In this document: piece after piece, positions 1 to 64,000 of the stretch
How the letters are laid out: each line of letters starts with the position of its first letter
Numbering within the stretch: the stretch's first letter is position 1
Source: [Synechococcus] sp. NIES-970
Lineage (GTDB): Bacteria > Cyanobacteriota > Cyanobacteriia > Cyanobacteriales > MRBY01
Direction: 5' to 3'
Length of the DNA stretch: 64,000 bases
Assembly (NCBI GenBank): GCA_002356215.1
Contig: AP017959.1
Coordinates: forward strand, 2,248,195 to 2,312,194
Translations under genes and position numbers: made by a program
The notes under the pieces: model-generated
Seen by the model: the letters and a program-made list of their open reading frames with translations, nothing else
Databases searched by the model: none
What the model was told of the DNA's origin: nothing

Positions 1-42
1 CGCCCATCGGTTATTGAAACTATTTTTACAGCACAACCTTGA
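1..42 (+). CDS. Possible 3' end of an upstream gene (partial)
   Basis: The first 14 codons of the window read as an open frame ending in TGA at 40-42 (RPSVIETIFTAQP). It sits 58 bases before the ftsI start on the same strand and could be the tail of a gene that begins outside the window. It is too short to name, and chance is a real alternative. Confidence 0.25.
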   Translation, partial: RPSVIETIFTAQP

Positions 43-100
43 ATTCGTTTCTTGGTAGAGTGTTGAGCAGATTCGCCCCTATTCCCCCCAGGTCAAACCC

Positions 101-2035
101 ATGACCATGCCTTCTTCCCGTTCCCATCAGCAACGGCGACAATTGTACCAGCGCAAGAAAAAGGCGCTCTTAGCTCAGCCTCCAACCCCCCATGTACTGC
201 GGCTTCGTCTGCTGGTTATTCTGGGGGTATTTCTGTTAGGGCTGCTGGGTTTGACAAGTCGGCTTGTCTATCTCCAGGTCGTTGATTATGAACGCCTCGG
301 GGCGATCGCCCAGTCTCAGCACCAAGTTACCCTGCGACCCTACATTCCCCGACGGACAATCGTCGATCGCAATAACAATATTCTCGCCCTTGATCGCATT
401 GCTTATACCCTCTATGCCCATCCCATCGGCTTTCGCCTGCCAAAAGAGCTAGAAGAAAATTTACCTGAGGCGATCGCTCCCACTGATCTGCCCAAAGCCG
501 TCGCCCATTACCTCGCGCCAGTTCTGGGTGATATTACCCCCGACGATCTCGAAAGCCAACTGCGCCAACAAAGAAGCGGCATCCTCCTGCGTCCTAGCCT
601 CGACCAAGCCAAAGTTGACGAAATCCGCCGCCTCCGCATTGATGGCCTAGAACTCATCGAACGCTATGGCCGCTTTTACCCCCAAGGCAGTGCCGCTGCC
701 GAAATTACAGGCTACGTTCAAGCAGATGAGCACATTGGTCAAGCAGGCATTGAATTGTCCCAAGAAAGTCAAATCCAGCGAGAGCCCATATCTCTCGCCC
801 TGCGACGTAATGCCCGGGGTGCTATCCTGCCGGGTGATCTGCAAGCAGAAGCGATGAAATATGACGATTGGGAACTACAACTGTCCCTCGATCTTCCCCT
901 CCAAGAAGCGGCTCGCAATGCAATGCAAAAACAAATGGCCGCCTACAAAGCCAAACGAGGCATTGTGATCGTCATGGATGCCCGCAATGGTGAGATTCTC
1001 AGCCTCGTGACGGAGCCTAGCTATGACCCCAATAACTACGCCCAGGTCACCCCAGAGAATTACGATGTCTTTAAAAATTGGGCGGTGGCCGATCTCTATG
1101 AACCTGGTTCTACCTTTAAGCCGATTAACATTGCCCTTGCCCTCGACGCTGGTGTCATTAGCCCTAGTACCGTTGTTAATGACACTGGGACAATCCAAGT
1201 CGGTCCCCACCGAATGAAAAACTATAACGGAGCAGGGAATGGTTTAATTGATGTCGCCCATGTCCTGAGGGTTTCGAGTAATGTGGGCATGATTCGCTTG
1301 ATGCAAAATCTCCCTCAGAACGATTATTATGACCGCCTCCAGAGCCTCAAACTCACCGAACTGACTGGTATTGATTTGCCAGGAGAAGTAGCCGGGAGCA
1401 TCAAAAGTCGCGAAAAATTTACGAGTAGTCCCGTTGAGGCCGCAGTTAACTCCTTTGGTCAAGGGTTTACACTCACCCCCATAAAACTAGTGCAGCTCCA
1501 TGGAGCTTTTGCCAATGGTGGGACTTTGGTTCGTCCCCACTTGGTTCGGGGATTATTTGATAGCCAAGGTCAAGCTCAGAATGTCACGCCCAAGGCTGTG
1601 ATTCCGCGCAACCCCCAACAACTGCCGACCCAAGCAGAACCTGAAGCTGATAATCAGATTTTTTCTCCAGAAACAGCGCAGACAGTACTTGAAATGATGG
1701 AAACGGTGGTCACCGACGGAAGTGGCGAAAAGTCGAAAATTGCGGGTTATCGCATTGGGGGTAAAACTGGCACTGCCCAGAAAGCTCAAAATGGTCGCTA
1801 TATCCCAGGCTCCTATATCACAAGCTTCGTCAGTATTTTTCCGGTGGATGAGCCTCGTTACGTGATTCTTGCGGCGGCTGATGAACCCACAGAGCCTAAT
1901 TCTTTTGGGGGGACTGTAGCAGCGCCTGTCGTCCATGATGTAATTCAGGCACTGATTCTGCGTGAAAAAATTCCTCCCTCTGAGGCGATCGCCATCCCTC
2001 AGTCTAATGCCAGTGATGACTCGGGAAACGAATGA
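101..2035 (+). CDS. ftsI: Class B penicillin-binding protein (FtsI/PBP3-like transpeptidase)
   Basis: Peptidoglycan DD-transpeptidase that cross-links septal wall in the periplasm. The 644-residue protein has a short basic cytoplasmic tail, one membrane anchor at about residues 33-55, a PBP dimerisation region to about 250 and a transpeptidase domain after that. The three active-site motifs are intact: SxxK as STFK at 337-340, SxN as SSN at 392-394, and KTG at 555-557. The length fits the FtsI/PBP2 class B family. The ATG at 101 is followed by a second in-frame ATG two codons on, so the start could be either. No other division gene is next to it here, so assignment to FtsI rather than elongation-type PBP2 rests on overall sequence. 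Confidence 0.9.
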   Translation: MTMPSSRSHQQRRQLYQRKKKALLAQPPTPHVLRLRLLVILGVFLLGLLGLTSRLVYLQVVDYERLGAIAQSQHQVTLRPYIPRRTIVDRNNNILALDRIAYTLYAHPIGFRLPKELEENLPEAIAPTDLPKAVAHYLAPVLGDITPDDLESQLRQQRSGILLRPSLDQAKVDEIRRLRIDGLELIERYGRFYPQGSAAAEITGYVQADEHIGQAGIELSQESQIQREPISLALRRNARGAILPGDLQAEAMKYDDWELQLSLDLPLQEAARNAMQKQMAAYKAKRGIVIVMDARNGEILSLVTEPSYDPNNYAQVTPENYDVFKNWAVADLYEPGSTFKPINIALALDAGVISPSTVVNDTGTIQVGPHRMKNYNGAGNGLIDVAHVLRVSSNVGMIRLMQNLPQNDYYDRLQSLKLTELTGIDLPGEVAGSIKSREKFTSSPVEAAVNSFGQGFTLTPIKLVQLHGAFANGGTLVRPHLVRGLFDSQGQAQNVTPKAVIPRNPQQLPTQAEPEADNQIFSPETAQTVLEMMETVVTDGSGEKSKIAGYRIGGKTGTAQKAQNGRYIPGSYITSFVSIFPVDEPRYVILAAADEPTEPNSFGGTVAAPVVHDVIQALILREKIPPSEAIAIPQSNASDDSGNE

Positions 2036-2440
2036 TCTTCATTGATTTTTAATCCTTTCCTTAGAAAATTTTCAAATTACATTTTCAGAAAGCCAAGTTC
2101 TTTCTGGTTATTTTTAAAGGTTGTATAAACAAGAGAAAAAATACATCAATTGCTCCTTAATTTTCAGAACAGAATCACATGATTTCAATCGCAATAAGAT
2201 TGTGATATCCATGGTCATGTGATAGAGAGAAATCTATCGTATACCAGGTGGCATCTGGTTTGTGCCGGCCAGTCAAGCTATTTTTGTAGGTTCTTTGTCG
2301 GGGATTAGGTTCGAAGTGTCATAGGGGTGATTCGTGGGGTTTATCACCGTTTTAAATCTCCCGATGACTCTAAATCACAGGTGATATAATGAAGGGATGT
2401 CCACTAGAGTACCAATATCAATGATCGTCGGCGATCGTCT
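2036..2440. other. 405-base intergenic region before the GAF gene
   Basis: AT-rich spacer with no convincing open frame. It contains the inverted repeat CACATGA / TCATGTG around 2180-2220 and the ATCACC/GGTGAT repeats described with the promoter at 2363-2390. A CRP-like TGTGA half-site is present near 2201, but its partner is poorly spaced. Confidence 0.5.
2363..2390 (+). promoter_or_regulatory. Candidate sigma-70 promoter of the GAF gene with repeated GGTGAT motif
   Basis: A perfect -10 hexamer TATAAT at 2385-2390 follows a weak -35 (GATGAC, 2363-2368) at 16 bases. The -10 is abutted by ATCAC-A-GGTGAT (2374-2385), and the same motif occurs upstream as GGTGAT (2326-2331) and ATCACC (2343-2348). 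This arrangement would suit an operator, but no regulator is identified. Confidence 0.45.
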
Positions 2441-2965
2441 ATGAATTTTATGATTTTTCCGCCGCCGCTTCTCAACGAAGAACACCGCCTTGAAGCCCTC
2501 TATGATGCCTGTCTTCTGGATACGCCCCCGGAGGCGGCTTTTGATTTCATCACGCGACTAGCGGCCCGTCTTTGTCAGACCAAGATTGCCCTTATTTCTT
2601 TGGTTGATCGCGATCGCCAATGGTTTAAATCTAGCTATGGCCTTGCCGTCGAAGAAACGCCGCGCATGTCTTCTTTTTGCGCCCATGCCATCCACGATAG
2701 GACTCTGTTTGAAGTGTGTGATGCCAGCCAAGACCCACGTTTTTGGGATAATCCTCTGGTGCTCGGCGCGCCAAATATTCGTTTCTATGCGGGGATGCCC
2801 CTCCAGACAAAGGATGGTCATTGCCTCGGAACTCTTTGTGTGATTGATGACAGACCAAAACAACTTTCAAGCCGTGAGCGGGCGCATCTTCAGAGTCTTG
2901 CCAAACAAGCAGAACAACACATCCATTGGCGATCGCAATATCTTTCTAAAATTGCTGCCCTTTAA
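2441..2965 (+). CDS. Stand-alone GAF domain protein
   Basis: A 174-residue protein that is almost entirely one GAF domain, the fold that binds small ligands or chromophores in sensory proteins. It resembles the N-terminal GAF module of hybrid histidine kinases and diguanylate cyclases: LDTPPEAAFD near the start, SLVDRDRQWFKS, then SSFCAHAI and FYAGMPL with GTLCVID. No kinase, GGDEF or other output domain follows, and the gene ends just before tRNA-Ser. It may therefore act as a separate sensor partner or a GAF reductase-type enzyme. The ligand is unknown. ATG at 2441 is chosen because homologous sequence starts about ten residues in; a second ATG follows at codon 4. Confidence 0.75.
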   Translation: MNFMIFPPPLLNEEHRLEALYDACLLDTPPEAAFDFITRLAARLCQTKIALISLVDRDRQWFKSSYGLAVEETPRMSSFCAHAIHDRTLFEVCDASQDPRFWDNPLVLGAPNIRFYAGMPLQTKDGHCLGTLCVIDDRPKQLSSRERAHLQSLAKQAEQHIHWRSQYLSKIAAL

Positions 2966-3027
2966 TTTTTCAAGCCTGGGGGGACTAGCCAATCCCCCTG
3001 ATTGTGTTTAGAATAGTCTGGCTCCCT

Positions 3028-3114
3028 GGAGAGGTGGCAGAGTGGTTGAATGCGGCGGTCTCGAAAACCGTTACTGGGGCGACTCAGTCGGGGGTTCGAA
3101 TCCCCCCCTCTCCG
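3028..3114 (+). tRNA. trnS-CGA: tRNA-Ser (anticodon CGA)
   Basis: The 87-nucleotide class II tRNA has acceptor stem GGAGAGG (3028-3034) pairing with CCTCTCC (3107-3113), discriminator G, anticodon loop CTCGAAA giving CGA, a long variable arm, and T-arm GGGTTCGAATCCC. CCA is not encoded. The opposite-strand transglutaminase-like gene ends inside it. Confidence 0.95.
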
Positions 3115-5491
3115 TTTTGAATGACCCCCGGGACAAAGACCGTTGTAAGTGACGGAGTTGTTCCCGCAGATAGTCTGTATTGGCAGCTTGGTTGCCATAA
3201 CGCCAACCCACATAGGCATCCGTTAACTCGGCCAAGATTGCCTGGGCTTCTGGGCGATATTGGCCTTGGATACCCCGCAGAAATTCCCAGGGGGTTTGAC
3301 TGCGTTGTTTTTTGTGACCTTTATTTTGCAATAGGGCTAGCATTTGTTGATAGAGCTGCTCCATGATGGGGAGACGCGCAAATTGCTGTCGTTGGTACCA
3401 TTGACGGATTTGCTTAAAGATAAACCAGCCCCCCATGCTTGCCACCCCTAAGGCGATCGCCCCGATAATCGCTCCCACCAGACCACCGGACACAAAGCTC
3501 CACACCCGGGCAATAAGAGAACCAAGAGCCTTAAGGATGGTGAACCAGAGCCCCTCGAGAAAGGCAGCGATCGGTGATGGGACCCAACTAGCCACCCAGT
3601 CCCAGAACCAGCGCAGTACCCCAAACGTCCCACTTTCCTCAAAAGAGGGGGGGACAACTTCCTGTCCTGGGCGCGGATCGAAGGCAAACCAGCCTTGTCC
3701 AGGGAAATAGGCTTCTGTCAGGGCATGAGCATCGGTATTGTGCACCAAATAATAGCCAGTAAAGGGATTGAAATCCCCTTGGCCAAACCCCGTGACAAAT
3801 CGTGCCGGAATGCCGAGGGAACGTAACATTACCGTCAGCACCGTGGCGTAGTGATCTGGATAGCCCCCCTGGTGCTTAAACAGAAACGCCTCGACGAGGT
3901 CTTCGCCTTCCTCAAAAAAAGGAATCTCCTGGGGCTGGGGGAAACGCTGTTTTAAACCCTGGGCCAAAAACAAGGCTTTTTCGTAGGGAGAAGTAATCGG
4001 ACTGTTCGAGCGGGACAAAATATCTTCGGCAACGGCCCGGACATCGGCTTCAATCTCTGGGGGAATTTCTAAATACTTACGGCGGATTATTTCTGGATAG
4101 TCGCTCCCCGCAGCGGCAAGGGCCGTACGATCACGATAGGGTACTTGGGAAATAGCAGTATAGGTCAAGCCTTCCAATAGACCTAGGGGCGATCGCAAAT
4201 TACCTTCTGGGTCTTGGCCAATTTCTGCCGTCGGAAAATAAAGTTCCAGGGGATATTGCATCGCTGGGACGATATTCGGCAGGGACATGGTCGCCGTATA
4301 GCTCTGAATAATGCGCTTTTTTTCTATTCCATTGGGCATAAAAGGAGTGAGAAAAAATCGCCCAGCCCAACGGGAGCGCTCCGTGATCCGCAGATCGTCA
4401 CCATTGGTTACTTCCCAGCCCTGGCCCGTATATTTGTCAAAGGACATCACCCGCCAAAAACCAGGTGCTTGGGAGCGCACCCGCATCACCAATCGCCTTT
4501 CCATTTCTCCCCGGAGATTTTGGTTAACGATGTTATTGAAGCCGTAGTATTGGGTTTTATCAATTTCCCCCGCCCCTTCAGTGGGACTACTGCCGCTCCC
4601 TTGACCTGTACCTGTGCTATCCCCAAAAGTGGCGTCCCCTTCTTCCCCAGTAGGACTTTCGTAGCCTGGATTAAATAGGGTGCGATTAGTGGGGCTAAAG
4701 CGTTCATTTTCGGGGGTGTCTGTTGGTAGACCTACGGGCAAGGAACTAAGCTGATAGCCGGGAAAACGGGGCATCGCTAAAAATAAGCCCATCCCTAGGA
4801 CCAAAGTGATACTGAGGATAATACCGAGACGCTTTGGGGAAAGGGGAGAATATTGCCAGATATTTTCCTGACGCTTCCGGGAAGATGATCGCCTGGGCCA
4901 CAGTAATGTTTCTAAGCCCTCTAAACCCAGTCGAGAGCGGTAGTCCAGCATCAGGACAGGTAAGGCGATCGCCAAAAATAAAACCAACCAAGGCGCGAAG
5001 GTCAGGGTTTGGGAAACCGTACCCGCGACCCCCAGCAGAATCAGACCAATGACCATCGAATAGCCCAAATCCTTCCGGCGGGGCAAGTCAAAACTATGGA
5101 GAATCTGGAGCTGAATCAACAGTTCCGCCAGCACTAAACGTGTATCATTCAGAGCAATGACGAGATTTTGAAAAAACAATAACAACATCCCCAACATGCC
5201 GATGGCGATGAGAAACTTTGCCCCCACGTTTGGTTTTTGACGATTTTGCCAGCTCCAAATCCCGCCCAAAATGCTGAGAGGCACCGCCAAAACACTGATT
5301 GGCAACCCGAACCAAATCATATTGCCAGCGGCTGCCACATCTGTGGCGATGATTCCTACGATGACCAATAGCTGCACCAATATCCTCAGAAGCACAGATT
5401 CTTCGGTTTGCGGCTTCGGCAGATTACGTAGCTTTTCAGTTAGGTTCGTAAACAGCGATTTTTTAGCTTGGGATGGTGAGTTAGAGGTCAT
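3071..5491 (-). CDS. Transglutaminase-like membrane protein (TgpA/DUF3488 family) lacking the catalytic cysteine
   Basis: The 806-residue protein has several N-terminal membrane segments (DUF3488-type), a large extracytoplasmic transglutaminase-like domain around residues 330-640, another membrane segment near 700, and a cytoplasmic DUF4129-like tail. In active relatives the core reads GxCxxFA before a GIPAR motif. Here the corresponding stretch is GGYPDHYA followed by LRSLGIPARFVTG, so proline stands in place of the nucleophile cysteine. The His (TDAHA) and Asp (FDPRPG) motifs remain. The protein is therefore probably a non-enzymatic wall or protein-binding factor. Its stop codon TAA (3071-3073) lies in the variable arm of tRNA-Ser, so the last ~14 residues (ending GGFEPPTESPQ) are antisense tRNA sequence. 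Confidence 0.85.
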   Translation of the reverse strand: MTSNSPSQAKKSLFTNLTEKLRNLPKPQTEESVLLRILVQLLVIVGIIATDVAAAGNMIWFGLPISVLAVPLSILGGIWSWQNRQKPNVGAKFLIAIGMLGMLLLFFQNLVIALNDTRLVLAELLIQLQILHSFDLPRRKDLGYSMVIGLILLGVAGTVSQTLTFAPWLVLFLAIALPVLMLDYRSRLGLEGLETLLWPRRSSSRKRQENIWQYSPLSPKRLGIILSITLVLGMGLFLAMPRFPGYQLSSLPVGLPTDTPENERFSPTNRTLFNPGYESPTGEEGDATFGDSTGTGQGSGSSPTEGAGEIDKTQYYGFNNIVNQNLRGEMERRLVMRVRSQAPGFWRVMSFDKYTGQGWEVTNGDDLRITERSRWAGRFFLTPFMPNGIEKKRIIQSYTATMSLPNIVPAMQYPLELYFPTAEIGQDPEGNLRSPLGLLEGLTYTAISQVPYRDRTALAAAGSDYPEIIRRKYLEIPPEIEADVRAVAEDILSRSNSPITSPYEKALFLAQGLKQRFPQPQEIPFFEEGEDLVEAFLFKHQGGYPDHYATVLTVMLRSLGIPARFVTGFGQGDFNPFTGYYLVHNTDAHALTEAYFPGQGWFAFDPRPGQEVVPPSFEESGTFGVLRWFWDWVASWVPSPIAAFLEGLWFTILKALGSLIARVWSFVSGGLVGAIIGAIALGVASMGGWFIFKQIRQWYQRQQFARLPIMEQLYQQMLALLQNKGHKKQRSQTPWEFLRGIQGQYRPEAQAILAELTDAYVGWRYGNQAANTDYLREQLRHLQRSLSRGSFKTERGGFEPPTESPQ

Positions 5492-5751
5492 TTTGCCAGG
5501 GGGGATTCAGAGGCCTTTTATTAGCCTACCCTTTCCCTTCAGATCCGGCATTAATAACCTAGCTGAACAGAAATTAATAACTTGCCGATGAACACAATTG
5601 GGTTCCGAGTTGGAATTACGGCAAATGCGGTGCCAGAGTGCTTCGCTCAACTTTGCCTTGCCTATACAGGTGATCACCTGTCTTCAGCTGTAAACCGACA
5701 ATGCCTTCTCTGTATCGTCGCCAGTTTGTGATTAGACCTTTTCTTTTTGTA

Positions 5752-5823
5752 CTCCCCAGGCAAGATTCGAACTTGCGACCAATCGATTAACAGTCGACCG
5801 CTCTACCGCTGAGCTACTGAGGA
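5752..5823 (-). tRNA. trnN-GUU: tRNA-Asn (anticodon GTT)
   Basis: Read on the minus strand, acceptor TCCTCAG pairs with CTGGGGA (one G-T pair) with discriminator G. The anticodon stem-loop is CGACTGTTAATCG and the T-arm contains GTTCGAAT. It is 72 nucleotides long with no encoded CCA. It stands alone between the transglutaminase-like gene and the sigma operon. Confidence 0.95.
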
Positions 5824-5930
5824 TTGGGAGAAACGAACGTTGTCTTCCAACGGTTTAACATTATAGCCATAGCTTTTGGGATTTGACAAGACCTTTACTG
5901 AAATTGGTGCAGAATTTTTTGGGTAACCGT

Positions 5931-5960
5931 TGAACCTTTGGGCAAATACTCCCGTCTAAA
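5931..5960 (+). promoter_or_regulatory. Candidate ECF-type promoter of the sigma/anti-sigma operon
   Basis: TGAACCTT at 5931-5938 and CGTCTAAA at 5953-5960 match the AAC / CGTC pattern used by many ECF sigma factors, with 17 bases between AAC and CGTC. It lies 27 bases before the sigma factor start codon, which suggests autoregulation. A housekeeping-type TTGACA at 5883 has no good -10 partner. Confidence 0.5.
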
Positions 5961-5986
5961 AAGAGGTGCGATAACTGGAGAGGGAA

Positions 5987-6586
5987 ATGCCCGATCAAGC
6001 GATTGAGCAGCCTGCAGCCATTTCGGATCGAGAATTGGTCTGCCTTTGCCAAGGAAAAGGGGGAAATTTGCGAGGCCAACGCGATCGCCAAAGCTTTCGC
6101 CTGTTGTACCAGCGTTATCATCAGAAAGTGCGTTCCACGGTGTATCAGCTTTGTGGGGTGACTCTTCTAGATGACCTCGTTCAGGAAGTTTTTCTGAAGG
6201 CTTGGCAAGGGCTGCCCCGTCTAAAAAATCCAGACTATTTTGCGACCTGGCTCTACCGCATCACTTGGAACGTGGCGACAGACCAGCGGCGACGTTTTGC
6301 AAAGCAGATGAAATTAATTGATGGTTTGGAAGCCCACCTGGGTCTGCGATTAGACGCCCGACCAGAGGAGTTGAGTCAGATCCATTATCAGGATTTGGTG
6401 CAGCGAGGGTTGCAGTCTTTGAGTTTAGAACAGCGGGCTGTGGTGGTGCTCCATGACCTCAAGGATTTATCCCAAAAAGAGGTCGCAGAAATCCTCTGCA
6501 TTCCCATGGGGACGGTCAAGTCGCGTCTTCACCATGGCAGGCGATCGCTCCGTCAGTTCCTAGAAGCCCAAGGAGTCAGCTTATGA
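5987..6586 (+). CDS. ECF-type (group 4) RNA polymerase sigma factor
   Basis: The 199-residue alternative sigma factor directs RNA polymerase to a stress regulon. Region 2 spans about residues 35-105 (RLLYQRYHQKV, DDLVQEVFLKAW, FATWLYRITWN). Region 4 lies at about 140-195, with LSLEQRAVVVLHDLKDLSQ and the helix-turn-helix GTVKSRLHHGRRSLR. Region 3 is absent, as in the ECF family. The GGAGAGGG just before ATG 5987 is a good ribosome site. The gene overlaps the next one by 4 bases (ATGA), and that gene encodes a small membrane protein with the layout of an anti-sigma factor. Which cyanobacterial subclass (SigF to SigJ) it belongs to cannot be settled by reading alone. Confidence 0.9.
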   Translation: MPDQAIEQPAAISDRELVCLCQGKGGNLRGQRDRQSFRLLYQRYHQKVRSTVYQLCGVTLLDDLVQEVFLKAWQGLPRLKNPDYFATWLYRITWNVATDQRRRFAKQMKLIDGLEAHLGLRLDARPEELSQIHYQDLVQRGLQSLSLEQRAVVVLHDLKDLSQKEVAEILCIPMGTVKSRLHHGRRSLRQFLEAQGVSL

Positions 6587-6999
6587 AACGCCGTGACCAT
6601 GACCAATTAATCCGCTTTTTGAAAGACCATGAGCCCTGGGGGCCACCGCCTCCCCTAGATCACACCGAAGATCTCCTGGAGAAAATAGAACAGGAACAGT
6701 TCGCTCTGGCAAAGCAGCCATCTCACCCAAAAAAGATGAAGGAGGTATGGTGGCTGTCAGCTGTGGCTGTTGCGGGATTTCTAATGGCCATAGGTCATCG
6801 CCAGTTTTCCCAAAATTTAGCGACGATATCTGACCAGACTTTACCGACGGCCGCGCTTATTCAACCCCAGGCGATCGCCGACCAGAATCTCGACAACTTC
6901 ATAGAAGAGAGTTGGTCCAGATCTATCGGTGAACACCTCTACCACGAGGATGAACTTTCCCAGGGATATGTAGACTTTGTCGTAAACTCCCAGCCCTAA
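6583..6999 (+). CDS. Putative membrane anti-sigma factor
   Basis: The 138-residue protein overlaps the ECF sigma gene by 4 bases and is probably translationally coupled to it. It has a charged cytoplasmic N-terminal part of about 50 residues (with HDQLIRFLKDHEPWGPPPP), one membrane segment at about 53-70 (WWLSAVAVAGFLMAIG), and an extracytoplasmic tail. That is the usual single-span anti-sigma topology, but no HxxxCxxC zinc motif of the ZAS type is present. The assignment rests on position and topology. The periplasmic tail may receive a signal involving the Spy/CpxP-like protein encoded next. Confidence 0.65.
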   Translation: MKRRDHDQLIRFLKDHEPWGPPPPLDHTEDLLEKIEQEQFALAKQPSHPKKMKEVWWLSAVAVAGFLMAIGHRQFSQNLATISDQTLPTAALIQPQAIADQNLDNFIEESWSRSIGEHLYHEDELSQGYVDFVVNSQP

Positions 7000-7048
7000 A
7001 AAATCATCATTCCTTGTTGTTTTGTGCAAATTTTGGAGATTATCAACG

Positions 7049-7564
7049 ATGTTGAGAAATCATATTTTATTGGCGACTGCGGTAGCTTGCTCTTTTGTGG
7101 GAGAAATGACGATCGCCGATGCTGACATCGGCCAACATCCCTACCGACTACAGGCCGCTCAAATTGCCATGGGTTCCACGGGAGAACGGCCAAGGGACCT
7201 AACCGATAAACTCGACCTCGATGCCAATCAACGGCAACAAATTCAGGCTATTCGCGACAATTATCGCAGTGAAATGGGAGCGCAGTATGGGGTGATGCGA
7301 CAAGAACAAAGCACAATGCGGGCTCTTCTCCTCAATGACAATAGCAGTCGCACTGAGCTTGAAGCCCAGCACCGTGTCTTGACCCAGGTGCGCCGAGAAT
7401 TAGCGGATCTCCATTTTCAGCAAATGCTCGACATCCGTGAAGTGTTGACCCCTGAGCAGCGGGCAGAACTGGCCCAACACATGGCCGAAAAACGTCGAGG
7501 CGATCGCCCCCAAAACTCTTCCCAAAGCCAAGGCCGTTGGCGCAGTTGGTTCGGGCGTCGCTGA
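7049..7564 (+). CDS. Periplasmic Spy/CpxP-like protein (LTXXQ motif family)
   Basis: The 171-residue exported protein has a signal peptide (MLRNHILLATAVACSFVG, cleaved near residues 25-30) and then a helical, glutamine- and arginine-rich domain. It contains the family-type repeats LDLDANQRQQI and LTPEQRAEL. Spy and CpxP are periplasmic chaperone-like sensors that antagonise envelope stress signalling. Lying third in an ECF sigma / anti-sigma operon, 49 bases after the second gene, it probably acts as a feedback component or an output of this stress system. ATG 7049 is preferred over an upstream TTG at 7022 because GGAG lies about 9 bases before it and the signal peptide then starts correctly. 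The C-terminus is very basic (RWRSWFGRR). Confidence 0.8.
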   Translation: MLRNHILLATAVACSFVGEMTIADADIGQHPYRLQAAQIAMGSTGERPRDLTDKLDLDANQRQQIQAIRDNYRSEMGAQYGVMRQEQSTMRALLLNDNSSRTELEAQHRVLTQVRRELADLHFQQMLDIREVLTPEQRAELAQHMAEKRRGDRPQNSSQSQGRWRSWFGRR

Positions 7565-7578
7565 CATATCTAATGGGA

Positions 7579-7704
7579 TTACCAACGCGCCTCTAAGACC
7601 TTGCGCGTATAAAGCGAAGGGTCAAATTTTCCATCGCTCAATTCCGTGGCTAGGCAACTGGGATCGCCCCCACCAGCTTTATTGAGATCTGACCTTACCT
7701 CAAT
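7579..7704 (-). other. Orphan protein-like reading frame without a clear start
   Basis: Between the convergent Spy-like and calcium ATPase genes the minus strand holds an open frame of about 40 codons ending in TAA (7579-7581). Its product reads like real protein (GGGDPSCLATELSDGKFDPS then LYTRKVLEARW). There is no in-frame ATG, GTG or TTG before it; an ATT at 7702-7704 is the nearest candidate. It may be a small gene with a rare start, the end of a decayed gene, or chance. Confidence 0.25.
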
Positions 7705-7715
7705 TAGCCCACAGA

Positions 7716-10661
7716 TTACAGCTGGGCTCCCTGCCTTTGAACCTTGCGCCAAACTTCACCTCCCCACAACACCAAGGAGGTGCCAGCAATAATCAACATC
7801 CAGTCACGACAACTGAGGGGAACAGTACGAAAGGCATTGCTTCCCCATTGCACCATTGCCACTTGGCCCACAAAAATTGTTGCAACAATGGCTCCGAAGG
7901 CCGGATTTTGCGCGAGACCTGTAAAGGCAGAAATCGAGAGGCCAAAACAGCGGGCGTTAAATAAATTCCACAGTTGCAAAAAGACAAAAATGGCAAAAAA
8001 GACCGAAAGCTCGTAGGTATTGATGGTGCCATCTCGCAGTTGATATTTCAAAATGCCAACCATTAATACTAAGAATCCGCACCCTAAAATCGCAATTTGC
8101 TGTGCCATCGCTTTGGTAATGATGAACGCGTTGGCTTGACGGGGCGATCGCCTGAGGACTTCTGGGTTTGGGGGCTCCGTGGCCAGGGCCAAAGCAGCGA
8201 AGGTATCCATAATCAAATTTACCCAGAGCATCTGGGTGACTGTCAGGGGAAGCTCAATGCCGATAAAAGGCCCAAGGAGGGCTGTGCCCAGGGCGACCAC
8301 ATTAATGGTGAGCTGAAAGAGCAGAAATTTTTGGATATTTTCGTAGAGCGATCGCCCCCAGAGCACGGCGTTCACAATACTGCTAAAGGAATCATCCAAC
8401 AGAATAATATCACTGGCTTCTTTGGCGATCGCCGTGCCGCTACCCATGGCCAAACCCACCTGGGCCTGTTTAAGAGCGGCCGCATCATTGGTTCCGTCCC
8501 CCGTGACCCCGACCACTTCCCCCCGCTGTTGCAACAATTTCACCAGGCGCAACTTATCGAGCGGACAAGCCCGGGAGAGAATCCTTAAAGACTTAACTGC
8601 TGCCCGAGCTGTGTCATCGTCCATGGCGGCAAACTCCGGCCCTGTCAAGTGCAATGCCCCGAAGTGTTCCTCTTCAGTTTGTTGCCAGAGGCCGATCTGT
8701 CGCCCAATTTCCCAGGCCGTTTGGGGGCTATCGCCCGTAACAATTTTCACTTGAATGCCTGCCCGCAAACAGGCGCTTACCGCCGCTGGCACATCATCCC
8801 GGAGGGGGTCAATAATCGCAAAAAAACCTAACCAGACGAGATGTCGTTCAATTTCTGTCACTTTGAACTGTTTGAGATTACTGAGGGGCCGATAGGCAAA
8901 ACCGAGGGTACGCATCCCGCGACTCTGATAGTTGTGGAGGGTTGTGATGATCGCGTGGCGTTCGGTGAGGGGCACAACACCAGCCGCCGTTAACTCATAA
9001 TCACAATGATTTAAAATCACTTCGGGTGCTCCTTTGACGTAGAGCACTTCTTCCTGGAGGATTGGTGATTTCCCGAGGCTGGTCATGTATTTTTTTTCTG
9101 CGGAGAAGGCGCCTTGGGAAGTGAGGTCAAAGTTATAGCGATAGGCTAAATAATCTAGGTTTTGCTGATCTAGCCAGAGCAAAAGCGCCCCCTCGGTGGC
9201 ATTGCCAAGGACTTCGGGGAATCCTGCCGTGGTGTATTCTAAATCGGCGGTACTGTTGGCGGCGATCGCCTCGGCGATCACTGACTGAAAATGGGCCACC
9301 TGTCCAGGGTCAGCATCTTTTAGGCTGGGCATACAGGTTTCATAGACACGCATTTGGTTACAGGTAAGAGTTCCCGTTTTATCTGAACAAATCACCGTTG
9401 TTGCACCAATTGTTTCGCAGGCATGCATCCGGCGCACCAGGTTATTTTCTGCCATCATTCGTCGCATACTGTAGGCCAAAGAAAGGGTCACACTCATCGC
9501 CAACCCTTCCGGTACGGCCACCACGATGATCGTTACGGCCACCATAAAATAGTTGAGTAATGTCAACCATACATCTAGGGGCAACCATGTCCCCACCTGG
9601 CGCGGGAGCCAGTGCTGACTAAGGCCAAACCCAAGACTGCCGCCTAGCCATAGGCCCGCACCAATCAGCATCAGCGGCGTATTTTTTAACCAGAGGGGCA
9701 CGGCAAGATCGAACAATGGGGGTAAACGACCATTTTGCTTCAACAAAGCTTGGCCATCTTCGAGAATAGGCAGCCACACGGGGGCTAAAAGGGCGATCAC
9801 GGTACTCAGACAGCAGGCGATCGCATACCCTTGACTCCCGGTCAGTTGTAATTCTTGGGTGAACAGTCCCCGTAAAAAAAGGGCGATAAATGTCAACATC
9901 GCCACCCCCAGACCAACAACGCCGATCGCCTGGCTAAGAGCTTCGAGTTGCTGATTGAGGGGGGTATGGGGGTTATCTTCGACGGTGGCCACCGCCTGGG
10001 CCAATTTGCCAATTTCTGTGCGATCGCCCACCGCAATCACCTCACAAAAACCATGGCCCTGGGTGACGATGGTACTGCGATAGACTCGATCAAAAGGATA
10101 GATAGATTGCTCCGAAGCCAATTGATATTTATCGGCCTTAGCAGACTTATTCGCCGGCTCTGATTCCCCCGTAAGCTTGGCTTGATCTACCCGGAGAGAG
10201 ACACTTTCAAGGATTTTGGCATCAGCGGGAATTTCATGCCCCTGTTCGATATAAATCACATCTCCGACGACCAGATCTTGCCGGGGCAAACTGAGATATT
10301 TTTCCCCACGGATCACCTTCACCATGACCTGGTCGTAAACATGATTCAAGAGGGCAAATTCTTGATTCGCTTTAAACTCATTAAAAAAAGCAACCACCGT
10401 CGCTAAAATAATCGCCGCGAGGATCCCTAGACCTTCGGCATATTCGCCCCTAAGCGCACCCACTACCAAGGCCACCACCGCCGCAATCATTAAAATGCGA
10501 ATCACCGGATCGGCAAACTTTTCTAAGAAAAGCCGCCACCAAGGAATCCGCTGGGGTGGGGTTAAGACATTGGCGCCATATTGAATTCGATTGACCTGAA
10601 CCTGTTCCGCTGTCAAACCCGCATAGGGCAGATGGCGATCGCCAAGAGATGCAATAGTCAT
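7716..10661 (-). CDS. P2B-type calcium-transporting P-type ATPase
   Basis: Membrane pump expected to export Ca2+ using ATP. The protein is about 981 residues long. It has an N-terminal cation ATPase domain (GLTAEQVQVNR, LTPPQRIPW), an actuator domain with LTGESEP, the M4 motif VPEGLAMSVTLSLAYS, phosphorylation motif SDKTGTLTCNQM, nucleotide-binding KGAPE, hinge TGDGTNDAAALKQA, and C-terminal membrane helices. PEGL in M4 and the overall layout fit plasma-membrane-type calcium pumps rather than K/Na or heavy-metal pumps. The ATG at 10661 (MTIASLGDRH) is chosen because family similarity begins soon after. In-frame ATG 10691 and GTG 10706 are alternatives that would add a hydrophobic leader. It is convergent with the sigma operon. 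Confidence 0.88.
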   Translation of the reverse strand: MTIASLGDRHLPYAGLTAEQVQVNRIQYGANVLTPPQRIPWWRLFLEKFADPVIRILMIAAVVALVVGALRGEYAEGLGILAAIILATVVAFFNEFKANQEFALLNHVYDQVMVKVIRGEKYLSLPRQDLVVGDVIYIEQGHEIPADAKILESVSLRVDQAKLTGESEPANKSAKADKYQLASEQSIYPFDRVYRSTIVTQGHGFCEVIAVGDRTEIGKLAQAVATVEDNPHTPLNQQLEALSQAIGVVGLGVAMLTFIALFLRGLFTQELQLTGSQGYAIACCLSTVIALLAPVWLPILEDGQALLKQNGRLPPLFDLAVPLWLKNTPLMLIGAGLWLGGSLGFGLSQHWLPRQVGTWLPLDVWLTLLNYFMVAVTIIVVAVPEGLAMSVTLSLAYSMRRMMAENNLVRRMHACETIGATTVICSDKTGTLTCNQMRVYETCMPSLKDADPGQVAHFQSVIAEAIAANSTADLEYTTAGFPEVLGNATEGALLLWLDQQNLDYLAYRYNFDLTSQGAFSAEKKYMTSLGKSPILQEEVLYVKGAPEVILNHCDYELTAAGVVPLTERHAIITTLHNYQSRGMRTLGFAYRPLSNLKQFKVTEIERHLVWLGFFAIIDPLRDDVPAAVSACLRAGIQVKIVTGDSPQTAWEIGRQIGLWQQTEEEHFGALHLTGPEFAAMDDDTARAAVKSLRILSRACPLDKLRLVKLLQQRGEVVGVTGDGTNDAAALKQAQVGLAMGSGTAIAKEASDIILLDDSFSSIVNAVLWGRSLYENIQKFLLFQLTINVVALGTALLGPFIGIELPLTVTQMLWVNLIMDTFAALALATEPPNPEVLRRSPRQANAFIITKAMAQQIAILGCGFLVLMVGILKYQLRDGTINTYELSVFFAIFVFLQLWNLFNARCFGLSISAFTGLAQNPAFGAIVATIFVGQVAMVQWGSNAFRTVPLSCRDWMLIIAGTSLVLWGGEVWRKVQRQGAQL

Positions 10662-10857
10662 AGGTAATAATGCCAAGAGAAAGCTGACCATTAGGAAGGA
10701 GGTCACTGCCTCTAGGTTCTATGGTAGGTTTCTCCCTTTGGGCGGCGGGGGTGAACGTTAGAAAAATTTAGTCTCCGGTTGGTCACACCACAAAATAAAA
10801 TCCAGTTCCTCGATAAGATGATGGGGAAATATCACTCCCTCCACGGATCAATTTGTC

Positions 10858-12879
10858 ATGACGGTTTCCCCCACGGTGATCAACAGCATCCTCACACGCC
10901 TAGAAACCATCGAAGCACGTCAAAATTTGCTCAAAAATCATCTGCTGGGTCTGAAAGGTCAGGTTGAGGAACTCCAACGGGTGATCACGGCTAATCCCGG
11001 TCAACAGGCGATCGCCGCAGACCTCAACCAACATCTCAATACCCTCGAAGGCGAGTATTTTGGGCAGGCAGCCGCAAAAAATACCAAGCAACCCGACCCT
11101 TCCCCAAACACTTCCTTAGACGACATTTTAGCGGGGGATGACCTCGCCCTACTGGGCCTTTCCGACGCAGAATTAATGGCCAACCTCGACCTAGACACCC
11201 TCCAACTCAATGGGTCTGAAACCTTTGATTTGGGCGAAGATCTAGACCTTATGGATCTCGACTTAGACACCCTCGATAAATTTGACCTCAACGGTGCTGA
11301 ATCTGGCCTAGACTTGTCCATGGGAGCGCTTGAACCCGTACAGAATCTTGAAAGCTTTGACCTTGGCAGTCAACGCATCGGCATAGATCTGTCCCTCGAT
11401 GACCTTGAATCCCTTGCAGAAGCTGATCCCCTTGAACCGAGTATCCCAGGGGATGATTTACCCACCGAAAACTGCCCTGAAGCTGTCACCACCAACCCCA
11501 GTTCTCGAGACAATATTGCCCCGAGCCCCCTAGATCAGGAGAAAACGCCTCCCGCAGAACCGGCAGAACCGCCCATTGCCAAAACTCCAGACATTCCTGT
11601 TTCTGCACCATCGCCTGAAACAAACTCAGCCAATAGCCCCCAACACTCTTTCCTGACAATTTTGACAGCGGCTGATATTCTCGCGCAGCGGGCAAAACAC
11701 CACACTCAATTTGTCAATTTGCAGCTATCCCATCTGTCATTGGCCCAGCAGGATCTACAACAAAGCATTTTTGATGGCAGTGATTGCCAAGGCTGTGATT
11801 TCCAAGACGCCGATCTGCGCGATAGTTCATTTCAGGGCTGCCCATTACAAGGGAGTAATTTTCAAGGGGCTTCTCTGGAGCGGGTGAATTTCACCAGGGC
11901 TAATCTCGAAAGGGCGCAATTTCAAGGAATTTTATTTAATGGCCGCACTAACTTCACGGGGGCGAACCTCCAGGAAGCAGACTTTAGAAATGTGGACTTT
12001 ACGCGATCGCCCATGATGGCTGACGCAAAACTTCGAGGCGCAGATTTCCGGGGGGCCAATTTCCGGGGGGCCAATCTCACAGGCTGGAATTTAGCAGGAG
12101 CAAAACTCCAGCGGGCGAACTTTATCGGTGCTGATTTACGGTCAACACAGCTCGAGCCAGAAGACTTCGACGGGGCAGTATACAGCCCAAATACCCTGTT
12201 TCCAGAAGGATTCATACCGGTAGGAGGGCTTTGCCTGGAAGCTGCGGCCCAATTGGAAAATGCAGATTTGCAGGACTTGGATTTACGACGCCTTGACCTG
12301 ACGGGGGTCAATTTCCGGGGGGCAAATTTGGCCGGGGCGATGTTACTTGACTGTGATCTGTCGAATGGAGATTGTCGGGGAACAAATTTTCGGCGATCGC
12401 AATTACGGGCCACCTGCCTAGAAACCAACTTCACAGATGCCGATTTTGGTGGGGCTGATCTCCGGGACGGGAACTTTACCGCCAGTTGTTTCCAGGGGGC
12501 AAATTTTCAGGGGGCAACCCTCAAGGCCGCCAATTTCACGGCGACAGATATGCGGCGAGCAAATTTCCGAGACAGTGACACATATCGCGCCAATTTTAAC
12601 GGCGCTAACCTCCAGGCCGTTGATCTAGTCGGCATTAACTTTGAGGGAGATTTGAGCGGCGCTGATCTCTCGGGGGCGCAGTTGCAGGGGGTGAATTTGA
12701 ATTATTTAGATTTGAGCTGGGCCAACCTGACCGGGGCCGATGTAACCGGAGCCAGCTTTAAGGAGACAAATTTAGACAATGCGAATCTACGGGGGGTCAA
12801 GGGCTTTGATTTACGGGCCCATGCCTACAAAATTTACCTAACGAATACAGTGATGCCCGATGGTAAAACCTGTGACTAG
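10858..12879 (+). CDS. Large pentapeptide-repeat protein with acidic Asp/Leu-rich N-terminal region
   Basis: The 673-residue protein has three parts. Residues 1-70 form a probable coiled coil (LTRLETIEARQNLLKNHLL). Residues about 85-260 are strongly acidic with recurring Asp-Leu patterns (LDLDTLQL, DLDLMDLDLDTLDKF, LDLSMGALE, IDLSLDDLESL), followed by a Pro/Ser/Glu-rich linker. From about 290 to the end there are dozens of pentapeptide repeats of the A(D/N)LXX type (NFQGASLERVNFTRANLERA). Such repeats fold as a right-handed beta-helix and usually mediate binding. Cysteines recur in the repeats near 310-330 and 480-520. No signal peptide is seen, and the function is unknown. It is followed by the DnaA-box-like cluster. 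Confidence 0.8.
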   Translation: MTVSPTVINSILTRLETIEARQNLLKNHLLGLKGQVEELQRVITANPGQQAIAADLNQHLNTLEGEYFGQAAAKNTKQPDPSPNTSLDDILAGDDLALLGLSDAELMANLDLDTLQLNGSETFDLGEDLDLMDLDLDTLDKFDLNGAESGLDLSMGALEPVQNLESFDLGSQRIGIDLSLDDLESLAEADPLEPSIPGDDLPTENCPEAVTTNPSSRDNIAPSPLDQEKTPPAEPAEPPIAKTPDIPVSAPSPETNSANSPQHSFLTILTAADILAQRAKHHTQFVNLQLSHLSLAQQDLQQSIFDGSDCQGCDFQDADLRDSSFQGCPLQGSNFQGASLERVNFTRANLERAQFQGILFNGRTNFTGANLQEADFRNVDFTRSPMMADAKLRGADFRGANFRGANLTGWNLAGAKLQRANFIGADLRSTQLEPEDFDGAVYSPNTLFPEGFIPVGGLCLEAAAQLENADLQDLDLRRLDLTGVNFRGANLAGAMLLDCDLSNGDCRGTNFRRSQLRATCLETNFTDADFGGADLRDGNFTASCFQGANFQGATLKAANFTATDMRRANFRDSDTYRANFNGANLQAVDLVGINFEGDLSGADLSGAQLQGVNLNYLDLSWANLTGADVTGASFKETNLDNANLRGVKGFDLRAHAYKIYLTNTVMPDGKTCD

Positions 12880-12934
12880 AACAAGGGCGTAGTTATGGGT
12901 AACAGTGACTGGAACTCTTCTGGGGGCTCTTTTT

Positions 12935-12984
12935 TGTGGAAAACTGTTGATTTTTTGTGGAAAAAGAATGGTACCTGTGGAAAA
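12935..12984 (-). promoter_or_regulatory. Three phased DnaA-box-like sites
   Basis: Three exact copies of TGTGGAAAA lie at 12935-12943, 12956-12964 and 12976-12984. The reverse complement TTTTCCACA is the DnaA-box form described for Synechococcus elongatus oriC. All three have the same orientation and lie 21 and 20 bases apart, close to two helical turns, so DnaA molecules would bind the same DNA face. No dnaA or dnaN gene is in the window, so this may be an accessory DnaA-binding site rather than the origin. Confidence 0.5.
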
Positions 12985-13110
12985 AACAGGAAAAACTGAG
13001 ACACAATCTGATTATTCGCTAGGGAGGGAACTCCCCAGCGATACCCAGAACAATGGGGGCGATCGCCTACTATTTTGTTTGGGTCAGTTAGCCCCAAGCC
13101 TGATTCGAGA

Positions 13111-13148
13111 TTGTAGCCATCTCTTGACACTTAGCGCGATGGCTACAA
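13111..13148. repeat. Perfect 11-base inverted repeat
   Basis: TTGTAGCCATC (13111-13121) pairs perfectly with GATGGCTACAA (13138-13148) around a 16-base loop. There is no T-run on either side, so it is not an ordinary intrinsic terminator. It could be a hairpin or a protein-binding site downstream of yggT. Confidence 0.55.
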
Positions 13149-13272
13149 CATAGCAGGTTGCTCAAGGTTGCCCTTAGGCACCGATTGCTGACTACACCGC
13201 CTCCCCAGAATCACACTATGGCCTGCGATGAATACGTCCACAGGCAGTTCCGGGTCCTCTAAAAATTGCTCG

Positions 13273-13539
13273 CTAAAACAACGCACCACCACCGAGTACA
13301 CTACCGACGGCTTGCAGGAGAAAGATCGCAATAATAGGAGACAAGTCAAGGCCACCCAGGGGCGGAATAAAAGACCGGAACAGGTTGAGATAAGGGTCGG
13401 TAACAGGGCTGAGAAAACCCATCACTTGCATTGCCCAATCAGCGGTTTGAAACCAACTCAAAAGAATGCGGACGATGAGGAGGAGAAGATAAATTTGGAT
13501 GAAGTTCCCGAGGCTGACTCGTAATAGTTCGGCTGCCAT
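13273..13539 (-). CDS. YggT family membrane protein
   Basis: The 88-residue integral membrane protein has two hydrophobic segments (about 12-30 and 65-85) flanking the family signature LSWFQTADW, then SPVTDPYLNLFR and FIPPLGGLDLSPI. In cyanobacteria and plastids YggT/YlmG proteins influence nucleoid partitioning, cell or plastid division, and biogenesis of photosynthetic complexes. In many bacteria yggT lies beside yggS (pipY) and sepF; here it is about 46 kb from them. ATG at 13539 gives the family's usual N-terminus. Length is normal for a single-unit member. Confidence 0.85.
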   Translation of the reverse strand: MAAELLRVSLGNFIQIYLLLLIVRILLSWFQTADWAMQVMGFLSPVTDPYLNLFRSFIPPLGGLDLSPIIAIFLLQAVGSVLGGGALF

Positions 13540-13633
13540 GTTCCTGTTACCGTATGAAAAAACTGAAGACTGCCCATGGGAGTCTCTTGTGGTTAATCTT
13601 AACCGATGTTGCTAGATTGCTCTGGTACGGATA

Positions 13634-13936
13634 TCAGGAATTTGGGTTCAAGGGTTCCTTGCCATTGTGGGGGTGAAGTACGGTCATCTGCTGACGTACA
13701 TCGTCGATCGCCCCATTGAGTTGGGCAATTTTATTTTCGAGGCTACGGCGAGCGATTTCCATCCCCTCTTCGGTGTCAAAGCTGAGGGGGTCTTCTTCCT
13801 CGGCCCACTGGGACTGGCCACTGGTGGTATTTTCTTTGATTTTCGAAACAGCGATCGCCCCGGCAATGCCCCCGACGACGCCCCCGAAAATTGTCCCTAG
13901 TAGAAACCCAGCTCCAAATCCATCGCGTTGACTCAT
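13634..13936 (-). CDS. Conserved small membrane protein with glycine-rich anchor and coiled coil
   Basis: The 100-residue protein has an N-terminal glycine-rich hydrophobic stretch (GFLLGTIFGGVVGGIAGAIA, about residues 10-29), an acidic linker, and a C-terminal helix predicted to coil (ARRSLENKIAQLNGAIDDVR). The layout recalls YtxH/gas-vesicle-GvpP-like stress proteins, but I do not recognise a named family. It lies 94 bases upstream of yggT on the same strand and may be co-transcribed with it. Its codon use matches its neighbours. Confidence 0.65.
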   Translation of the reverse strand: MSQRDGFGAGFLLGTIFGGVVGGIAGAIAVSKIKENTTSGQSQWAEEEDPLSFDTEEGMEIARRSLENKIAQLNGAIDDVRQQMTVLHPHNGKEPLNPNS

Positions 13937-14057
13937 GGGAAACTAAATCCTTATATTCTCTAATGCTTCCTTCAGCTTAACGGGTGGCGATCGCTCTTGA
14001 CTAGGGTACTGTTGCAAAGATTTTTTGGCCCCAAAATCTAGACTCTAAAGCCTAGCC

Positions 14058-14711
14058 CTAGGTACCAAAGGCGCGATCGCCCGCATCCCCCAGGCCCGGC
14101 ACAATAAACCCTTGATCGTTGAGATCTTGGTCAATCATCGCCGTATAAATTTGCAAAGTGGGATAGTCTTGACTCAATTTTTGCAAAGCTGGGGGTGCGG
14201 CCACAATCGAGATAATCCGCACATTCTCTGGGGCGATCCCCCGCTGGGTCAGTTCTGCCAGTGCTGCGATAATTGTCCCCCCTGTCGCTAGCATCGGATC
14301 CAGCAGCAGCAAACGGGTATTTGGGGGAAAGGTACTGGGTAAATTATTGAGATAACAGGCCACCGCCAAGGTTTCTTCATCACGCTTGTAACCGAGGTGA
14401 TAGGTCGCAGTAAGATTTGGGATGACCTCCTGGGCCCCTTCCATCAAACTCAGACCGGCCCGTAAAATGGGCACAGCGATGATCGGAATTTGGGGATTGA
14501 TAAAGGTGGCCGCAGTTTCGGCGAGGGGAGTCTGTACCGCTGCATTGAGGGTGGGCAACCAGTAACGGCAGGCTTCATAGGTGAGCCATTTCCCTAGTTC
14601 TTTCATGGCGGTTTTAAAAATAGGCGTTGGGCTGTTCAGATCCCTGGCGATCGCCAACCAATGTTTAAGGAGGGGATGATCTGGCACAAAAACCCGGAGT
14701 TGCGAAGCCAT
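14058..14711 (-). CDS. upp: Uracil phosphoribosyltransferase
   Basis: Pyrimidine salvage enzyme that makes UMP from uracil and PRPP in the cytoplasm. The 217-residue length is normal. It shows the PRPP-binding loop LLLLDPMLATGGT (about 135-147), VPILRAGLSLMEGA near 85, and the C-terminal uracil-contact segment FIVPGLGDAGDRAFGT. It is transcribed divergently from moaE across a gap of only 63 bases, so the two promoters must be packed together or overlap. Confidence 0.95.
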   Translation of the reverse strand: MASQLRVFVPDHPLLKHWLAIARDLNSPTPIFKTAMKELGKWLTYEACRYWLPTLNAAVQTPLAETAATFINPQIPIIAVPILRAGLSLMEGAQEVIPNLTATYHLGYKRDEETLAVACYLNNLPSTFPPNTRLLLLDPMLATGGTIIAALAELTQRGIAPENVRIISIVAAPPALQKLSQDYPTLQIYTAMIDQDLNDQGFIVPGLGDAGDRAFGT

Positions 14712-14774
14712 AAACCTTTTGCATCAAGAAAGAACCGTCCTTTAGACTAACATAAGCCCTTGCCGATAATTCCG

Positions 14775-15233
14775 ATGCGCGTTCCTACCTATTCCCACGA
14801 CCAATTTGCCATTACCTTTGCGCCCTTATCTTTTGAGGAAGTGTATCGTCTCGCTGAAGACCCTGGCAGCGGGGCAGTGGTGGTGATGAGTGGCACAGTC
14901 CGTAACCGCAGTGATGGCAAAGCGGTTCATTATCTCGAATACCAAGCTTACGAACCGATGGCGATCGCCGTTTTTCAGCAAATTGCCCATGACATCCGCC
15001 AACAGTGGCCCGACACCAACCGCGTGATCATTCACCACCGCGTCGGCAAACTGGAAATCGGTGAAATCAGTGTTCTCATTGCCGCCAGTTGTCCCCACCG
15101 GGCTGAAGCCTTTGCCGCTTGCCGCTATGGCATCGATACTATTAAGCACAATGCCCCCATCTGGAAGAAGGAATTTTTTGCCGGGGGCACCAGCGAATGG
15201 GTCCAGGGTTGCCGCACTGCTACGGGCTGTTAA
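14775..15233 (+). CDS. moaE: Molybdopterin synthase catalytic subunit MoaE
   Basis: Large subunit of molybdopterin synthase, which inserts sulfur from MoaD thiocarboxylate into precursor Z during molybdenum cofactor synthesis. The 152-residue protein carries MSGTVRNRSDGKAV, the dimer/active-site region HHRVGKLEIGE, and the diagnostic CPHRAEAF plus IDTIKHNAPIWKKE with its catalytic lysines. ATG 14775 is chosen; a TTG five codons upstream (14760) is open but lacks a ribosome site. No other mo- gene is adjacent. The cofactor is needed for nitrate reductase in this kind of organism. Confidence 0.93.
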   Translation: MRVPTYSHDQFAITFAPLSFEEVYRLAEDPGSGAVVVMSGTVRNRSDGKAVHYLEYQAYEPMAIAVFQQIAHDIRQQWPDTNRVIIHHRVGKLEIGEISVLIAASCPHRAEAFAACRYGIDTIKHNAPIWKKEFFAGGTSEWVQGCRTATGC

Positions 15234-15324
15234 TGCTTCCTGACAGAGGCCCCTGGAACCGTTTGAAGAAAGTTGAGGCGATCGCGTATGATGGGACGCT
15301 GGTTCACATAAGGAAATCGCGGAT

Positions 15325-16875
15325 ATGGCACGTCGTTTAGCACTTTTGAGCGTCTCGGACAAAACGGGCATCATTGAATTTGCCCGGCAACTGGTCGAAG
15401 AATTCGAGTTTGACATCATCAGTAGCGGCGGCACCGCCAAAGCCCTCAAGGATGCAGGGGTTCCCGTCACCAAGGTTAGCGACTACACCGGTTCCCCAGA
15501 AATCCTCGGGGGCCGCGTTAAGACTCTCCACCCCAAAATCCACGGCGGCATCCTCGCCCGCCAAGACTTCCCCGAACATCTCCAAGATTTAGAAGCAAAC
15601 AATATTCGGCCCCTGAGCCTCGTGGCGGTTAACCTCTATCCCTTCGAGCAGACGATCGCCAAGGAAGGGGTGACCGTGCCCGAGGCCGTTGAACAAATTG
15701 ATATCGGTGGCCCGGCGATGCTGCGGGCGGCAGCGAAAAATTTCGGGAGTCTCACGGTCATTTCTAATCCCCGCTACTACGACGAATATTTAACGGAACT
15801 ACGCACCCACGGTGGCACCGCGACCCTTGAATTCCGTCAACGGATGGCGGGGGAAACCTTTGCCCTCACCTGTGCCTATGACCAGGCGATCGCCAGCTAC
15901 TTTGTCAGCATCGTAAATGCGGAAGCTGACTTGCCCCAACGATTGGGAATGAGTGGTGAAGCAGTGCAAACCCTCCGCTACGGCGAAAACCCCCACCAAA
16001 AAGCCACCTGGTACAAAACCGGCACCCAGGCCAGCGGTTGGGCCGCCGCCGAAAAAATCCAAGGCAAAGAACTCAGCTACAACAACTTAGTAGACCTGGA
16101 AGCGGCGCGGCGAATCATTGCCGAATTTCCCGATGGCGATCCGGCGGTAGCAATTCTCAAGCATACCAATCCCTGCGGTGTCGCCCTCGGCTCTACCCTC
16201 CTAGAAGCGTATGAAAAAGCCTTTGCCGCCGATTCTGTGTCTGCCTTTGGGGGGATTGTCGCCCTGAATAAACCCCTCGATGGCCCCACCGCCGAAGCCA
16301 TGGGGAAAGTTTTCTTAGAATGTGTGGTCGCCCCCGACTGCACGCCGGAAGCGCGGGAAATTATTGCAAAGAAGAAAAATCTGCGGGTTTTAACCCTCCC
16401 TGATCTACTTACTGGCCCGACCCAAACGATTAAAGCGATCGCCGGCGGCTTTTTAGCCCAGGATGCGGATATTCAAATTGAACAGCCCCAAGATTGGCAG
16501 TGCGTCACCGAGAAGCAACCCAGTGATGCAGATTTAGCTGAACTCTTTTTCGCCTGGAAACTCTGTAAGCACGTGAAATCTAACGCGATCCTCGTCTCCA
16601 AAAACCGGGCTACCCTCGGTGTCGGGGCAGGCCAGATGAACCGGGTCGGCGCGGCAAAAATTGCCTTTGAGCAGGCGGGCGAAAAGGCCCAGGGTGCGTA
16701 CCTGGCCAGCGATGCCTTCTTCCCCTTCGATGACTCTGTGCGTAGCGCGGCGGCGGCCGGGATCAAGGCGATCGTCCAACCGGGGGGCTCCATCCGCGAC
16801 GAAGATTCGATCAAAGCGGCCAATGAACTGGGCCTGATCATGATGTTCACAGGTTCCCGCCATTTCCTCCACTAG
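15325..16875 (+). CDS. purH: Bifunctional AICAR transformylase / IMP cyclohydrolase PurH
   Basis: Catalyses the last two steps of purine synthesis: formylation of AICAR with 10-formyl-THF, then ring closure to IMP. The 516-residue protein has an N-terminal MGS-like cyclohydrolase domain (ALLSVSDKTGIIEFA; GGRVKTLHPKIHGGIL) and a C-terminal transformylase domain with RYGENPHQKA, the KHTNPCG motif and SDAFFPFDD. Length and motifs are standard. Its TAG stop shares the tetranucleotide CTAG with the stop codon of the convergent TPR gene, so the two coding regions overlap by 4 bases and have no intergenic terminator. Confidence 0.97.
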   Translation: MARRLALLSVSDKTGIIEFARQLVEEFEFDIISSGGTAKALKDAGVPVTKVSDYTGSPEILGGRVKTLHPKIHGGILARQDFPEHLQDLEANNIRPLSLVAVNLYPFEQTIAKEGVTVPEAVEQIDIGGPAMLRAAAKNFGSLTVISNPRYYDEYLTELRTHGGTATLEFRQRMAGETFALTCAYDQAIASYFVSIVNAEADLPQRLGMSGEAVQTLRYGENPHQKATWYKTGTQASGWAAAEKIQGKELSYNNLVDLEAARRIIAEFPDGDPAVAILKHTNPCGVALGSTLLEAYEKAFAADSVSAFGGIVALNKPLDGPTAEAMGKVFLECVVAPDCTPEAREIIAKKKNLRVLTLPDLLTGPTQTIKAIAGGFLAQDADIQIEQPQDWQCVTEKQPSDADLAELFFAWKLCKHVKSNAILVSKNRATLGVGAGQMNRVGAAKIAFEQAGEKAQGAYLASDAFFPFDDSVRSAAAAGIKAIVQPGGSIRDEDSIKAANELGLIMMFTGSRHFLH

Positions 16876-17777
16876 AGCTGTTGCCGGAGGGCCTGTACCC
16901 GTTGCACCCAGGTTGTTTGGCCCTCCTGGTTATAGAGGGCAAGGGCATAATCGAGGAGGGGAACGGCAGCCTCACCGCGTCCTGTGGCCATGAGGACCTG
17001 AGCGGCGGCGAAATAGGCATTGGCATAGGTCGGGTCTCGCTCACTGCTGGTGCGAAAGGCCTGGAGTGCCCCTGGAAAATTTCCCTGGCGGGTTAACAAG
17101 CGCCCCTGGAGATAATGGGTCGCCGCGAGATCCCCATCGCTCCGCCGGAGCTGTTCAATCAAGGGTTGGGCCGCTTCGGGGCGATCGCCTTCGAGATAGA
17201 GTTCTGCCAATTGAATACTCGCCTCCGCAAAGCTAGGGGCCAACTGCCGCGCCCGCTGCCAAGCCTGGACCGCTGCTTCTGTTTGGCCCTGGTGGCGTCG
17301 GATCAAGCCGAGATTGTAATGGGCGATCGCTAGCTCCGGATCCAGTGCAAGGGCACGTTGAATGTAAGCCTCTGCCTGGGGCCAATTTTGGCTATCGATC
17401 AAGACTCCCCCTAAATTTGCGTAGGCCACCGCAAAATCCGGTTGTAGGGCAATGGTCCGGGAAAAAGCCTCGGCGGCGCCGCGTAAATCTCCCCCTTGAC
17501 TGCGGGCTAAACCCAAATTGTAGTGGGCTTCCCAGAGCTGGGAATCTAGGGCGATCGCCTGCTGAAATTGGGCGATCGCCGCCTCTACATTCCCCTGCTG
17601 GATCAAGGTTGTCCCTTCCGTCAGGCGGTCCCGGGCTGCTGGGGTCGTGGGGGTAATGGTTGTCGGCCAAGGTTGCCCCTCCGGATTTTGGGCGAGCGCC
17701 AACTCCGGGGCTACACTTCCCAAACCCAGGATGATTAACCCTTTCCAAAAATTGCGAATCGTAAACAAATTCAGCAC
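16872..17777 (-). CDS. Exported or membrane-anchored TPR protein
   Basis: The 301-residue protein has an N-terminal hydrophobic signal (FWKGLIILGLGSVAPELALA, about residues 10-29) and then at least six tetratricopeptide repeats from about residue 50. Examples are WEAHYNLGLARSQGGDLRGA, AVAYANLGGVLIDSQNWPQA and AIAHYNLGLIRRHQGQTEAA. TPR arrays are scaffolds for protein partners, and the signal suggests a periplasmic or lumenal location. The partner is unknown. It ends convergently against purH with overlapping stop codons. Confidence 0.8.
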   Translation of the reverse strand: MLNLFTIRNFWKGLIILGLGSVAPELALAQNPEGQPWPTTITPTTPAARDRLTEGTTLIQQGNVEAAIAQFQQAIALDSQLWEAHYNLGLARSQGGDLRGAAEAFSRTIALQPDFAVAYANLGGVLIDSQNWPQAEAYIQRALALDPELAIAHYNLGLIRRHQGQTEAAVQAWQRARQLAPSFAEASIQLAELYLEGDRPEAAQPLIEQLRRSDGDLAATHYLQGRLLTRQGNFPGALQAFRTSSERDPTYANAYFAAAQVLMATGRGEAAVPLLDYALALYNQEGQTTWVQRVQALRQQL

Positions 17778-18019
17778 AGATTTACAGATATTTATTCAAC
17801 TTAAACTTAAACGCAAAATACCTTACAAGACATCTCAGTTTTGCGCAGGGGATCCCCCAGGGGCGCTAGGCTTACCAATAGAGAATCTCTTGCCAAGAAG
17901 CCGAATTTTATCTTTGAGTTCCAAAAATTTTTGAGTTTCCACCTTTCAAAAATTCCTTTTTCCTTGCCGCAATTGACTCAAATTGCGCCCCATTGCCTTA
18001 ACCATGAGATGAAAAAGCT

Positions 18020-20044
18020 ATGACCAGAACGACTGAAAATATCCGTAATATCGCGATCATTGGCCCCTACTCTGCTGGCAAAACCACTCTCCTCGAAAGT
18101 CTTCTGTTTCTGACCCAGGCCACCACCCGCAAAGGCCGCATTGAAGATAAAAATACCGTCGGCGATAGCAGTCCTGAAGCCCGGGACCATGCCATGAGCG
18201 TTGAATTGGCGATCGCCAGCACCACTTACCAAGATATTGAACTGACTTTTCTCGACTGCCCCGGCTCCATTGAATTTCTCCAGGAAACCTACAATGCCCT
18301 AGTGGGGGTTGGTACAGCGGTCATTGTCTGTGAACCTGAAACCGAACGCATTCTCACCCTGTCTCCCCTGTTTAAATTCCTCGATGATTGGAATATTCCC
18401 CACATCGTCTTTATCAACAAAATGGACCGGGCGAAAAATAATTTCCTCGATGTTCTTGCCGCCCTCCAGAAAGCCTCAAACCGGCCCCTGGTTCCCCAGC
18501 AATATCCCATTCGCAAGGAGCAAACCCTCCTCGGTTATATCGACCTTGTGTCAGAACAGGCCTACCACTACCATCCCGACTCCCCTGCTGACCCCGTACC
18601 CTTCCCAGAAGAACTCCATGTAGAAGAGAAAATCACCAGGGAAGAAATGCTGGAGACCTTAGCTGATTTTGATGACGAGCTCCTGACGATGCTCCTAGAA
18701 GAAGTCGCCCCCTCCTCTGAAAAAATTCTCCAGGATTTGCGCCAGGAACTAAGCGCTGATCAAATTGTGCCAGTGGTTTTCGGCATCGCCACCCAGGATT
18801 ATGGTGTACGGCCCCTGTTGGATATTTTGGTTCAGGAAGCCCCCGCCCCCCTGGATACTACCGCCCGCCGGGAACTCAAGGCTACCCCTGGGGAAACGGT
18901 GGTTCAGGTGTTGAAAAATTTCTATACCCCCCAAGGCGGAAAGCTTTCCTTGGTCAGGATTTGGCAAGGGGAACTCCAGGAAGGAATGCTCCTCAATGGG
19001 CTGCGTCCAGGGGGCATCTACCAGCTCATGGGCAGCCAGCAAAAAGCAGTGCAACGGGCAATGACAGGGGAAATTGTTGCCCTCTCTCGCCTAGAAGAGG
19101 TCAAAGTTGGTGAAACCCTCAGCAGCGGCGGAAAACCGGTGCAATCTCTCCGCACTGCCACGGTGATGCAGCCAGTTTATGCCCTGGCGATCGCCCCCGA
19201 AAATCACAAAGATGAAGTCAAGCTCAGTACGGCGTTAAATAAACTAATCGACGAAGATCCGTCCCTCGCCTGGGAACAACATGGCGATACCCATGAAGTG
19301 ATCCTGTGGGGCCAGGGAGATATTCATCTCCAGGTGGCCCTCGAACGACTGCGCCGCAAATATAATCTACCGATGACCACCCATCTCCCCCGGGTTCCCT
19401 ACAAAGAAACCATCCGTCATGGGGGCACTTCTCACGGACGCTACAAACACCAATCCGGTGGCCATGGGGCATTTGGTGATGTGTACCTTGATATCAAACC
19501 CCTCGCACGGGGCAGTGGCTTCCAATTCCATGAAACCATCGTCGGTGGTGTCGTACCGAAACAATATATCCCTGGGGTGGAAACAGGGGTACGGGAATAT
19601 CTCAGCGAGGGGCCTTTGGGCTTCCCGGTGGTGGATGTGGATGTAACTCTTACGAATGGTTCCTATCACGCAGTGGACAGTTCGGAGCAGGCTTTTAAGC
19701 AGGCGGCCCGCATTGCGATGACCGAGGGGATGCCCCACTGTGAGCCACAATTGTTGGAGCCGATTTTGGTAATCAATATCTATATTCCCAATGAATTTAC
19801 CGCCAATGCCCTGCAACTGATCAGCGGTAAACGGGGCCAAATTCTCGGTTATGAAAGTTTGACCGATTGGCGCGGCTGGGACCATATCACTGGGTATTTT
19901 CCCCTCGCAGAGATGCATAACCTGATTATCGAGTTGCGATCGCTCACCTTTGGGGTCGGCTTCTTTGATTGGCAATATGACCACCTCCAGGAGGTACCGG
20001 ACAAGGTTTCAGAACAGGTCCTTGCCACCTTAGAGACTCGTTAA
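18020..20044 (+). CDS. EF-G-like translational GTPase paralogue
   Basis: The 674-residue protein has the full EF-G domain order: GTPase domain, OB-type domain II, then domains III, IV and V. The G1 loop is GPYSAGKTT, G4 is NKMD, and domain IV includes the SGGHGAFGDV segment. The G3 motif reads DCPGSIEF where true EF-G has DTPGHxDF, so the catalytic histidine is replaced by serine. The G1 loop also departs from the usual GHxDxGKTT form. It is therefore a divergent paralogue (EF-G-like/EFG2 type) rather than the main elongation factor, perhaps acting in ribosome regulation or rescue. No str-operon genes are nearby. A clear terminator follows at 20074-20106. Confidence 0.85.
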   Translation: MTRTTENIRNIAIIGPYSAGKTTLLESLLFLTQATTRKGRIEDKNTVGDSSPEARDHAMSVELAIASTTYQDIELTFLDCPGSIEFLQETYNALVGVGTAVIVCEPETERILTLSPLFKFLDDWNIPHIVFINKMDRAKNNFLDVLAALQKASNRPLVPQQYPIRKEQTLLGYIDLVSEQAYHYHPDSPADPVPFPEELHVEEKITREEMLETLADFDDELLTMLLEEVAPSSEKILQDLRQELSADQIVPVVFGIATQDYGVRPLLDILVQEAPAPLDTTARRELKATPGETVVQVLKNFYTPQGGKLSLVRIWQGELQEGMLLNGLRPGGIYQLMGSQQKAVQRAMTGEIVALSRLEEVKVGETLSSGGKPVQSLRTATVMQPVYALAIAPENHKDEVKLSTALNKLIDEDPSLAWEQHGDTHEVILWGQGDIHLQVALERLRRKYNLPMTTHLPRVPYKETIRHGGTSHGRYKHQSGGHGAFGDVYLDIKPLARGSGFQFHETIVGGVVPKQYIPGVETGVREYLSEGPLGFPVVDVDVTLTNGSYHAVDSSEQAFKQAARIAMTEGMPHCEPQLLEPILVINIYIPNEFTANALQLISGKRGQILGYESLTDWRGWDHITGYFPLAEMHNLIIELRSLTFGVGFFDWQYDHLQEVPDKVSEQVLATLETR

Positions 20045-20073
20045 ATTTTTCCTTTCAATTCACTCAAAGATTT

Positions 20074-20106
20074 CCCTCAGTTACTACTCACACTGGGGGC
20101 TTTTTT
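20074..20106 (+). terminator. Intrinsic terminator after the EF-G-like gene
   Basis: CCCTCAGT (20074-20081) pairs with ACTGGGGG (20092-20099, one G-T pair) around a 10-base loop. A run of six T (20101-20106) follows. Confidence 0.8.
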
Positions 20107-20155
20107 GGGGGCGATCGCCAAAATAATCTCGCTATACTGAAGGATGAAGTGTCAT

Positions 20156-20169
20156 CACCTCCGGAGGTG
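20156..20169. promoter_or_regulatory. Palindrome covering the ycf34 ribosome-binding site
   Basis: CACCTCCGGAGGTG is a perfect 14-base palindrome that includes the GGAGG Shine-Dalgarno 6-11 bases before ATG 20176. In RNA it can form a small hairpin or an intermolecular duplex that hides the ribosome site. Confidence 0.5.
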
Positions 20170-20175
20170 CGCCCC

Positions 20176-20424
20176 ATGTGCATTTGTGTGGACTGTGAAT
20201 ATGTAGACCGCTGCGAAACCTACCATGTGGTCGAGACCCAGCACCAGCAACCCCACTTAACTGACCAGCCCAATTTTTCCCCCATTGAACCGACCATTAA
20301 CGTGAATATCCGTTCGGAAGGCGAAATCATTGAAATGGAATGGGATGTGGTCGGCTGTGCCAGTTTTTCTCAAGAAAAAGGGAAATGGGCCCGGCTCCGG
20401 CCTGGTGAGGCTGTTCCTACTTAA
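20176..20424 (+). CDS. ycf34: Ycf34 family iron-sulfur protein
   Basis: The 82-residue protein is conserved in cyanobacteria and red-algal plastids. It opens with MCICVDCEYVDRCETYH, whose four cysteines match the Ycf34 cluster ligands, and continues with PTINVNIR, EMEWDVVGC and KWARLRPGEAVPT. In Synechocystis, Ycf34 was reported to bind an Fe-S cluster and to affect photosynthetic electron transport under changing conditions. ATG 20176 is chosen because family members start MCICVNC and GGAGG lies just upstream. An in-frame GTG at 20149 is less likely. The ribosome site is embedded in a perfect 14-base palindrome (20156-20169). Confidence 0.92.
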   Translation: MCICVDCEYVDRCETYHVVETQHQQPHLTDQPNFSPIEPTINVNIRSEGEIIEMEWDVVGCASFSQEKGKWARLRPGEAVPT

Positions 20425-20515
20425 AAAAATTCATCACAGCACCCAGCGACGTTGAGACTTTTTCAGTAAAATCAATGGCGTGTATTGCAGTATCGATATG
20501 GTGTGGGGATATGTC

Positions 20516-20944
20516 ATGAAAATCAATGGGTTTGTCTTGGGCTTGATTTGTCTAGGGGGCAGCTTAGTGGGAAACCAGGCGATCGCCCAAAGCAATATGA
20601 AAAATGGTTTCCTGAATATCCAGATGCGGACGGCCCTTTGTGGTCAAAATTGGCCCCAGGCTATTCAAGTGCTCGATACCATGAAACAAATTAGCCCCAA
20701 AGACCGCCCTGCCCTCGATCAATATCGCGCGCTCCTGGTTCGTTTTCGCAATAATAATGCTCGCCTCCCTGCCTGGCCCCCAGCAGAATATTGTTCTGGT
20801 GCATTGAATACATTGCCCAGTCCCAATATGAATGGCGCTACTCCCAACAGCTCTCCCGCCGCTGCCCCAGGAACGGCGGCACCCAGACCAACAACGCCCA
20901 CAACCCCAGAGGGCCGAATCGATACAATTCCGGTTTTTAACTAA
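20516..20944 (+). CDS. Small exported protein of unknown function
   Basis: The 142-residue protein has a clear signal peptide (MKINGFVLGLICLGGSLVGN, cleavage probably after AIA near residue 25). A helical domain with two cysteines (TALCGQNW, AEYCSGAL) follows, then a Pro/Thr/Ala-rich C-terminal tail typical of a linker or wall-spanning segment. I do not recognise the family. ATG 20516 is preferred over the open frame's start at 20480 because it begins exactly at the signal peptide and has a GGGGAT stretch upstream. Confidence 0.7.
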   Translation: MKINGFVLGLICLGGSLVGNQAIAQSNMKNGFLNIQMRTALCGQNWPQAIQVLDTMKQISPKDRPALDQYRALLVRFRNNNARLPAWPPAEYCSGALNTLPSPNMNGATPNSSPAAAPGTAAPRPTTPTTPEGRIDTIPVFN

Positions 20945-20962
20945 TTGTAGTTACTGAAGAGA

Positions 20963-22105
20963 TTAATTCTGGTGGGCGATCGCCTCAGAGCGACATTGAG
21001 CTTGGCGGGCGAAAATCATCGTGCTGTAGAGCTGCCAAGCCGGATCCCAGTAGGTATCTTGGTGAATTTCAGCGCGAAATAGATTGACCTGAGGATCGAT
21101 CTTGCGGAGTAATTCAGGAAAATCCCGGGCATTGTTAGCAAAGCTTTTGAAATCAGCCCAACGCTCATTTTTACTGAGGTGCTTAGCCAACTGTTGCTGC
21201 ATACTGTTCCAGTTGCGGCGGTTACTCAGTTGCTCGATGGGATGGTCGGGGTCGACTAAAAAAGAAAACCCCCGTTGAAATTGGTAGTGCTGATCGTTTA
21301 GACGCAAAATCAATTGGCGATCGCCCCAATGCAGATCACAGAGCTGGGCATAATCCAAGACTTTGGTTTTGTAATAGGATTTGCCCCGACCATCCTTTTC
21401 AAGGGATTCTTCAAAAATCGGCACCATGCCTGTCACCCACTGGGAAATTTCAGCCCAGGGAATCGTAAACGTGACCGCTGTCCCGGCAGCATCAAGACCT
21501 CGAATTTTGAGGTCAGGGGTCAACTGTTCGATCACCTGCACCTGAATCACCTGGATGTTTTCCATCTGGGCTAAGGACAAACAAAAACTTGTAATATTTC
21601 CCTGGGCCAGAGCTTTGCCATAGAAACGTAATTCTCCCAAGTGACCCGTGCGGAATAAACGCCAGGATTTGAGGGGGAGTTGTAGCCCGGCTGAATAGGG
21701 GTCCGTGCGAAAAACCGTTGCAAAATGCTGGGCCGCCCTCTTTTTTTGACTGGGCTCTAAAGGCTCTAGAACAAATAAACCATAAGCATCCCCTTCCGGT
21801 GCCGCTTTTTCACGGGCGATCGCCATCTGTTCCAAAGACCGCTCCCGCCTTTTTAGTCGTTCCAAACCTTGGCGGGCCTGGGTGACAATTTTGGGGAGAG
21901 TTGCCCCTTTGAGGAGTTGTCGATAGTTTTTTTCTGCCTGTGCCCAGCGCCCAGTTTCCTCGTACCAGCGAGCCACATAGAGCCGGAACCAAGGATTTTT
22001 GGGTTCTATTTTTTGCCACTGCAATAGCAACTTTTGCATCCGCGCAAAATCTCCCTGGGCGAGGGCCACTTGGATCTGCTTGAGGACGGTGACAGGTTGG
22101 GCCAT
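20963..22105 (-). CDS. TPR-containing cytoplasmic protein of unknown function
   Basis: The 380-residue protein begins with about two tetratricopeptide repeats (ALAQGDFARMQKLLLQWQKI; WFRLYVARWYEETGRWAQAE). A basic helical linker follows, then a long C-terminal domain of about 250 residues with no motif I can name. There is no signal peptide or membrane span. It lies downstream of rpsD on the same strand but behind a strong terminator, so it should be transcribed separately. Neighbouring genes give no functional hint. Confidence 0.75.
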   Translation of the reverse strand: MAQPVTVLKQIQVALAQGDFARMQKLLLQWQKIEPKNPWFRLYVARWYEETGRWAQAEKNYRQLLKGATLPKIVTQARQGLERLKRRERSLEQMAIAREKAAPEGDAYGLFVLEPLEPSQKKRAAQHFATVFRTDPYSAGLQLPLKSWRLFRTGHLGELRFYGKALAQGNITSFCLSLAQMENIQVIQVQVIEQLTPDLKIRGLDAAGTAVTFTIPWAEISQWVTGMVPIFEESLEKDGRGKSYYKTKVLDYAQLCDLHWGDRQLILRLNDQHYQFQRGFSFLVDPDHPIEQLSNRRNWNSMQQQLAKHLSKNERWADFKSFANNARDFPELLRKIDPQVNLFRAEIHQDTYWDPAWQLYSTMIFARQAQCRSEAIAHQN

Positions 22106-22165
22106 GGGTTCTTAAGAAAAAGGCGATCGCCAAAATATTCATCCATTCTAACCACTCCATCCCAC

Positions 22166-22188
22166 AAAAAAAGGGGCACCATTGCCCC
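22166..22188 (-). terminator. Intrinsic terminator after rpsD
   Basis: On the minus strand GGGGCA pairs with TGCCCC (plus positions 22183-22188 and 22173-22178) with a four-base loop, followed by seven T (22166-22172). Confidence 0.85.
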
Positions 22189-22229
22189 CCCAAAAAACGA
22201 TAAATTTCGCAACAAAAATGCCGAAATCC

Positions 22230-22838
22230 TTAAGCCATCCGTGAATAGTATTCCACCACGAGCAGCTCATTGATTTGCAGGGCGACCCATTCGCGTTCAA
22301 TGACGCCATTGACCTTACCGGTCAGGGTTGCCTTATCAAATTCCAAGTGACTGGGTACATTGGCTAAACCAGGAAATTCCATGTTTGCCTCTACCAATTT
22401 CCGAGAGCGATCGCGATCGCGCACGGTGATCACATCCCCAGGACGACACTGGTAACTGGGAATGTCAACAGTACGGCCATTGACCACAATGTGACCATGG
22501 TTGACCAACTGGCGTGCAGCCGGAATTGTCCCGGCCATTCCCAGACGGAAAATCGTATTATCCAAGCGCATTTCCAGTAACTGGAGAATCGATTGCCCCG
22601 TAGAACCAGTCGCACGACGGGCCTTACGGACATAACGAATCAATTGCTTTTCAGAAACACCATAGTTGAAGCGCAGCTTTTGCTTTTCCTCAAGACGGAT
22701 TGCATATTCAGAACGCTTACGACGGCCTTGGCCGTGCTGTCCCGGGGGATATTCCCGACGGGCACTTTTGCGGGTCAAACCCGGTAATTCACCTAGTCTA
22801 CGGGTAATACGTAGACGTGCTCCACGATAGCGAGCCAT
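22230..22838 (-). CDS. rpsD: 30S ribosomal protein S4
   Basis: Primary 16S rRNA-binding protein of the small subunit, also important for decoding accuracy. The 202-residue length is normal. The N-terminus [16 protein letters not shown] leads into the S4 domain (about 90-150) with [12 protein letters not shown] and [13 protein letters not shown]. It is the zinc-free form without N-terminal cysteine clusters. As in other cyanobacteria and many plastids, it is a single gene away from the main ribosomal operons. A conserved-looking hairpin in its leader (22891-22920) could serve autoregulation. Confidence 0.98.
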
Positions 22839-23155
22839 AAGGTTTTCTTTCTCCTTACAAGTTCAGAAAATGAGTGTAGAAATAAAAGACCTCAAACCGC
22901 TTATTACGGCTCTTTTTGAGATTTTTACCCACGGGAGGGAGGTCGAAACTGGACGTCCCACGGGCTGTAAAAATTTTTTAGCCTGACTCTACCGATTGCC
23001 GGAAGCAGTCAAGTTTCTAAGAAAATTTCACAATCTACCAAATATATCATGCCCCAGGGCTCTAGATAACCTGAATTATTTTTTTGCACTGACCGCCGCC
23101 AAAAAATCCTTGTCGAAAGCTAATAATTATGATTTACTTGTAAGAGTGCCCAAAT
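22839..23155. other. 317-base spacer containing the rpsD leader
   Basis: Non-coding. Adjacent to rpsD it holds a hairpin at 22891-22920 (CTCAAA pairing with TTTGAG, and an inner CCG/CGG stem) about 50 bases before the start codon. Further upstream are two direct copies of CCCGTGGG (minus strand, around 22930-22970). The rest is AT-rich, with nothing else recognised before tRNA-Leu. Confidence 0.5.
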
Positions 23156-23240
23156 GGGGGTGTGGCGGAATGGTAGACGCTGCGGACTTAAAATCCGTTG
23201 ACTATAAAAAGTCGTGAGAGTTCAAGTCTCTCTACCCCCA
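23156..23240 (+). tRNA. trnL-UAA: tRNA-Leu (anticodon TAA), intron-free
   Basis: Acceptor GGGGGTG (23156-23162) pairs with TACCCCC (23233-23239), with discriminator A. The anticodon stem-loop is GCGGACTTAAAATCCGT, giving UAA, and a long variable arm and a T-arm with GTTCAAGTC follow. The anticodon loop is uninterrupted, so the group I intron found at this site in many cyanobacteria and plastids is absent. Confidence 0.93.
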
Positions 23241-23270
23241 TCAAGAAGTTTGTGAAGATAAACCCATAAC

Positions 23271-23336
23271 GACATAGCCAAGGTAAAAGGTCCACAGCAT
23301 CTCCAGAGATGCAGCCTAAACGGTCTATCTATGTCA
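23271..23336. other. Compact tRNA-shaped inverted-repeat element
   Basis: Thirty bases after tRNA-Leu, GACATAG (23271-23277) pairs with CTATGTC (23329-23335). These enclose a perfect hairpin GCATCTC-CA-GAGATGC (23297-23312). The seven-base outer stem followed by an unpaired A, and the length of 66 bases, recall a tRNA, but no T-loop consensus or valid D-arm is present. It may be a decayed tRNA, a structured small RNA, or the 3' end of the minus-strand gene at 23370. Confidence 0.3.
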
Positions 23337-23369
23337 TCTGAGTTTATTCACCTGCTGCCATACCCACTA

Positions 23370-23621
23370 TTAAAAGCGCTCGACACTGCCGAGGAAAATC
23401 GGCTCAACACGAATTGCCTTGATGCTAGAGGGACGTACAACCATAAATTCTCCCTGCATATTCTTAATGGGTACGTTGATAAAGTCATCGGAGTCAGCTT
23501 TAGGAATGAGGGTGCTGCTGTACCATTTTTGAAAGTCTTTGATGTCAGTGAAGCGCACTTCTTCGCGGTGGCCGCCTTCAATTAGGAAAAAGATAGCGTA
23601 TTCGTCGGCTTGTCTGGGCAT
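23370..23621 (-). CDS. Small conserved hypothetical protein
   Basis: The 83-residue soluble protein starts MPRQADEYAIFFLIEGGHRE and contains RFTDIKDFQKWYSS and DFINVPIKNMQGEFMVVRPS. The frame has normal codon bias and no overlap with another credible gene, and the ATG at 23621 is the only sensible start. I recognise no domain; the alternating hydrophobic pattern suggests a small beta-rich fold. A plus-strand open frame over the same bases is judged a shadow because its product is not protein-like. Confidence 0.6.
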   Translation of the reverse strand: MPRQADEYAIFFLIEGGHREEVRFTDIKDFQKWYSSTLIPKADSDDFINVPIKNMQGEFMVVRPSSIKAIRVEPIFLGSVERF

Positions 23622-23723
23622 GGGGTCTCGTACTCGGCGGGGACAATTCTTAAGAAATCAAGGGCAATTTTGATGCCTGACCTAGTGTATCTCAGGTTGC
23701 CGTGAACGCCATAGCACTTCGGG

Positions 23724-24041
23724 CTAACAGTAGGGACTGACGTCTTCGCCTGCTTCAACAAGAAAAGTAAGGGCGCGAAAGCGGAGGGCGACTAATTCAT
23801 CGTAGAGGGGATTGAGTTTGCAGAGGGGCGGAATGCTAAAAAGAATGCGGCCTAAAAAGCTCACATCACGGGCAAAGGGACATTGGGCCGGAATCAGGCG
23901 ACAAACCAAGTGAGCGGCTTCGGGGTTGTCGAAGGCGATCGCATTGAGCCAGAAGCGCAGGGATTGAAAAAAGTCGACGCGTCGATTTCGGAATAGGCCG
24001 CCATAGTGGAGATGTTCGTGATTACTTTGGGAAGAATTCAT
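23724..24041 (-). CDS. Mo-dependent nitrogenase C-terminal-like family protein (Mo-nitro_C)
   Basis: The 105-residue protein carries the strongly conserved cyanobacterial signature LVCRLIPAQCPFARDVSFLG, IPPLCKLNPLYDELVALRFR and GEDVSPYC. That matches the Pfam family named after the C-terminal part of a molybdenum nitrogenase subunit. The name is misleading: the family is present in non-diazotrophic cyanobacteria and its function is unknown. Four conserved cysteines suggest metal or cluster binding. It stands alone, with 102 bases to the next gene downstream. Confidence 0.8.
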   Translation of the reverse strand: MNSSQSNHEHLHYGGLFRNRRVDFFQSLRFWLNAIAFDNPEAAHLVCRLIPAQCPFARDVSFLGRILFSIPPLCKLNPLYDELVALRFRALTFLVEAGEDVSPYC

Positions 24042-24376
24042 TTAAAAGCCCTTTCGTCAAAAAAACTAGGTAATAACCGTGAGGTGGGATCGAAACGGTT
24101 GGGGAGGAGCAGTGGCGATCGCCTCAAGAAACAGTCTGATTAAATTTGCGGCAATGTCGCGGTGGAACAAAGGGATCGTCTTGGTGTTGAGCATTAACTC
24201 TATTGTAGTATCGATAAATTGTTGCGGGAAAAACGTGATCGAAGTGACATTTTGTCAGAATTTAGACGTTTGGCGGATGGGCGATCGCCCCAGACATTTA
24301 CTCAGAAAAAATCCCGTCCGAGATCTAGACATAAAAAGTTAAAGCTGTTATGTTTATGGCAGTGTCTAAACAACTT
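24042..24376. other. 335-base spacer upstream of tRNA-Gly
   Basis: It contains two HIP1 octamers (near 24117 and 24280) and a long plus-strand open frame that lacks protein-like composition. No promoter or hairpin stands out. I see no gene in it. Confidence 0.5.
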
Positions 24377-24447
24377 GCGGGTGTAGTTTAGTGGTAAAAC
24401 CTCAGCCTTCCAAGCTGATGATAGGGGTTCGATTCCCCTCACCCGCT
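24377..24447 (+). tRNA. trnG-UCC: tRNA-Gly (anticodon TCC)
   Basis: Acceptor GCGGGTG (24377-24383) pairs perfectly with CACCCGC (24440-24446), with discriminator T. The anticodon arm CAGCCTTCCAAGCTG gives UCC, and the T-arm is GGGGTTCGATTCCCC. It is 71 nucleotides long with no encoded CCA. The histidine kinase gene ends 29 bases downstream on the other strand. Confidence 0.95.
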
Positions 24448-24476
24448 TTCTCAATGATCGATAGCAGCAAGGAACT

Positions 24477-27400
24477 CTAGGCTTGTCCCCATGCGGCAGT
24501 TCTGGCGGGTAAATCAATGGTGAAACAACTCCCCACACCGAGCTCGCTGGTAACGCTGACTTGACCACCATGGGCCACTACAATTTGTTTGACAAGAGCC
24601 AGTCCCAAACCAGTGCCTTCATGTTGACGAGTGAGGGCACTATCAAGTTGCACAAAAGGTTCAAAGAGGCGATCAAAATGTTCCTTCGCAATGCCGATCC
24701 CCGTATCTTCTACCATGAGTCGCAGGCAGGCCAGGTTTTCTCCCAAGAGCTCAGGGGAGGCAGGAAGATAGCAGACCCGAAGCCAGACTTGTCCCCCTGC
24801 CGCTGTAAACTTCACGGCATTTCCTAAAAGATTAATCAACGCCTGACGAATTCGACGCTCATCTAGATAAAACAGCGGCAAATCAGGCGGGCAGTCGAAT
24901 TGGAGCTGGATATGCTTTTTCTGGGCTTGGGATTTGAGAAAAATGAGGCTCGATTGGCAGAGCTGCTCGATCGCCACCGCCTGGGTCTCAAGGTCTAATT
25001 GTCCGGCTTCAATGGTGGCGAGGTCTAAAATTTCATTGATCAATTCCAGCAAATGGGTGCCACTTTGGTCAATAGTTGTCAAAGCCTGGACTTGCTTGGG
25101 GGTGATGGCCCCATAAATTTCCTCCTGGAGAATTTCCACCGTACCGAGAATGGCATTGAGGGGAGTGCGCAGTTCATGGCTCATCATCGCAAGAAATTCA
25201 TCTTTGAGACGGGTGGCCCGTAAGAGTTCGGCATTGGTGCGCTCCAGTTGAATTTCGGCGGCCTTGCGATCGCTAATATCTTCGAGAATGCCTTCAACGG
25301 CGATCAGTCTACCCGACCCATCATAAACACCATGTTGAGAAACATTCACTGTACGCTGGGTGCCATTGGGATGAATAAAACGCATCTCAAACTGCTGGGA
25401 GAAAGAATCTCCTTCCAATAGTCGTCGCACGTGTTGGCCAGCTTTTTCGATATCTGCGGGGAGCCAATTGGTAGAATCCATCCAGGGTTTATTGAGAATT
25501 GAATCCAGGGTCTGCCCAAAGATGTTCATCACGCCACCCGTGGCATAGGTAATAATGCCGCTCGGGCCGCTGTGGCTAAAGATAACGAATTGCTCCCCAA
25601 TATCATCGACGAGCCGTTGATATTTAGCGCGGCTTTCTCGGAGTTGGGCTTCGACCAATTTACGTTCGGTGATGTCCTGGGCAGAACCGATGGTTTGTTT
25701 CACACGACCTGCGGCATCTCGGCTAAATACGGAATGTCTGCTGTAGAGCCAGCGCCACTGGCCTTGTCGATTCTGGAGGCGGTATTCATATTCATAGACC
25801 ACATCGTCTTCGGCCTGGGCTAAACGCCTGTATTCAGCGGGTAACTTTTTAAAGTCATCGGGGTGCATCAAGTCCGCAAAAAAGTGATTCCCCATTGCTT
25901 GAATTTCAGCGGGGCTATACCCAAGAATGCTGCCAATTTCGCGGTTGACATAAATATTGCGCTGTTCTTGGAGATCGTAGATATAGAGGACATTCGGGGA
26001 GGCATCCGCCAGTTGCTGAAGAAAGCGCTGGCTTTTTTGGAGAGCCAGTTCTGCGGCTTGGCGATCGGAAATGTCTTGGAAAACAACCATCGCATATTTA
26101 ACGCTGCCGTCTAGGTTATAGATCGGGACCCCTGCTACTTCAAGGGGGACATTGCCCTGGTCGAGGTGGAGTTCTAGATTATTGACCTGGCTGACCTCCC
26201 CTTGGAGGGCACGGATCAGGGGCAGTTGCTCCTGGGGATAAAGCTGGTCTGTACCGAGAATGTAGGCTTGGTAAAATTCGGTTAAATCTCCGGTGTGGTC
26301 ATAGTGCTGGATGTCTTTGCCCGTTAGGGCGATCGCCTTGCGATTGAGATATTGAACTTTGAGCTGCTGGTCGACGATGAGAATGCCTAGGGGCACTGCT
26401 TCAAGGAATTGTTGGAGCTGGTGATTTTGACTTTCTAAGTGGGCGAGAGTTGCCTGTCGTTCCTGTTGGGAATCCTGCATCGCCTGCACCATTTGCTGGA
26501 AGGACCGCGTGAGCTGATCCAGTTCTCGGACACCCCCTAGGGAGTGAGCAATGGCGGGCCATTCTCCGGCCTGTAGTTTCTGGCTGGCTTTGTTGAGCTT
26601 AATGATCGGTCGTGCGAGCCAGCGGGCGGTCATGATGCCAACACCGATGGCGATCAGGAGCGTTATCCCTGATAAAACGAGGGTATGGATCCGATTGGCA
26701 TGGATGCGGCCCATAAAGTCGGATTCGGGGACGGTCACCACCAGTAGCCAATCTAAGCCGTAGTTATCGCGGTAGTTTTCAACCCGCACAAATAAAGTTT
26801 CACCATCAACTCGGAGGCGCAGCTCTGTGGGTTCGGTGAGGGCGATCGCCTGATCTGTGTCAGAGGTTAACTGGGAGGCGATCGCCTGTAACCAAGGATC
26901 CGCACTGTTGATCGCCATGAGTGGCTCCGGGAAATCCTGATAATTTCGCCGAAAAGGTTCCATTTCCGTAGAAGTGGCGATTATATTCCCAGACCGCTCG
27001 AGAATATAGGCTCTACCTTTTGGAGAAAGTGCTAGCTGCTGCAAAAAAGTGCTGATATCTGACAACGTTACATTGCTATGGAGAATGCCAAGAAAATTTT
27101 GGTTTTCGTCATACACTGGTCTACCCGCATCAATCATCAACGACGGAATCACATAGGCCACGAAGGGGCGAGTCCAGATCTGCCCAGGGGCGATCGCCAA
27201 TTCTTCGTACCAGACCGTGTTCAGGGTATCGATCGCAAAAGAATAAATCTTTTGGGTGGCGCGTCCCCGTGAATCAACAAGAAAATAATCCCGGTTAGCG
27301 CCACTACTGGGCACTTCCGCTAGAGAAATCGTGCCGATGGGCAGTCGTTTACCCACCAGAGGTTCTGCCAAAGTCACTACTTCTTCGCTCATAAATCGGC

Positions 27401-27803
27401 CATAGCCAATCTCGCGACCCTGATTATCCGTAAACCGGATTGTTGGCAGGGTAGGTAACAATTGCATTTGCTCCCAGAAAAACTGACGGAGCTGCTCTAG
27501 ATTTTTTGGATCAAGGCGACCATCTTGGATCGCCTCGTAGCCAGTGGCGATCGCCCGTTGTTGGAGCTGCAGTTGATCGTCTAAATGTTCATGAATATTT
27601 TGGCTGATTTGAATATGCAGGTGTTCAGCCAAATGCTCCACATCCTGTTTGCCGCTGCGGTAGGAAAAATAACTAACCAATCCCACCGAAATCACTAACT
27701 GACAAACAAACGGCAGCACCAATACCCAACTCAGGGGGAGGCGGCAATTGAGGGGCGACAATTTTAACAATGCAAAAATTTCCCCGGCTCCAGAGGTTCT
27801 CAC
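24477..27803 (-). CDS. Large Cache/HAMP/PAS sensor histidine kinase
   Basis: Membrane sensor kinase of about 1108 residues. An N-terminal membrane helix (about 25-45) and a second near 385-405 bracket an extracytoplasmic dCache-like sensor domain. A HAMP segment, a coiled coil and three PAS/PAC units follow (about 470-590, 600-725, 730-855; each ends in a DISDR or DITER motif). Then come HisKA with MMSHELRTPLNAILG and HATPase_c with LLGNAVKFTAAGG and VEDTGIGIAKEHFD. There is no receiver domain, and no response regulator is adjacent, so this is an orphan kinase. The start is uncertain: GTG 27803 gives the longest form, while TTG 27770 has a better ribosome site (GGGGAA nine bases upstream). 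The ligand is unknown. Confidence 0.9.
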   Translation of the reverse strand: MRTSGAGEIFALLKLSPLNCRLPLSWVLVLPFVCQLVISVGLVSYFSYRSGKQDVEHLAEHLHIQISQNIHEHLDDQLQLQQRAIATGYEAIQDGRLDPKNLEQLRQFFWEQMQLLPTLPTIRFTDNQGREIGYGRFMSEEVVTLAEPLVGKRLPIGTISLAEVPSSGANRDYFLVDSRGRATQKIYSFAIDTLNTVWYEELAIAPGQIWTRPFVAYVIPSLMIDAGRPVYDENQNFLGILHSNVTLSDISTFLQQLALSPKGRAYILERSGNIIATSTEMEPFRRNYQDFPEPLMAINSADPWLQAIASQLTSDTDQAIALTEPTELRLRVDGETLFVRVENYRDNYGLDWLLVVTVPESDFMGRIHANRIHTLVLSGITLLIAIGVGIMTARWLARPIIKLNKASQKLQAGEWPAIAHSLGGVRELDQLTRSFQQMVQAMQDSQQERQATLAHLESQNHQLQQFLEAVPLGILIVDQQLKVQYLNRKAIALTGKDIQHYDHTGDLTEFYQAYILGTDQLYPQEQLPLIRALQGEVSQVNNLELHLDQGNVPLEVAGVPIYNLDGSVKYAMVVFQDISDRQAAELALQKSQRFLQQLADASPNVLYIYDLQEQRNIYVNREIGSILGYSPAEIQAMGNHFFADLMHPDDFKKLPAEYRRLAQAEDDVVYEYEYRLQNRQGQWRWLYSRHSVFSRDAAGRVKQTIGSAQDITERKLVEAQLRESRAKYQRLVDDIGEQFVIFSHSGPSGIITYATGGVMNIFGQTLDSILNKPWMDSTNWLPADIEKAGQHVRRLLEGDSFSQQFEMRFIHPNGTQRTVNVSQHGVYDGSGRLIAVEGILEDISDRKAAEIQLERTNAELLRATRLKDEFLAMMSHELRTPLNAILGTVEILQEEIYGAITPKQVQALTTIDQSGTHLLELINEILDLATIEAGQLDLETQAVAIEQLCQSSLIFLKSQAQKKHIQLQFDCPPDLPLFYLDERRIRQALINLLGNAVKFTAAGGQVWLRVCYLPASPELLGENLACLRLMVEDTGIGIAKEHFDRLFEPFVQLDSALTRQHEGTGLGLALVKQIVVAHGGQVSVTSELGVGSCFTIDLPARTAAWGQA

Positions 27804-28283
27804 CCTCTAATCTAATCGGGAATTTAACTAGACAACCGCCCCCTGCAAAAAATTTTGATCCGCCACGGGGGCGCCAAAGCAGAAACTCTGGCGATCGCCC
27901 CTATGCCTCTGGAGTTTGTGCAAGAAAATATTTGAGAAGTATTAAAAACTATTGACTTATCCCTTCGGTTTTCTGAATTGGGGAACTTTTACCAAGGATT
28001 TCCCAGAGAACACCCCAGAATTGGCAGACTAAGTTTTTTTAAATATCTTGACTTCTACGCATATCCGCGAGAACTTCGTAGGAATTGTAGAGATAGAGTC
28101 GCCCATCCGAGTTAGCTAAAGAAAATAAAAGTTCAATGACAGATTATTTAGCTACTGGTAAGACCCTTAGAAAACTTGGGTATCTTGAAATCCAAATATC
28201 TTCAATTTTTTCTCTTAGATCCCCCAGCCAAAGCCAGCCTCTTATTTAGGAAAAACCCGACTTGCCACCTTGGAGACCATGAC
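27804..28283. other. 480-base divergent region between the histidine kinase and the HlyD gene
   Basis: AT-rich spacer with one HIP1 octamer near 27890. Two TTGACT hexamers (near 27952 and 28049) look like -35 elements, but neither has a convincing -10 at 16-18 bases. An open frame upstream of the HlyD gene (from 28176) is in frame with it but judged leader. Confidence 0.45.
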
Positions 28284-29552
28284 ATGACCTCAGGACAATT
28301 TCCGGAAGACACCGCTCAAAATCCAAAAAAAACAGCCAAGCGGCGTCCTTCCCGGCAAAATATTTTTAAGTTTCTAAGGCTAGGCTTTCTATGCAGCGTC
28401 TGTGCGGTGCTCGCCTGGATACTTTGGAATAGATCCCAAGCTTTTACCAGTCGCCAGGCCGTGGTCAACGGTACCGTGATTACTGTCTACACTCCCCTTG
28501 AAGGTAAGCTTGCCCTGAATCCTTTAGAACCGGGTTTACTCGTAGAAGCGGGTGCGGAGGTAGGGAGAGTCGAAAACCCCCTCAATCCCCAGTTGGTCGT
28601 TGATCAACAAACCATCATCAGCCAGATGAAAACCATTGAGAGCCAAATTCAGAGTTTAGATCAGCGTATAGCTGGCCGTCAGACGTTGCTGAATCAATTT
28701 CAAGCAGAGCGGGGACAACAAAGTGGTTTGCAGCGACAATATCAAGCGGAACGAGTGGCCCAGTTAGAGAAAGAATTAGACGCGTCTAAGTCAGCCGCCC
28801 GCGCCGCTCGCCTAGAGGCAGAACGCTACCAATTTTTATACGACAATGGTGGCATCACCCTCAGTTTGGTCGATCAAGTCAAGGCGACCGCAGAACAAGC
28901 TGAAGCTGCGGTGCAACGACAGGAGGCGGCCTTGGCTCAAACACGCACGGAACAGCGCGCTAGTGCCCAAGGTTTACAGCTAGAAGGGTCAAGGGTGTTT
29001 AGTTATCCAGAAATTCGGGTGAGAGAGTTGATCCAAGAACTAGATGATCTCCGGCAGCAACAGGAAGAATTGCGAGTAAGCCTTGTGGCCAAGCAGGAGG
29101 AGCTTGTGAAAATTTCGGAACAGCTCAACCTCGCTCAATCGACTCCCATCACTGTGCCCCTGACGGGGGCGATTTGGTCTCTTAATAAATCTAGTACCCA
29201 AGTACCAGAGCACATCAATGCGGGCGATCCCCTTTTTCAGATCCTAGATTGTAATAATTTGTGGGTCGATGCCTTTGTCGCGGAACAACAGTTGGATTTT
29301 ATTACCGTTGGCGATCGCGTTGATATCCGCTTTTTGGGTAAGCGCGATCGCACCCGATACACTGGCTATGTGAATGATATTCGTTCTGGTATTGGCCGTT
29401 CTAATCCTGGGGATGACGTGGCTGTCCCCCCAGCAGAAATGGTTCGTCGAGAATTGGACATTAGAATCCGTTTAGAAGGTTTGAGTATTCCTCCTTCTGA
29501 GTTTTGCGGGGTGGGACGCAGCGTGGAAGTAACCTTCCAGAAGCCTGAGTAA
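28284..29552 (+). CDS. HlyD-family membrane fusion (adaptor) protein linked to cellulose synthesis
   Basis: The 422-residue protein has a basic cytoplasmic N-terminus, one membrane span (about residues 34-52, LGFLCSVCAVLAWILW), and a lipoyl-like half domain (VNGTVITVYTPLEGKL). A long coiled-coil hairpin follows (about 105-290, with KTIESQIQSLDQRI and LIQELDDLRQQQEELRVS), then the closing lipoyl/beta-barrel part (APL-type TVPLTGAIWSLN; FVAEQQLDFITVGDRVDIRF). HlyD proteins bridge the inner membrane to an outer-membrane channel. The endoglucanase and cellulose synthase next door suggest it helps export glucan, as proposed for a HlyD-like protein in Thermosynechococcus. ATG 28284 has GGAG eight bases upstream. 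No ABC transporter partner is nearby. Confidence 0.85.
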   Translation: MTSGQFPEDTAQNPKKTAKRRPSRQNIFKFLRLGFLCSVCAVLAWILWNRSQAFTSRQAVVNGTVITVYTPLEGKLALNPLEPGLLVEAGAEVGRVENPLNPQLVVDQQTIISQMKTIESQIQSLDQRIAGRQTLLNQFQAERGQQSGLQRQYQAERVAQLEKELDASKSAARAARLEAERYQFLYDNGGITLSLVDQVKATAEQAEAAVQRQEAALAQTRTEQRASAQGLQLEGSRVFSYPEIRVRELIQELDDLRQQQEELRVSLVAKQEELVKISEQLNLAQSTPITVPLTGAIWSLNKSSTQVPEHINAGDPLFQILDCNNLWVDAFVAEQQLDFITVGDRVDIRFLGKRDRTRYTGYVNDIRSGIGRSNPGDDVAVPPAEMVRRELDIRIRLEGLSIPPSEFCGVGRSVEVTFQKPE

Positions 29553-29566
29553 ACAAAAACTATCAG

Positions 29567-30817
29567 CTAAAATGCGGCCTTTGTTAGGCCGAGGGCTTGA
29601 ACAACAATGGGGTCTAGCTGTCGTTCTTTGTCGGCATTGAGGACGAGGGCAAATCCCCCAGCATAGTCCCACATTGTCCAACCGATCTGTTGATTTTCTA
29701 GGGTTTGGCGGACATCCCGTAGCCACTGGGCGCGGTCGAGGGTGTCCACGTAATATTTAAAGACGCCAAATTCGTTGCAAATAACCTTTACATTATGCTG
29801 CTTTGCCCAGGCTGCGACCTGCTGTATTTTTGTTTCGATTTTGCCGCGATGCCACCGTTGATCGCCGTATTCTCTGAGGGCGTAGCGGGCGTCTTCATCG
29901 GCGACCTGAGGGAGCAGCTTGGCGATCGCCTGGGGATGTGATGGATAGGGTACACCCCGCAAGTGAAACCAAGCAGGATAAGCCCAGTCCGCTCCCTGAT
30001 GTGTAAAAACACTGGGGTCATAGAAATGGAAGTTATAGACAATGTTGTGGTCGGCTAAGGGCTCTAGGGCCACCAAATCAGCAACAGCAGACCAGTTATC
30101 CCCCGTGGCGATCAGCGTATGGTCTGGGGCGGCTGAGCGTACTTGCTCGATTAACCGCTGTTGAATGGCGGCCCAATGCTCAGACTGGTGAATTTCTGGT
30201 TCATTGAGAATTTCTAAAAAGAGCCAGTCTGGATCGTAATGGGACAAGTGGCGGGCAAAAGTATGCCAAAATTGCCCAAAAGTATCGACAAACTGATCTC
30301 CAGTGCGGAGTGCCTCTTTGAATTCGGGGTCGGGGTGGAGATCCACAATGACAGCTAGGTGATGGGCCAAAATTAAGGCGATCGCCTCATCTAGGGAGGC
30401 CAATGCCTCGGGCAACAGTTTATCTGGTTGATCCATATCAAACAGGAACTCAGGATTAACTGGCAGACGCACATGATCCAAGGCGATCGCCTGCAGTAAC
30501 TCTAAATCTCTTGTTGTAATGTAGTGGCGAAAATGCTCAGGACTAGAACCATGCCGTTCATCAACCTGGGCAAACCAATGACTAAGGTTAACGCCCCGTT
30601 GCATTCTTTCGAGACGAATGGGAGAAACCGCTGACGGCGAACCGAAAAAGTTGGGGAAGCCCCAACTTTTATCGTCACCTCCCCAAGCCATTAAAATTAC
30701 CCCTGACAGAAGAATTAAAGCGATGGTGCGGAAGACTTTTTTAATTTGACTGAAACGATGAATAACAACTTTATAAACTGTTTGAAACCTTAAAAATACT
30801 TCAAAAACATTTAACAT
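29567..30817 (-). CDS. GH5-like endoglucanase (cellulase), membrane-anchored
   Basis: The 416-residue protein has an N-terminal hydrophobic anchor at about 31-45 (TIALILLSGVILMAWGG). A glycoside hydrolase family 5 (beta/alpha)8 domain follows: RGVNLSHWF at the barrel start, DHVRLPVNPEF, VIVDLHPDPEF, the acid/base motif FLEILNEPEI, and the nucleophile region VICNEFGVFKYY. A short cellulase encoded beside a synthase is typical of cellulose operons (BcsZ-like role in trimming the nascent glucan). It is convergent with the HlyD gene (14 bases between the stops) and divergent from the synthase. ATG 30817 is preferred to the upstream TTG at 30862. Confidence 0.85.
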   Translation of the reverse strand: MLNVFEVFLRFQTVYKVVIHRFSQIKKVFRTIALILLSGVILMAWGGDDKSWGFPNFFGSPSAVSPIRLERMQRGVNLSHWFAQVDERHGSSPEHFRHYITTRDLELLQAIALDHVRLPVNPEFLFDMDQPDKLLPEALASLDEAIALILAHHLAVIVDLHPDPEFKEALRTGDQFVDTFGQFWHTFARHLSHYDPDWLFLEILNEPEIHQSEHWAAIQQRLIEQVRSAAPDHTLIATGDNWSAVADLVALEPLADHNIVYNFHFYDPSVFTHQGADWAYPAWFHLRGVPYPSHPQAIAKLLPQVADEDARYALREYGDQRWHRGKIETKIQQVAAWAKQHNVKVICNEFGVFKYYVDTLDRAQWLRDVRQTLENQQIGWTMWDYAGGFALVLNADKERQLDPIVVQALGLTKAAF

Positions 30818-31053
30818 CCCAATTAGCCCAGTAACTTTTCCGAAGCAATATCTTTGAAGCAAGATAGACTTGCCCCCAGTCTAGGGAACTTTAAAATTTG
30901 ATAACAGAACGATTGTCCCCATAGTTTGCCCAATTCAGTATTGTTTATCTTTGAAAAGAGATCTCGCGCTAAATTTAGTGCCTTGATAGTAACCGGCCTT
31001 GACTAATCTAAGCCTTAGGTTCTCCATATGGACAAAAGTGCCTACAAATTTTC

Positions 31054-33255
31054 ATGACTTTACAGCAATCTAACCAGCCCCCTAAATCTGCTTCTCCCCC
31101 AGAAAAGCCAGCCAGAAGTTTTCTTGACAACATTGAATTACTGCTCTTGTTTGCGATCGCCCTGGGGGGAGCCATGTGGCTTTGGCCTCAGATCAGATAT
31201 TGGGACATGTACCCCCGCCTTGTCTCTTGGTGGTATCAGGCTGGCACTTGGTTTAACCCCTCTAGTGCCGATCGCTTTGTATTATTGCTGCCGACCTTTG
31301 GTTGGCTCATTGTCTTGGGGGTGATGCGAGAAGTCTTTTCTAAACCCAATACCTGGACTCGTTCCTTTGCTTCCTTTTCACTCGTAATTCTGGGAGCTCG
31401 CTATGAATTGTGGCGTTTTTTTGAAACCCTCAATTTGGATGATCCCCTCAATGGCACCCTGAGTGTGCTGCTGTTTGTGATGGAATTGGTCACTTTTTTC
31501 AACACGGCTGCATTTCTACTGAATACGATTTTGACCATTGATCGCAGTCCAGAGGCCGATCGCCTTTCCCAGGCAGTCATCGCCAAAACCTATCAACCGA
31601 CCGTAGATGTGCTCATTCCCACCTACAATGAGCCCGCCGATATTCTGCGGCGTACTGTGATTGGTTGTCAGGCGATGGACTATGACCACAAGCAGATTTA
31701 TCTGTTAGATGATATGCGCCGACCACATATTCGTGCCTTAGCAGAAGAATTAGGCTGTCATTACTTTGATCGCCCTGATAATAATCATGCAAAAGCTGGC
31801 AACATCAACCATGCCCTAGGGAAGATTAACGGGGATTTAATCGTGGTTTTTGATGCGGACTTTATTCCCACAACAAATTTTTTGACCCGCACTGTCGGCT
31901 TTTTTCAGGATGAAAAGGTGGCGATGGTCCAAACCCCCCAGAATTTTTATAACGAAGATCCAGTCAGTGTGAACCTAGGGCTGCAGTCGGTCTTAACGAA
32001 TGAGCAAACCTTATTTTTCCGTTATATTCAACCCAGCCGCGATGTGACAAACTCTGTGATCTGCTGTGGGACTTGTTTTGTGATTCGGCGATCGGCCCTC
32101 GATGAAATTGGCGGCATTCCTACTGAGAGTATTACTGAAGATTTTTTTACTTCTTTACATCTCCAAGGTCGGGGCTATCGCATCAAATATCTCAATGAAG
32201 CTGTTTCTGCTGGCATGTCACCGGAAACGATCGGGGATTATATTAGTCAACGGCTCCGATGGGGCCAGGGCACAATTCAGACGCTTTTTTGTAAAACAAA
32301 TATTTTTTCTTTACCTGGACTCAATCCGGTTCAGCGCCTATCGCATAGCCTAGGGCTTTTGTACTGGTTTTTGGCGCTGCCTCGTCTGTGTTTTCTTTTG
32401 ATGCCATTGGCGTATTTGTTGTTTGAGCTTGCGCCCCTACGGGCCACAGTAGAAGGAATTTTAGCTTTTTATGTTCCCTACTATTTCAGTAATATCTTGG
32501 TTTTTTCTTGGCTGACAGGGGGGAGGCGATCGAGCTTTTGGTCTGATGTCTATGAAACTCTACTGTGTTTTCCTATGACTTTGACCATTTTTCGGACTCT
32601 CTGGAAACCTTTTGGCAAAGGGTTTAAGGTGACGCCCAAAGGAGTTTCAGGGAGCCAGCTCAATGTTAATTGGCAACTGGTCTGGCCCCCTTTGATGATT
32701 ATGTTTTTATGTATTTTTGGGATTACGTTACGTTTAACGGGCCTGAGCTGGAGCACGGTTAATCCTGATAGTTTGATGGTCAATATTTTTTGGACATTTT
32801 ATAATCTGGGGCTGCTTTATATTTGTATTTTTGTGGCGGTAGATGTACCCCAACGAGCGCATCCTCGTTTTAATTTACGTTACCCCTGTGAGCTGCGATC
32901 GCCTGAAGGAACTTGGACAGGGGAGAGTTTGGATCTGTCGGAAGGGGGGGCGGCCCTACGTTTCCAGCGCGACCCAGCCAACGCACCTTTACCCCAGAGC
33001 GCAGAACTGTGGCTAGAAGCCCTCGATCAATCGCTGCCAGTGGAGCTACGCTGGCAAAAACCGACAAAGGACAAACAATGGCTGGTGGTCGGCATCCACT
33101 TCCAAAGTCTGTCCCTGGCAGATCAACGGCGATTAATCCCGCTGCTTTATTGCCGCCCTGATCAGTGGCAAGAAAATTTTGTGGAAGAACATGTTACCGC
33201 TTGGGCTTTCTTGAAATCGATTTTCCGGATGTATGCGATCGCCGAAACCCGTTAA
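31054..33255 (+). CDS. bcsA: Cellulose synthase catalytic subunit (BcsA-type GT2 with PilZ domain)
   Basis: The 733-residue inner-membrane glycosyltransferase polymerises UDP-glucose to beta-1,4-glucan. Four N-terminal membrane segments precede the GT2 domain (about 180-430), with VDVLIPTYNEPADI, LLDDMRRP, VVFDADFIP, the acceptor motif TEDFF and QRLRWGQG (QxxRW). Further membrane helices and a C-terminal PilZ domain follow. The PilZ domain keeps both c-di-GMP motifs, RFNLR (RxxxR) and DLSEGG (D/NxSxxG), so activity should respond to c-di-GMP. No BcsB, BcsC or BcsD homologue is adjacent; the HlyD protein and GH5 enzyme occupy the neighbourhood instead. The symbol follows family use, and cesA is used by some authors for cyanobacterial members. 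Confidence 0.92.
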   Translation: MTLQQSNQPPKSASPPEKPARSFLDNIELLLLFAIALGGAMWLWPQIRYWDMYPRLVSWWYQAGTWFNPSSADRFVLLLPTFGWLIVLGVMREVFSKPNTWTRSFASFSLVILGARYELWRFFETLNLDDPLNGTLSVLLFVMELVTFFNTAAFLLNTILTIDRSPEADRLSQAVIAKTYQPTVDVLIPTYNEPADILRRTVIGCQAMDYDHKQIYLLDDMRRPHIRALAEELGCHYFDRPDNNHAKAGNINHALGKINGDLIVVFDADFIPTTNFLTRTVGFFQDEKVAMVQTPQNFYNEDPVSVNLGLQSVLTNEQTLFFRYIQPSRDVTNSVICCGTCFVIRRSALDEIGGIPTESITEDFFTSLHLQGRGYRIKYLNEAVSAGMSPETIGDYISQRLRWGQGTIQTLFCKTNIFSLPGLNPVQRLSHSLGLLYWFLALPRLCFLLMPLAYLLFELAPLRATVEGILAFYVPYYFSNILVFSWLTGGRRSSFWSDVYETLLCFPMTLTIFRTLWKPFGKGFKVTPKGVSGSQLNVNWQLVWPPLMIMFLCIFGITLRLTGLSWSTVNPDSLMVNIFWTFYNLGLLYICIFVAVDVPQRAHPRFNLRYPCELRSPEGTWTGESLDLSEGGAALRFQRDPANAPLPQSAELWLEALDQSLPVELRWQKPTKDKQWLVVGIHFQSLSLADQRRLIPLLYCRPDQWQENFVEEHVTAWAFLKSIFRMYAIAETR

Positions 33256-33256
33256 T

Positions 33257-34543
33257 TTAGATCAAATCTCGGTGAGTAAAAGATTTGGCGTCGGGGCCGC
33301 TGTAGGTGGCCGCAATTTGACCATGACCAACAAGCTGATATTTATAGGTCACGAGCCCTTCTAGACCAACGGGGCCACGGGGCGGTAGGGTTTGGGTACT
33401 GATCCCCACCTCGGCTCCAAAGCCATAGCGGAACCCATCGGCAAAGCGGGTCGAACAGTTATGGTAAACCCCGGCGGCATTCACTTCATTGAGAAACTGT
33501 TGGGCCGTCGCCGTATCTTCTGTGATAATCCCATCGGTGTGCTTGGAACCGTAGGTGTTGATGTGGGCGATCGCCGCTGCGACATCCGGCACAACTTTAA
33601 TCGCTAGGACCAAATCACTGTACTCTGTGCGCCAATCCTCCGCCGTCGCCGGCTGTACAGGAATAATCTTTTGGGTCGCTTCATCGCCGATCAAGGTCAC
33701 TTGTTTCGCGGTGAGGGCCGCCGCGATCTGAGGCAAAAATTCCGGGGCAATTTTTTCGTGGACCAACAGCGTTTCTACCGCGTTACAGGCAGCCGGATAT
33801 TGGGTTTTTGCATCGACAACAATCGGAATGGTTTTGCTTAAATCGGCGGCGACATCGATGTACAAATGACAAATCCCATCCGCATGGCCCAGCACCGGAA
33901 TATTGGTATTTTGTTGCACATACTGAACAAAGGCATTGGAACCCCGGGGGATGATCAGATCCACATATTGATCGAGGGACAGGAGGGTTTTAATTTCTTC
34001 GCGAGTGGTCAGAAGAGTAACGGCTTGGGGAGAAACCGCCGTATCTTGGAGAGCTGTTTGGATCACCTCTGTCAAAACGGTGCAGGACTGGAGCGCTTCT
34101 TTGCCCCCTTTGAGAATCACCCCATTACCTGATTTAATCGCCAGGCTCGTGATCTGAATCAGGGCTTCCGGGCGGGCTTCAAAAATAATCCCCAACACCC
34201 CCAGGGGACAGGTCACTCGTTTCAGCACTAAACCGTCATCTAGTTCTCGGTGGATCTGGAGATGGCCCACCGGATCGGGGAGATTAATCAGATCATAAAT
34301 GCCGGCGATCGCCCCCTGCAATTTACTCTCCCCTAACTTGAGGCGAGCATAGAGAGCCGGGGCGATCCCATCCCGCTCAGCCGCTGCACAATCAGCCTGG
34401 TTGGCCGCGACGATTCTCGCTTGGTTGGCCGTGAGAGCATCAGCAACTCTTACTAAAGCATCATTCCGTCGGGTCAAAGTTAATGTCGCTAACTTTTGGG
34501 CCGCTGCCCGGGTTTGTTTCGCCAATTCGATTAAATTTGCCAT
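33257..34543 (-). CDS. proA: Gamma-glutamyl phosphate reductase
   Basis: Second enzyme of proline synthesis, reducing gamma-glutamyl phosphate to glutamate semialdehyde with NADPH. It has 428 residues. It shows [20 protein letters not shown], the catalytic cysteine region [14 protein letters not shown], and the family C-terminal segment ending [23 protein letters not shown] 34543 is chosen because GAGGGA lies four bases upstream and the protein then starts MANLIELAK; an in-frame GTG at 34570 is unlikely. The partner proC lies in the same window at 61359. The stop is one base from the end of the convergent cellulose synthase gene. Confidence 0.96.
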
Positions 34544-34627
34544 GGTTCCCTCTCGATTCTGACCAATCACTAATGTCTAATTACTCTTAACTGCAACGCC
34601 TGTTTCCATTCTGACCGCGCAAATGAA

Positions 34628-34652
34628 AAAAGCCCATAAAAATAGGCTTTTG
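34628..34652 (-). terminator. Intrinsic terminator of the ccmK3-ccmK4 unit
   Basis: On the minus strand AAAAGCC (plus 34645-34651) pairs with GGCTTTT (plus 34628-34634) around a short loop, and the T-run continues past the stem. It lies 33 bases after the ccmK4 stop and separates ccmK from proA. Confidence 0.75.
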
Positions 34653-34684
34653 GGAAATTTGTAAATGATTTGCGAGGAATAAAT

Positions 34685-35020
34685 CTAGGCGCGGGTTCCT
34701 TCAACGGCGGCCCGGTAGGGTTCGACCTCTTCGCTGTAGTCGATGGGCAGCACCGCACAGACGTTGGGATGGGGACGGGGAATGATCACCCAAGATTCCA
34801 AAACCCCACCATGGGCTTTCTCGACGGCTTCAATGCCTGCGGCCATGGCGGTTTTGACTTCTGAAACGTCACCACGAATATTGACATTAAACCGGGCGCT
34901 ACCAACACGAATGTAGCCCACCAGGGTTACACGACCGGCTTTAACCATCGCATCTGCAGCGGCAAGTACTCCGGGAAAGCCTTTTGTTTCAAGTGATCCA
35001 ACCGCAGATTGAGCGGGCAT
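34685..35020 (-). CDS. ccmK4: Carboxysome shell protein CcmK4
   Basis: The 111-residue single BMC-domain protein forms hexagonal tiles in the beta-carboxysome shell. AVGSLETKGFPGVLAAADAM begins the domain, the pore loop region reads YIRVGSARFNV, and VSEVKTAMAAGIEA and WVIIPRPHPNV follow. The N-terminus MPAQSAVGS and the C-terminal extension (EPYRAAVEGTRA) match the CcmK4 subgroup. It follows ccmK3 by 109 bases. In other cyanobacteria this pair is a satellite locus away from the main ccm operon and tunes shell permeability. Confidence 0.93.
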   Translation of the reverse strand: MPAQSAVGSLETKGFPGVLAAADAMVKAGRVTLVGYIRVGSARFNVNIRGDVSEVKTAMAAGIEAVEKAHGGVLESWVIIPRPHPNVCAVLPIDYSEEVEPYRAAVEGTRA

Positions 35021-35129
35021 AGGGGGTCTCCTTTATCGTAACGATTAGTAAAACTTATTTATTTAGGGTTCTCTATCCAAGCACATATTATTCTCTAAAA
35101 CTGGCCAAAACACCAAAGTTTTTCAGGGG

Positions 35130-35438
35130 TTAGGACCGAAATTCTAGGGAAGCTTGGCTATATTCCAGGGGGAGAATACCAACAACATTGTCGGGGGGAT
35201 TTGGCACGGTATAGTGACTCATCACTTCGCCACCAAAGGTTTCTTCTGCAGCCCGGAGGCCTGCTTCCATTGCCGGACGGACTTCTGAGGTTCGGCCACG
35301 AATGACAACGATAAAGTTCCCTTTTTCGGCTTTATCAAAAAAAACAATGGTGACACGGCCGGCTTTGACCATGGCATCGGCGGCGGCAAGGACGGCAGGA
35401 AAACCTAGAGTTTCGATAACTCCTACGGCTTCTTGCAT
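35130..35438 (-). CDS. ccmK3: Carboxysome shell protein CcmK3
   Basis: The 102-residue BMC-domain shell protein contains AVGVIETLGFPAVLAAADAM, DKAEKGNFIVVIRG in place of the usual GSGR-type pore loop, and SHYTVPNPPDNV, all of which mark the CcmK3 subgroup. CcmK3 is reported not to form stable homohexamers but to mix with CcmK4 into heterohexamers, which suits its position directly upstream of ccmK4. The pore lacks the positive residues of CcmK1/K2/K4, so transport properties should differ. Confidence 0.92.
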   Translation of the reverse strand: MQEAVGVIETLGFPAVLAAADAMVKAGRVTIVFFDKAEKGNFIVVIRGRTSEVRPAMEAGLRAAEETFGGEVMSHYTVPNPPDNVVGILPLEYSQASLEFRS

Positions 35439-35514
35439 AGTTTCGACTCCTGAGGGCGAGGGATAGGGCTATATTCTCCCACATTGGTTCCCTTCTGCTG
35501 TAGGAAAATTTCTG

Positions 35515-36306
35515 ATGGATGGTATTGGTAATCCTGGGCAAAGGGAGGGTGTGATTATTTTGATAAATCCTGTGGATGAATTTCCCGCCGCAATTCTGGG
35601 TTATCCCAATGCAACGGCCCTGGAAGTTGAGAAAAGGCGATCGCATTTGCATTCTTGGGAGATTACGAGCCTGTGGGCAGTGGGGCCAAAAAATCTGGGG
35701 AGCTTTCCAGTGCTCGGTTTAGGTTATGTGGGGGTTGTGGTGTTGGTGCCTTGGCAAGGGAAATCCTACGCCCTCAAAATTCGTCGCCTAGATAGTAATC
35801 ACCAGAGCTTGATCCCAGAAATGCAGCACCTCCAAAAAGCAAATCAATCAGGAATTGGGCCACGCCTGCTCAAGGGTTCTGCGGACTTCCTCCTGATGGA
35901 ATATGTGGCCGGGCGATCGCTTCTCAGTTGGCTCCAGGCCCACCAAGGGGATACCCACAAAAGTGAACGGCGGGCTGTGGTGGAAAATATCTTGTCCCAA
36001 GCCTTTGCCCTTGATCAGGTGGGCCTCGACCGAGGAGATATGGGCTGTCTCACCCAGGATGTCATCGTCGATGATCGGCAGCGACCGGTCTTGCTGGACT
36101 TTAGCGGTGCGAGTCTCAATCGTCGTCCCCAAAATCTCACCAGTGCTCTTCAGGGACTGTTCTGGGGGAGTGTCTTGGCAGAATATGTGGCCCCGGACTT
36201 TCCTCAGGGAAGCCAGACGATCCTACGGCCCCACCTGCGCCGCTATAAACAGCAGCCCACTGAGCTAAACTTTCAAGCGATTATGGCGGCTCTATTGTCA
36301 GGGTAA
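35515..36306 (+). CDS. Putative RIO-like Ser/Thr protein kinase (COG2112 type)
   Basis: The 263-residue protein has a compact, divergent kinase fold. A glycine-rich loop GLGYVGVVVLV is followed by the ATP lysine in YALKIRRLDS. The hinge is LLMEYVAGRSL, the catalytic loop LDRGDMGCLTQDVIV replaces HRD, and LLDFSGAS occupies the DFG position. It resembles the small predicted kinases grouped as COG2112, first noted in archaea. The first ~60 residues are not kinase-like, so the start is uncertain; ATG 35515 is the first in the frame, and a GTG near 35550 follows GGGAGG. It is divergent from ccmK3. Substrates are unknown. Confidence 0.7.
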   Translation: MDGIGNPGQREGVIILINPVDEFPAAILGYPNATALEVEKRRSHLHSWEITSLWAVGPKNLGSFPVLGLGYVGVVVLVPWQGKSYALKIRRLDSNHQSLIPEMQHLQKANQSGIGPRLLKGSADFLLMEYVAGRSLLSWLQAHQGDTHKSERRAVVENILSQAFALDQVGLDRGDMGCLTQDVIVDDRQRPVLLDFSGASLNRRPQNLTSALQGLFWGSVLAEYVAPDFPQGSQTILRPHLRRYKQQPTELNFQAIMAALLSG

Positions 36307-36394
36307 TTGTGTCATCCTCCTAAACAATTGGCGATCGCCTCAAAAATATTTGCCATACTCAGGAAAGTAGCCCGTTGCAGTTGAGGCCCCCGCT

Positions 36395-38701
36395 ATGCTT
36401 TCGAGTCCCCCCCGCGCCGAATCTCCTTCCCCCCCAAAAAACCTAGTCACGACCACCTTCGATGTGCAGGGGATGCGCTGTGCTGGGTGCGTCAAAGCGG
36501 TGGAACGACAGCTCTTACAACAGCCGGGGGTCAGTACAGCGGTGGTGAATCTGATCACAGAGGTGGCCGTCGTCACCTATGAGGTCGCAAAAATTCAACC
36601 GGAGGCGATCGCCCAACAGTTATCCCAAACGGGTTTCCCCAGCCAACCCCGCCAAGCAGCAACAGAAACCTTTAATCAATACCAAGAAAAACGAAACCAG
36701 TCCCAGCGGGAACAATATTGGCGTTTGGGGGCAGCGATTATCTTACTCCTGGCGTCGAGCTTGGGGCATATCCACCACTTGACGGGCCTAAAAATCCCCT
36801 TGCTGCACCTGATGGGTATTCATTGGGGGATGGCGACTTTAGCCCTGTTTATTCCGGGGCTGCCAATTCTCCGAGACGGCTGGCTGGGACTGATCAAAGG
36901 CCATGCCAATATGAATACCCTGGTGGGCCTAGGAACTCTGAGCGCCTACATTACTAGCTGTGTGGCTTGGTTGCTGCCCCAGTTGGGTTGGGATTGTTTT
37001 TTTGATGAGCCAGTAATGTTGCTGGGGTTTATCTTCCTCGGTCGCACCCTCGAAGGCAATGCCAGACTCAAGGCGATCGCCGCCCTCGAAGCACTCCTGG
37101 CCCTCCAACCCCAAAAGGCCCGGCTAATGGGCCGAGAACATAAGGGGGAAACCGAAGAAATCACCATTCCCGTAGCCCAGGTGCAGATTGGTGAATGGGT
37201 GCGCGTCCTGCCCGGGGAAAAAATTCCCGTCGATGGGGTGATTATTCGCGGCGAAACCACCGTTGATGAGGCGATGTTAACGGGGGAAGCCCTGCCCCAA
37301 ACCAGAACTCTGGCAGATGCGGTGAAAGCCGGCACCCTAAATCAACTGGGCGTGATTATTGTCCAGGTGAGTCAAACGGCCGAAAATACCCTGCTTGCCC
37401 AAATTATCCGCACTGTGGAAGAGGCCCAAACCCGCAAAGCCCCCGTACAAAAAATGGCGGATACGGTGGCCGGATATTTTGCCTATGGCGTCATGGCGAT
37501 CGCCGCCCTCACTTTCCTATTTTGGGAATTTGTGGGGACGCGTCTCTGGTTGATGCCAGGGGAAACAAACCCAGAAATTCTCAGTTTAAAATTGGCGATC
37601 GCCGTGCTGGTGATTGCCTGCCCCTGTGCTCTGGGGTTGGCGACGCCCACCGCCCTTTTAGTCGGGACAGGCCTGGGGGCGGAACAGGGGATCATCATCA
37701 AAGGGGGCGATATTCTCGAACGCTTAAACCAATTGACCACCGTCGTTTTTGATAAAACGGGCACACTCACCCAGGGGAAACCCCAGATTGTGGAGGTCGT
37801 TTGCTTCGCCCCGTGGCAGGAGGCTCCCCTGCTGCAATTAGCCGCAAGTTTAGAGCAGCGCACAACCCATCCCTACGGCAGGGCTTTTGTGGCGATCGCC
37901 CAAGAGCAAGCCTTAGAATTGTTTGAGCCGGATCAAGTAGAAACCTGTTTGGGCAAAGGCATTGCGGGTTTGGTCAATGGCCACCAACTGCACATTGGCA
38001 GTCCAGCCTGGTTCACTGCGTCCCAAATTTCCATCCCAAAAACGGCCCAAAGCACCCTTGGAGCTTGGGCGAATGCAGGCCAGACGCCCATTGTGATCGC
38101 GATCGATCAGCAGGTGGCAGGTCTGGTGGCGATCGCCGATCCCATTCGTGCCGACGCGGCGGCTCTGATCGAAAATCTCAAAGCCCGAAATTTTGAGGTG
38201 ATTCTCTTGAGCGGCGACCAAGAATCCGTAGTGCAAAAGTTAGCGAGCACCCTCCAGCTTGACCAGGCTCATGGCGGCTTGTCCCCCACAGAAAAAGCAG
38301 CATTCCTTCAGGATCTCCAGGAAAATCGCCAGGTCGTCGCCATGGTTGGCGATGGCATTAATGACGCCCCGGCCCTTGCTACCGCCGATGTGGGCATTTC
38401 TCTCCAAAGTAGTACTGATATTGCACTGGCTACCGCCGATATTGTCTTGATGGGCGATCGCCTATGGGATTTTGACCAAACTTTAACCCTGGGCCGCGCC
38501 ACTGTTAAAGTGATTCGCCAAAACCTCATCTGGGCCTGTGGCTATAACCTCGTCGCTATTCCCCTTGCGGCCGGAATGTTGTTGCCTCAATATAATTTCA
38601 GCCTCAGCCCTGCCAGTGCCGCTGGCTTGATGGCGATGAGTTCTGTGCTGGTTGTCACCAATTCCCTGACTCTTAAAAAATCTTTTCAAACCCAGCAGTA
38701 A
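36395..38701 (+). CDS. ctaA: Copper-transporting P1B-type ATPase (CtaA-like)
   Basis: The 768-residue heavy-metal pump has an N-terminal HMA metal-binding domain with MRCAGCVKAVE. About eight membrane helices follow, including the CPC motif VIACPCALGLATP, with actuator motif LTGEALP, phosphorylation motif DKTGTLTQGK, the HP dipeptide in RTTHPYG, and GDGINDAPALATADVG. CPC with a single CxxC HMA domain indicates Cu(I) transport. Cyanobacteria have two such pumps, CtaA (cytoplasmic membrane) and PacS (thylakoid), which together supply plastocyanin and cytochrome oxidase. The CAGC form of the metal site favours CtaA, but the choice is not certain. Confidence 0.85.
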   Translation: MLSSPPRAESPSPPKNLVTTTFDVQGMRCAGCVKAVERQLLQQPGVSTAVVNLITEVAVVTYEVAKIQPEAIAQQLSQTGFPSQPRQAATETFNQYQEKRNQSQREQYWRLGAAIILLLASSLGHIHHLTGLKIPLLHLMGIHWGMATLALFIPGLPILRDGWLGLIKGHANMNTLVGLGTLSAYITSCVAWLLPQLGWDCFFDEPVMLLGFIFLGRTLEGNARLKAIAALEALLALQPQKARLMGREHKGETEEITIPVAQVQIGEWVRVLPGEKIPVDGVIIRGETTVDEAMLTGEALPQTRTLADAVKAGTLNQLGVIIVQVSQTAENTLLAQIIRTVEEAQTRKAPVQKMADTVAGYFAYGVMAIAALTFLFWEFVGTRLWLMPGETNPEILSLKLAIAVLVIACPCALGLATPTALLVGTGLGAEQGIIIKGGDILERLNQLTTVVFDKTGTLTQGKPQIVEVVCFAPWQEAPLLQLAASLEQRTTHPYGRAFVAIAQEQALELFEPDQVETCLGKGIAGLVNGHQLHIGSPAWFTASQISIPKTAQSTLGAWANAGQTPIVIAIDQQVAGLVAIADPIRADAAALIENLKARNFEVILLSGDQESVVQKLASTLQLDQAHGGLSPTEKAAFLQDLQENRQVVAMVGDGINDAPALATADVGISLQSSTDIALATADIVLMGDRLWDFDQTLTLGRATVKVIRQNLIWACGYNLVAIPLAAGMLLPQYNFSLSPASAAGLMAMSSVLVVTNSLTLKKSFQTQQ

Positions 38702-38736
38702 ATATCAAAACAAACCGTAAATAATTTCTTCAATCA

Positions 38737-38762
38737 CTGCTGTTTTTATCAAAAAATAGCAG
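38737..38762. terminator. Hairpin downstream of the copper ATPase
   Basis: CTGCTGTTTTT (38737-38747) pairs with AAAAATAGCAG (38752-38762, one G-T pair) around a short loop. No separate T-run follows, so termination is plausible but unproven. Confidence 0.4.
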
Positions 38763-38856
38763 ACAACATCTATATCAATATTTCTAAACTGATTGCATTG
38801 CTTTTTGAATCTCTCTTCATAATGAACGGGATGCGAGGACAAATGTAGCAATCATT

Positions 38857-40053
38857 ATGATTAGATCAATGGCTTTGGTAGCTTTAGGAATGACAGGTTC
38901 TTTTACTTTTCCAACGCTTGCCCGAGCTCTCCCCGACCAAGAAATCAACCAATTCTTAGAAAATCACTATACCCAATACCGTGATTTAGAATATTTTTCT
39001 GCGATTCAACTCTCGGTTAAGGTAGGTGATGCCGAAACAGAAACCTATGTTATTGGCCAAGAAAGTCACGACCCTAATAGTGACCTGATTACTTCCGAAA
39101 GTCTGTTTCAGATTGGCAGCATCACAAAATCATTTACGGCGGCTTTGCTATTAAAAAATCAGCGGGATCATACTATCGATCTAGATGTTGATTTTACGCA
39201 ATATTTACCTGAGTACTCCCATTGGTCTGGGCTGACAACGACGCAGCTTTTGAATATGACCTCTGGTTTGCCCAATTATTCAGATAGTCCGACGGTGAAT
39301 TACTGGTTTGCCCAAGACCTCGAACAAGCTTGGACAAAAGAGCAGCTGCTTGACTTAGTCTATCCTCAATCGACGGCTCCCAAACCACCCCTCAGAACTG
39401 GCTATGATTACACGAATACGGGCTATTTGCTGAGTGCTCTGATTTTAGAAACCGTTACGGAGCAATCTTTTGCGGACCTGATCACAGAACAGATTTTGCA
39501 GCCCTATCAACTGACTAATACTTTTTACCCGGTGCCTGATCTAGGCGATCGCCCCCGACAACGCCTCGTCAGGGGCTACAATTTCAATCCCTACACTAAT
39601 CCAGAATTGGTGGGCCAAGACATTACCCGCAATAACCTTGCCTGGGCCGGAGCCGCGGGAGCGTTGATTTCTAATACCGAGGATATTATTCGCTGGGTCA
39701 GCACGCTATTTATTGAAGATAATCTGCTGTCCGCTGCAGAAAAAGCCGCCATGCAGCAAATTGTTTCTCTCCAGACAGGGGAGGCGATCGCCCAAACGAC
39801 GGCAACGGATCCCTATGGTTTTGGTCTGGGGATTATCCAAGGGCACGATGAGCGCTGGGGGAATTATTGGTTTTACCAAGGAGAAACCTTAGGTTATCGC
39901 TCATTTTATGTTTATTTTCCCTGCAATCAAGTGATCATTTCAGCCCTGTTTAACAGCGCTGTGGACGGACAAAACAGCCATGCCCGCAGTTTAATTCAGG
40001 ACATTTATGGAGCTGTATTAGCAGAGTCTCCAGCCTTAGTGTGCCGGACTTAA
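38857..40053 (+). CDS. Periplasmic serine hydrolase of the class C beta-lactamase / DD-peptidase family
   Basis: The 398-residue protein has a signal peptide (MIRSMALVALGMTGSFTF, cleavage after ARA near residue 24). A beta-lactamase-type domain follows, with the nucleophile motif SITK in FQIGSITKSFTA and the second motif YTN in GYDYTNTGYLL. The KTG-like third box is not obvious; WFYQGETLGY occupies its place. Such proteins are usually D-alanyl-D-alanine carboxypeptidases, esterases or peptidases acting on wall material, and antibiotic resistance cannot be inferred. It stands alone, 155 bases after the copper ATPase. Confidence 0.85.
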   Translation: MIRSMALVALGMTGSFTFPTLARALPDQEINQFLENHYTQYRDLEYFSAIQLSVKVGDAETETYVIGQESHDPNSDLITSESLFQIGSITKSFTAALLLKNQRDHTIDLDVDFTQYLPEYSHWSGLTTTQLLNMTSGLPNYSDSPTVNYWFAQDLEQAWTKEQLLDLVYPQSTAPKPPLRTGYDYTNTGYLLSALILETVTEQSFADLITEQILQPYQLTNTFYPVPDLGDRPRQRLVRGYNFNPYTNPELVGQDITRNNLAWAGAAGALISNTEDIIRWVSTLFIEDNLLSAAEKAAMQQIVSLQTGEAIAQTTATDPYGFGLGIIQGHDERWGNYWFYQGETLGYRSFYVYFPCNQVIISALFNSAVDGQNSHARSLIQDIYGAVLAESPALVCRT

Positions 40054-40101
40054 TTTTTGATCAAAATCCCATCCTAAGAGCCAATTTCATGGAGGTTTAC
40101 C

Positions 40102-40231
40102 ATGACAGATTTTGATAAATTTAATGGTGGAGTCTTGGGATGCCTACCTAAACAATCCACAAAAAGCCTCCCGTGACTTAAATGCCGGTTTTGATTTCCT
40201 GGGCACTTTAAGGTTTGGGAGGCGATGTTAA
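40102..40231 (+). pseudogene. Possible frameshifted small gene
   Basis: An excellent ribosome site (GGAGG, 7 bases before ATG 40102) opens a 24-codon frame starting MTDFDKFNGG. It loses protein-like character after about ten codons and stops at 40176. A second frame from 40127 to 40231 reads plausibly as ESWDAYLNNPQKASRDLN then AGFDFLG, before TAA. Joining the two at the GGTGG near 40126-40130 would make one protein of about 43 residues. It may be a broken small gene or two unrelated frames. Confidence 0.35.
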
Positions 40232-40263
40232 AAAATATGATTTTTGGGGTCGGCTTTTAAAGG

Positions 40264-40989
40264 TTAGCGCACAGTAAACGCGTAGCGATCTTGGACAACA
40301 TAGCCACCATCAGGCCAGTTGTAATAGACCCGTACTTCGTAATTACCAGGGGTTAAACCATTAAATTGCCGGGAGCCAGACCGTTGACCCTCGGTGTAGA
40401 ACCATTCGTTGTAGCTGTCATCGGGGGCACTGCTCGGAACAATGGTGATCCAGTCCCCAGAGTTACCCGGCAAATTAGCGTAGTTCACCAAAATTGATTC
40501 ACTGGCTTGGTAGATCGTTTTATTGGTGGAAATATGGCGGCTGGCGGGTGTTTGGGTCTGTGTTTGGGTACCAACGGTGAAACGATAGCGATCTTGAACC
40601 ACATAACCGCCATCGGGCCAATTGTGGTAGACCCGCACCTCATAACTGCCTGGGGCCAGTCCGTTAAATTGGCGGGAGCCAGAGCGTTGGCCTTCGGTAT
40701 AAAACCATTCTTCGTAGGTATCGTCGGGGGCATTGGCCGGTACGATTGTGATCCAGTCTCCAGAATTTCCCGGTAGATTGGCATAATTTACCAAAATCGC
40801 CTCGTTAGGGGCATAGACTGCTTTTTGGGTGGCAACCTGTTTTCCTGCTGGTACTTGACTCAATAGGAGAGCCTGACCGTTGGGGGCTGTGGTCGGGAAG
40901 GAAAAACTGGACTGGGCGATCGCCCCTTCAACACAAAAGCCCATCAAGAGCGGGAGACAGGCCAAGAGAGAACGGAAAGGCATTTTCAT
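40264..40989 (-). CDS. Exported protein with two near-identical beta-sandwich-like repeats
   Basis: The 241-residue protein has a signal peptide (MKMPFRSLLACLPLLMGFCV, cleavage near AIA-QS). Two copies of a ~95-residue domain follow, about 101 residues apart. Each contains ILVNYANLPGNSGDWITIVP, then EEWFYTEGQRSGSRQFNGL (or NEWF...), PG(S/N)YEVRVY(H/Y)NWPDGG and YVVQDRY. The high identity, visible in the DNA too, indicates a recent internal duplication. The fold is probably Ig- or C2-like and suits carbohydrate or surface binding, but I know no function. A TQTQTQT linker joins the repeats. ATG 40989 is chosen over earlier in-frame codons (to 41055) because it starts the signal peptide. Confidence 0.75.
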   Translation of the reverse strand: MKMPFRSLLACLPLLMGFCVEGAIAQSSFSFPTTAPNGQALLLSQVPAGKQVATQKAVYAPNEAILVNYANLPGNSGDWITIVPANAPDDTYEEWFYTEGQRSGSRQFNGLAPGSYEVRVYHNWPDGGYVVQDRYRFTVGTQTQTQTPASRHISTNKTIYQASESILVNYANLPGNSGDWITIVPSSAPDDSYNEWFYTEGQRSGSRQFNGLTPGNYEVRVYYNWPDGGYVVQDRYAFTVR

Positions 40990-41202
40990 AGGAATGTGTC
41001 GCAAGGAAAATAGGTGATGATCGGCCGATAATTTCAGGATGAAATCCAGCGTCACAGAGATTTAGTGGCGCGGCCCAAGAGCCCATGCAGATTTTTTGGG
41101 GAAATCATGGCCAACACTAGCCGAATTATAGGGATTTCTTCGGGAGTTGCCTTGAGCTTTCTGGCCGATTGCAAAAAATCTTTTCCCGGGGAAAAAGCAC
41201 CA

Positions 41203-42558
41203 TTAATCGCGATAGTTCCGGGTGGGAGGATATTCCCCTACAAAAAAGCGGCGCTCTAAGCGATGCAGCTGCCACCAGAGCAAACCAAAGATGGGTAATA
41301 CAGAGGCGATCGCCCCCATGCCCAAGGTCGGGATTCCCATGACTATACCGAGGGGTAAACCTAACCAAGACAAAAACCCAAGAACAACGGTCACCTTTTT
41401 CAGGCCTTGAATCCGTCTGAGGGCTTGGCGGCAGCTGGCGCAGTGGATAGTGTGGGAATGGTAGCGCTCTAAAAGTTCTGCCTGCTTTGGTTCCGCTGGG
41501 GTAAAGGGCACATCAGGAAAAGGCTCACCATAACGTTCTACCCACTGACGATAGGCCAGTACAAACAAATCAGAACTGGTGGGCAAATAGCAGGTTTGGG
41601 CATAGTTTTTGTGAGATTTTGCCAGCTCCCGCTCCTGGAGATGCAAGAAAATTTGATCATCTTCAAGGATGCCCATCTGGTTCAAATGGGAAAACCAACG
41701 GGGCACAAGCTTGAATGCCAACCGAGGGAAAGCCGCTTTAAATCGGAAGGGTAACCGTACAATTGCCCGGCATTTTCCTTTTTCTGTCGGCGTCGCATAG
41801 ACCACGGTCATCACCTGCCCAAAGGAACTTTCTGGGATGTCATGCCACATCACTGCGGGGGCCAAAAAAGTCGTTTGCTGCGGCCCAAAAGCCCCCCGGC
41901 GTGGCCCTTCTTCCCAGTTGCCTGTAAAGCCTGTTTTCTCGATTTGTCCCACTTCGAGGATAAATTCTTTGGCATTTTTGCGATTGCCTACCCGGGGATG
42001 GTGGGTAAAAGCCACGTGGCTGGTGTCTAAAACATTTTCGAGTAGCGTTGTGGCGTCATAGGGAATGTCGCGCATCACATCGGCGATCGCCCATTGGCCT
42101 GGGTGCTGATCTAGCGCTGGAATGGTCGGAATAGGCGCTTGATTTGCCTGCTCCGGCTCGCCAGCATAGACGAATAACAGGTCTTGTCTAATGCAACTAG
42201 CATAGGTTTTCACCTGCGCCCGAGTACTGTGGTGGGCTTTCCCGTCTTCTGCCTGGAAGGGAATTTTGGTGCAGGCACCCGTTTCTGAAAACTGCCAACC
42301 GTGGTAAGGACATTCGAGGCAATCATCAACAATCCGGCCTTCCGACAGGGGTGCTAAACGGTGGGGGCAGATGTCGCTAAATACTTGCCACTGTTGACTA
42401 CTGGGTTGCCACCAAATTACCAGGGGTTCCCCCAAAAGGACAAAGCGTGTGGGCTTGGTGGGGTCGAGGTCTCGTACAAAATGGATCGGATACCAAGCGT
42501 CGTGCCAGTCAAAGGAGTCTAGGGGGGATTCAGAAGCGGGAAGTGGGGTTGCAACCAT
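41203..42558 (-). CDS. Rieske oxygenase of the PaO/Tic55/CAO-like family
   Basis: The 451-residue protein has an N-terminal Rieske domain with ligands C64, H66, C83 and H86 (CPHR and CPYHGW). The mononuclear iron motif NVLDTSHVAFTHH lies near residues 185-197. The C-terminal part has the CxxC-type motif HCASCRQAL and two membrane segments (about 395-435). This is the layout of pheophorbide a oxygenase, Tic55 and related chloroplast enzymes, which act at a membrane on chlorophyll-derived or other aromatic substrates. The cyanobacterial substrate is unknown; chlorophyll breakdown or carotenoid/phenolic oxidation are possibilities. It is the last ordinary gene before the AT-rich cassette at 42.7 kb and is divergent from it. 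Confidence 0.85.
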   Translation of the reverse strand: MVATPLPASESPLDSFDWHDAWYPIHFVRDLDPTKPTRFVLLGEPLVIWWQPSSQQWQVFSDICPHRLAPLSEGRIVDDCLECPYHGWQFSETGACTKIPFQAEDGKAHHSTRAQVKTYASCIRQDLLFVYAGEPEQANQAPIPTIPALDQHPGQWAIADVMRDIPYDATTLLENVLDTSHVAFTHHPRVGNRKNAKEFILEVGQIEKTGFTGNWEEGPRRGAFGPQQTTFLAPAVMWHDIPESSFGQVMTVVYATPTEKGKCRAIVRLPFRFKAAFPRLAFKLVPRWFSHLNQMGILEDDQIFLHLQERELAKSHKNYAQTCYLPTSSDLFVLAYRQWVERYGEPFPDVPFTPAEPKQAELLERYHSHTIHCASCRQALRRIQGLKKVTVVLGFLSWLGLPLGIVMGIPTLGMGAIASVLPIFGLLWWQLHRLERRFFVGEYPPTRNYRD

Positions 42559-42722
42559 TGGTTAAGCTAGAAAACGGGAGATTTCCTTTAGCTTAACGAA
42601 TTGTTACATTGTTTAGGCGATTGCTTAAATCAAGACATTCATTTTTCGAGTCCGATTTATTTTTGTCTTTTTTTGACTATAATAGACATCAAGCATCCTA
42701 TGCCCATAAATGAGGTCAAAGC

Positions 42723-43007
42723 TTGGGTAAAGTCGAATGTATTGCAATTGATGGTCTAGAGCTCTTTTTTCTATCCAATGACCATCTACCGGAACATTTC
42801 CACGTAAAAAAAGCTGGTGCATGGGAAATTCGGGTTTATATCAAACGTTGCAGCGAGAAAAATGGTTTGGCATACGATCCTAAATTTCCTCGCAACATTA
42901 CTATCCCAAGTAGAGATCAAAAGAAAATTTTAAATCTTGTTTTAAAAAATCGTTCTGCCCTTCTACGTGAGTGGGAAAGGAAAGTTTGTGTTAAGGAGAA
43001 TCTGTGA
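42723..43007 (+). CDS. DUF4160 family protein (putative toxin-antitoxin partner)
   Basis: The 94-residue protein carries the DUF4160 core: IDGLELFFLSNDHLPEHFHV, then EIRVYIKR, and a C-terminal helix with KNRSALLREWERK. DUF4160 proteins are commonly encoded directly before a DUF2442 protein and are suspected toxin-antitoxin components without a proven activity. The start is a TTG at 42723, with GAGG seven bases upstream. The only nearby ATG (about 42700) is in another frame, and the chosen frame is closed by TGA just above. The TGA stop overlaps the next ATG by one base (TGATG). It is AT-rich relative to flanking genes and contains no HIP1 octamer. Confidence 0.75.
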   Translation: MGKVECIAIDGLELFFLSNDHLPEHFHVKKAGAWEIRVYIKRCSEKNGLAYDPKFPRNITIPSRDQKKILNLVLKNRSALLREWERKVCVKENL

Positions 43008-43966
43008 TGTCTAGTACTAATGTCATGACGGTTCTGATCCAAGATCGAGAAGAGCTTAAATATTTTTCTCCTTCTAAATCAATGAAAGTCATTGAGCTTG
43101 ATAATTTTAATGAGACTAAATCTACACCAAATTTATTTGTTTTAGCTTCCTTTAGTGGCTTATCAAAAGTTGCAGAGATTGTTAGAGTTGCGAACAACAA
43201 ACATCATTTACGTGCTTTATTCGTACGTGAAGACATTGATTCTAAATGGTTGCCACAGGTCTTTGATCAAGCTAATTTACGCATCATGCGGAATACCTTT
43301 ATACATAAAAATCAGGAGTTACCTCAACGGGTAATTAATGCTTGGTTGCTGCAAGCTCAGGATGTCTTAATTGCTGAGGCGATCGCCTTAAGGGATCATC
43401 TGTTGGTTTTTAGTTGTGCGCTGGAAAAATTGGAGATTTCCTTTGATTCTTTACCTGCCTTGAAACGCATTGAACCTGAAGATTGGCCTAATTTTGAGCT
43501 TGATGCTGATGGTAGTTATTTATACTGGAAAAAAGCAGATATTCATCTTGATCTGGATGCTTTGCGTTGTGCAGTTGATCCGGTTTGGAAACAAAAAGCT
43601 GAAGCAATTAAATTGAGTCATGATCAAGCCTTTGGTCAGGCGATCGCCACTTTGCGTAAACAGCATAAACTTCGTCAATCAGACATTGTGGGTTTATCAG
43701 CGCGTCAGGTTAGCAGGATTGAAAATGGCGAGGGTACAAAACTCGAAACTCTTGAACTACTTGCAAAGGTTCACAATCTAGAAATCAATGATTATCTAGA
43801 GGCGATCGCAAATCTAATGACAGATGTTTCATCTAATTACATCACATTAGAAGAGAAAAGAGAGAGTTTTAGTGATTGGGAAGATCTAATGGGTGATCCC
43901 CAAGAGATTGAAGTCAAGTATCATCGATTTACTCATGAAAATCAAAATTCAGGAGATCATAACTAA
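43007..43966 (+). CDS. DUF2442 protein with XRE-type helix-turn-helix domain
   Basis: The 319-residue protein has a ~150-residue N-terminal region of unknown type, then a DUF2442-like segment (about 160-195: FELDADGSYLYWKKADIHLD then LDALRCAVDP). An XRE/Cro-type helix-turn-helix follows (about 210-265: AIATLRKQHKLRQSDIVGLS then ARQVSRIENGEG and TLELLAKVHNLE). An acidic C-terminus ends the protein. DUF2442 proteins pair with DUF4160, and a fused DNA-binding domain is what an autoregulating antitoxin would carry. ATG 43007 has AAGGAG eight bases upstream; a GTG at 43004 is possible. Its TAA overlaps the next ATG by one base. Unlike the other two cassette genes it contains HIP1 octamers. Confidence 0.75.
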   Translation: MSSTNVMTVLIQDREELKYFSPSKSMKVIELDNFNETKSTPNLFVLASFSGLSKVAEIVRVANNKHHLRALFVREDIDSKWLPQVFDQANLRIMRNTFIHKNQELPQRVINAWLLQAQDVLIAEAIALRDHLLVFSCALEKLEISFDSLPALKRIEPEDWPNFELDADGSYLYWKKADIHLDLDALRCAVDPVWKQKAEAIKLSHDQAFGQAIATLRKQHKLRQSDIVGLSARQVSRIENGEGTKLETLELLAKVHNLEINDYLEAIANLMTDVSSNYITLEEKRESFSDWEDLMGDPQEIEVKYHRFTHENQNSGDHN

Positions 43967-45019
43967 TGATGCAAGTGCTAATTGACTCCAATCTTGTCTT
44001 AGAACGTTTCTTGAATCGAGACAATGATATATTTAAACAATCTCAGAAATTATTTCAATTTATCAAAAAAAACAGAAGATATTGATTTTTGGGTGGCAAA
44101 GCCCAACTTTAATAAAGCGATTGAATATCTTAAACTATCTCAAAAATCTTCAGCTAAATTAGAGTTAATTATTGCACAACTAAGTTCATTGTTTTGCGTC
44201 GTGGATGGAACAACGGAGATCTTTAAAAATGCTCTTCATTATGAGGATTTTGAGACAGGTTTTGAAATTGAGTGTCTTTTTCTATTAAATGCAGATGCAA
44301 TTGTCACCCAGAATCCTGAAAAATATTCTTATAAAGATCAAAAACAACTACTTGTTTGGTCTGTAGATGATTTGATTAGTCGTTATCTATTAAATAAATC
44401 TTTTGCTGTTGAATACCGATTTCAAGAAAACAAATATCATCAGCTTTCAATACAAAGTATTGAGTATGAGCGATTGTTAAAATATAAAATCAGAAATACC
44501 ATATCTATAGTTATGGATGCTCTTACAATCCTTAAATCTTACGGCTATTGTGGCGTAGGATTTGATGATTTTAAAACAAGGCTTTATAAATCAGAAAATA
44601 CAGTTCGCAGCATTATTAGTGACTTAGAACATTTTAATTTAGCTTATCGAGACAGATCAAATTCTCGTATATATGCCAATAAAAATTTGCTAGATACAGG
44701 AAAGAAAGATATTGCGGAGTACATATCATCTTTATTGAAAAAACACCTTGTAGTGCAAGAGATTTATAAATATATTGAAGAAAAAAAATATATTACTTCA
44801 TCAAGAGTTGAAGAAATAATTAAGCAAGTATTTTCATGTGAAAACATATCAAATAAAACGCAAAAAGACTATAGAACAAGATTTATATCTTGGCTGAAAT
44901 TTGCTGAGCTTTTAGAAAATCGACAAAAAAATTTCTATTTCATTCCAAGCCAAGAATATAGTAATAAATATCAATCTCATTTCTATCAACAATTGGAATT
45001 ACCCCTTTTGGTTGTTTAA
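43966..45019 (+). pseudogene. PIN-domain / winged-helix-like gene, split by a frameshift at an A8 run
   Basis: ATG 43966 (overlapping the previous stop) opens a PIN-domain start, MQVLIDSNLVLERFLNRDND, but the frame stops at TGA 44092-44094. The rest continues from the A run in the +1 frame to 45019. It completes the PIN domain (IIAQLSSLFCVVDGT, then YEDFETGFEIECLFLLNADA and IVTQNPEK, with conserved acids). About 220 further residues include winged-helix-like segments (SENTVRSIISDLEHFNLAYR) and a KDYRTRFISWLKFAELLE motif. The frames meet at eight A (44065-44072); with seven A the gene would encode one ~350-residue protein. It may be phase-variable, expressed by slippage, inactivated, or a sequencing error. 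It is AT-rich and has no HIP1 octamer. Confidence 0.7.
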
Positions 45020-45025
45020 AACAAT

Positions 45026-45061
45026 AAAAAAGACGGGGCGAAATAGCACACCGTCTCTTTT
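45026..45061. terminator. Bidirectional terminator between the cassette and ndhD
   Basis: AGACGG (45031-45036), preceded by an A-run, pairs with CCGTCT (45051-45056), which is followed by CTTTT. A-rich and T-rich arms flank the stem, so it can terminate transcripts from both convergent genes. Confidence 0.7.
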
Positions 45062-45076
45062 CACTTTAGGGTTTTA

Positions 45077-46657
45077 TTATCTAATGTCTGGGGCGCGGAG
45101 AACTGCAACATCCAAACTTGTTGCTTTGGCAGTTTGTTGGAGACTAGGCACAGAAGCCCGTAACACTTGGGTTAACTGCTCCGTTGTTGAAGCATAAATT
45201 TGAGTGACCGCTTTTGGATAAACACCAATCCCAATAATCGGAATTAAGAGACAGGCAATCACAAACACTTCACGGGGTTCTGCATCAACCAGTTTTTCAT
45301 GTTCCACAAGCTCTTTGTTTTCGGGTCCATAGAGGATTTCCCGCAACATTGAAAGTAGATAAATCGGTGTTAAAATTACCCCGATCGCCGCCAAGAAAAC
45401 AATAATCACGCGGAAAGTTGGGTTGTAGGCATCACTCGTTGCAAAACCGACAAACACCATTAGTTCAGCCACGAAACCACTCATCCCAGGGAGAGCGAGG
45501 GATGCCATCGAACAGGTTGTCCACATGGCAAAAATTTTCTTCATTTGCTTGCCGACACCGCCCATTTCATCGAGCATCAGCGTGTGGGTACGGTCATAGG
45601 TTGCGCCGACCATAAAGAAGAGACTCGCCCCGATTAACCCATGGGAAATCATTTGCAGCATTGCGCCACTGGTTCCCAAATCGGTAAAGGATGCCATCCC
45701 AATCAACACAAAACCCATGTGGGAAATGGAGGAATAGGCAATTTTTCGCTTGAGGTTGCGCTGGGCAAAGGAGGTTAACGCCGCGTAGACAATATTCACC
45801 ACACCCAAAATCACGAGGACAGGTCCAAATACTGCATGGGCATCGGGTAACATTCCGGCATTCATCCGCAGGAGGGCATATCCACCCATTTTCAAGAGGA
45901 TGCCGGCGAGGAGCATGTGCGCAGGGGCTGTGGCTTCACCGTGGGCATCGGGTAACCATGTATGCAATGGGAAAATCGGCAGTTTGACCCCATAGGCAAT
46001 CAGTAAACCACCGTAGAGCAACAGTTGCAGATTTAGCCCGAAATCCTTGTGGGCGATCGCCGTCATATCGAAGGTGACCGTATCCCCATAGAACGCCATC
46101 GTCAGGGCTGCAATCAGGATAAACAGCGAACCACCCGCCGTATAGAGAATGAATTTCGTTGCCGCGTAGAGCCGTTTTTTGCCGCCCCAAATGGAGAGGA
46201 TGAGGTACACCGGCACTAGTTCCAGCTCCCAGGTGAAGAAGAACAGGAGCATATCCTGCACCGCAAACACCGCAATTTGACCGCCGTACATCAACAGCAT
46301 CAGGAAATAAAACAGTTTCGGCTTAAAGGTCACAGGCCATGCCGCCAAGGTTGCCAAGGTGGTGATAAACCCCGTCAGCAAAATCAACGGCATCGATAAC
46401 CCATCGGCCCCCACAGACCAGCGCAGATCGATCGCCTCCACCCACTGATAACTTTCCACCAGTTGCAGATTTGGATTGCTGAAATCGTAGCTGGTATAAA
46501 ATGCCGCCACAATGATACTGAAATTGATTAGGCCAATCGTTAGGGCATACCAGCGCACCGTTTTACCATCCTTGTCAGGGATGATCGGCAGCAGCAGGGC
46601 AGCGGCGATCGGGAATAAAATAATCGTGGTTAACCACGGGAAATTAGCAAAGTCCAT
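45077..46657 (-). CDS. ndhD: NAD(P)H-quinone oxidoreductase (NDH-1) subunit 4, NdhD
   Basis: The 526-residue polytopic thylakoid protein belongs to the proton-pumping antiporter-like subunits of NDH-1, used in respiration and cyclic electron flow. About 14 membrane helices are visible. Conserved features include [15 protein letters not shown], the [11 protein letters not shown] glutamate in a membrane helix, [29 protein letters not shown] and [14 protein letters not shown]. The sequence resembles the respiratory/cyclic NdhD1-type rather than the CO2-uptake NdhD3/NdhD4 forms, and no cup genes are nearby. It is convergent with the accessory cassette. Confidence 0.93.
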
Positions 46658-46971
46658 ACAAACTCAAGAAAAATTAATCGCTGTTTCTTAAAAAGAGAAT
46701 CGTTATCAATCACAGATGAAGAACAAAGAAAATGGCTTTAGCCTGTGCAACCAACAAAGTTAGGACAAAAGATTTAGAGCCTCTACCGTTACTTGTACCA
46801 TCCCCAAATTTCCTTGACCGTCTCCACCGGGGAACTGCAATACTCCTTAACTTTGCGCCCCAATTCCGTCGCCAAAATCAAGATCCCCTAGCAATTCACC
46901 CAAGAAAGTTCCTAAAGTGAAGAGAAAGATTCACAAAATTTTTCTTTGCCATTTTCAGGAGCAGACAAACC
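46658..46971. other. 314-base divergent region between ndhD and the rhodanese gene
   Basis: AT-rich near both genes. A 62-codon plus-strand open frame (46732-46920) has no ribosome site and an unconvincing composition. Nothing else is recognised. Confidence 0.5.
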
Positions 46972-47319
46972 GTGAGCGATCGCCTAACCATCCGTGAAAT
47001 TCAGCCCGATGCTTTTGCCCAACGCCAAGCCGAAACGAAAGCCCTACAACTGATTGATGTGCGAGAGCCCTTTGAGCTAGAAATCGTTGCCCTCGAAGGA
47101 TTTCAAAATTTGCCCCTGAGCCAATTTGAACAATGGTCACCCCGCATTGCCGTCGACTTTGATCCCACCGCTGAAACTTACGTCCTCTGTCACCACGGGA
47201 TGCGCTCGGCCCAAATGTGTCAATGGTTGCTCCAAAACGGCTTCGTAAACGTCATTAATATTGCTGGCGGGATTCACAGCTATGCTCTCAGTGTCGATCG
47301 CCAATTACCACGCTACTAG
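46972..47319 (+). CDS. Rhodanese-like domain protein
   Basis: The 115-residue protein is a single rhodanese domain, a sulfur-carrier fold. It shows LQLIDVREPFELEIVALEG, YVLCHHGMRSAQMC with the active-site cysteine in the CxxGxRS-type loop, and VINIAGGIHSYAL. It may transfer sulfane sulfur in thiolation reactions. The start is GTG 46972, with CAGGAG about 10 bases upstream; no ATG is available at this end. A terminator is not obvious before hrcA, so the two could be co-transcribed, though 107 bases separate them. Confidence 0.88.
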   Translation: MSDRLTIREIQPDAFAQRQAETKALQLIDVREPFELEIVALEGFQNLPLSQFEQWSPRIAVDFDPTAETYVLCHHGMRSAQMCQWLLQNGFVNVINIAGGIHSYALSVDRQLPRY

Positions 47320-47432
47320 GAACAGATAGGCTATACTAACCCCAATTCAGACCTTAAATCTTTATTAACAAAGCTGCATTTTTTTAAGAATCTCTTTACA
47401 TTTCTTGGTATTAAGATCACATTTGTTTGCAT

Positions 47433-48476
47433 ATGGTTGCTCAGAAAATTCTCAGCCCCCGCCATCAACATATTTTTCGGGCAACGGTAAACCATTACAT
47501 TTCCACTGCCGAGCCTGTGGGGTCTAAAACCCTTGTGGAGGAATATGATTTTCAGGTCAGTTCCGCCACGGTGCGCAACGTAATGGGCAAACTCGAAAAG
47601 GCAGGATTTTTGTATCAACCCCATGTGTCTGCGGGGCGAATTCCGTCGGATTCTGGCTATCGCCTTTATGTGGATGAACTGGTGACCCCAAATCCAAACA
47701 AGCGCCAACAAGCGAGCTATACCTTGCAGGAACAATCTGAGGAATTTTGGGGTTTGGAATCGACACTCCAACGGGCAACACAGATTTTGGCAACTCTTAG
47801 TGGCTATATTGCCTTGATCACCGTTCCCCACAAAAATAATGCGCGGTTAAGATATTTGCAGTTACTGGCGATCGCTCCCCAACGGATCATGATGATCGTC
47901 GTGACCGATAGCTTTCAGCCCCAATCGATTCCCCTCACCATTGACTGTGATAGTGCGGAATTGGAAGTGTTGTCAAATTTTTTGAATCACCATCTCCAAG
48001 GGCGATCGCTCCAAGAGATTGCCCATCTCGATTTAGAATCGCTGGATCAAAATTTTCGCCACTGTGCTGAGCTTTTACAAACTATTTGTCAAAAAATTTC
48101 CCAAGTCGCTCCCAGTGTTATTTCTACGCCAATTTTAGTGCGCGGCATTTCTGAAGTCTTGCGCCAACCGGAATTTTCTCAAATTGAACAGTTACAAACC
48201 CTTTTACATCTGATCGAAGCGCGACAGGAACAATTGCTGCCTGTGTTGTTTGATAATTTATTGGGCGATCGCCACACCTTAATTCACATTGGCGCAGAAA
48301 ATCCCCTCGAACCGATGAAAACCTGTGCCTTAATTTCTGCGAATTACTACCAAGAAGAAATCCCCGTCGGCAGTGTTGCCGTGATTGGCCCCACACGAAT
48401 GTTTTATGAAAATGCGATCGCCCTCGTGGAAGCCACTGCTGACTATCTTTCTAACAATTTAAACCCTGCAATTTAA
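47433..48476 (+). CDS. hrcA: Heat-inducible transcription repressor HrcA
   Basis: The 347-residue repressor binds the CIRCE element upstream of groESL/groEL2 and releases it on heat shock. The N-terminal winged helix contains LSPRHQHIFRATVNHYISTA then EPVGSKTLVEEY, and VSSATVRNVMGKLEKAGFLY then QPHVSAGRIPS. The C-terminal GAF-like dimerisation part ends SVAVIGPTRMFYENAI. No CIRCE inverted repeat lies upstream, so autoregulation by CIRCE is not indicated, and no chaperone gene is adjacent. ATG 47433 is preferred to a TTG two codons earlier. A terminator follows at 48493. Confidence 0.93.
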   Translation: MVAQKILSPRHQHIFRATVNHYISTAEPVGSKTLVEEYDFQVSSATVRNVMGKLEKAGFLYQPHVSAGRIPSDSGYRLYVDELVTPNPNKRQQASYTLQEQSEEFWGLESTLQRATQILATLSGYIALITVPHKNNARLRYLQLLAIAPQRIMMIVVTDSFQPQSIPLTIDCDSAELEVLSNFLNHHLQGRSLQEIAHLDLESLDQNFRHCAELLQTICQKISQVAPSVISTPILVRGISEVLRQPEFSQIEQLQTLLHLIEARQEQLLPVLFDNLLGDRHTLIHIGAENPLEPMKTCALISANYYQEEIPVGSVAVIGPTRMFYENAIALVEATADYLSNNLNPAI

Positions 48477-48492
48477 TATAGCTAAATTATGA

Positions 48493-48523
48493 AAAAACAA
48501 TGATAAATCAAGTCATTGTTTTT
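48493..48523 (+). terminator. Intrinsic terminator after hrcA
   Basis: AAAAACAATGA (48493-48503) pairs perfectly with TCATTGTTTTT (48513-48523) around a nine-base loop, and the 3' arm itself ends in a T-run. Confidence 0.75.
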
Positions 48524-48574
48524 CGTTTATAGTGGGAACCGCAAACAATTTGGCTGGCGATCGCCGAAACTTTT

Positions 48575-49141
48575 ATGGGCTTTGAATGGAACATTCCAAT
48601 TTTCGCTTTGGCGCTGAGTATTGATTCCCTCTCTGCTGCCTTGGCCTTGGGGGGAAGGAATTTTTCCCGACAGCGGGCCCTCTTTTTTGCCCTAAGTTCT
48701 GGGTTGTCAGAGGGTGGGGCGATCGCCTTAGGATTTCTTTTAGGCCATTTTGCCCAAGATGTTATCGTCGCCTATGATCACTGGGTTGCCTTTATCCTAC
48801 TGGTCTTGGTTGGGGGGCATATGTGCTACAACGCCTACTGGGAAATGCGTTCTGCAAAACCAGAAGAAGGAACAACCTCCCCCATAAAAACCCATAGCCT
48901 CTGGAAGATTGTATTTGTCTCCAGCATTACCAGCATTGACTCTTTAGGTGTTGGTGTTTCCCTTGGTCTCTTAGAAAAACCTGCTATTCCTTACTCTCTT
49001 GGTATCGGGGCCGCCGCTTTTTTGGCTACTTATGTCGGCTTATTTTTAGCGAAGAAAATCTCTGGACATCTAGGGGAAAAAGTTGAATTTTTTGGGGGTG
49101 GTATCTTAATCGCCCTTGGCATCAAAATGCTCTCCCTCTAG
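48575..49141 (+). CDS. MntP-like putative manganese efflux pump
   Basis: The 188-residue membrane protein has six hydrophobic segments in two repeated halves. Each half carries a SIDSL motif (LSIDSLSAALALGG near 15-28 and SITSIDSLGVGVSLG near 115-129), where MntP proteins have conserved aspartates in membrane helices. This fits the DUF204/MntP family of Mn2+ exporters. Manganese balance matters for photosystem II. The yybP-ykoY riboswitch that precedes some mntP genes was not seen in the short upstream region, which is mostly taken by the hrcA terminator. Substrate assignment is by family only. Confidence 0.8.
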   Translation: MGFEWNIPIFALALSIDSLSAALALGGRNFSRQRALFFALSSGLSEGGAIALGFLLGHFAQDVIVAYDHWVAFILLVLVGGHMCYNAYWEMRSAKPEEGTTSPIKTHSLWKIVFVSSITSIDSLGVGVSLGLLEKPAIPYSLGIGAAAFLATYVGLFLAKKISGHLGEKVEFFGGGILIALGIKMLSL

Positions 49142-49154
49142 CCCCCCGGCCCCA

Positions 49155-49538
49155 TTACAAAAGTCCTTCCAATTGACGACGAATCCGATCTAAGTCTGCC
49201 AGATCTGCTTCTTCTTTTGTAGAAGCCGGCTTCTGGTGATTGCCCTCAGGATCCCAATCTAAATCTGCCACATTTGCTTCGGGAGGGGTCGCTAATTCCC
49301 CAGCAGCAATTCGTTGCCAATCATAGTCTGCATCGCGGCAAAACTCGATAATATCCTCTTCGTCCATGGCTTCGATCGATACTGAAGGGAAGTCTTGGGC
49401 TTCTAGCATTAGTCCGAAGCGCGTAGCGTCATCTTCATCTTCGAACATTAAGATTTTATTGCGATCGCCTGTTTGTAGTGTGTGAATCCCTTCATTTTCC
49501 GTCCGCGCATTGAACAGTAAGACGTAAATTCGACTCAT
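49155..49538 (-). CDS. DUF3110 family protein
   Basis: The 127-residue soluble protein is conserved in cyanobacteria and plants. It starts MSRIYVLLFNARTENEGIHT, continues with ILMFEDEDDATRFGLMLEAQ and FPSVSIEAMDEEDIIEFCRD, and ends in an acidic tail (EEADLADLDRIRRQLEGLL). The function is unknown. ATG 49538 is chosen because AGGAGATATCC lies directly upstream and family similarity begins there. The open frame extends to 49637, but the extra residues look like leader. It is convergent with the MntP-like gene, 13 bases apart. Confidence 0.8.
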   Translation of the reverse strand: MSRIYVLLFNARTENEGIHTLQTGDRNKILMFEDEDDATRFGLMLEAQDFPSVSIEAMDEEDIIEFCRDADYDWQRIAAGELATPPEANVADLDWDPEGNHQKPASTKEEADLADLDRIRRQLEGLL

Positions 49539-49822
49539 GGATATCTCCTGAAAAAAGAATAGATTGGCTGCCTGGGGGAAAGCCCTGAGATTGTTTATGA
49601 TAATAATGTAGCTGAAAATTTTGCTCAAATTTTCCAAACAATATGACCCAAAGATGTACCTGTTAATTCAGTTCGTAATCTTTTATTGAGACTCTTTTGG
49701 GCACTTAATGAATCTTTGCATAAAAGTAGCTGAAGGAACTTTTTTGAACCTAAGGCTTCATCGGAACTAGGCGTTGATTTTCTGACGAATTATTTAACGT
49801 TATTGCAACCCAGGGGGCAACC

Positions 49823-50317
49823 ATGAAAATATTCTCTGCTAAAACCATCGCAGGGGCAACCTTGCTAGCCCTTACTGCCAGTATCGGGATCATGACCCCA
49901 CGGGCGATCGCTGGCCCAGCAACTTTTACGATCGCCGCCAATGGGAGCATCACATCTAATGAAGCTTTTAATGGCACCATTACTGGCCAGGCAGGGGGAT
50001 CAGTGAATAGCAATTTTTGTGGTTGGATTTCTGGCAGTCCAAACCATACCTTCCGCATTAATGGCAATGGCTTAATGTCTCTAAATTTGAGCGTTGTTGA
50101 TGCCAATGGCGGTGTTTCCCGGCCCTTCACGATTTTAGTCAAAAATGCTGACGATCCGAATGCTGCGCCTTTCTGTGCGATCGCCGATCCAGCCAGTGGT
50201 ATTCCCGCCGAAATTGGTGGCGCTTGGAATCCTGGTCGCTACCAAGTCTTCATTGGCAGCTTTGAACGAGGGGGCAGTGCAAGTCAAGCGCCCTACGTAC
50301 TCCAAATCTCCCAATAA
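49823..50317 (+). CDS. Small exported protein of unknown function
   Basis: The 164-residue protein has a signal peptide (MKIFSAKTIAGATLLALTAS, cleavage after AIA near residue 30). A Gly/Asn/Ser-rich beta-type domain follows, containing two cysteines (SNFCGWISG and APFCAIAD) that could form a disulfide. The C-terminus ends GGSASQAPYVLQISQ. I do not recognise the family; the composition resembles secreted cyanobacterial proteins. A strong terminator follows at 50411. Confidence 0.7.
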   Translation: MKIFSAKTIAGATLLALTASIGIMTPRAIAGPATFTIAANGSITSNEAFNGTITGQAGGSVNSNFCGWISGSPNHTFRINGNGLMSLNLSVVDANGGVSRPFTILVKNADDPNAAPFCAIADPASGIPAEIGGAWNPGRYQVFIGSFERGGSASQAPYVLQISQ

Positions 50318-50410
50318 TTGAATTATCGCGGCATTTTGCGATGGTTTCCCCCTTGGCGATCATCAACAAATCCCATTAACTAGTAAGCCTTAAAATAGCA
50401 ATAAAGCACT

Positions 50411-50446
50411 GCCCTCCTTTCTAATACAGAAAGGAGGGCAATTTTT
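50411..50446 (+). terminator. Strong intrinsic terminator between convergent genes
   Basis: GCCCTCCTTTCT (50411-50422) pairs perfectly with AGAAAGGAGGGC (50428-50439) around a five-base loop, followed by AATTTTT. It terminates the exported-protein gene and, read on the other strand, lies just after apcE. Confidence 0.88.
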
Positions 50447-50481
50447 AAGGATTTAACGCCGCACTTGGAGGCATTCAAACA

Positions 50482-53151
<2,670 letters not shown>

Positions 53152-53423
53152 TCAACTATCTCCAATCAAAAATGTTCAATTTATAGCGAAATAGGGGAGA
53201 AAGTCAGCAAGAGTTTTCGGGTTCCCTTTGGCGATCGCTTCTCCCAAGTGCTTTATTAAATGAGATGTTTATCGGTTAGCTAGACTTTAGGGTAGAACGT
53301 TTCCGGCCCGGACACGAAATTTATTAAGAAGTATGTCAGAAATTCAGGAAAACTGGGGATCAAGGTTGCACAATGTGACCTGTACTGTTTTCGGTGCATA
53401 AATCTGTCCCCAGCTTTTCCCCC

Positions 53424-54617
53424 ATGACTAACCAGAGCGATCGCCAACAAGCTGTCCGTAATCTCTACAACACCTATCCCTTTCCGCCGGAACCCTTATT
53501 GGACGAACCGCCTCCAGGATACAACTGGCGCTGGCATTGGCAAGCAGCCTACAACTTTTGCACTGGTCGCAAGCCCGCCACGGACAAAATTCGCATCCTC
53601 GACGCCGGTTGTGGTACGGGGGTAGGGACAGAATATTTAATCCATCTCAACCCCGAAGCAGAAATTGTCGGTATCGATCTCAGTGAAGGTGCCTTAGAAG
53701 TGGCCGAAAAACGCTGTCAGCAGTCTGGAGTACGGGACAGTCACAGGGCTCCAGTCAGTTTTCAGCGCTTACCCATTGAGCAGGCAGCGGAACTCGCCGG
53801 GGAATTTGATCTGATCAATTGCGTGGGTGTGCTGCACCATCTGCCCGACCCGATCCAGGGGATCCAAGCCCTGGCGAAAAAATTAGCACCGGGCGGGATT
53901 TTTCATATCTTTGTCTATGCCGAATTGGGCCGCTGGGAAATTCAACTGATGCAGGAGGCGATCGCCCTTTTGCAGAACGAGAAACGGGGTGATTACATTG
54001 ACGGCGTTAAGGTGGGACGGCAAATTTTTGCGAGCCTGCCAGAAACTAATCGCCTCGTGCAGTACGACAAAGAGCGTTGGTCCTTAGAAAATCACCGGGA
54101 TGCGTCCTTTGCAGATATGTATGTCCATCCCCAGGAAGTGGATTACAACATCAAGACTTTGTTTGAATTGATCGATGCTTCGGGCTTAGAATTTGTGGGC
54201 TTTTCTAACCCACAGTTTTGGGACTTAGAACGACTGGTGGGTAAGGAACCAGAATTGATCGAACGGGCGAAAAATCTAGATGAACGGTCCCGTTATCGGT
54301 TGACCGAGCTGTTGGATACGAGCATCAGTCACTATGAATTTTTCCTCTGCAAACCGCCTTTAACAAAAGCAGACTGGTCTGAGGATGAGTTGCTCGCCCA
54401 GGCGATCGCCACAGTGCATCCCTGTTTAAATGGTTGGCCCAGTCAGTCCTTGTTCGATTATGACTATCAACTCATCAGCCTCAGCGATCTTGAATTTCAG
54501 TTTATGCAAGCCTGTGATGGGACGAAAACCGTTGGGGAAATCACCCAAGCTTTGGGCATAGGGTTCGATCTTGGGCGATCGCTCCAAGCGAGGCAGTTAA
54601 TTATGTTGACTCCGTAG
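53424..54617 (+). CDS. SAM-dependent methyltransferase with C-terminal extension
   Basis: The 397-residue protein has a class I methyltransferase domain at about 60-200: motif I ILDAGCGTGVGTEYL, motif II IVGIDLSEGAL, and CVGVLHHLPDP. A ~190-residue C-terminal extension ends in a segment like the PqqD/B12-binding-type winged helix (CDGTKTVGEITQALGIGFDL). The N-terminus has RNLYNTYPFPPEPLLDEPPP, common in cyanobacterial members. The substrate is unknown. ATG 53424 begins the conserved part; an in-frame GTG at 53394 would add ten residues. It is divergent from apcE across a 278-base gap. Confidence 0.8.
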   Translation: MTNQSDRQQAVRNLYNTYPFPPEPLLDEPPPGYNWRWHWQAAYNFCTGRKPATDKIRILDAGCGTGVGTEYLIHLNPEAEIVGIDLSEGALEVAEKRCQQSGVRDSHRAPVSFQRLPIEQAAELAGEFDLINCVGVLHHLPDPIQGIQALAKKLAPGGIFHIFVYAELGRWEIQLMQEAIALLQNEKRGDYIDGVKVGRQIFASLPETNRLVQYDKERWSLENHRDASFADMYVHPQEVDYNIKTLFELIDASGLEFVGFSNPQFWDLERLVGKEPELIERAKNLDERSRYRLTELLDTSISHYEFFLCKPPLTKADWSEDELLAQAIATVHPCLNGWPSQSLFDYDYQLISLSDLEFQFMQACDGTKTVGEITQALGIGFDLGRSLQARQLIMLTP

Positions 54618-54675
54618 AAGACTATCAAGCGGCAGGAGAAGCTTTACCAAAACCCACCGCTGTTTTAATTGCGAC

Positions 54676-55488
54676 CTAACCAAATACTCGGTGTTCGAGG
54701 GAAGGCATTTGGCGGCGCACTTGGGCAAGACGCTCGGGGTTAATTTCGGCGATCGCCACCCCTGGATGAACCCCTGCATCGTTAAGCACCGTGCCCCAAG
54801 GATCAACGATCATCGCGTGGCCATGGGTATAGCGCATACCGTAGTGATTTCCCGTTTGAGCCGGGGCAATCACATAGCAAGTATTTTCAATGGCCCGGGC
54901 CTGAATAAGCGTCTGCCAATGGTCCTTACCTGTATAGGCGGTAAAAGCAGCGGGAATACAAAGAATTTCTGCTCCTTGCTGGGAAAGGGAACGATATAAC
55001 TCCGGAAAGCGCACATCATAACAAACCGACAAACCTACTTTACCCAAGTCACCTAGATCAACCACCTCTGGTAAGGTCGCCCCAGCTTTCACGGTGCTAG
55101 ATTCTTTGTAGGTATTCCCATCGGGCAAATTCACATCAAATAGATGTACCTTATGGTACCGAGCCAATTCTTGACCATCCGGGGAAATTAAGAGAGCTGT
55201 ATTCAACACTTTATTTTCTCCATCAGGTACCGGGAAACCGCCGCCGAGGAGGGTGATTTGAAAGCGTTGAGCCATGGTCTTGAGGAATTTTTCACTCTTT
55301 GTGGCGATCGCACTGGCTTGAGCTAACTTTGCCGACTCTTCCCCAAGAAAAGAAAAATTTTCTGGTAGACTGATCAGCTTTGCTCCTTGGTTGACGGCCA
55401 GTTGAATCAGGTCTTCTGCTTCGCCCAGATTATGTTCTAGGTCAGGCCTGCTGGTCATTTGGATGGCTGCCGCAAGATAGGATTTCAT
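54676..55488 (-). CDS. Nitrilase-superfamily amidase (Nit1/Nit2-like)
   Basis: The 270-residue carbon-nitrogen hydrolase has the full Glu-Lys-Cys triad: SLPENFSFLG, RYHKVHLFDV and LSVCYDVRFPELYR. The sequence around these sites is closest to Nit proteins that act as deaminated-glutathione amidase or omega-amidase, which repair side products of transaminases. It stands alone and is convergent with the methyltransferase. Length is standard. The exact substrate cannot be told from the sequence. Confidence 0.88.
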   Translation of the reverse strand: MKSYLAAAIQMTSRPDLEHNLGEAEDLIQLAVNQGAKLISLPENFSFLGEESAKLAQASAIATKSEKFLKTMAQRFQITLLGGGFPVPDGENKVLNTALLISPDGQELARYHKVHLFDVNLPDGNTYKESSTVKAGATLPEVVDLGDLGKVGLSVCYDVRFPELYRSLSQQGAEILCIPAAFTAYTGKDHWQTLIQARAIENTCYVIAPAQTGNHYGMRYTHGHAMIVDPWGTVLNDAGVHPGVAIAEINPERLAQVRRQMPSLEHRVFG

Positions 55489-55778
55489 ATGGCTTGGAAT
55501 GTGGTGAAGAATGAAAGGCTATAAAAACCGTCAACAAAAAGTTTTAATGGTTAAGCTGATTTAATACGATAGCAGAATCTCTACCCCAAGACATAGAGCG
55601 ATCGCTAGGGTTAGAATCTCAAAAAATAGTCCAATGACAAATAACTTTTACAATACAATATTTTCAGGGTATTAAAAGTAACTTAATCGCCAGTTAAAAT
55701 CTAATTTAGCTAAGTAGTCTCAAGCAAACTAGATTTCGATGTTAAGAAACGATTTTTACAAAAAAGAATTGATTTCGA

Positions 55779-56363
55779 TTAATCGCGAGATTCTGGATTT
55801 TGGGCGACTAAAATATCTAAAGTAAGAATAGTTTTTTGTAATTCCTGGGCAAGGGAGTGAGTAGGATCAAAAATTTGTAGCAGCGATTTATAGTACCAAA
55901 TTGTGCCTTCTTTTTTGCCTTTAAAGCGTTCCCAAAGAGTTTCACCAATTTTCTGGTAGTCTTTCACAATGGATTGGGCGTTATAAAGTTTATCGGCCAT
56001 AGAAATAAGACGGATAGAGTCTGAAGCGGTCTTCATATGCACTAAATAGGCTTCTTTTCGTTCTCGCCAAGGTTTTTTGTCCTCACCATCGAAACTATCA
56101 GAGCAACTTTCAACAATTTCGGTGACGCGATCGCCAAATTTCTCTCGAATCAAATCTCTGGTTTTCAGTCCGCCTTGATCTTCAATGGCGTCATGGAGCA
56201 AAGCGGCGATCGCCTCGTCTTCATCTCCGCCCGCTTCTAGAACGAGACTGACGACCCCCAATAAATGAGCGATGTAGGGCGTCCCGGAACCTTTACGTAT
56301 TTGCCCACGGTGCAATTTTTCTGCTAGCACCAACGCCTCTGCAAACCGTTCTGAAAGTTCCAT
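55779..56363 (-). CDS. HD-domain phosphohydrolase (SpoT hydrolase/MESH1-like)
   Basis: The 194-residue protein has the HD motif pattern of (p)ppGpp hydrolases: RGQIRKGSGTPYIAHLLGV, ALLHDAIEDQGG with the HD pair, EIVESCSD, and ISMADKLYNAQSIV. It lacks a synthetase domain. This is the layout of small alarmone hydrolases and related nucleotide phosphohydrolases, so it may lower ppGpp, but substrate is inferred from family only. Upstream of it (55489-55778) is a 290-base AT-rich spacer in which I see nothing. Confidence 0.8.
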   Translation of the reverse strand: MELSERFAEALVLAEKLHRGQIRKGSGTPYIAHLLGVVSLVLEAGGDEDEAIAALLHDAIEDQGGLKTRDLIREKFGDRVTEIVESCSDSFDGEDKKPWRERKEAYLVHMKTASDSIRLISMADKLYNAQSIVKDYQKIGETLWERFKGKKEGTIWYYKSLLQIFDPTHSLAQELQKTILTLDILVAQNPESRD

Positions 56364-56432
56364 CTTTATCTGTCCAACTGTGAATAGATTTATCCTAACG
56401 AGATGGTAAAAATCCGAGGAAATTGTCTTGGC

Positions 56433-56690
56433 TCAATTCATTTTATCGGCGCCAGAACCGAACCATGTCCCTAATTTTTTGATCACCCAACTGGCGATCG
56501 CCCCCAGCATCAGAATTCCGATCGCTGGCGTAAAAACGGGTTCCCAAAGGCTATACCAAAGATCCCAGCCAAGGTTTACCCCAGAGGAGCGACCGACCAA
56601 GGCGATCGCAAACCAAAAGAAGGCGAACAGCACCACGAACACATCCGCCACCAATAACCGATCTAACCACAGGGTAAATTGCGCTTTCAT
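56433..56690 (-). CDS. Small two-span membrane protein
   Basis: The 85-residue protein starts MKAQFTLWLDRLLVADVFVV and has two hydrophobic segments (about 14-33 and 52-72, the second with FTPAIGILMLGAIASWVIKK). No known domain is recognised. ATG 56690 overlaps the stop of the upstream MEKHLA gene in ATGA form, so translation is probably coupled. A longer frame from ATG 56717 is open but would overlap that gene further. Confidence 0.6.
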   Translation of the reverse strand: MKAQFTLWLDRLLVADVFVVLFAFFWFAIALVGRSSGVNLGWDLWYSLWEPVFTPAIGILMLGAIASWVIKKLGTWFGSGADKMN

Positions 56691-57169
56691 TTCCCTTTTT
56701 CGTCTAAAAAAGTCCATTTAGAATATACCGCAGCCTGTCCCCGGTAGATTCCGTCCTGATCGAGCAAGTCCCAAAGTTTCACATCCTCAATCCTGACCCG
56801 CCGCCCACTTTTTGTCACCCGAATCCCTGAAAACCCGGCTTTAAACCCATAACTGCGACTTGCTGCCAAAAGTTCATTTCTTTCTGCTTGTACCTGTGCC
56901 GTGGGTTCTGCCGATTGGCTCGATGGCATTTGCAGTAACTCATCCCAAGTCCGTTCCCATAACTTCAAACCTAAACGGGAACCGTAATTGTAAATCGGAT
57001 CCGCCTCTGCACCATGGGAAAAAACCACGAAGGGCGATTCAAATAAAATTTTTGCTTGTTCAACAGGTGGGCGATCGCCTGAAATTAAATCTTCCCCAAA
57101 CCAACGGCGATAATTTTCTAAAATTAACTGGGTTTGCCGAATAGTTGTTTCTAATTGCCAAGGTTCCAT
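56687..57169 (-). CDS. MEKHLA domain (PAS-like) protein
   Basis: The 160-residue protein is a single MEKHLA domain, a PAS-related fold first named in plant HD-ZIP III factors. It contains RRWFGEDLISGDRPPVEQAK, FVVFSHGAEADPIYNYGSRL and SGIRVTKSGRRVRIEDVKLW. PAS-like modules sense ligands or redox state. No output domain is present. It overlaps the small membrane protein gene downstream by 4 bases, suggesting the two act together. Confidence 0.82.
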   Translation of the reverse strand: MEPWQLETTIRQTQLILENYRRWFGEDLISGDRPPVEQAKILFESPFVVFSHGAEADPIYNYGSRLGLKLWERTWDELLQMPSSQSAEPTAQVQAERNELLAASRSYGFKAGFSGIRVTKSGRRVRIEDVKLWDLLDQDGIYRGQAAVYSKWTFLDEKGK

Positions 57170-57195
57170 ATCGATTTAATACTTCCAAAAAATCT

Positions 57196-57474
57196 CTAAC
57201 TCGCCAACACAAACTGCAAAATAATCCCAATTGTCGTCGCCACAATCAAGCTAAACGACAAATTCACCACCCATTGCGTCCCCTGACGATCGGCATCCGC
57301 TTTCTCCTGACCAATCTCCACCTGATCCAGTCGAGTTTCTACTTTATCAAGCCGAGCATCTACTTGATCAAAACGGGTATTAAGCTGTTGTATCTCACTG
57401 GTAATGCGGGTGTTGAACTGGCGCATTTCATTACGCATCTCAGTGAGAATTTGATTGCTGTCGGAATCAGTCAT
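57196..57474 (-). CDS. Coiled-coil protein with C-terminal membrane anchor
   Basis: The 92-residue protein has a heptad-repeat N-terminal two thirds (QQLNTRFDQVDARLDKVETR, with recurring RxDxVE units) and one hydrophobic C-terminal segment (about 68-88, VVNLSFSLIVATTIGIILQF). Similar short tail-anchored coiled-coil proteins occur in many cyanobacteria without known function. It lies 26 bases upstream of the MEKHLA gene on the same strand and may be in the same transcript. Confidence 0.7.
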   Translation of the reverse strand: MTDSDSNQILTEMRNEMRQFNTRITSEIQQLNTRFDQVDARLDKVETRLDQVEIGQEKADADRQGTQWVVNLSFSLIVATTIGIILQFVLAS

Positions 57475-57567
57475 TGGTTTTTACGCAAAATGAACGCCTT
57501 ATCCCCATTGTAGACAAAGGACAATCATTGCCACAAAGGGGATGAAGTTTATGAGATGTGTAAAATC

Positions 57568-58923
57568 CTAGACAGTAACAAGGGCTTCGATGGGTTCTCC
57601 AGTCAGGCTAAACGGACGCACTTCCGTAATTTTGACAGCAACGGTTTTACCCTTGAGTTCGTTGATATCTCCGGTAAAGAAGGTCAAACGATTGCCGCGA
57701 GTTCGCCCCATCACTTGACTGGGATTTTTGGGATTTTGATCTTCCACCAAAACTTCCTCGATTCGTCCGGCATAGCGTTGGGAACGTTCCGCCGCCTTTT
57801 GGGACACGAGATGATTTAACCGCTGGAGGCGATCGCCTTTGACTTCCTCAGAGAGTTGATTGTCCCAAGTTGCCGCTGGGGTGCCGGGGCGGGGAGAATA
57901 GGCCGCCGTATTCAGTTGATCAAAGCCAATCTCGTCGACAAGTTTAAGCGTATTTTCAAACTGCTCTTCCGTCTCCCCAGGGAACGCCACGATCGCATCG
58001 GCACTGATAGAAGCATCGGGCATATATTCACGAATCGTGTTGATAATTCGGCGGTATTTTTCATGGGTATAGCCGCGCCGCATCGCCTTCAAGACTTCAT
58101 TATCCCCAGACTGGAAAGGAATATGAAAATGTTCGCAAACCTTCGGCAAATCCTTACAAGCTTTAATCAGTCGCTCAGTAAAATAACGGGGGTGACTGGT
58201 AGCAAAGCGAATCCGTTCAATCCCTTCCACATCATGAACGTAATAAAGCAAATCCGTCAGGGTGTATAAATTTCGACCTTCCGGTGTTGTCCCAGGTAGA
58301 TCCCGCCCATAGGCATCAATATTTTGACCCAGTAGTGTGACCTCTTTAAACCCTTGCCGCGCCAGATCTTCCATCTCTGCCCGAATTGCCTCCGGATAGC
58401 GAGATTGTTCTGTGCCCCGCACCCCCGGCACAACACAATAGGTGCAATGTTCGTTACAACCGTAGATTACATTTACCCAGGCGGTGACGGTGCTATCCCG
58501 GCGGGGTTTGGTGATATCTTCGACGATATGAATTGGTTCTGTTGCTACGATTTGATTCCCCGCGTCCACCTGTTCCAGTAATTCCTGTAAACGATTCGCG
58601 TGCTGAGGGCCCATGATCAGATCCAATTCGGGCACCCGTCGGAGTAAACTTTCCCCTTCCTGTTGCGCCACACAGCCAGCAACGATCAGGGTTAAGTCGG
58701 GCTTGGTTTGTTTGCGTTTTGCCTGCCGACCAAGGTAAGAATAGACTTTTTGTTCGGCATTGTCCCGAATGGTGCAGGTATTGTAGAGAACCAAGTCTGC
58801 ATTGTAAGGATCTTCGGTGAACAGATAGCCCATATCTTCGAGAATGCCTGCCATGCGCTCGGAGTCGGCTTTATTCATCTGGCAGCCGAAGGTGGTAATG
58901 TGATATTGGCGAGGCTTAGTCAT
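57568..58923 (-). CDS. miaB: tRNA-2-methylthio-N6-dimethylallyladenosine synthase MiaB
   Basis: Radical-SAM methylthiotransferase that adds a methylthio group to i6A37 in tRNAs reading UNN codons. The 451-residue protein has the N-terminal UPF0004 domain ([41 protein letters not shown] supplying three cluster cysteines). The radical-SAM motif is [15 protein letters not shown] (CxxxCxxC), and a C-terminal TRAM domain ends the protein. Length and motifs are standard. It follows nothing on its strand for several hundred bases and is divergent from pipX. Confidence 0.96.
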
Positions 58924-59207
58924 GGTCGTTCCAAAAGTAGTGAGCTAGGCAAACGGGCAGTTTTTTATTTTACCAACTTAAGTTTCTGTTGTGTGAGTCG
59001 CGTATGATTCACGACTGCTTGTCGGAACTTCACGGAAAACTCCCTGGGTCATCTATCGTAGGGAGAGGCTTACCTATATACTGTTCCTATTATTTTTGTA
59101 TGTATCTTTGATAACAGTGGGGGCTAATGCCAGCTACTTATTTCGTTTGTGGTAAGTGCAATGGGATTAATCGCCCCATGGATGGCAATACACCCGCTAA
59201 GGTTTGA

Positions 59208-59477
59208 ATGAACACGGAATCTTATTTTAATCACCCGACGTTTGGTATGCTCTTTCGGATTTGTGAGCTGGAAGATAACCAAGAGCTTTTTACGACTCTC
59301 TATGCACAACGACTTTTTTTCTTGGTGCAACAGGGGGCAACTGGGTTGAATTTTGAGTCTATCACTCGGATGGATGCTCGCCTCAGAATGGAAAATCGCA
59401 TGCGTCAGGTGCGCCGTGTTGGGACATTGACAGAGTTGCAAACGTTGCAAGCACTTTTCAAGCGGACGTTTCAGTAG
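59208..59477 (+). CDS. pipX: PII-interacting coactivator PipX
   Basis: The 89-residue cyanobacterial regulator binds PII (GlnB) under nitrogen sufficiency and the transcription factor NtcA under 2-oxoglutarate-rich, nitrogen-poor conditions. The N-terminal Tudor-like domain has NHPTFGMLFRICELEDNQEL, TTLYAQRLFFLV and GLNFESITRMDARL, followed by the two-helix C-terminus. The conserved gene pair pipX-pipY is intact, 24 bases apart. A TATACT -10-like element lies near 59076, but no GTA-N8-TAC NtcA site was found before it. Confidence 0.96.
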   Translation: MNTESYFNHPTFGMLFRICELEDNQELFTTLYAQRLFFLVQQGATGLNFESITRMDARLRMENRMRQVRRVGTLTELQTLQALFKRTFQ

Positions 59478-59501
59478 AGGTGAAAGAAGTTTAGGTTGAG
59501 C

Positions 59502-60173
59502 ATGGCAAATGCGATCGCCCAAAATATTATCCATCTCCAGGAAGCGTTACCCGCACAGGTCCGTCTGATTGCGGTCAGTAAAACCCATTCTGCGGCAAAA
59601 ATTCGCTTGGCCTATGCTGCCGGGATCCGTGATTTTGGAGAAAATCGCCTCCAAGAAGCCCTCGAAAAACAAGCTGAACTCCAAGACTTGCCTGATATCT
59701 GTTGGCATTTTATCGGTCACCTGCAAAAAAATAAGGCGAAAAAGGCGATCGCCCACTTTGATTGGATTCACACGATCGATAATCTCGATCTAGCCCAAAA
59801 ACTCAATCAATACGCCGCTGATGTAGAGAATCCAGCAAACTGCTGTTTACAGATTAAACCCTTACCAGACCCCAATAAATTCGGCTGGGAAATTCCTCAA
59901 CTTTTTGCTGAGTTACCTGAATTAGCCGCCTGTGAACATCTCAAGATTCAGGGTTTAATGACAATTCTGCCGAGGGGACTGGGTGAACAAGCGACCCAAG
60001 CTGCCTTTCAACAGGTTGCTGACCTCCGGGATCAACTTAACCAAACAACTGGTTTTCCTTTTTTGCTAACTGAGCTCTCCATGGGAATGTCTGGTGATTA
60101 TTCTTTGGCGATTAGAGCTGGTGCAACGATGATTCGGTTAGGACAAAGGATTTTTGGCGATCGAGACCAATAG
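59502..60173 (+). CDS. pipY: PLP homeostasis protein PipY (YggS/PLPBP family)
   Basis: The 223-residue pyridoxal-phosphate-binding protein of the COG0325 family keeps free PLP and amino/keto acid pools balanced. It has IAVSKTHSAAKIRLAY with the PLP lysine, GENRLQEALEK, WHFIGHLQKNKAKK, and LSMGMSGDYSLAIRAGATMI near the end. It follows pipX, as is usual in cyanobacteria. ATG 59502 is chosen over a TTG two codons upstream. sepF follows after 401 bases, echoing the yggS-sepF order of other bacteria. Confidence 0.94.
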   Translation: MANAIAQNIIHLQEALPAQVRLIAVSKTHSAAKIRLAYAAGIRDFGENRLQEALEKQAELQDLPDICWHFIGHLQKNKAKKAIAHFDWIHTIDNLDLAQKLNQYAADVENPANCCLQIKPLPDPNKFGWEIPQLFAELPELAACEHLKIQGLMTILPRGLGEQATQAAFQQVADLRDQLNQTTGFPFLLTELSMGMSGDYSLAIRAGATMIRLGQRIFGDRDQ

Positions 60174-60423
60174 GATTGCCGTGGCAATTATAAATAATTT
60201 CTTTAGGGAACCAGAGAGCGGCAGCATAGAAATTTTTTAAATTGATCCTCTTGCAACAAATCTATTGATGATTTTTTTGTAGTATCAATTTCAATCAGTT
60301 AATAAAATCTTATCGATATATGTTTTCCAGAATCTCATTTTTACGGCAAAATAATGCCTATACTTTAAGGCGATCGCCGAATTTTTCTGTTAAAACCCAA
60401 AACCCCGATGACTAATAACGTAA
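60174..60423. other. Spacer between pipY and the sepF leader
   Basis: AT-rich sequence with one HIP1 octamer near 60370. A TATACT at about 60358-60363 could be the -10 of a sepF promoter, but its -35 is not clear. No open frame is convincing. Confidence 0.45.
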
Positions 60424-60504
60424 AATATCTCCTGCATGGCGGGAATCTTGGTTAAACCTCTACCCCGAGCCCGTTGCCTGAGACTGACAGATTCTGGAGA
60501 TATT
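60424..60504 (+). promoter_or_regulatory. Structured leader element upstream of sepF
   Basis: Two nested inverted repeats enclose 81 bases. The outer stem is AATATCTCC (60424-60432) with GGAGATATT (60496-60504), and the inner stem is GAATCT (60443-60448) with AGATTC (60489-60494). Smaller stems are possible inside. It ends 70 bases before the sepF ATG. It matches no riboswitch I recognise. Confidence 0.5.
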
Positions 60505-60574
60505 ACTCGCCGTTCCCCAGCCCACACAGCATAAAAAATATTGCAAACCCTAAAAAACAAGGATTATTAACCCC

Positions 60575-61168
60575 ATGTTCAACAGCATACGCAACTTCTT
60601 AGGCTTGAACGAATCAGAAGAGTACGAAGAGTATTACGAGGGGGAAATTGAGAACAACGACTACCAAGCTCTCTACCCCGCTGAAATGCCCGCTGTTCTC
60701 CCTGAGGAAAGTGCCCCTGCCCCCCGCCGTTTTCGTGAAAATCCTACCGTTGCCAATAACTTTGCCATGAACTCTAACACCCCTGCTCCCCGTAATAATG
60801 TGATTGGTCTCCCTGGCGTAAGCAACTCTCCCGCCGAAGTAGTTGTTTGCGAACCCCGCTCCTTCGAGGAAATGCCCCAAATCATCCAAGCCCTTAGGGA
60901 TCGCCGTTCCATCGTTCTCAACCTCAACATGATGGATCCCGATGAAGCGCAACGGGCCGTAGATTTTGTTGCGGGTGGAACTTTTGCGATTGATGGTAAT
61001 CAAGAACGTATCGGCGACAGCATTTTCCTGTTCACTCCTAATTGCGTACAAGTAACTAACCAAGCTAGCCTCAGCCGTGAAGAAGAAGTCACCGCCACCG
61101 CATCGACTCGTCCTGCTGCCCCTGCTCCCGCTTGGAACGATGACATGCCCATTGCCCAAGCTCAATAA
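60575..61168 (+). CDS. sepF: Cell division protein SepF (Cdv2)
   Basis: The 197-residue FtsZ-binding division protein has an N-terminal amphipathic membrane-binding helix ([11 protein letters not shown]), a tyrosine- and glutamate-rich linker (residues 15-90), and the SepF core (about 88-165). The core has [40 protein letters not shown] and [12 protein letters not shown]. SepF tethers the Z ring to the membrane and replaces FtsA, which cyanobacteria lack. AAGGA lies about 13 bases before the ATG. It is preceded by a structured leader and followed by a terminator at 61239. Confidence 0.95.
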
Positions 61169-61238
61169 TTTTGTTTTACAGTACGGCACTTGCTTAGGTG
61201 ATTTTGCAAAAAATAAAAATAAATCAATGACTGTTATG

Positions 61239-61266
61239 GGGATAGGGATTCTATCCCTAATTTTTT
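61239..61266 (+). terminator. Intrinsic terminator after sepF
   Basis: GGGATAG (61239-61245) pairs perfectly with CTATCCC (61251-61257) around GGATT, followed by TAATTTTTT. Confidence 0.85.
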
Positions 61267-61358
61267 ATTTTTAGTGCTGTTTCAGGCGATCGCCATTTGC
61301 CTTCATTGAAAAAATCAGTCAAGATAAATGGCGTCATTTCAGGGTGAAGTTCCAAAGC

Positions 61359-62168
61359 ATGACTGTAAAGTTCGGCATGATCGGCGGCGGGGTAATGGGG
61401 GAGGCAATTCTCTCGCGACTACTGCAACAGAAAATTTATGCGCCTGCAGAGGTAATTATCAGTGAGCCAATGGCAGAGCGGCGGGATTATCTCCAGCAGG
61501 AATATCAGGTACAAGTGACAGCAGATAATGCGCAAGCGGCAAATGTTTCTGGTGTTCTCATGCTGGCGATTAAACCGCAAATTCTCTCGAAGGTGACGAC
61601 AGAATTACGGCAACAAAATTTACGGGAACGTCCTCTCGTGCTGTCGATTTTGGCAGGAGTAACCCTCGAAACCTTGATGGGCGGATTTAAAGGGTATCCG
61701 ATCATTCGCGCCATGCCCAATACGCCGGCGGTGGTGGGCCAAGGCATGACGGCGATCGCCCCCAGTGAGTCGGTTTCTCTGGTGCAGGTTGAACTGGCGA
61801 AAACCATTTTCGAGGCCGTCGGTCAGGTGGTGGAAGTGCCAGAATCTCTAATGGATGCGGTGACGGGACTTTCGGGTTCTGGCCCAGCGTTCGTGGCGTT
61901 AATGGTGGAAGCCCTCGCCGATGGTGGCGTGTTGGCTGGTTTACCGCGCAATATTGCCCAACAATTGGCTTTGCAGACGGTGAAAGGAACTGCGGAATTA
62001 TTACAGGATTCGGGTTTACATCCAGCACAACTTAAGGATCGCGTCACTAGCCCAGGGGGAACAACGATCGCCGGCGTGGCCACCCTCGAAGCCCATGGTT
62101 TTCGGTCGGCGGTAATGGAAGCTGTCAATTCAGCCAAGGAACGTTCAGCAGAATTAGGACAGGAATGA
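61359..62168 (+). CDS. proC: Pyrroline-5-carboxylate reductase
   Basis: Last enzyme of proline synthesis, reducing pyrroline-5-carboxylate with NAD(P)H. It has 269 residues. The N-terminal Rossmann fold has [12 protein letters not shown], then [25 protein letters not shown], and the C-terminal signature [13 protein letters not shown] followed by [19 protein letters not shown] 61359 is chosen because the Rossmann strand starts five residues later; an in-frame GTG at 61344 is possible. Its TGA overlaps the cofH ATG by four bases, so the two genes are translationally coupled. Confidence 0.95.
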
Positions 62169-63307
62169 ACCTCACCCGCGTTTTAGAAAAGGCGATCGCC
62201 CTCCAAGATTTAACGATCGAAGAAGGGGTTTTTCTGTTGGCACAAACTCAACCGTCGGAACTGGAGGAGATTCGCTCGGCGGCGGATCAATTGCGGAAAA
62301 AATTGTGCGGCGATCGCGTGTCCTATGTGGTGAACCGGAACCTCAATTTTACGAATATCTGCGAGCAGCATTGTCATTTCTGCGCGTTTCGGCGGGATGA
62401 GGGCGATGAAGGCGCATTTTGGCTGGATAATGCCCAACTTCATGAAAAAGCGGCGGATGCTCTGACCAAAGGGGCAACGGAACTTTGTATGCAGGGGGGT
62501 TTGAACCTTAAAGCGAAAATTAACGGGCGATCGCTGGATTATTATCTCGATTTGGTGCAATCTCTCAAAACCGCGTTTCCGAGTTTGCATATTCACGCTT
62601 TTTCGCCGCAGGAAATCGAATTTATCGCCCGTCAAGATGGGATCAGTTTTGCGGAGGTGATTCTCGCGTTAAAAAATGCTGGCGTGGGATCGCTCCCTGG
62701 TACAGCGGCGGAGGTTTTAGACGATCAGATTCGGCGGCAAATTTGTCCAGAGAAATTAAACACGGCGACTTGGTTAGAAATTGTCAGCACGGCGCACCGC
62801 TTGGGTTTGCACACCACTAGCACGATGCTTTGCGGACATTTAGAAACGCCCCGTCAACAGATTGAACATTTCGATCAACTGCGATCGCTACAACAAAAAG
62901 CCATTGAAAATGACTATCCTGCGCGAATCACAGAATTTATTTTGCTGCCCTTCGTCGGGCAAGATGCTCCGGCAGTTTTGCGTAAAAAAGTAGGACGAGA
63001 TCAGCCAGACTTAGCCAAAACCCTGCATTTAACCGCTGTTTCCCGTTTATTCTTTGGTCAATGGATTTCAAATCATCAGCCCAGTTGGGTCAAACTCGGT
63101 TTATCTGGCGCGACAGAAGCTCTGTTGTGGGGTTGTAACGATTTGGGGGGAACCCTGATGGAAGAACACATTACATCGATGGCAGGGGCGCAGGGCGGAA
63201 CTTGTTTAACCGTGGCAGAATTACGGGGGGCGATCGCCAGCATTAACCGTCAGCCAGTGGAGCGCAACACTTTGTATGAAACACGAATCACCCATTCGGT
63301 AGCATAG
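62165..63307 (+). CDS. cofH: FO synthase subunit 2 (CofH)
   Basis: Radical-SAM enzyme that, with CofG, makes the deazaflavin FO from tyrosine and a flavin precursor. FO is the antenna chromophore of some photolyases and the core of F420. The 380-residue length is typical. The motif [10 protein letters not shown] (CxxxCxxC) binds the 4Fe-4S cluster, and [31 protein letters not shown] and [10 protein letters not shown] are family segments. No cofG is in the window. The overlap with proC looks like simple operon packing rather than a pathway link. Confidence 0.9.
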
Positions 63308-63384
63308 CCCTTATGATCAATTAGATAATTATTTAAACCTTTAAAAATCCTTTTACACCCGCAAAATTCTAGGAGAACCACAAC

Positions 63385-64000
63385 ATGGATTTGGTCGCAC
63401 TCCAAAGCCTTTTAGATAACACTTCATTTCTCGTCCTCTTCCTGACGATGCTCACCTACTGGGGGGGAGCCGCCTTTCCGAATCTGCCCATTCTCTCCAG
63501 CCTTGGCACAATCGGCATGGCGATCGCCAATCTCTGTATGGCAACCCTCCTCGGTGCGCGTTGGCTCGAAGCCGGCTATTTTCCCTTAAGCAATCTTTAC
63601 GAATCCCTCTTTTTCCTCGCGTGGGGTGTCACAACCATGCACCTCGTCGCCGAATGGATGAGCCGGAGCCGTTGGGTTGGCGTAATTACAGCCCCCGTCG
63701 CCATGGGGATCACTGCCTTCGCTGCTCTCACTCTCCCCGCCGAAATGCAAAACTCCGCGCCCCTCGTGCCAGCCCTTAAATCCAATTGGCTGATGATGCA
63801 TGTCAGCGTCATGATGATTAGCTACTCTGCCTTACTCGTGGGTTCATTGTTGGCGATCGCCTTCCTGATTGTCACCAAAGGGCAAAAAGTTGAATTACGC
63901 GGCAGTTCCGTGGGCAATGGCTCCTACCGTCTGCGTAAAAATAGCGAACCCGAAACCGTACCGAACGTTAATGCCGTTGCCTTCCAAAAACCTAGCTTTG
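63385..64000 (+). CDS. ccsA: Cytochrome c biogenesis protein CcsA (5' part, runs off the window)
   Basis: Only the first 205 codons are in the window. The protein has several membrane helices from the start ([40 protein letters not shown]), the family segment [20 protein letters not shown], and [20 protein letters not shown] containing a heme-binding histidine. In system II of cyanobacteria and plastids, CcsA with Ccs1 delivers and ligates heme to apocytochromes c in the lumen. The conserved tryptophan-rich WWD region would lie beyond the window. AGGAG eleven bases before ATG 63385 supports the start. Confidence 0.92.

Follow-up and report, generated by a model that had tools for sequence, protein, structure and literature searches.

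Three phased DnaA boxes between converging genes in [Synechococcus] sp. NIES-970, a candidate control site for DnaA away from the origin

The window considered here is the whole 64-kb stretch of DNA (C1:2248195-2312194) that was analysed from the 3.12-Mb genome of [Synechococcus] sp. NIES-970 (G000). In it, a gene for a pentapeptide-repeat protein and a yggT-family gene converge, and between their two 3' ends lies a triplet of the word TTTTCCACA. The locus is made up as follows:

10858..12879, plus strand: pentapeptide-repeat protein gene (Pfam PF00805, 9.1e-68), with 55 bp between its 3' end and box 1
12935..12943, minus strand: DnaA box 1, exact TTTTCCACA; invariant in all six genomes of the genus
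12944..12955, no strand: 12-bp spacer, constant in length and variable in sequence in the six genus genomes
12956..12964, minus strand: DnaA box 2, exact TTTTCCACA; TTATCCACA, the E. coli consensus, in G003
12965..12975, no strand: 11-bp spacer, constant in length and variable in sequence in the six genus genomes
12976..12984, minus strand: DnaA box 3, exact TTTTCCACA
13273..13539, minus strand: yggT-family gene (Pfam PF02325, 2.5e-22), with 288 bp between box 3 and its 3' end

A script had labelled this arrangement as tandem and overlapping a frame, because predicted frames cover yggT and the boxes; the label was overruled by the Pfam match of the yggT gene.

An exact-word search returned precisely three matches to TTTTCCACA in the window, all on the minus strand, with starts 21 and 20 bases apart, so that the three same-orientation boxes in 50 bases reported in the initial annotation are confirmed. 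The word is an established DnaA box of cyanobacteria according to the available text of PMC4674748, and the three copies are probably sites for DnaA, judging from their sequence. Their number is ordinary (the mean of shuffled windows is 1.11, and 12 of 100 shuffles reached at least three), and words with at most one mismatch to the box number 18 in the whole 64 kb. At the box density of the genome, only about 5e-6 same-strand triplets within 60 bp would be expected per genome, and it is therefore the clustering of the boxes that is unusual and not their count. A chance cluster was rejected on this expectation, on the conservation of the boxes in the genus and on their recurrence in the class. 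An RNA element was rejected as well, since the Rfam thresholds give only four tRNAs in the window. Predicted frames do run over the triplet in the window and in G001, with a 49-residue match between the two; however, the frames across it in G004 and G005 are no longer than 55 codons from stop to stop, no reading frame across it is common to the genus loci, and a coding explanation was rejected.

The whole genome contains 54 exact boxes, compared with 33 copies of the word read backwards, and the window triplet is the only triplet among the 54. The initial annotation had named many equal clusters across the genome as the finding that would speak against it, and the scan revealed none. Its placement of the boxes away from dnaA and dnaN is also borne out, with dnaN at C1:1418901-1420076 and dnaA at C1:2740597-2741898, both outside the window. 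The 16 kb retrieved around dnaN (C1:1412001-1428000) contain no exact box; five one-mismatch words are scattered over 4.2 kb there, compared with the 18 words of at most one mismatch in the window, and weak sites may be present. The 20 kb fetched around dnaA hold no exact-box cluster, only one box about 10 kb beyond the end of the gene. A dnaN with no exact box nearby differs from the dnaN-linked origins described in the available text of PMC4674748. The genome thus lacks an exact-box cluster at dnaN or dnaA, yet holds a conserved module of DnaA boxes elsewhere.

The triplet is present in all six genus genomes, with spacers of 11 and 12 bp in every case and a single mismatch, in G003. Invariant positions across the six make up 26 of 27 in the boxes, 3 of 23 in the spacers and 0 of 120 in the flanks, no conserved column being found among the 120 flank positions; the search tolerated three mismatches, so some of the conservation is built in, although no member of the genus was dropped by it. 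Conserved boxes with free spacers are what would be looked for in a site of the datA/DARS type. The distance from the triplet to dnaA amounts to 16.9, 46.5, 41.1 and 21.7% of the first contig, assumed circular, in G000, G001, G002 and G004, respectively, and a fixed position relative to dnaA was rejected.

The genes beside the triplet change one side at a time within the genus, and the triplet stays. It is flanked in G003 and G004 by a relative of the pentapeptide gene, with the 3' end toward the triplet, and by glgA; in G005 by glgA, the contig ending on the other side; and in G001 and G002 by yggT and other genes. The two genes around the triplet of G002 run in tandem rather than converging, and a predicted gene starts 221 bp past it. 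In the window, no promoter of the pentapeptide or yggT gene faces the triplet, since both 3' ends point to it, and the boxes are not in the 5' region of a flanking gene, as they would be at a DnaA-regulated promoter. Relatives were also sought through the pentapeptide protein, and none was confirmed.

A script sorted 89 cyanobacterial loci by their neighbours. It put 43 next to guaA, a cation-efflux gene or families often found with these, 11 at dnaA/dnaN, 10 next to DUF2811 or a gene of the amine-oxidase family, 6 next to yggT, pentapeptide or glgA genes (Xenococcus sp. PCC 7305 and five members of the window's genus) and 19 in other places. The set leaves out non-cyanobacterial loci, the untitled loci L133-L169, recognised duplicates and L052, which gave no exact match because of a spacer of 14; some duplicates persist (e.g., L096/L196). 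Rough calls in the guaA/cation-efflux group give 27 of 43 convergent, 7 tandem, 4 divergent, and the other 5 either lie at an edge or overlap a predicted frame. In other families, a guaA gene no more than 2.5 kb from an exact triplet always has its 3' end toward the triplet (31 of 31), as does the cation-efflux gene (30 of 30), in counts that include untitled loci and are incompletely de-duplicated. The possibility that the genus had left a triplet behind at guaA was rejected: about 4 kb at each of its six guaA loci hold no exact box, only scattered one-mismatch words.

The triplet is real, conserved and recurrent. In the class sample, exact triplets with 11-13-bp spacers occur in 98 of 290 genomes, some of which hold two or three, and the reversed control gave 0, in keeping with the earlier view that such a cluster is unlikely by chance. 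Among 40 relatives, 30 contain a phased pair or triplet (reversed control none). The helical phasing that had been proposed is upheld by all 85 phased places in these relatives, which are spaced 20-23 bp from start to start (20 bp in 19 places, 21 bp in 51, 22 bp in 13 and 23 bp in 2); the search also permitted 17-19 bp, and no such spacing was seen.

Several cyanobacteria (e.g., L060, L067, L103 and L125) also have the phased triplet in the interval between dnaN and dnaA. In clostridial contigs (L055, L056, L072, L073 and similar ones), the same phased triplet adjoins dnaN and dnaA, suggesting a common arrangement at origins. From these two sets of copies, the phased triplet is an arrangement found at origins. 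One relative, G025, has a dense array at dnaA/dnaN and, in addition, a separate triplet at guaA. On plasmid pSOE2 of Candidatus Pantoea edessiphila (L079), there are five pattern matches on 4.4 kb, possibly iterons.

Among the 40 relatives, the phased boxes track dnaA. A pair or triplet is present in 29 of the 30 genomes with dnaA by the family cut-off, against 1 of the 10 in which dnaA is absent or broken (Fisher 3.6e-7, or 2.5e-6 when collapsed to 33 families). The exceptions are G024, which has dnaA and no pair, and G027 (95% complete), which has a triplet and in which dnaA was not found. Some of the phased pairs are origin boxes; the sole pair of G039 adjoins dnaA, and moving this genome gives 28 of 30 against 1 of 10 (1.9e-6). 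G003 was scored as dnaA-bearing, although its dnaA has an in-frame stop, while G023, G032 (75% complete), G034 (61% complete, with a split dnaA) and G035 were scored as lacking dnaA or having it broken; without G003, G032 and G034, the Fisher value is 6e-6. The broken genes include the dnaA at G003:C32:56585-57888 and dnaA-like fragments with stops on contigs C86 and C97 of G023, and these may reflect either ongoing loss of dnaA or assembly error.

The association weakens as the sample grows. When 25 genomes were added to give 65 of the order, 40 dnaA-bearing genomes had a pair and 12 did not, against 2 with and 11 without among those lacking dnaA (p = 7e-5), the reversed control of the enlarged set giving one hit. 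Without the four genomes whose pair adjoins dnaA, the numbers are 36 and 16 against 2 and 11 (p = 9e-4). A single family, f33, supplies 10 of the 12 pairless dnaA-bearing genomes. Class-wide, the exact triplet shows no link to dnaA, occurring in 96 of 283 genomes above the cut-off and 2 of 7 below it, and most dnaA-bearing genomes do without it. The two below the cut-off are G233, with a broken dnaA, and the dnaA-less G298, whose exact triplet (G298:C2:18150-18200) has identical spacers, being a 21-bp tandem repeat; it was counted as present in the tables. Several free-living dnaA-less species fall in one clade (PMC7198777). The dnaA-less families may share few loss events, and the association was computed without a tree. 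A dependence of the element on dnaA is supported, though not cleanly, among near relatives only.

In Bacillus subtilis, DnaA-box clusters away from the origin affect initiation. DnaA there binds several regions outside the origin, according to the available part of PMC4447404, and the triplet would be comparable to such clusters. In E. coli, datA, DARS1 and DARS2 are, like the triplet, non-coding clusters of DnaA boxes at a distance from oriC; the core of DARS1 and of DARS2 consists of three boxes, the same number as in the triplet, and most changes in datA/DARS fall in the spacers (PMC4585315, in the portion available). Modules of this type would also be expected to include an IHF or Fis site and to promote DnaA-ATP hydrolysis or ADP release. 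Unlike them, the triplet has its boxes all on the same strand, separated by 11-13 bp, and while datA/DARS keep their distance from the origin, its distance from dnaA varies. Grouping of boxes leads to strong binding at the E. coli double DnaA box, by the same principle, although E. coli DnaA prefers 2-3 bp between boxes, compared with 11-13 bp here (PMC11317965, available text). The dnaN-linked oriC of Cyanothece ATCC 51142 and S. elongatus uses the same word, TTTTCCACA (available text of PMC4674748), but the Cyanothece origin has two boxes 2 nt apart, unlike the triplet. The triplet also lacks a nearby dnaN or dnaA and, in the window, apparently an AT-rich flank. No report of an off-origin DnaA cluster in cyanobacteria was found in the titles and abstract openings listed by searches of open-access literature.

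Among the three options put forward in the initial annotation, the best fit is a locus that titrates or controls DnaA. The triplet may thus be an off-origin DnaA-binding control site that acts in the manner of datA/DARS with a spacing of its own, a reading that we hold tentatively, at a little under an even chance. DnaA would bind the same-strand boxes, about two helical turns apart, and so come to lie on one face of the DNA, where it could form an ordered oligomer. The site would then act on DnaA itself, by sequestering it or by altering its ATP/ADP state, rather than on a gene; DnaA is indicated as the target because the site is found mainly between the ends of genes and stays the same when the genes around it differ. 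Occupancy of the boxes, formation of the oligomer and the effect on DnaA are steps that we infer. The boxes do form a cluster in non-coding DNA off the origin genes, as in datA/DARS, whereas a fixed distance from the origin was not seen with dnaA as the stand-in for the origin in four genus genomes. Confidence in the control site is lowered by the lack of a class-level link for the exact triplet and by the pairs that adjoin origins.

An origin is less likely than a control site. The triplet could be a DnaA-dependent origin, sole or backup, in a lineage where the origin linked to dnaN no longer has exact boxes, which would fit both the phased triplets in cyanobacterial dnaN-dnaA regions and beside clostridial dnaA and the lack of an exact-box cluster at dnaN or dnaA in G000. 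It is a cluster of DnaA boxes, as in oriC, but neither dnaA nor dnaN adjoins it. The nearest 50 bp on each side of the window triplet are 56 and 50% AT (local background 51%), and the six genus loci average 57 and 63% (background 54%), compared with means of 64 and 78% at seven cyanobacterial dnaN-dnaA sites (background 58%); the AT-rich 3' flank of the latter seems to be missing in the window. A distance from dnaA that ranges between 16.9 and 46.5% within the genus makes a main origin unlikely, and the separate guaA triplet of G025, which has its dnaA/dnaN array as well, also speaks against an origin. In the related PCC 7002, marker frequency peaks near dnaA in the wild type and the dnaA mutant alike, which places the origin there (PMC7198777), a result that, we infer, applies to NIES-970. 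We consider the origin unlikely. The cumulative GC skew, which the initial annotation had suggested plotting, is too irregular to weigh here when coarsely sampled in 21 stretches of 20 kb, with its lowest sampled point at 568 kb and not at the triplet.

Regulation of transcription is a known role of DnaA (cf. PMC8203912, available part), and the boxes might regulate or terminate transcription of the neighbouring genes. The gene that starts 221 bp past the triplet in G002 would suit this, as would the one other phased pair of G000, which has DUF2811/pth on one side and a Rieske oxygenase on the other, read divergently. However, the two genes flanking the window triplet have their 3' ends there, a guaA or cation-efflux gene within 2.5 kb always points its 3' end at the boxes, and the boxes stay when neighbours change; gene control is thus improbable, and promoter control of a neighbour is unlikely. 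The boxes might instead mark the chromosome for organisation or segregation, or be read by another protein with the same recognition word, since the triplet occurs once in G000, is intergenic and indifferent to its neighbours, and shows no dnaA link at class level. That cyanobacteria are known to use this word as their DnaA box (PMC4674748, available text) and that phased pairs and triplets track dnaA among the 40 relatives make such a mark rather improbable. A functionless relic or chance cluster, for which the dispensability of DnaA in PCC 7002 might be cited, is very unlikely given the expectation of about 5e-6 per genome and the conserved boxes amid fully diverged flanks.

If the triplet is a control site for DnaA, which we offer as a testable lead, its role would be subtle in the laboratory, since in PCC 7002, where DnaA is scarce, neither growth nor replication is altered by deletion of dnaA (PMC7198777). 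The DnaA of PCC 7002, expressed in S. elongatus, was found by ChIP at the oriC region of that species, with its DnaA boxes, and the authors describe the role of DnaA in cyanobacteria that tolerate its deletion as unclear (PMC7198777). That dnaA can be deleted without effect in some cyanobacteria and is yet kept makes the triplet, as one small deletable target, useful for this question. It is conceivable, though doubtful, that three same-strand boxes with two-turn spacing form a class-wide, origin-independent DnaA module that survives in a lineage related to a DnaA-independent replicator and marks a function for which dnaA is kept. The same module in many families would allow a comparative test of off-origin DnaA control beyond E. 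coli and Bacillus.

The other phased pair of G000, at C1:598077 and C1:598098, belongs to a second element (L033:8041-8140, equal to C1:598041-598140) in which two exact boxes are 21 bp apart. Words resembling TTTCCCCA lie between and beside the boxes in steps of about 10 bp, and this ladder could be read in five genus genomes. The lowest sampled point of the GC skew (stretch C1:568001-588000) is near this element and not near the triplet, which was not counted as evidence. The pair is present in all six genus genomes, and the four distances from dnaA obtained for it are 24.5, 22.4, 24.0 and 31.7%. Further families also have pairs close to DUF2811 or pth.
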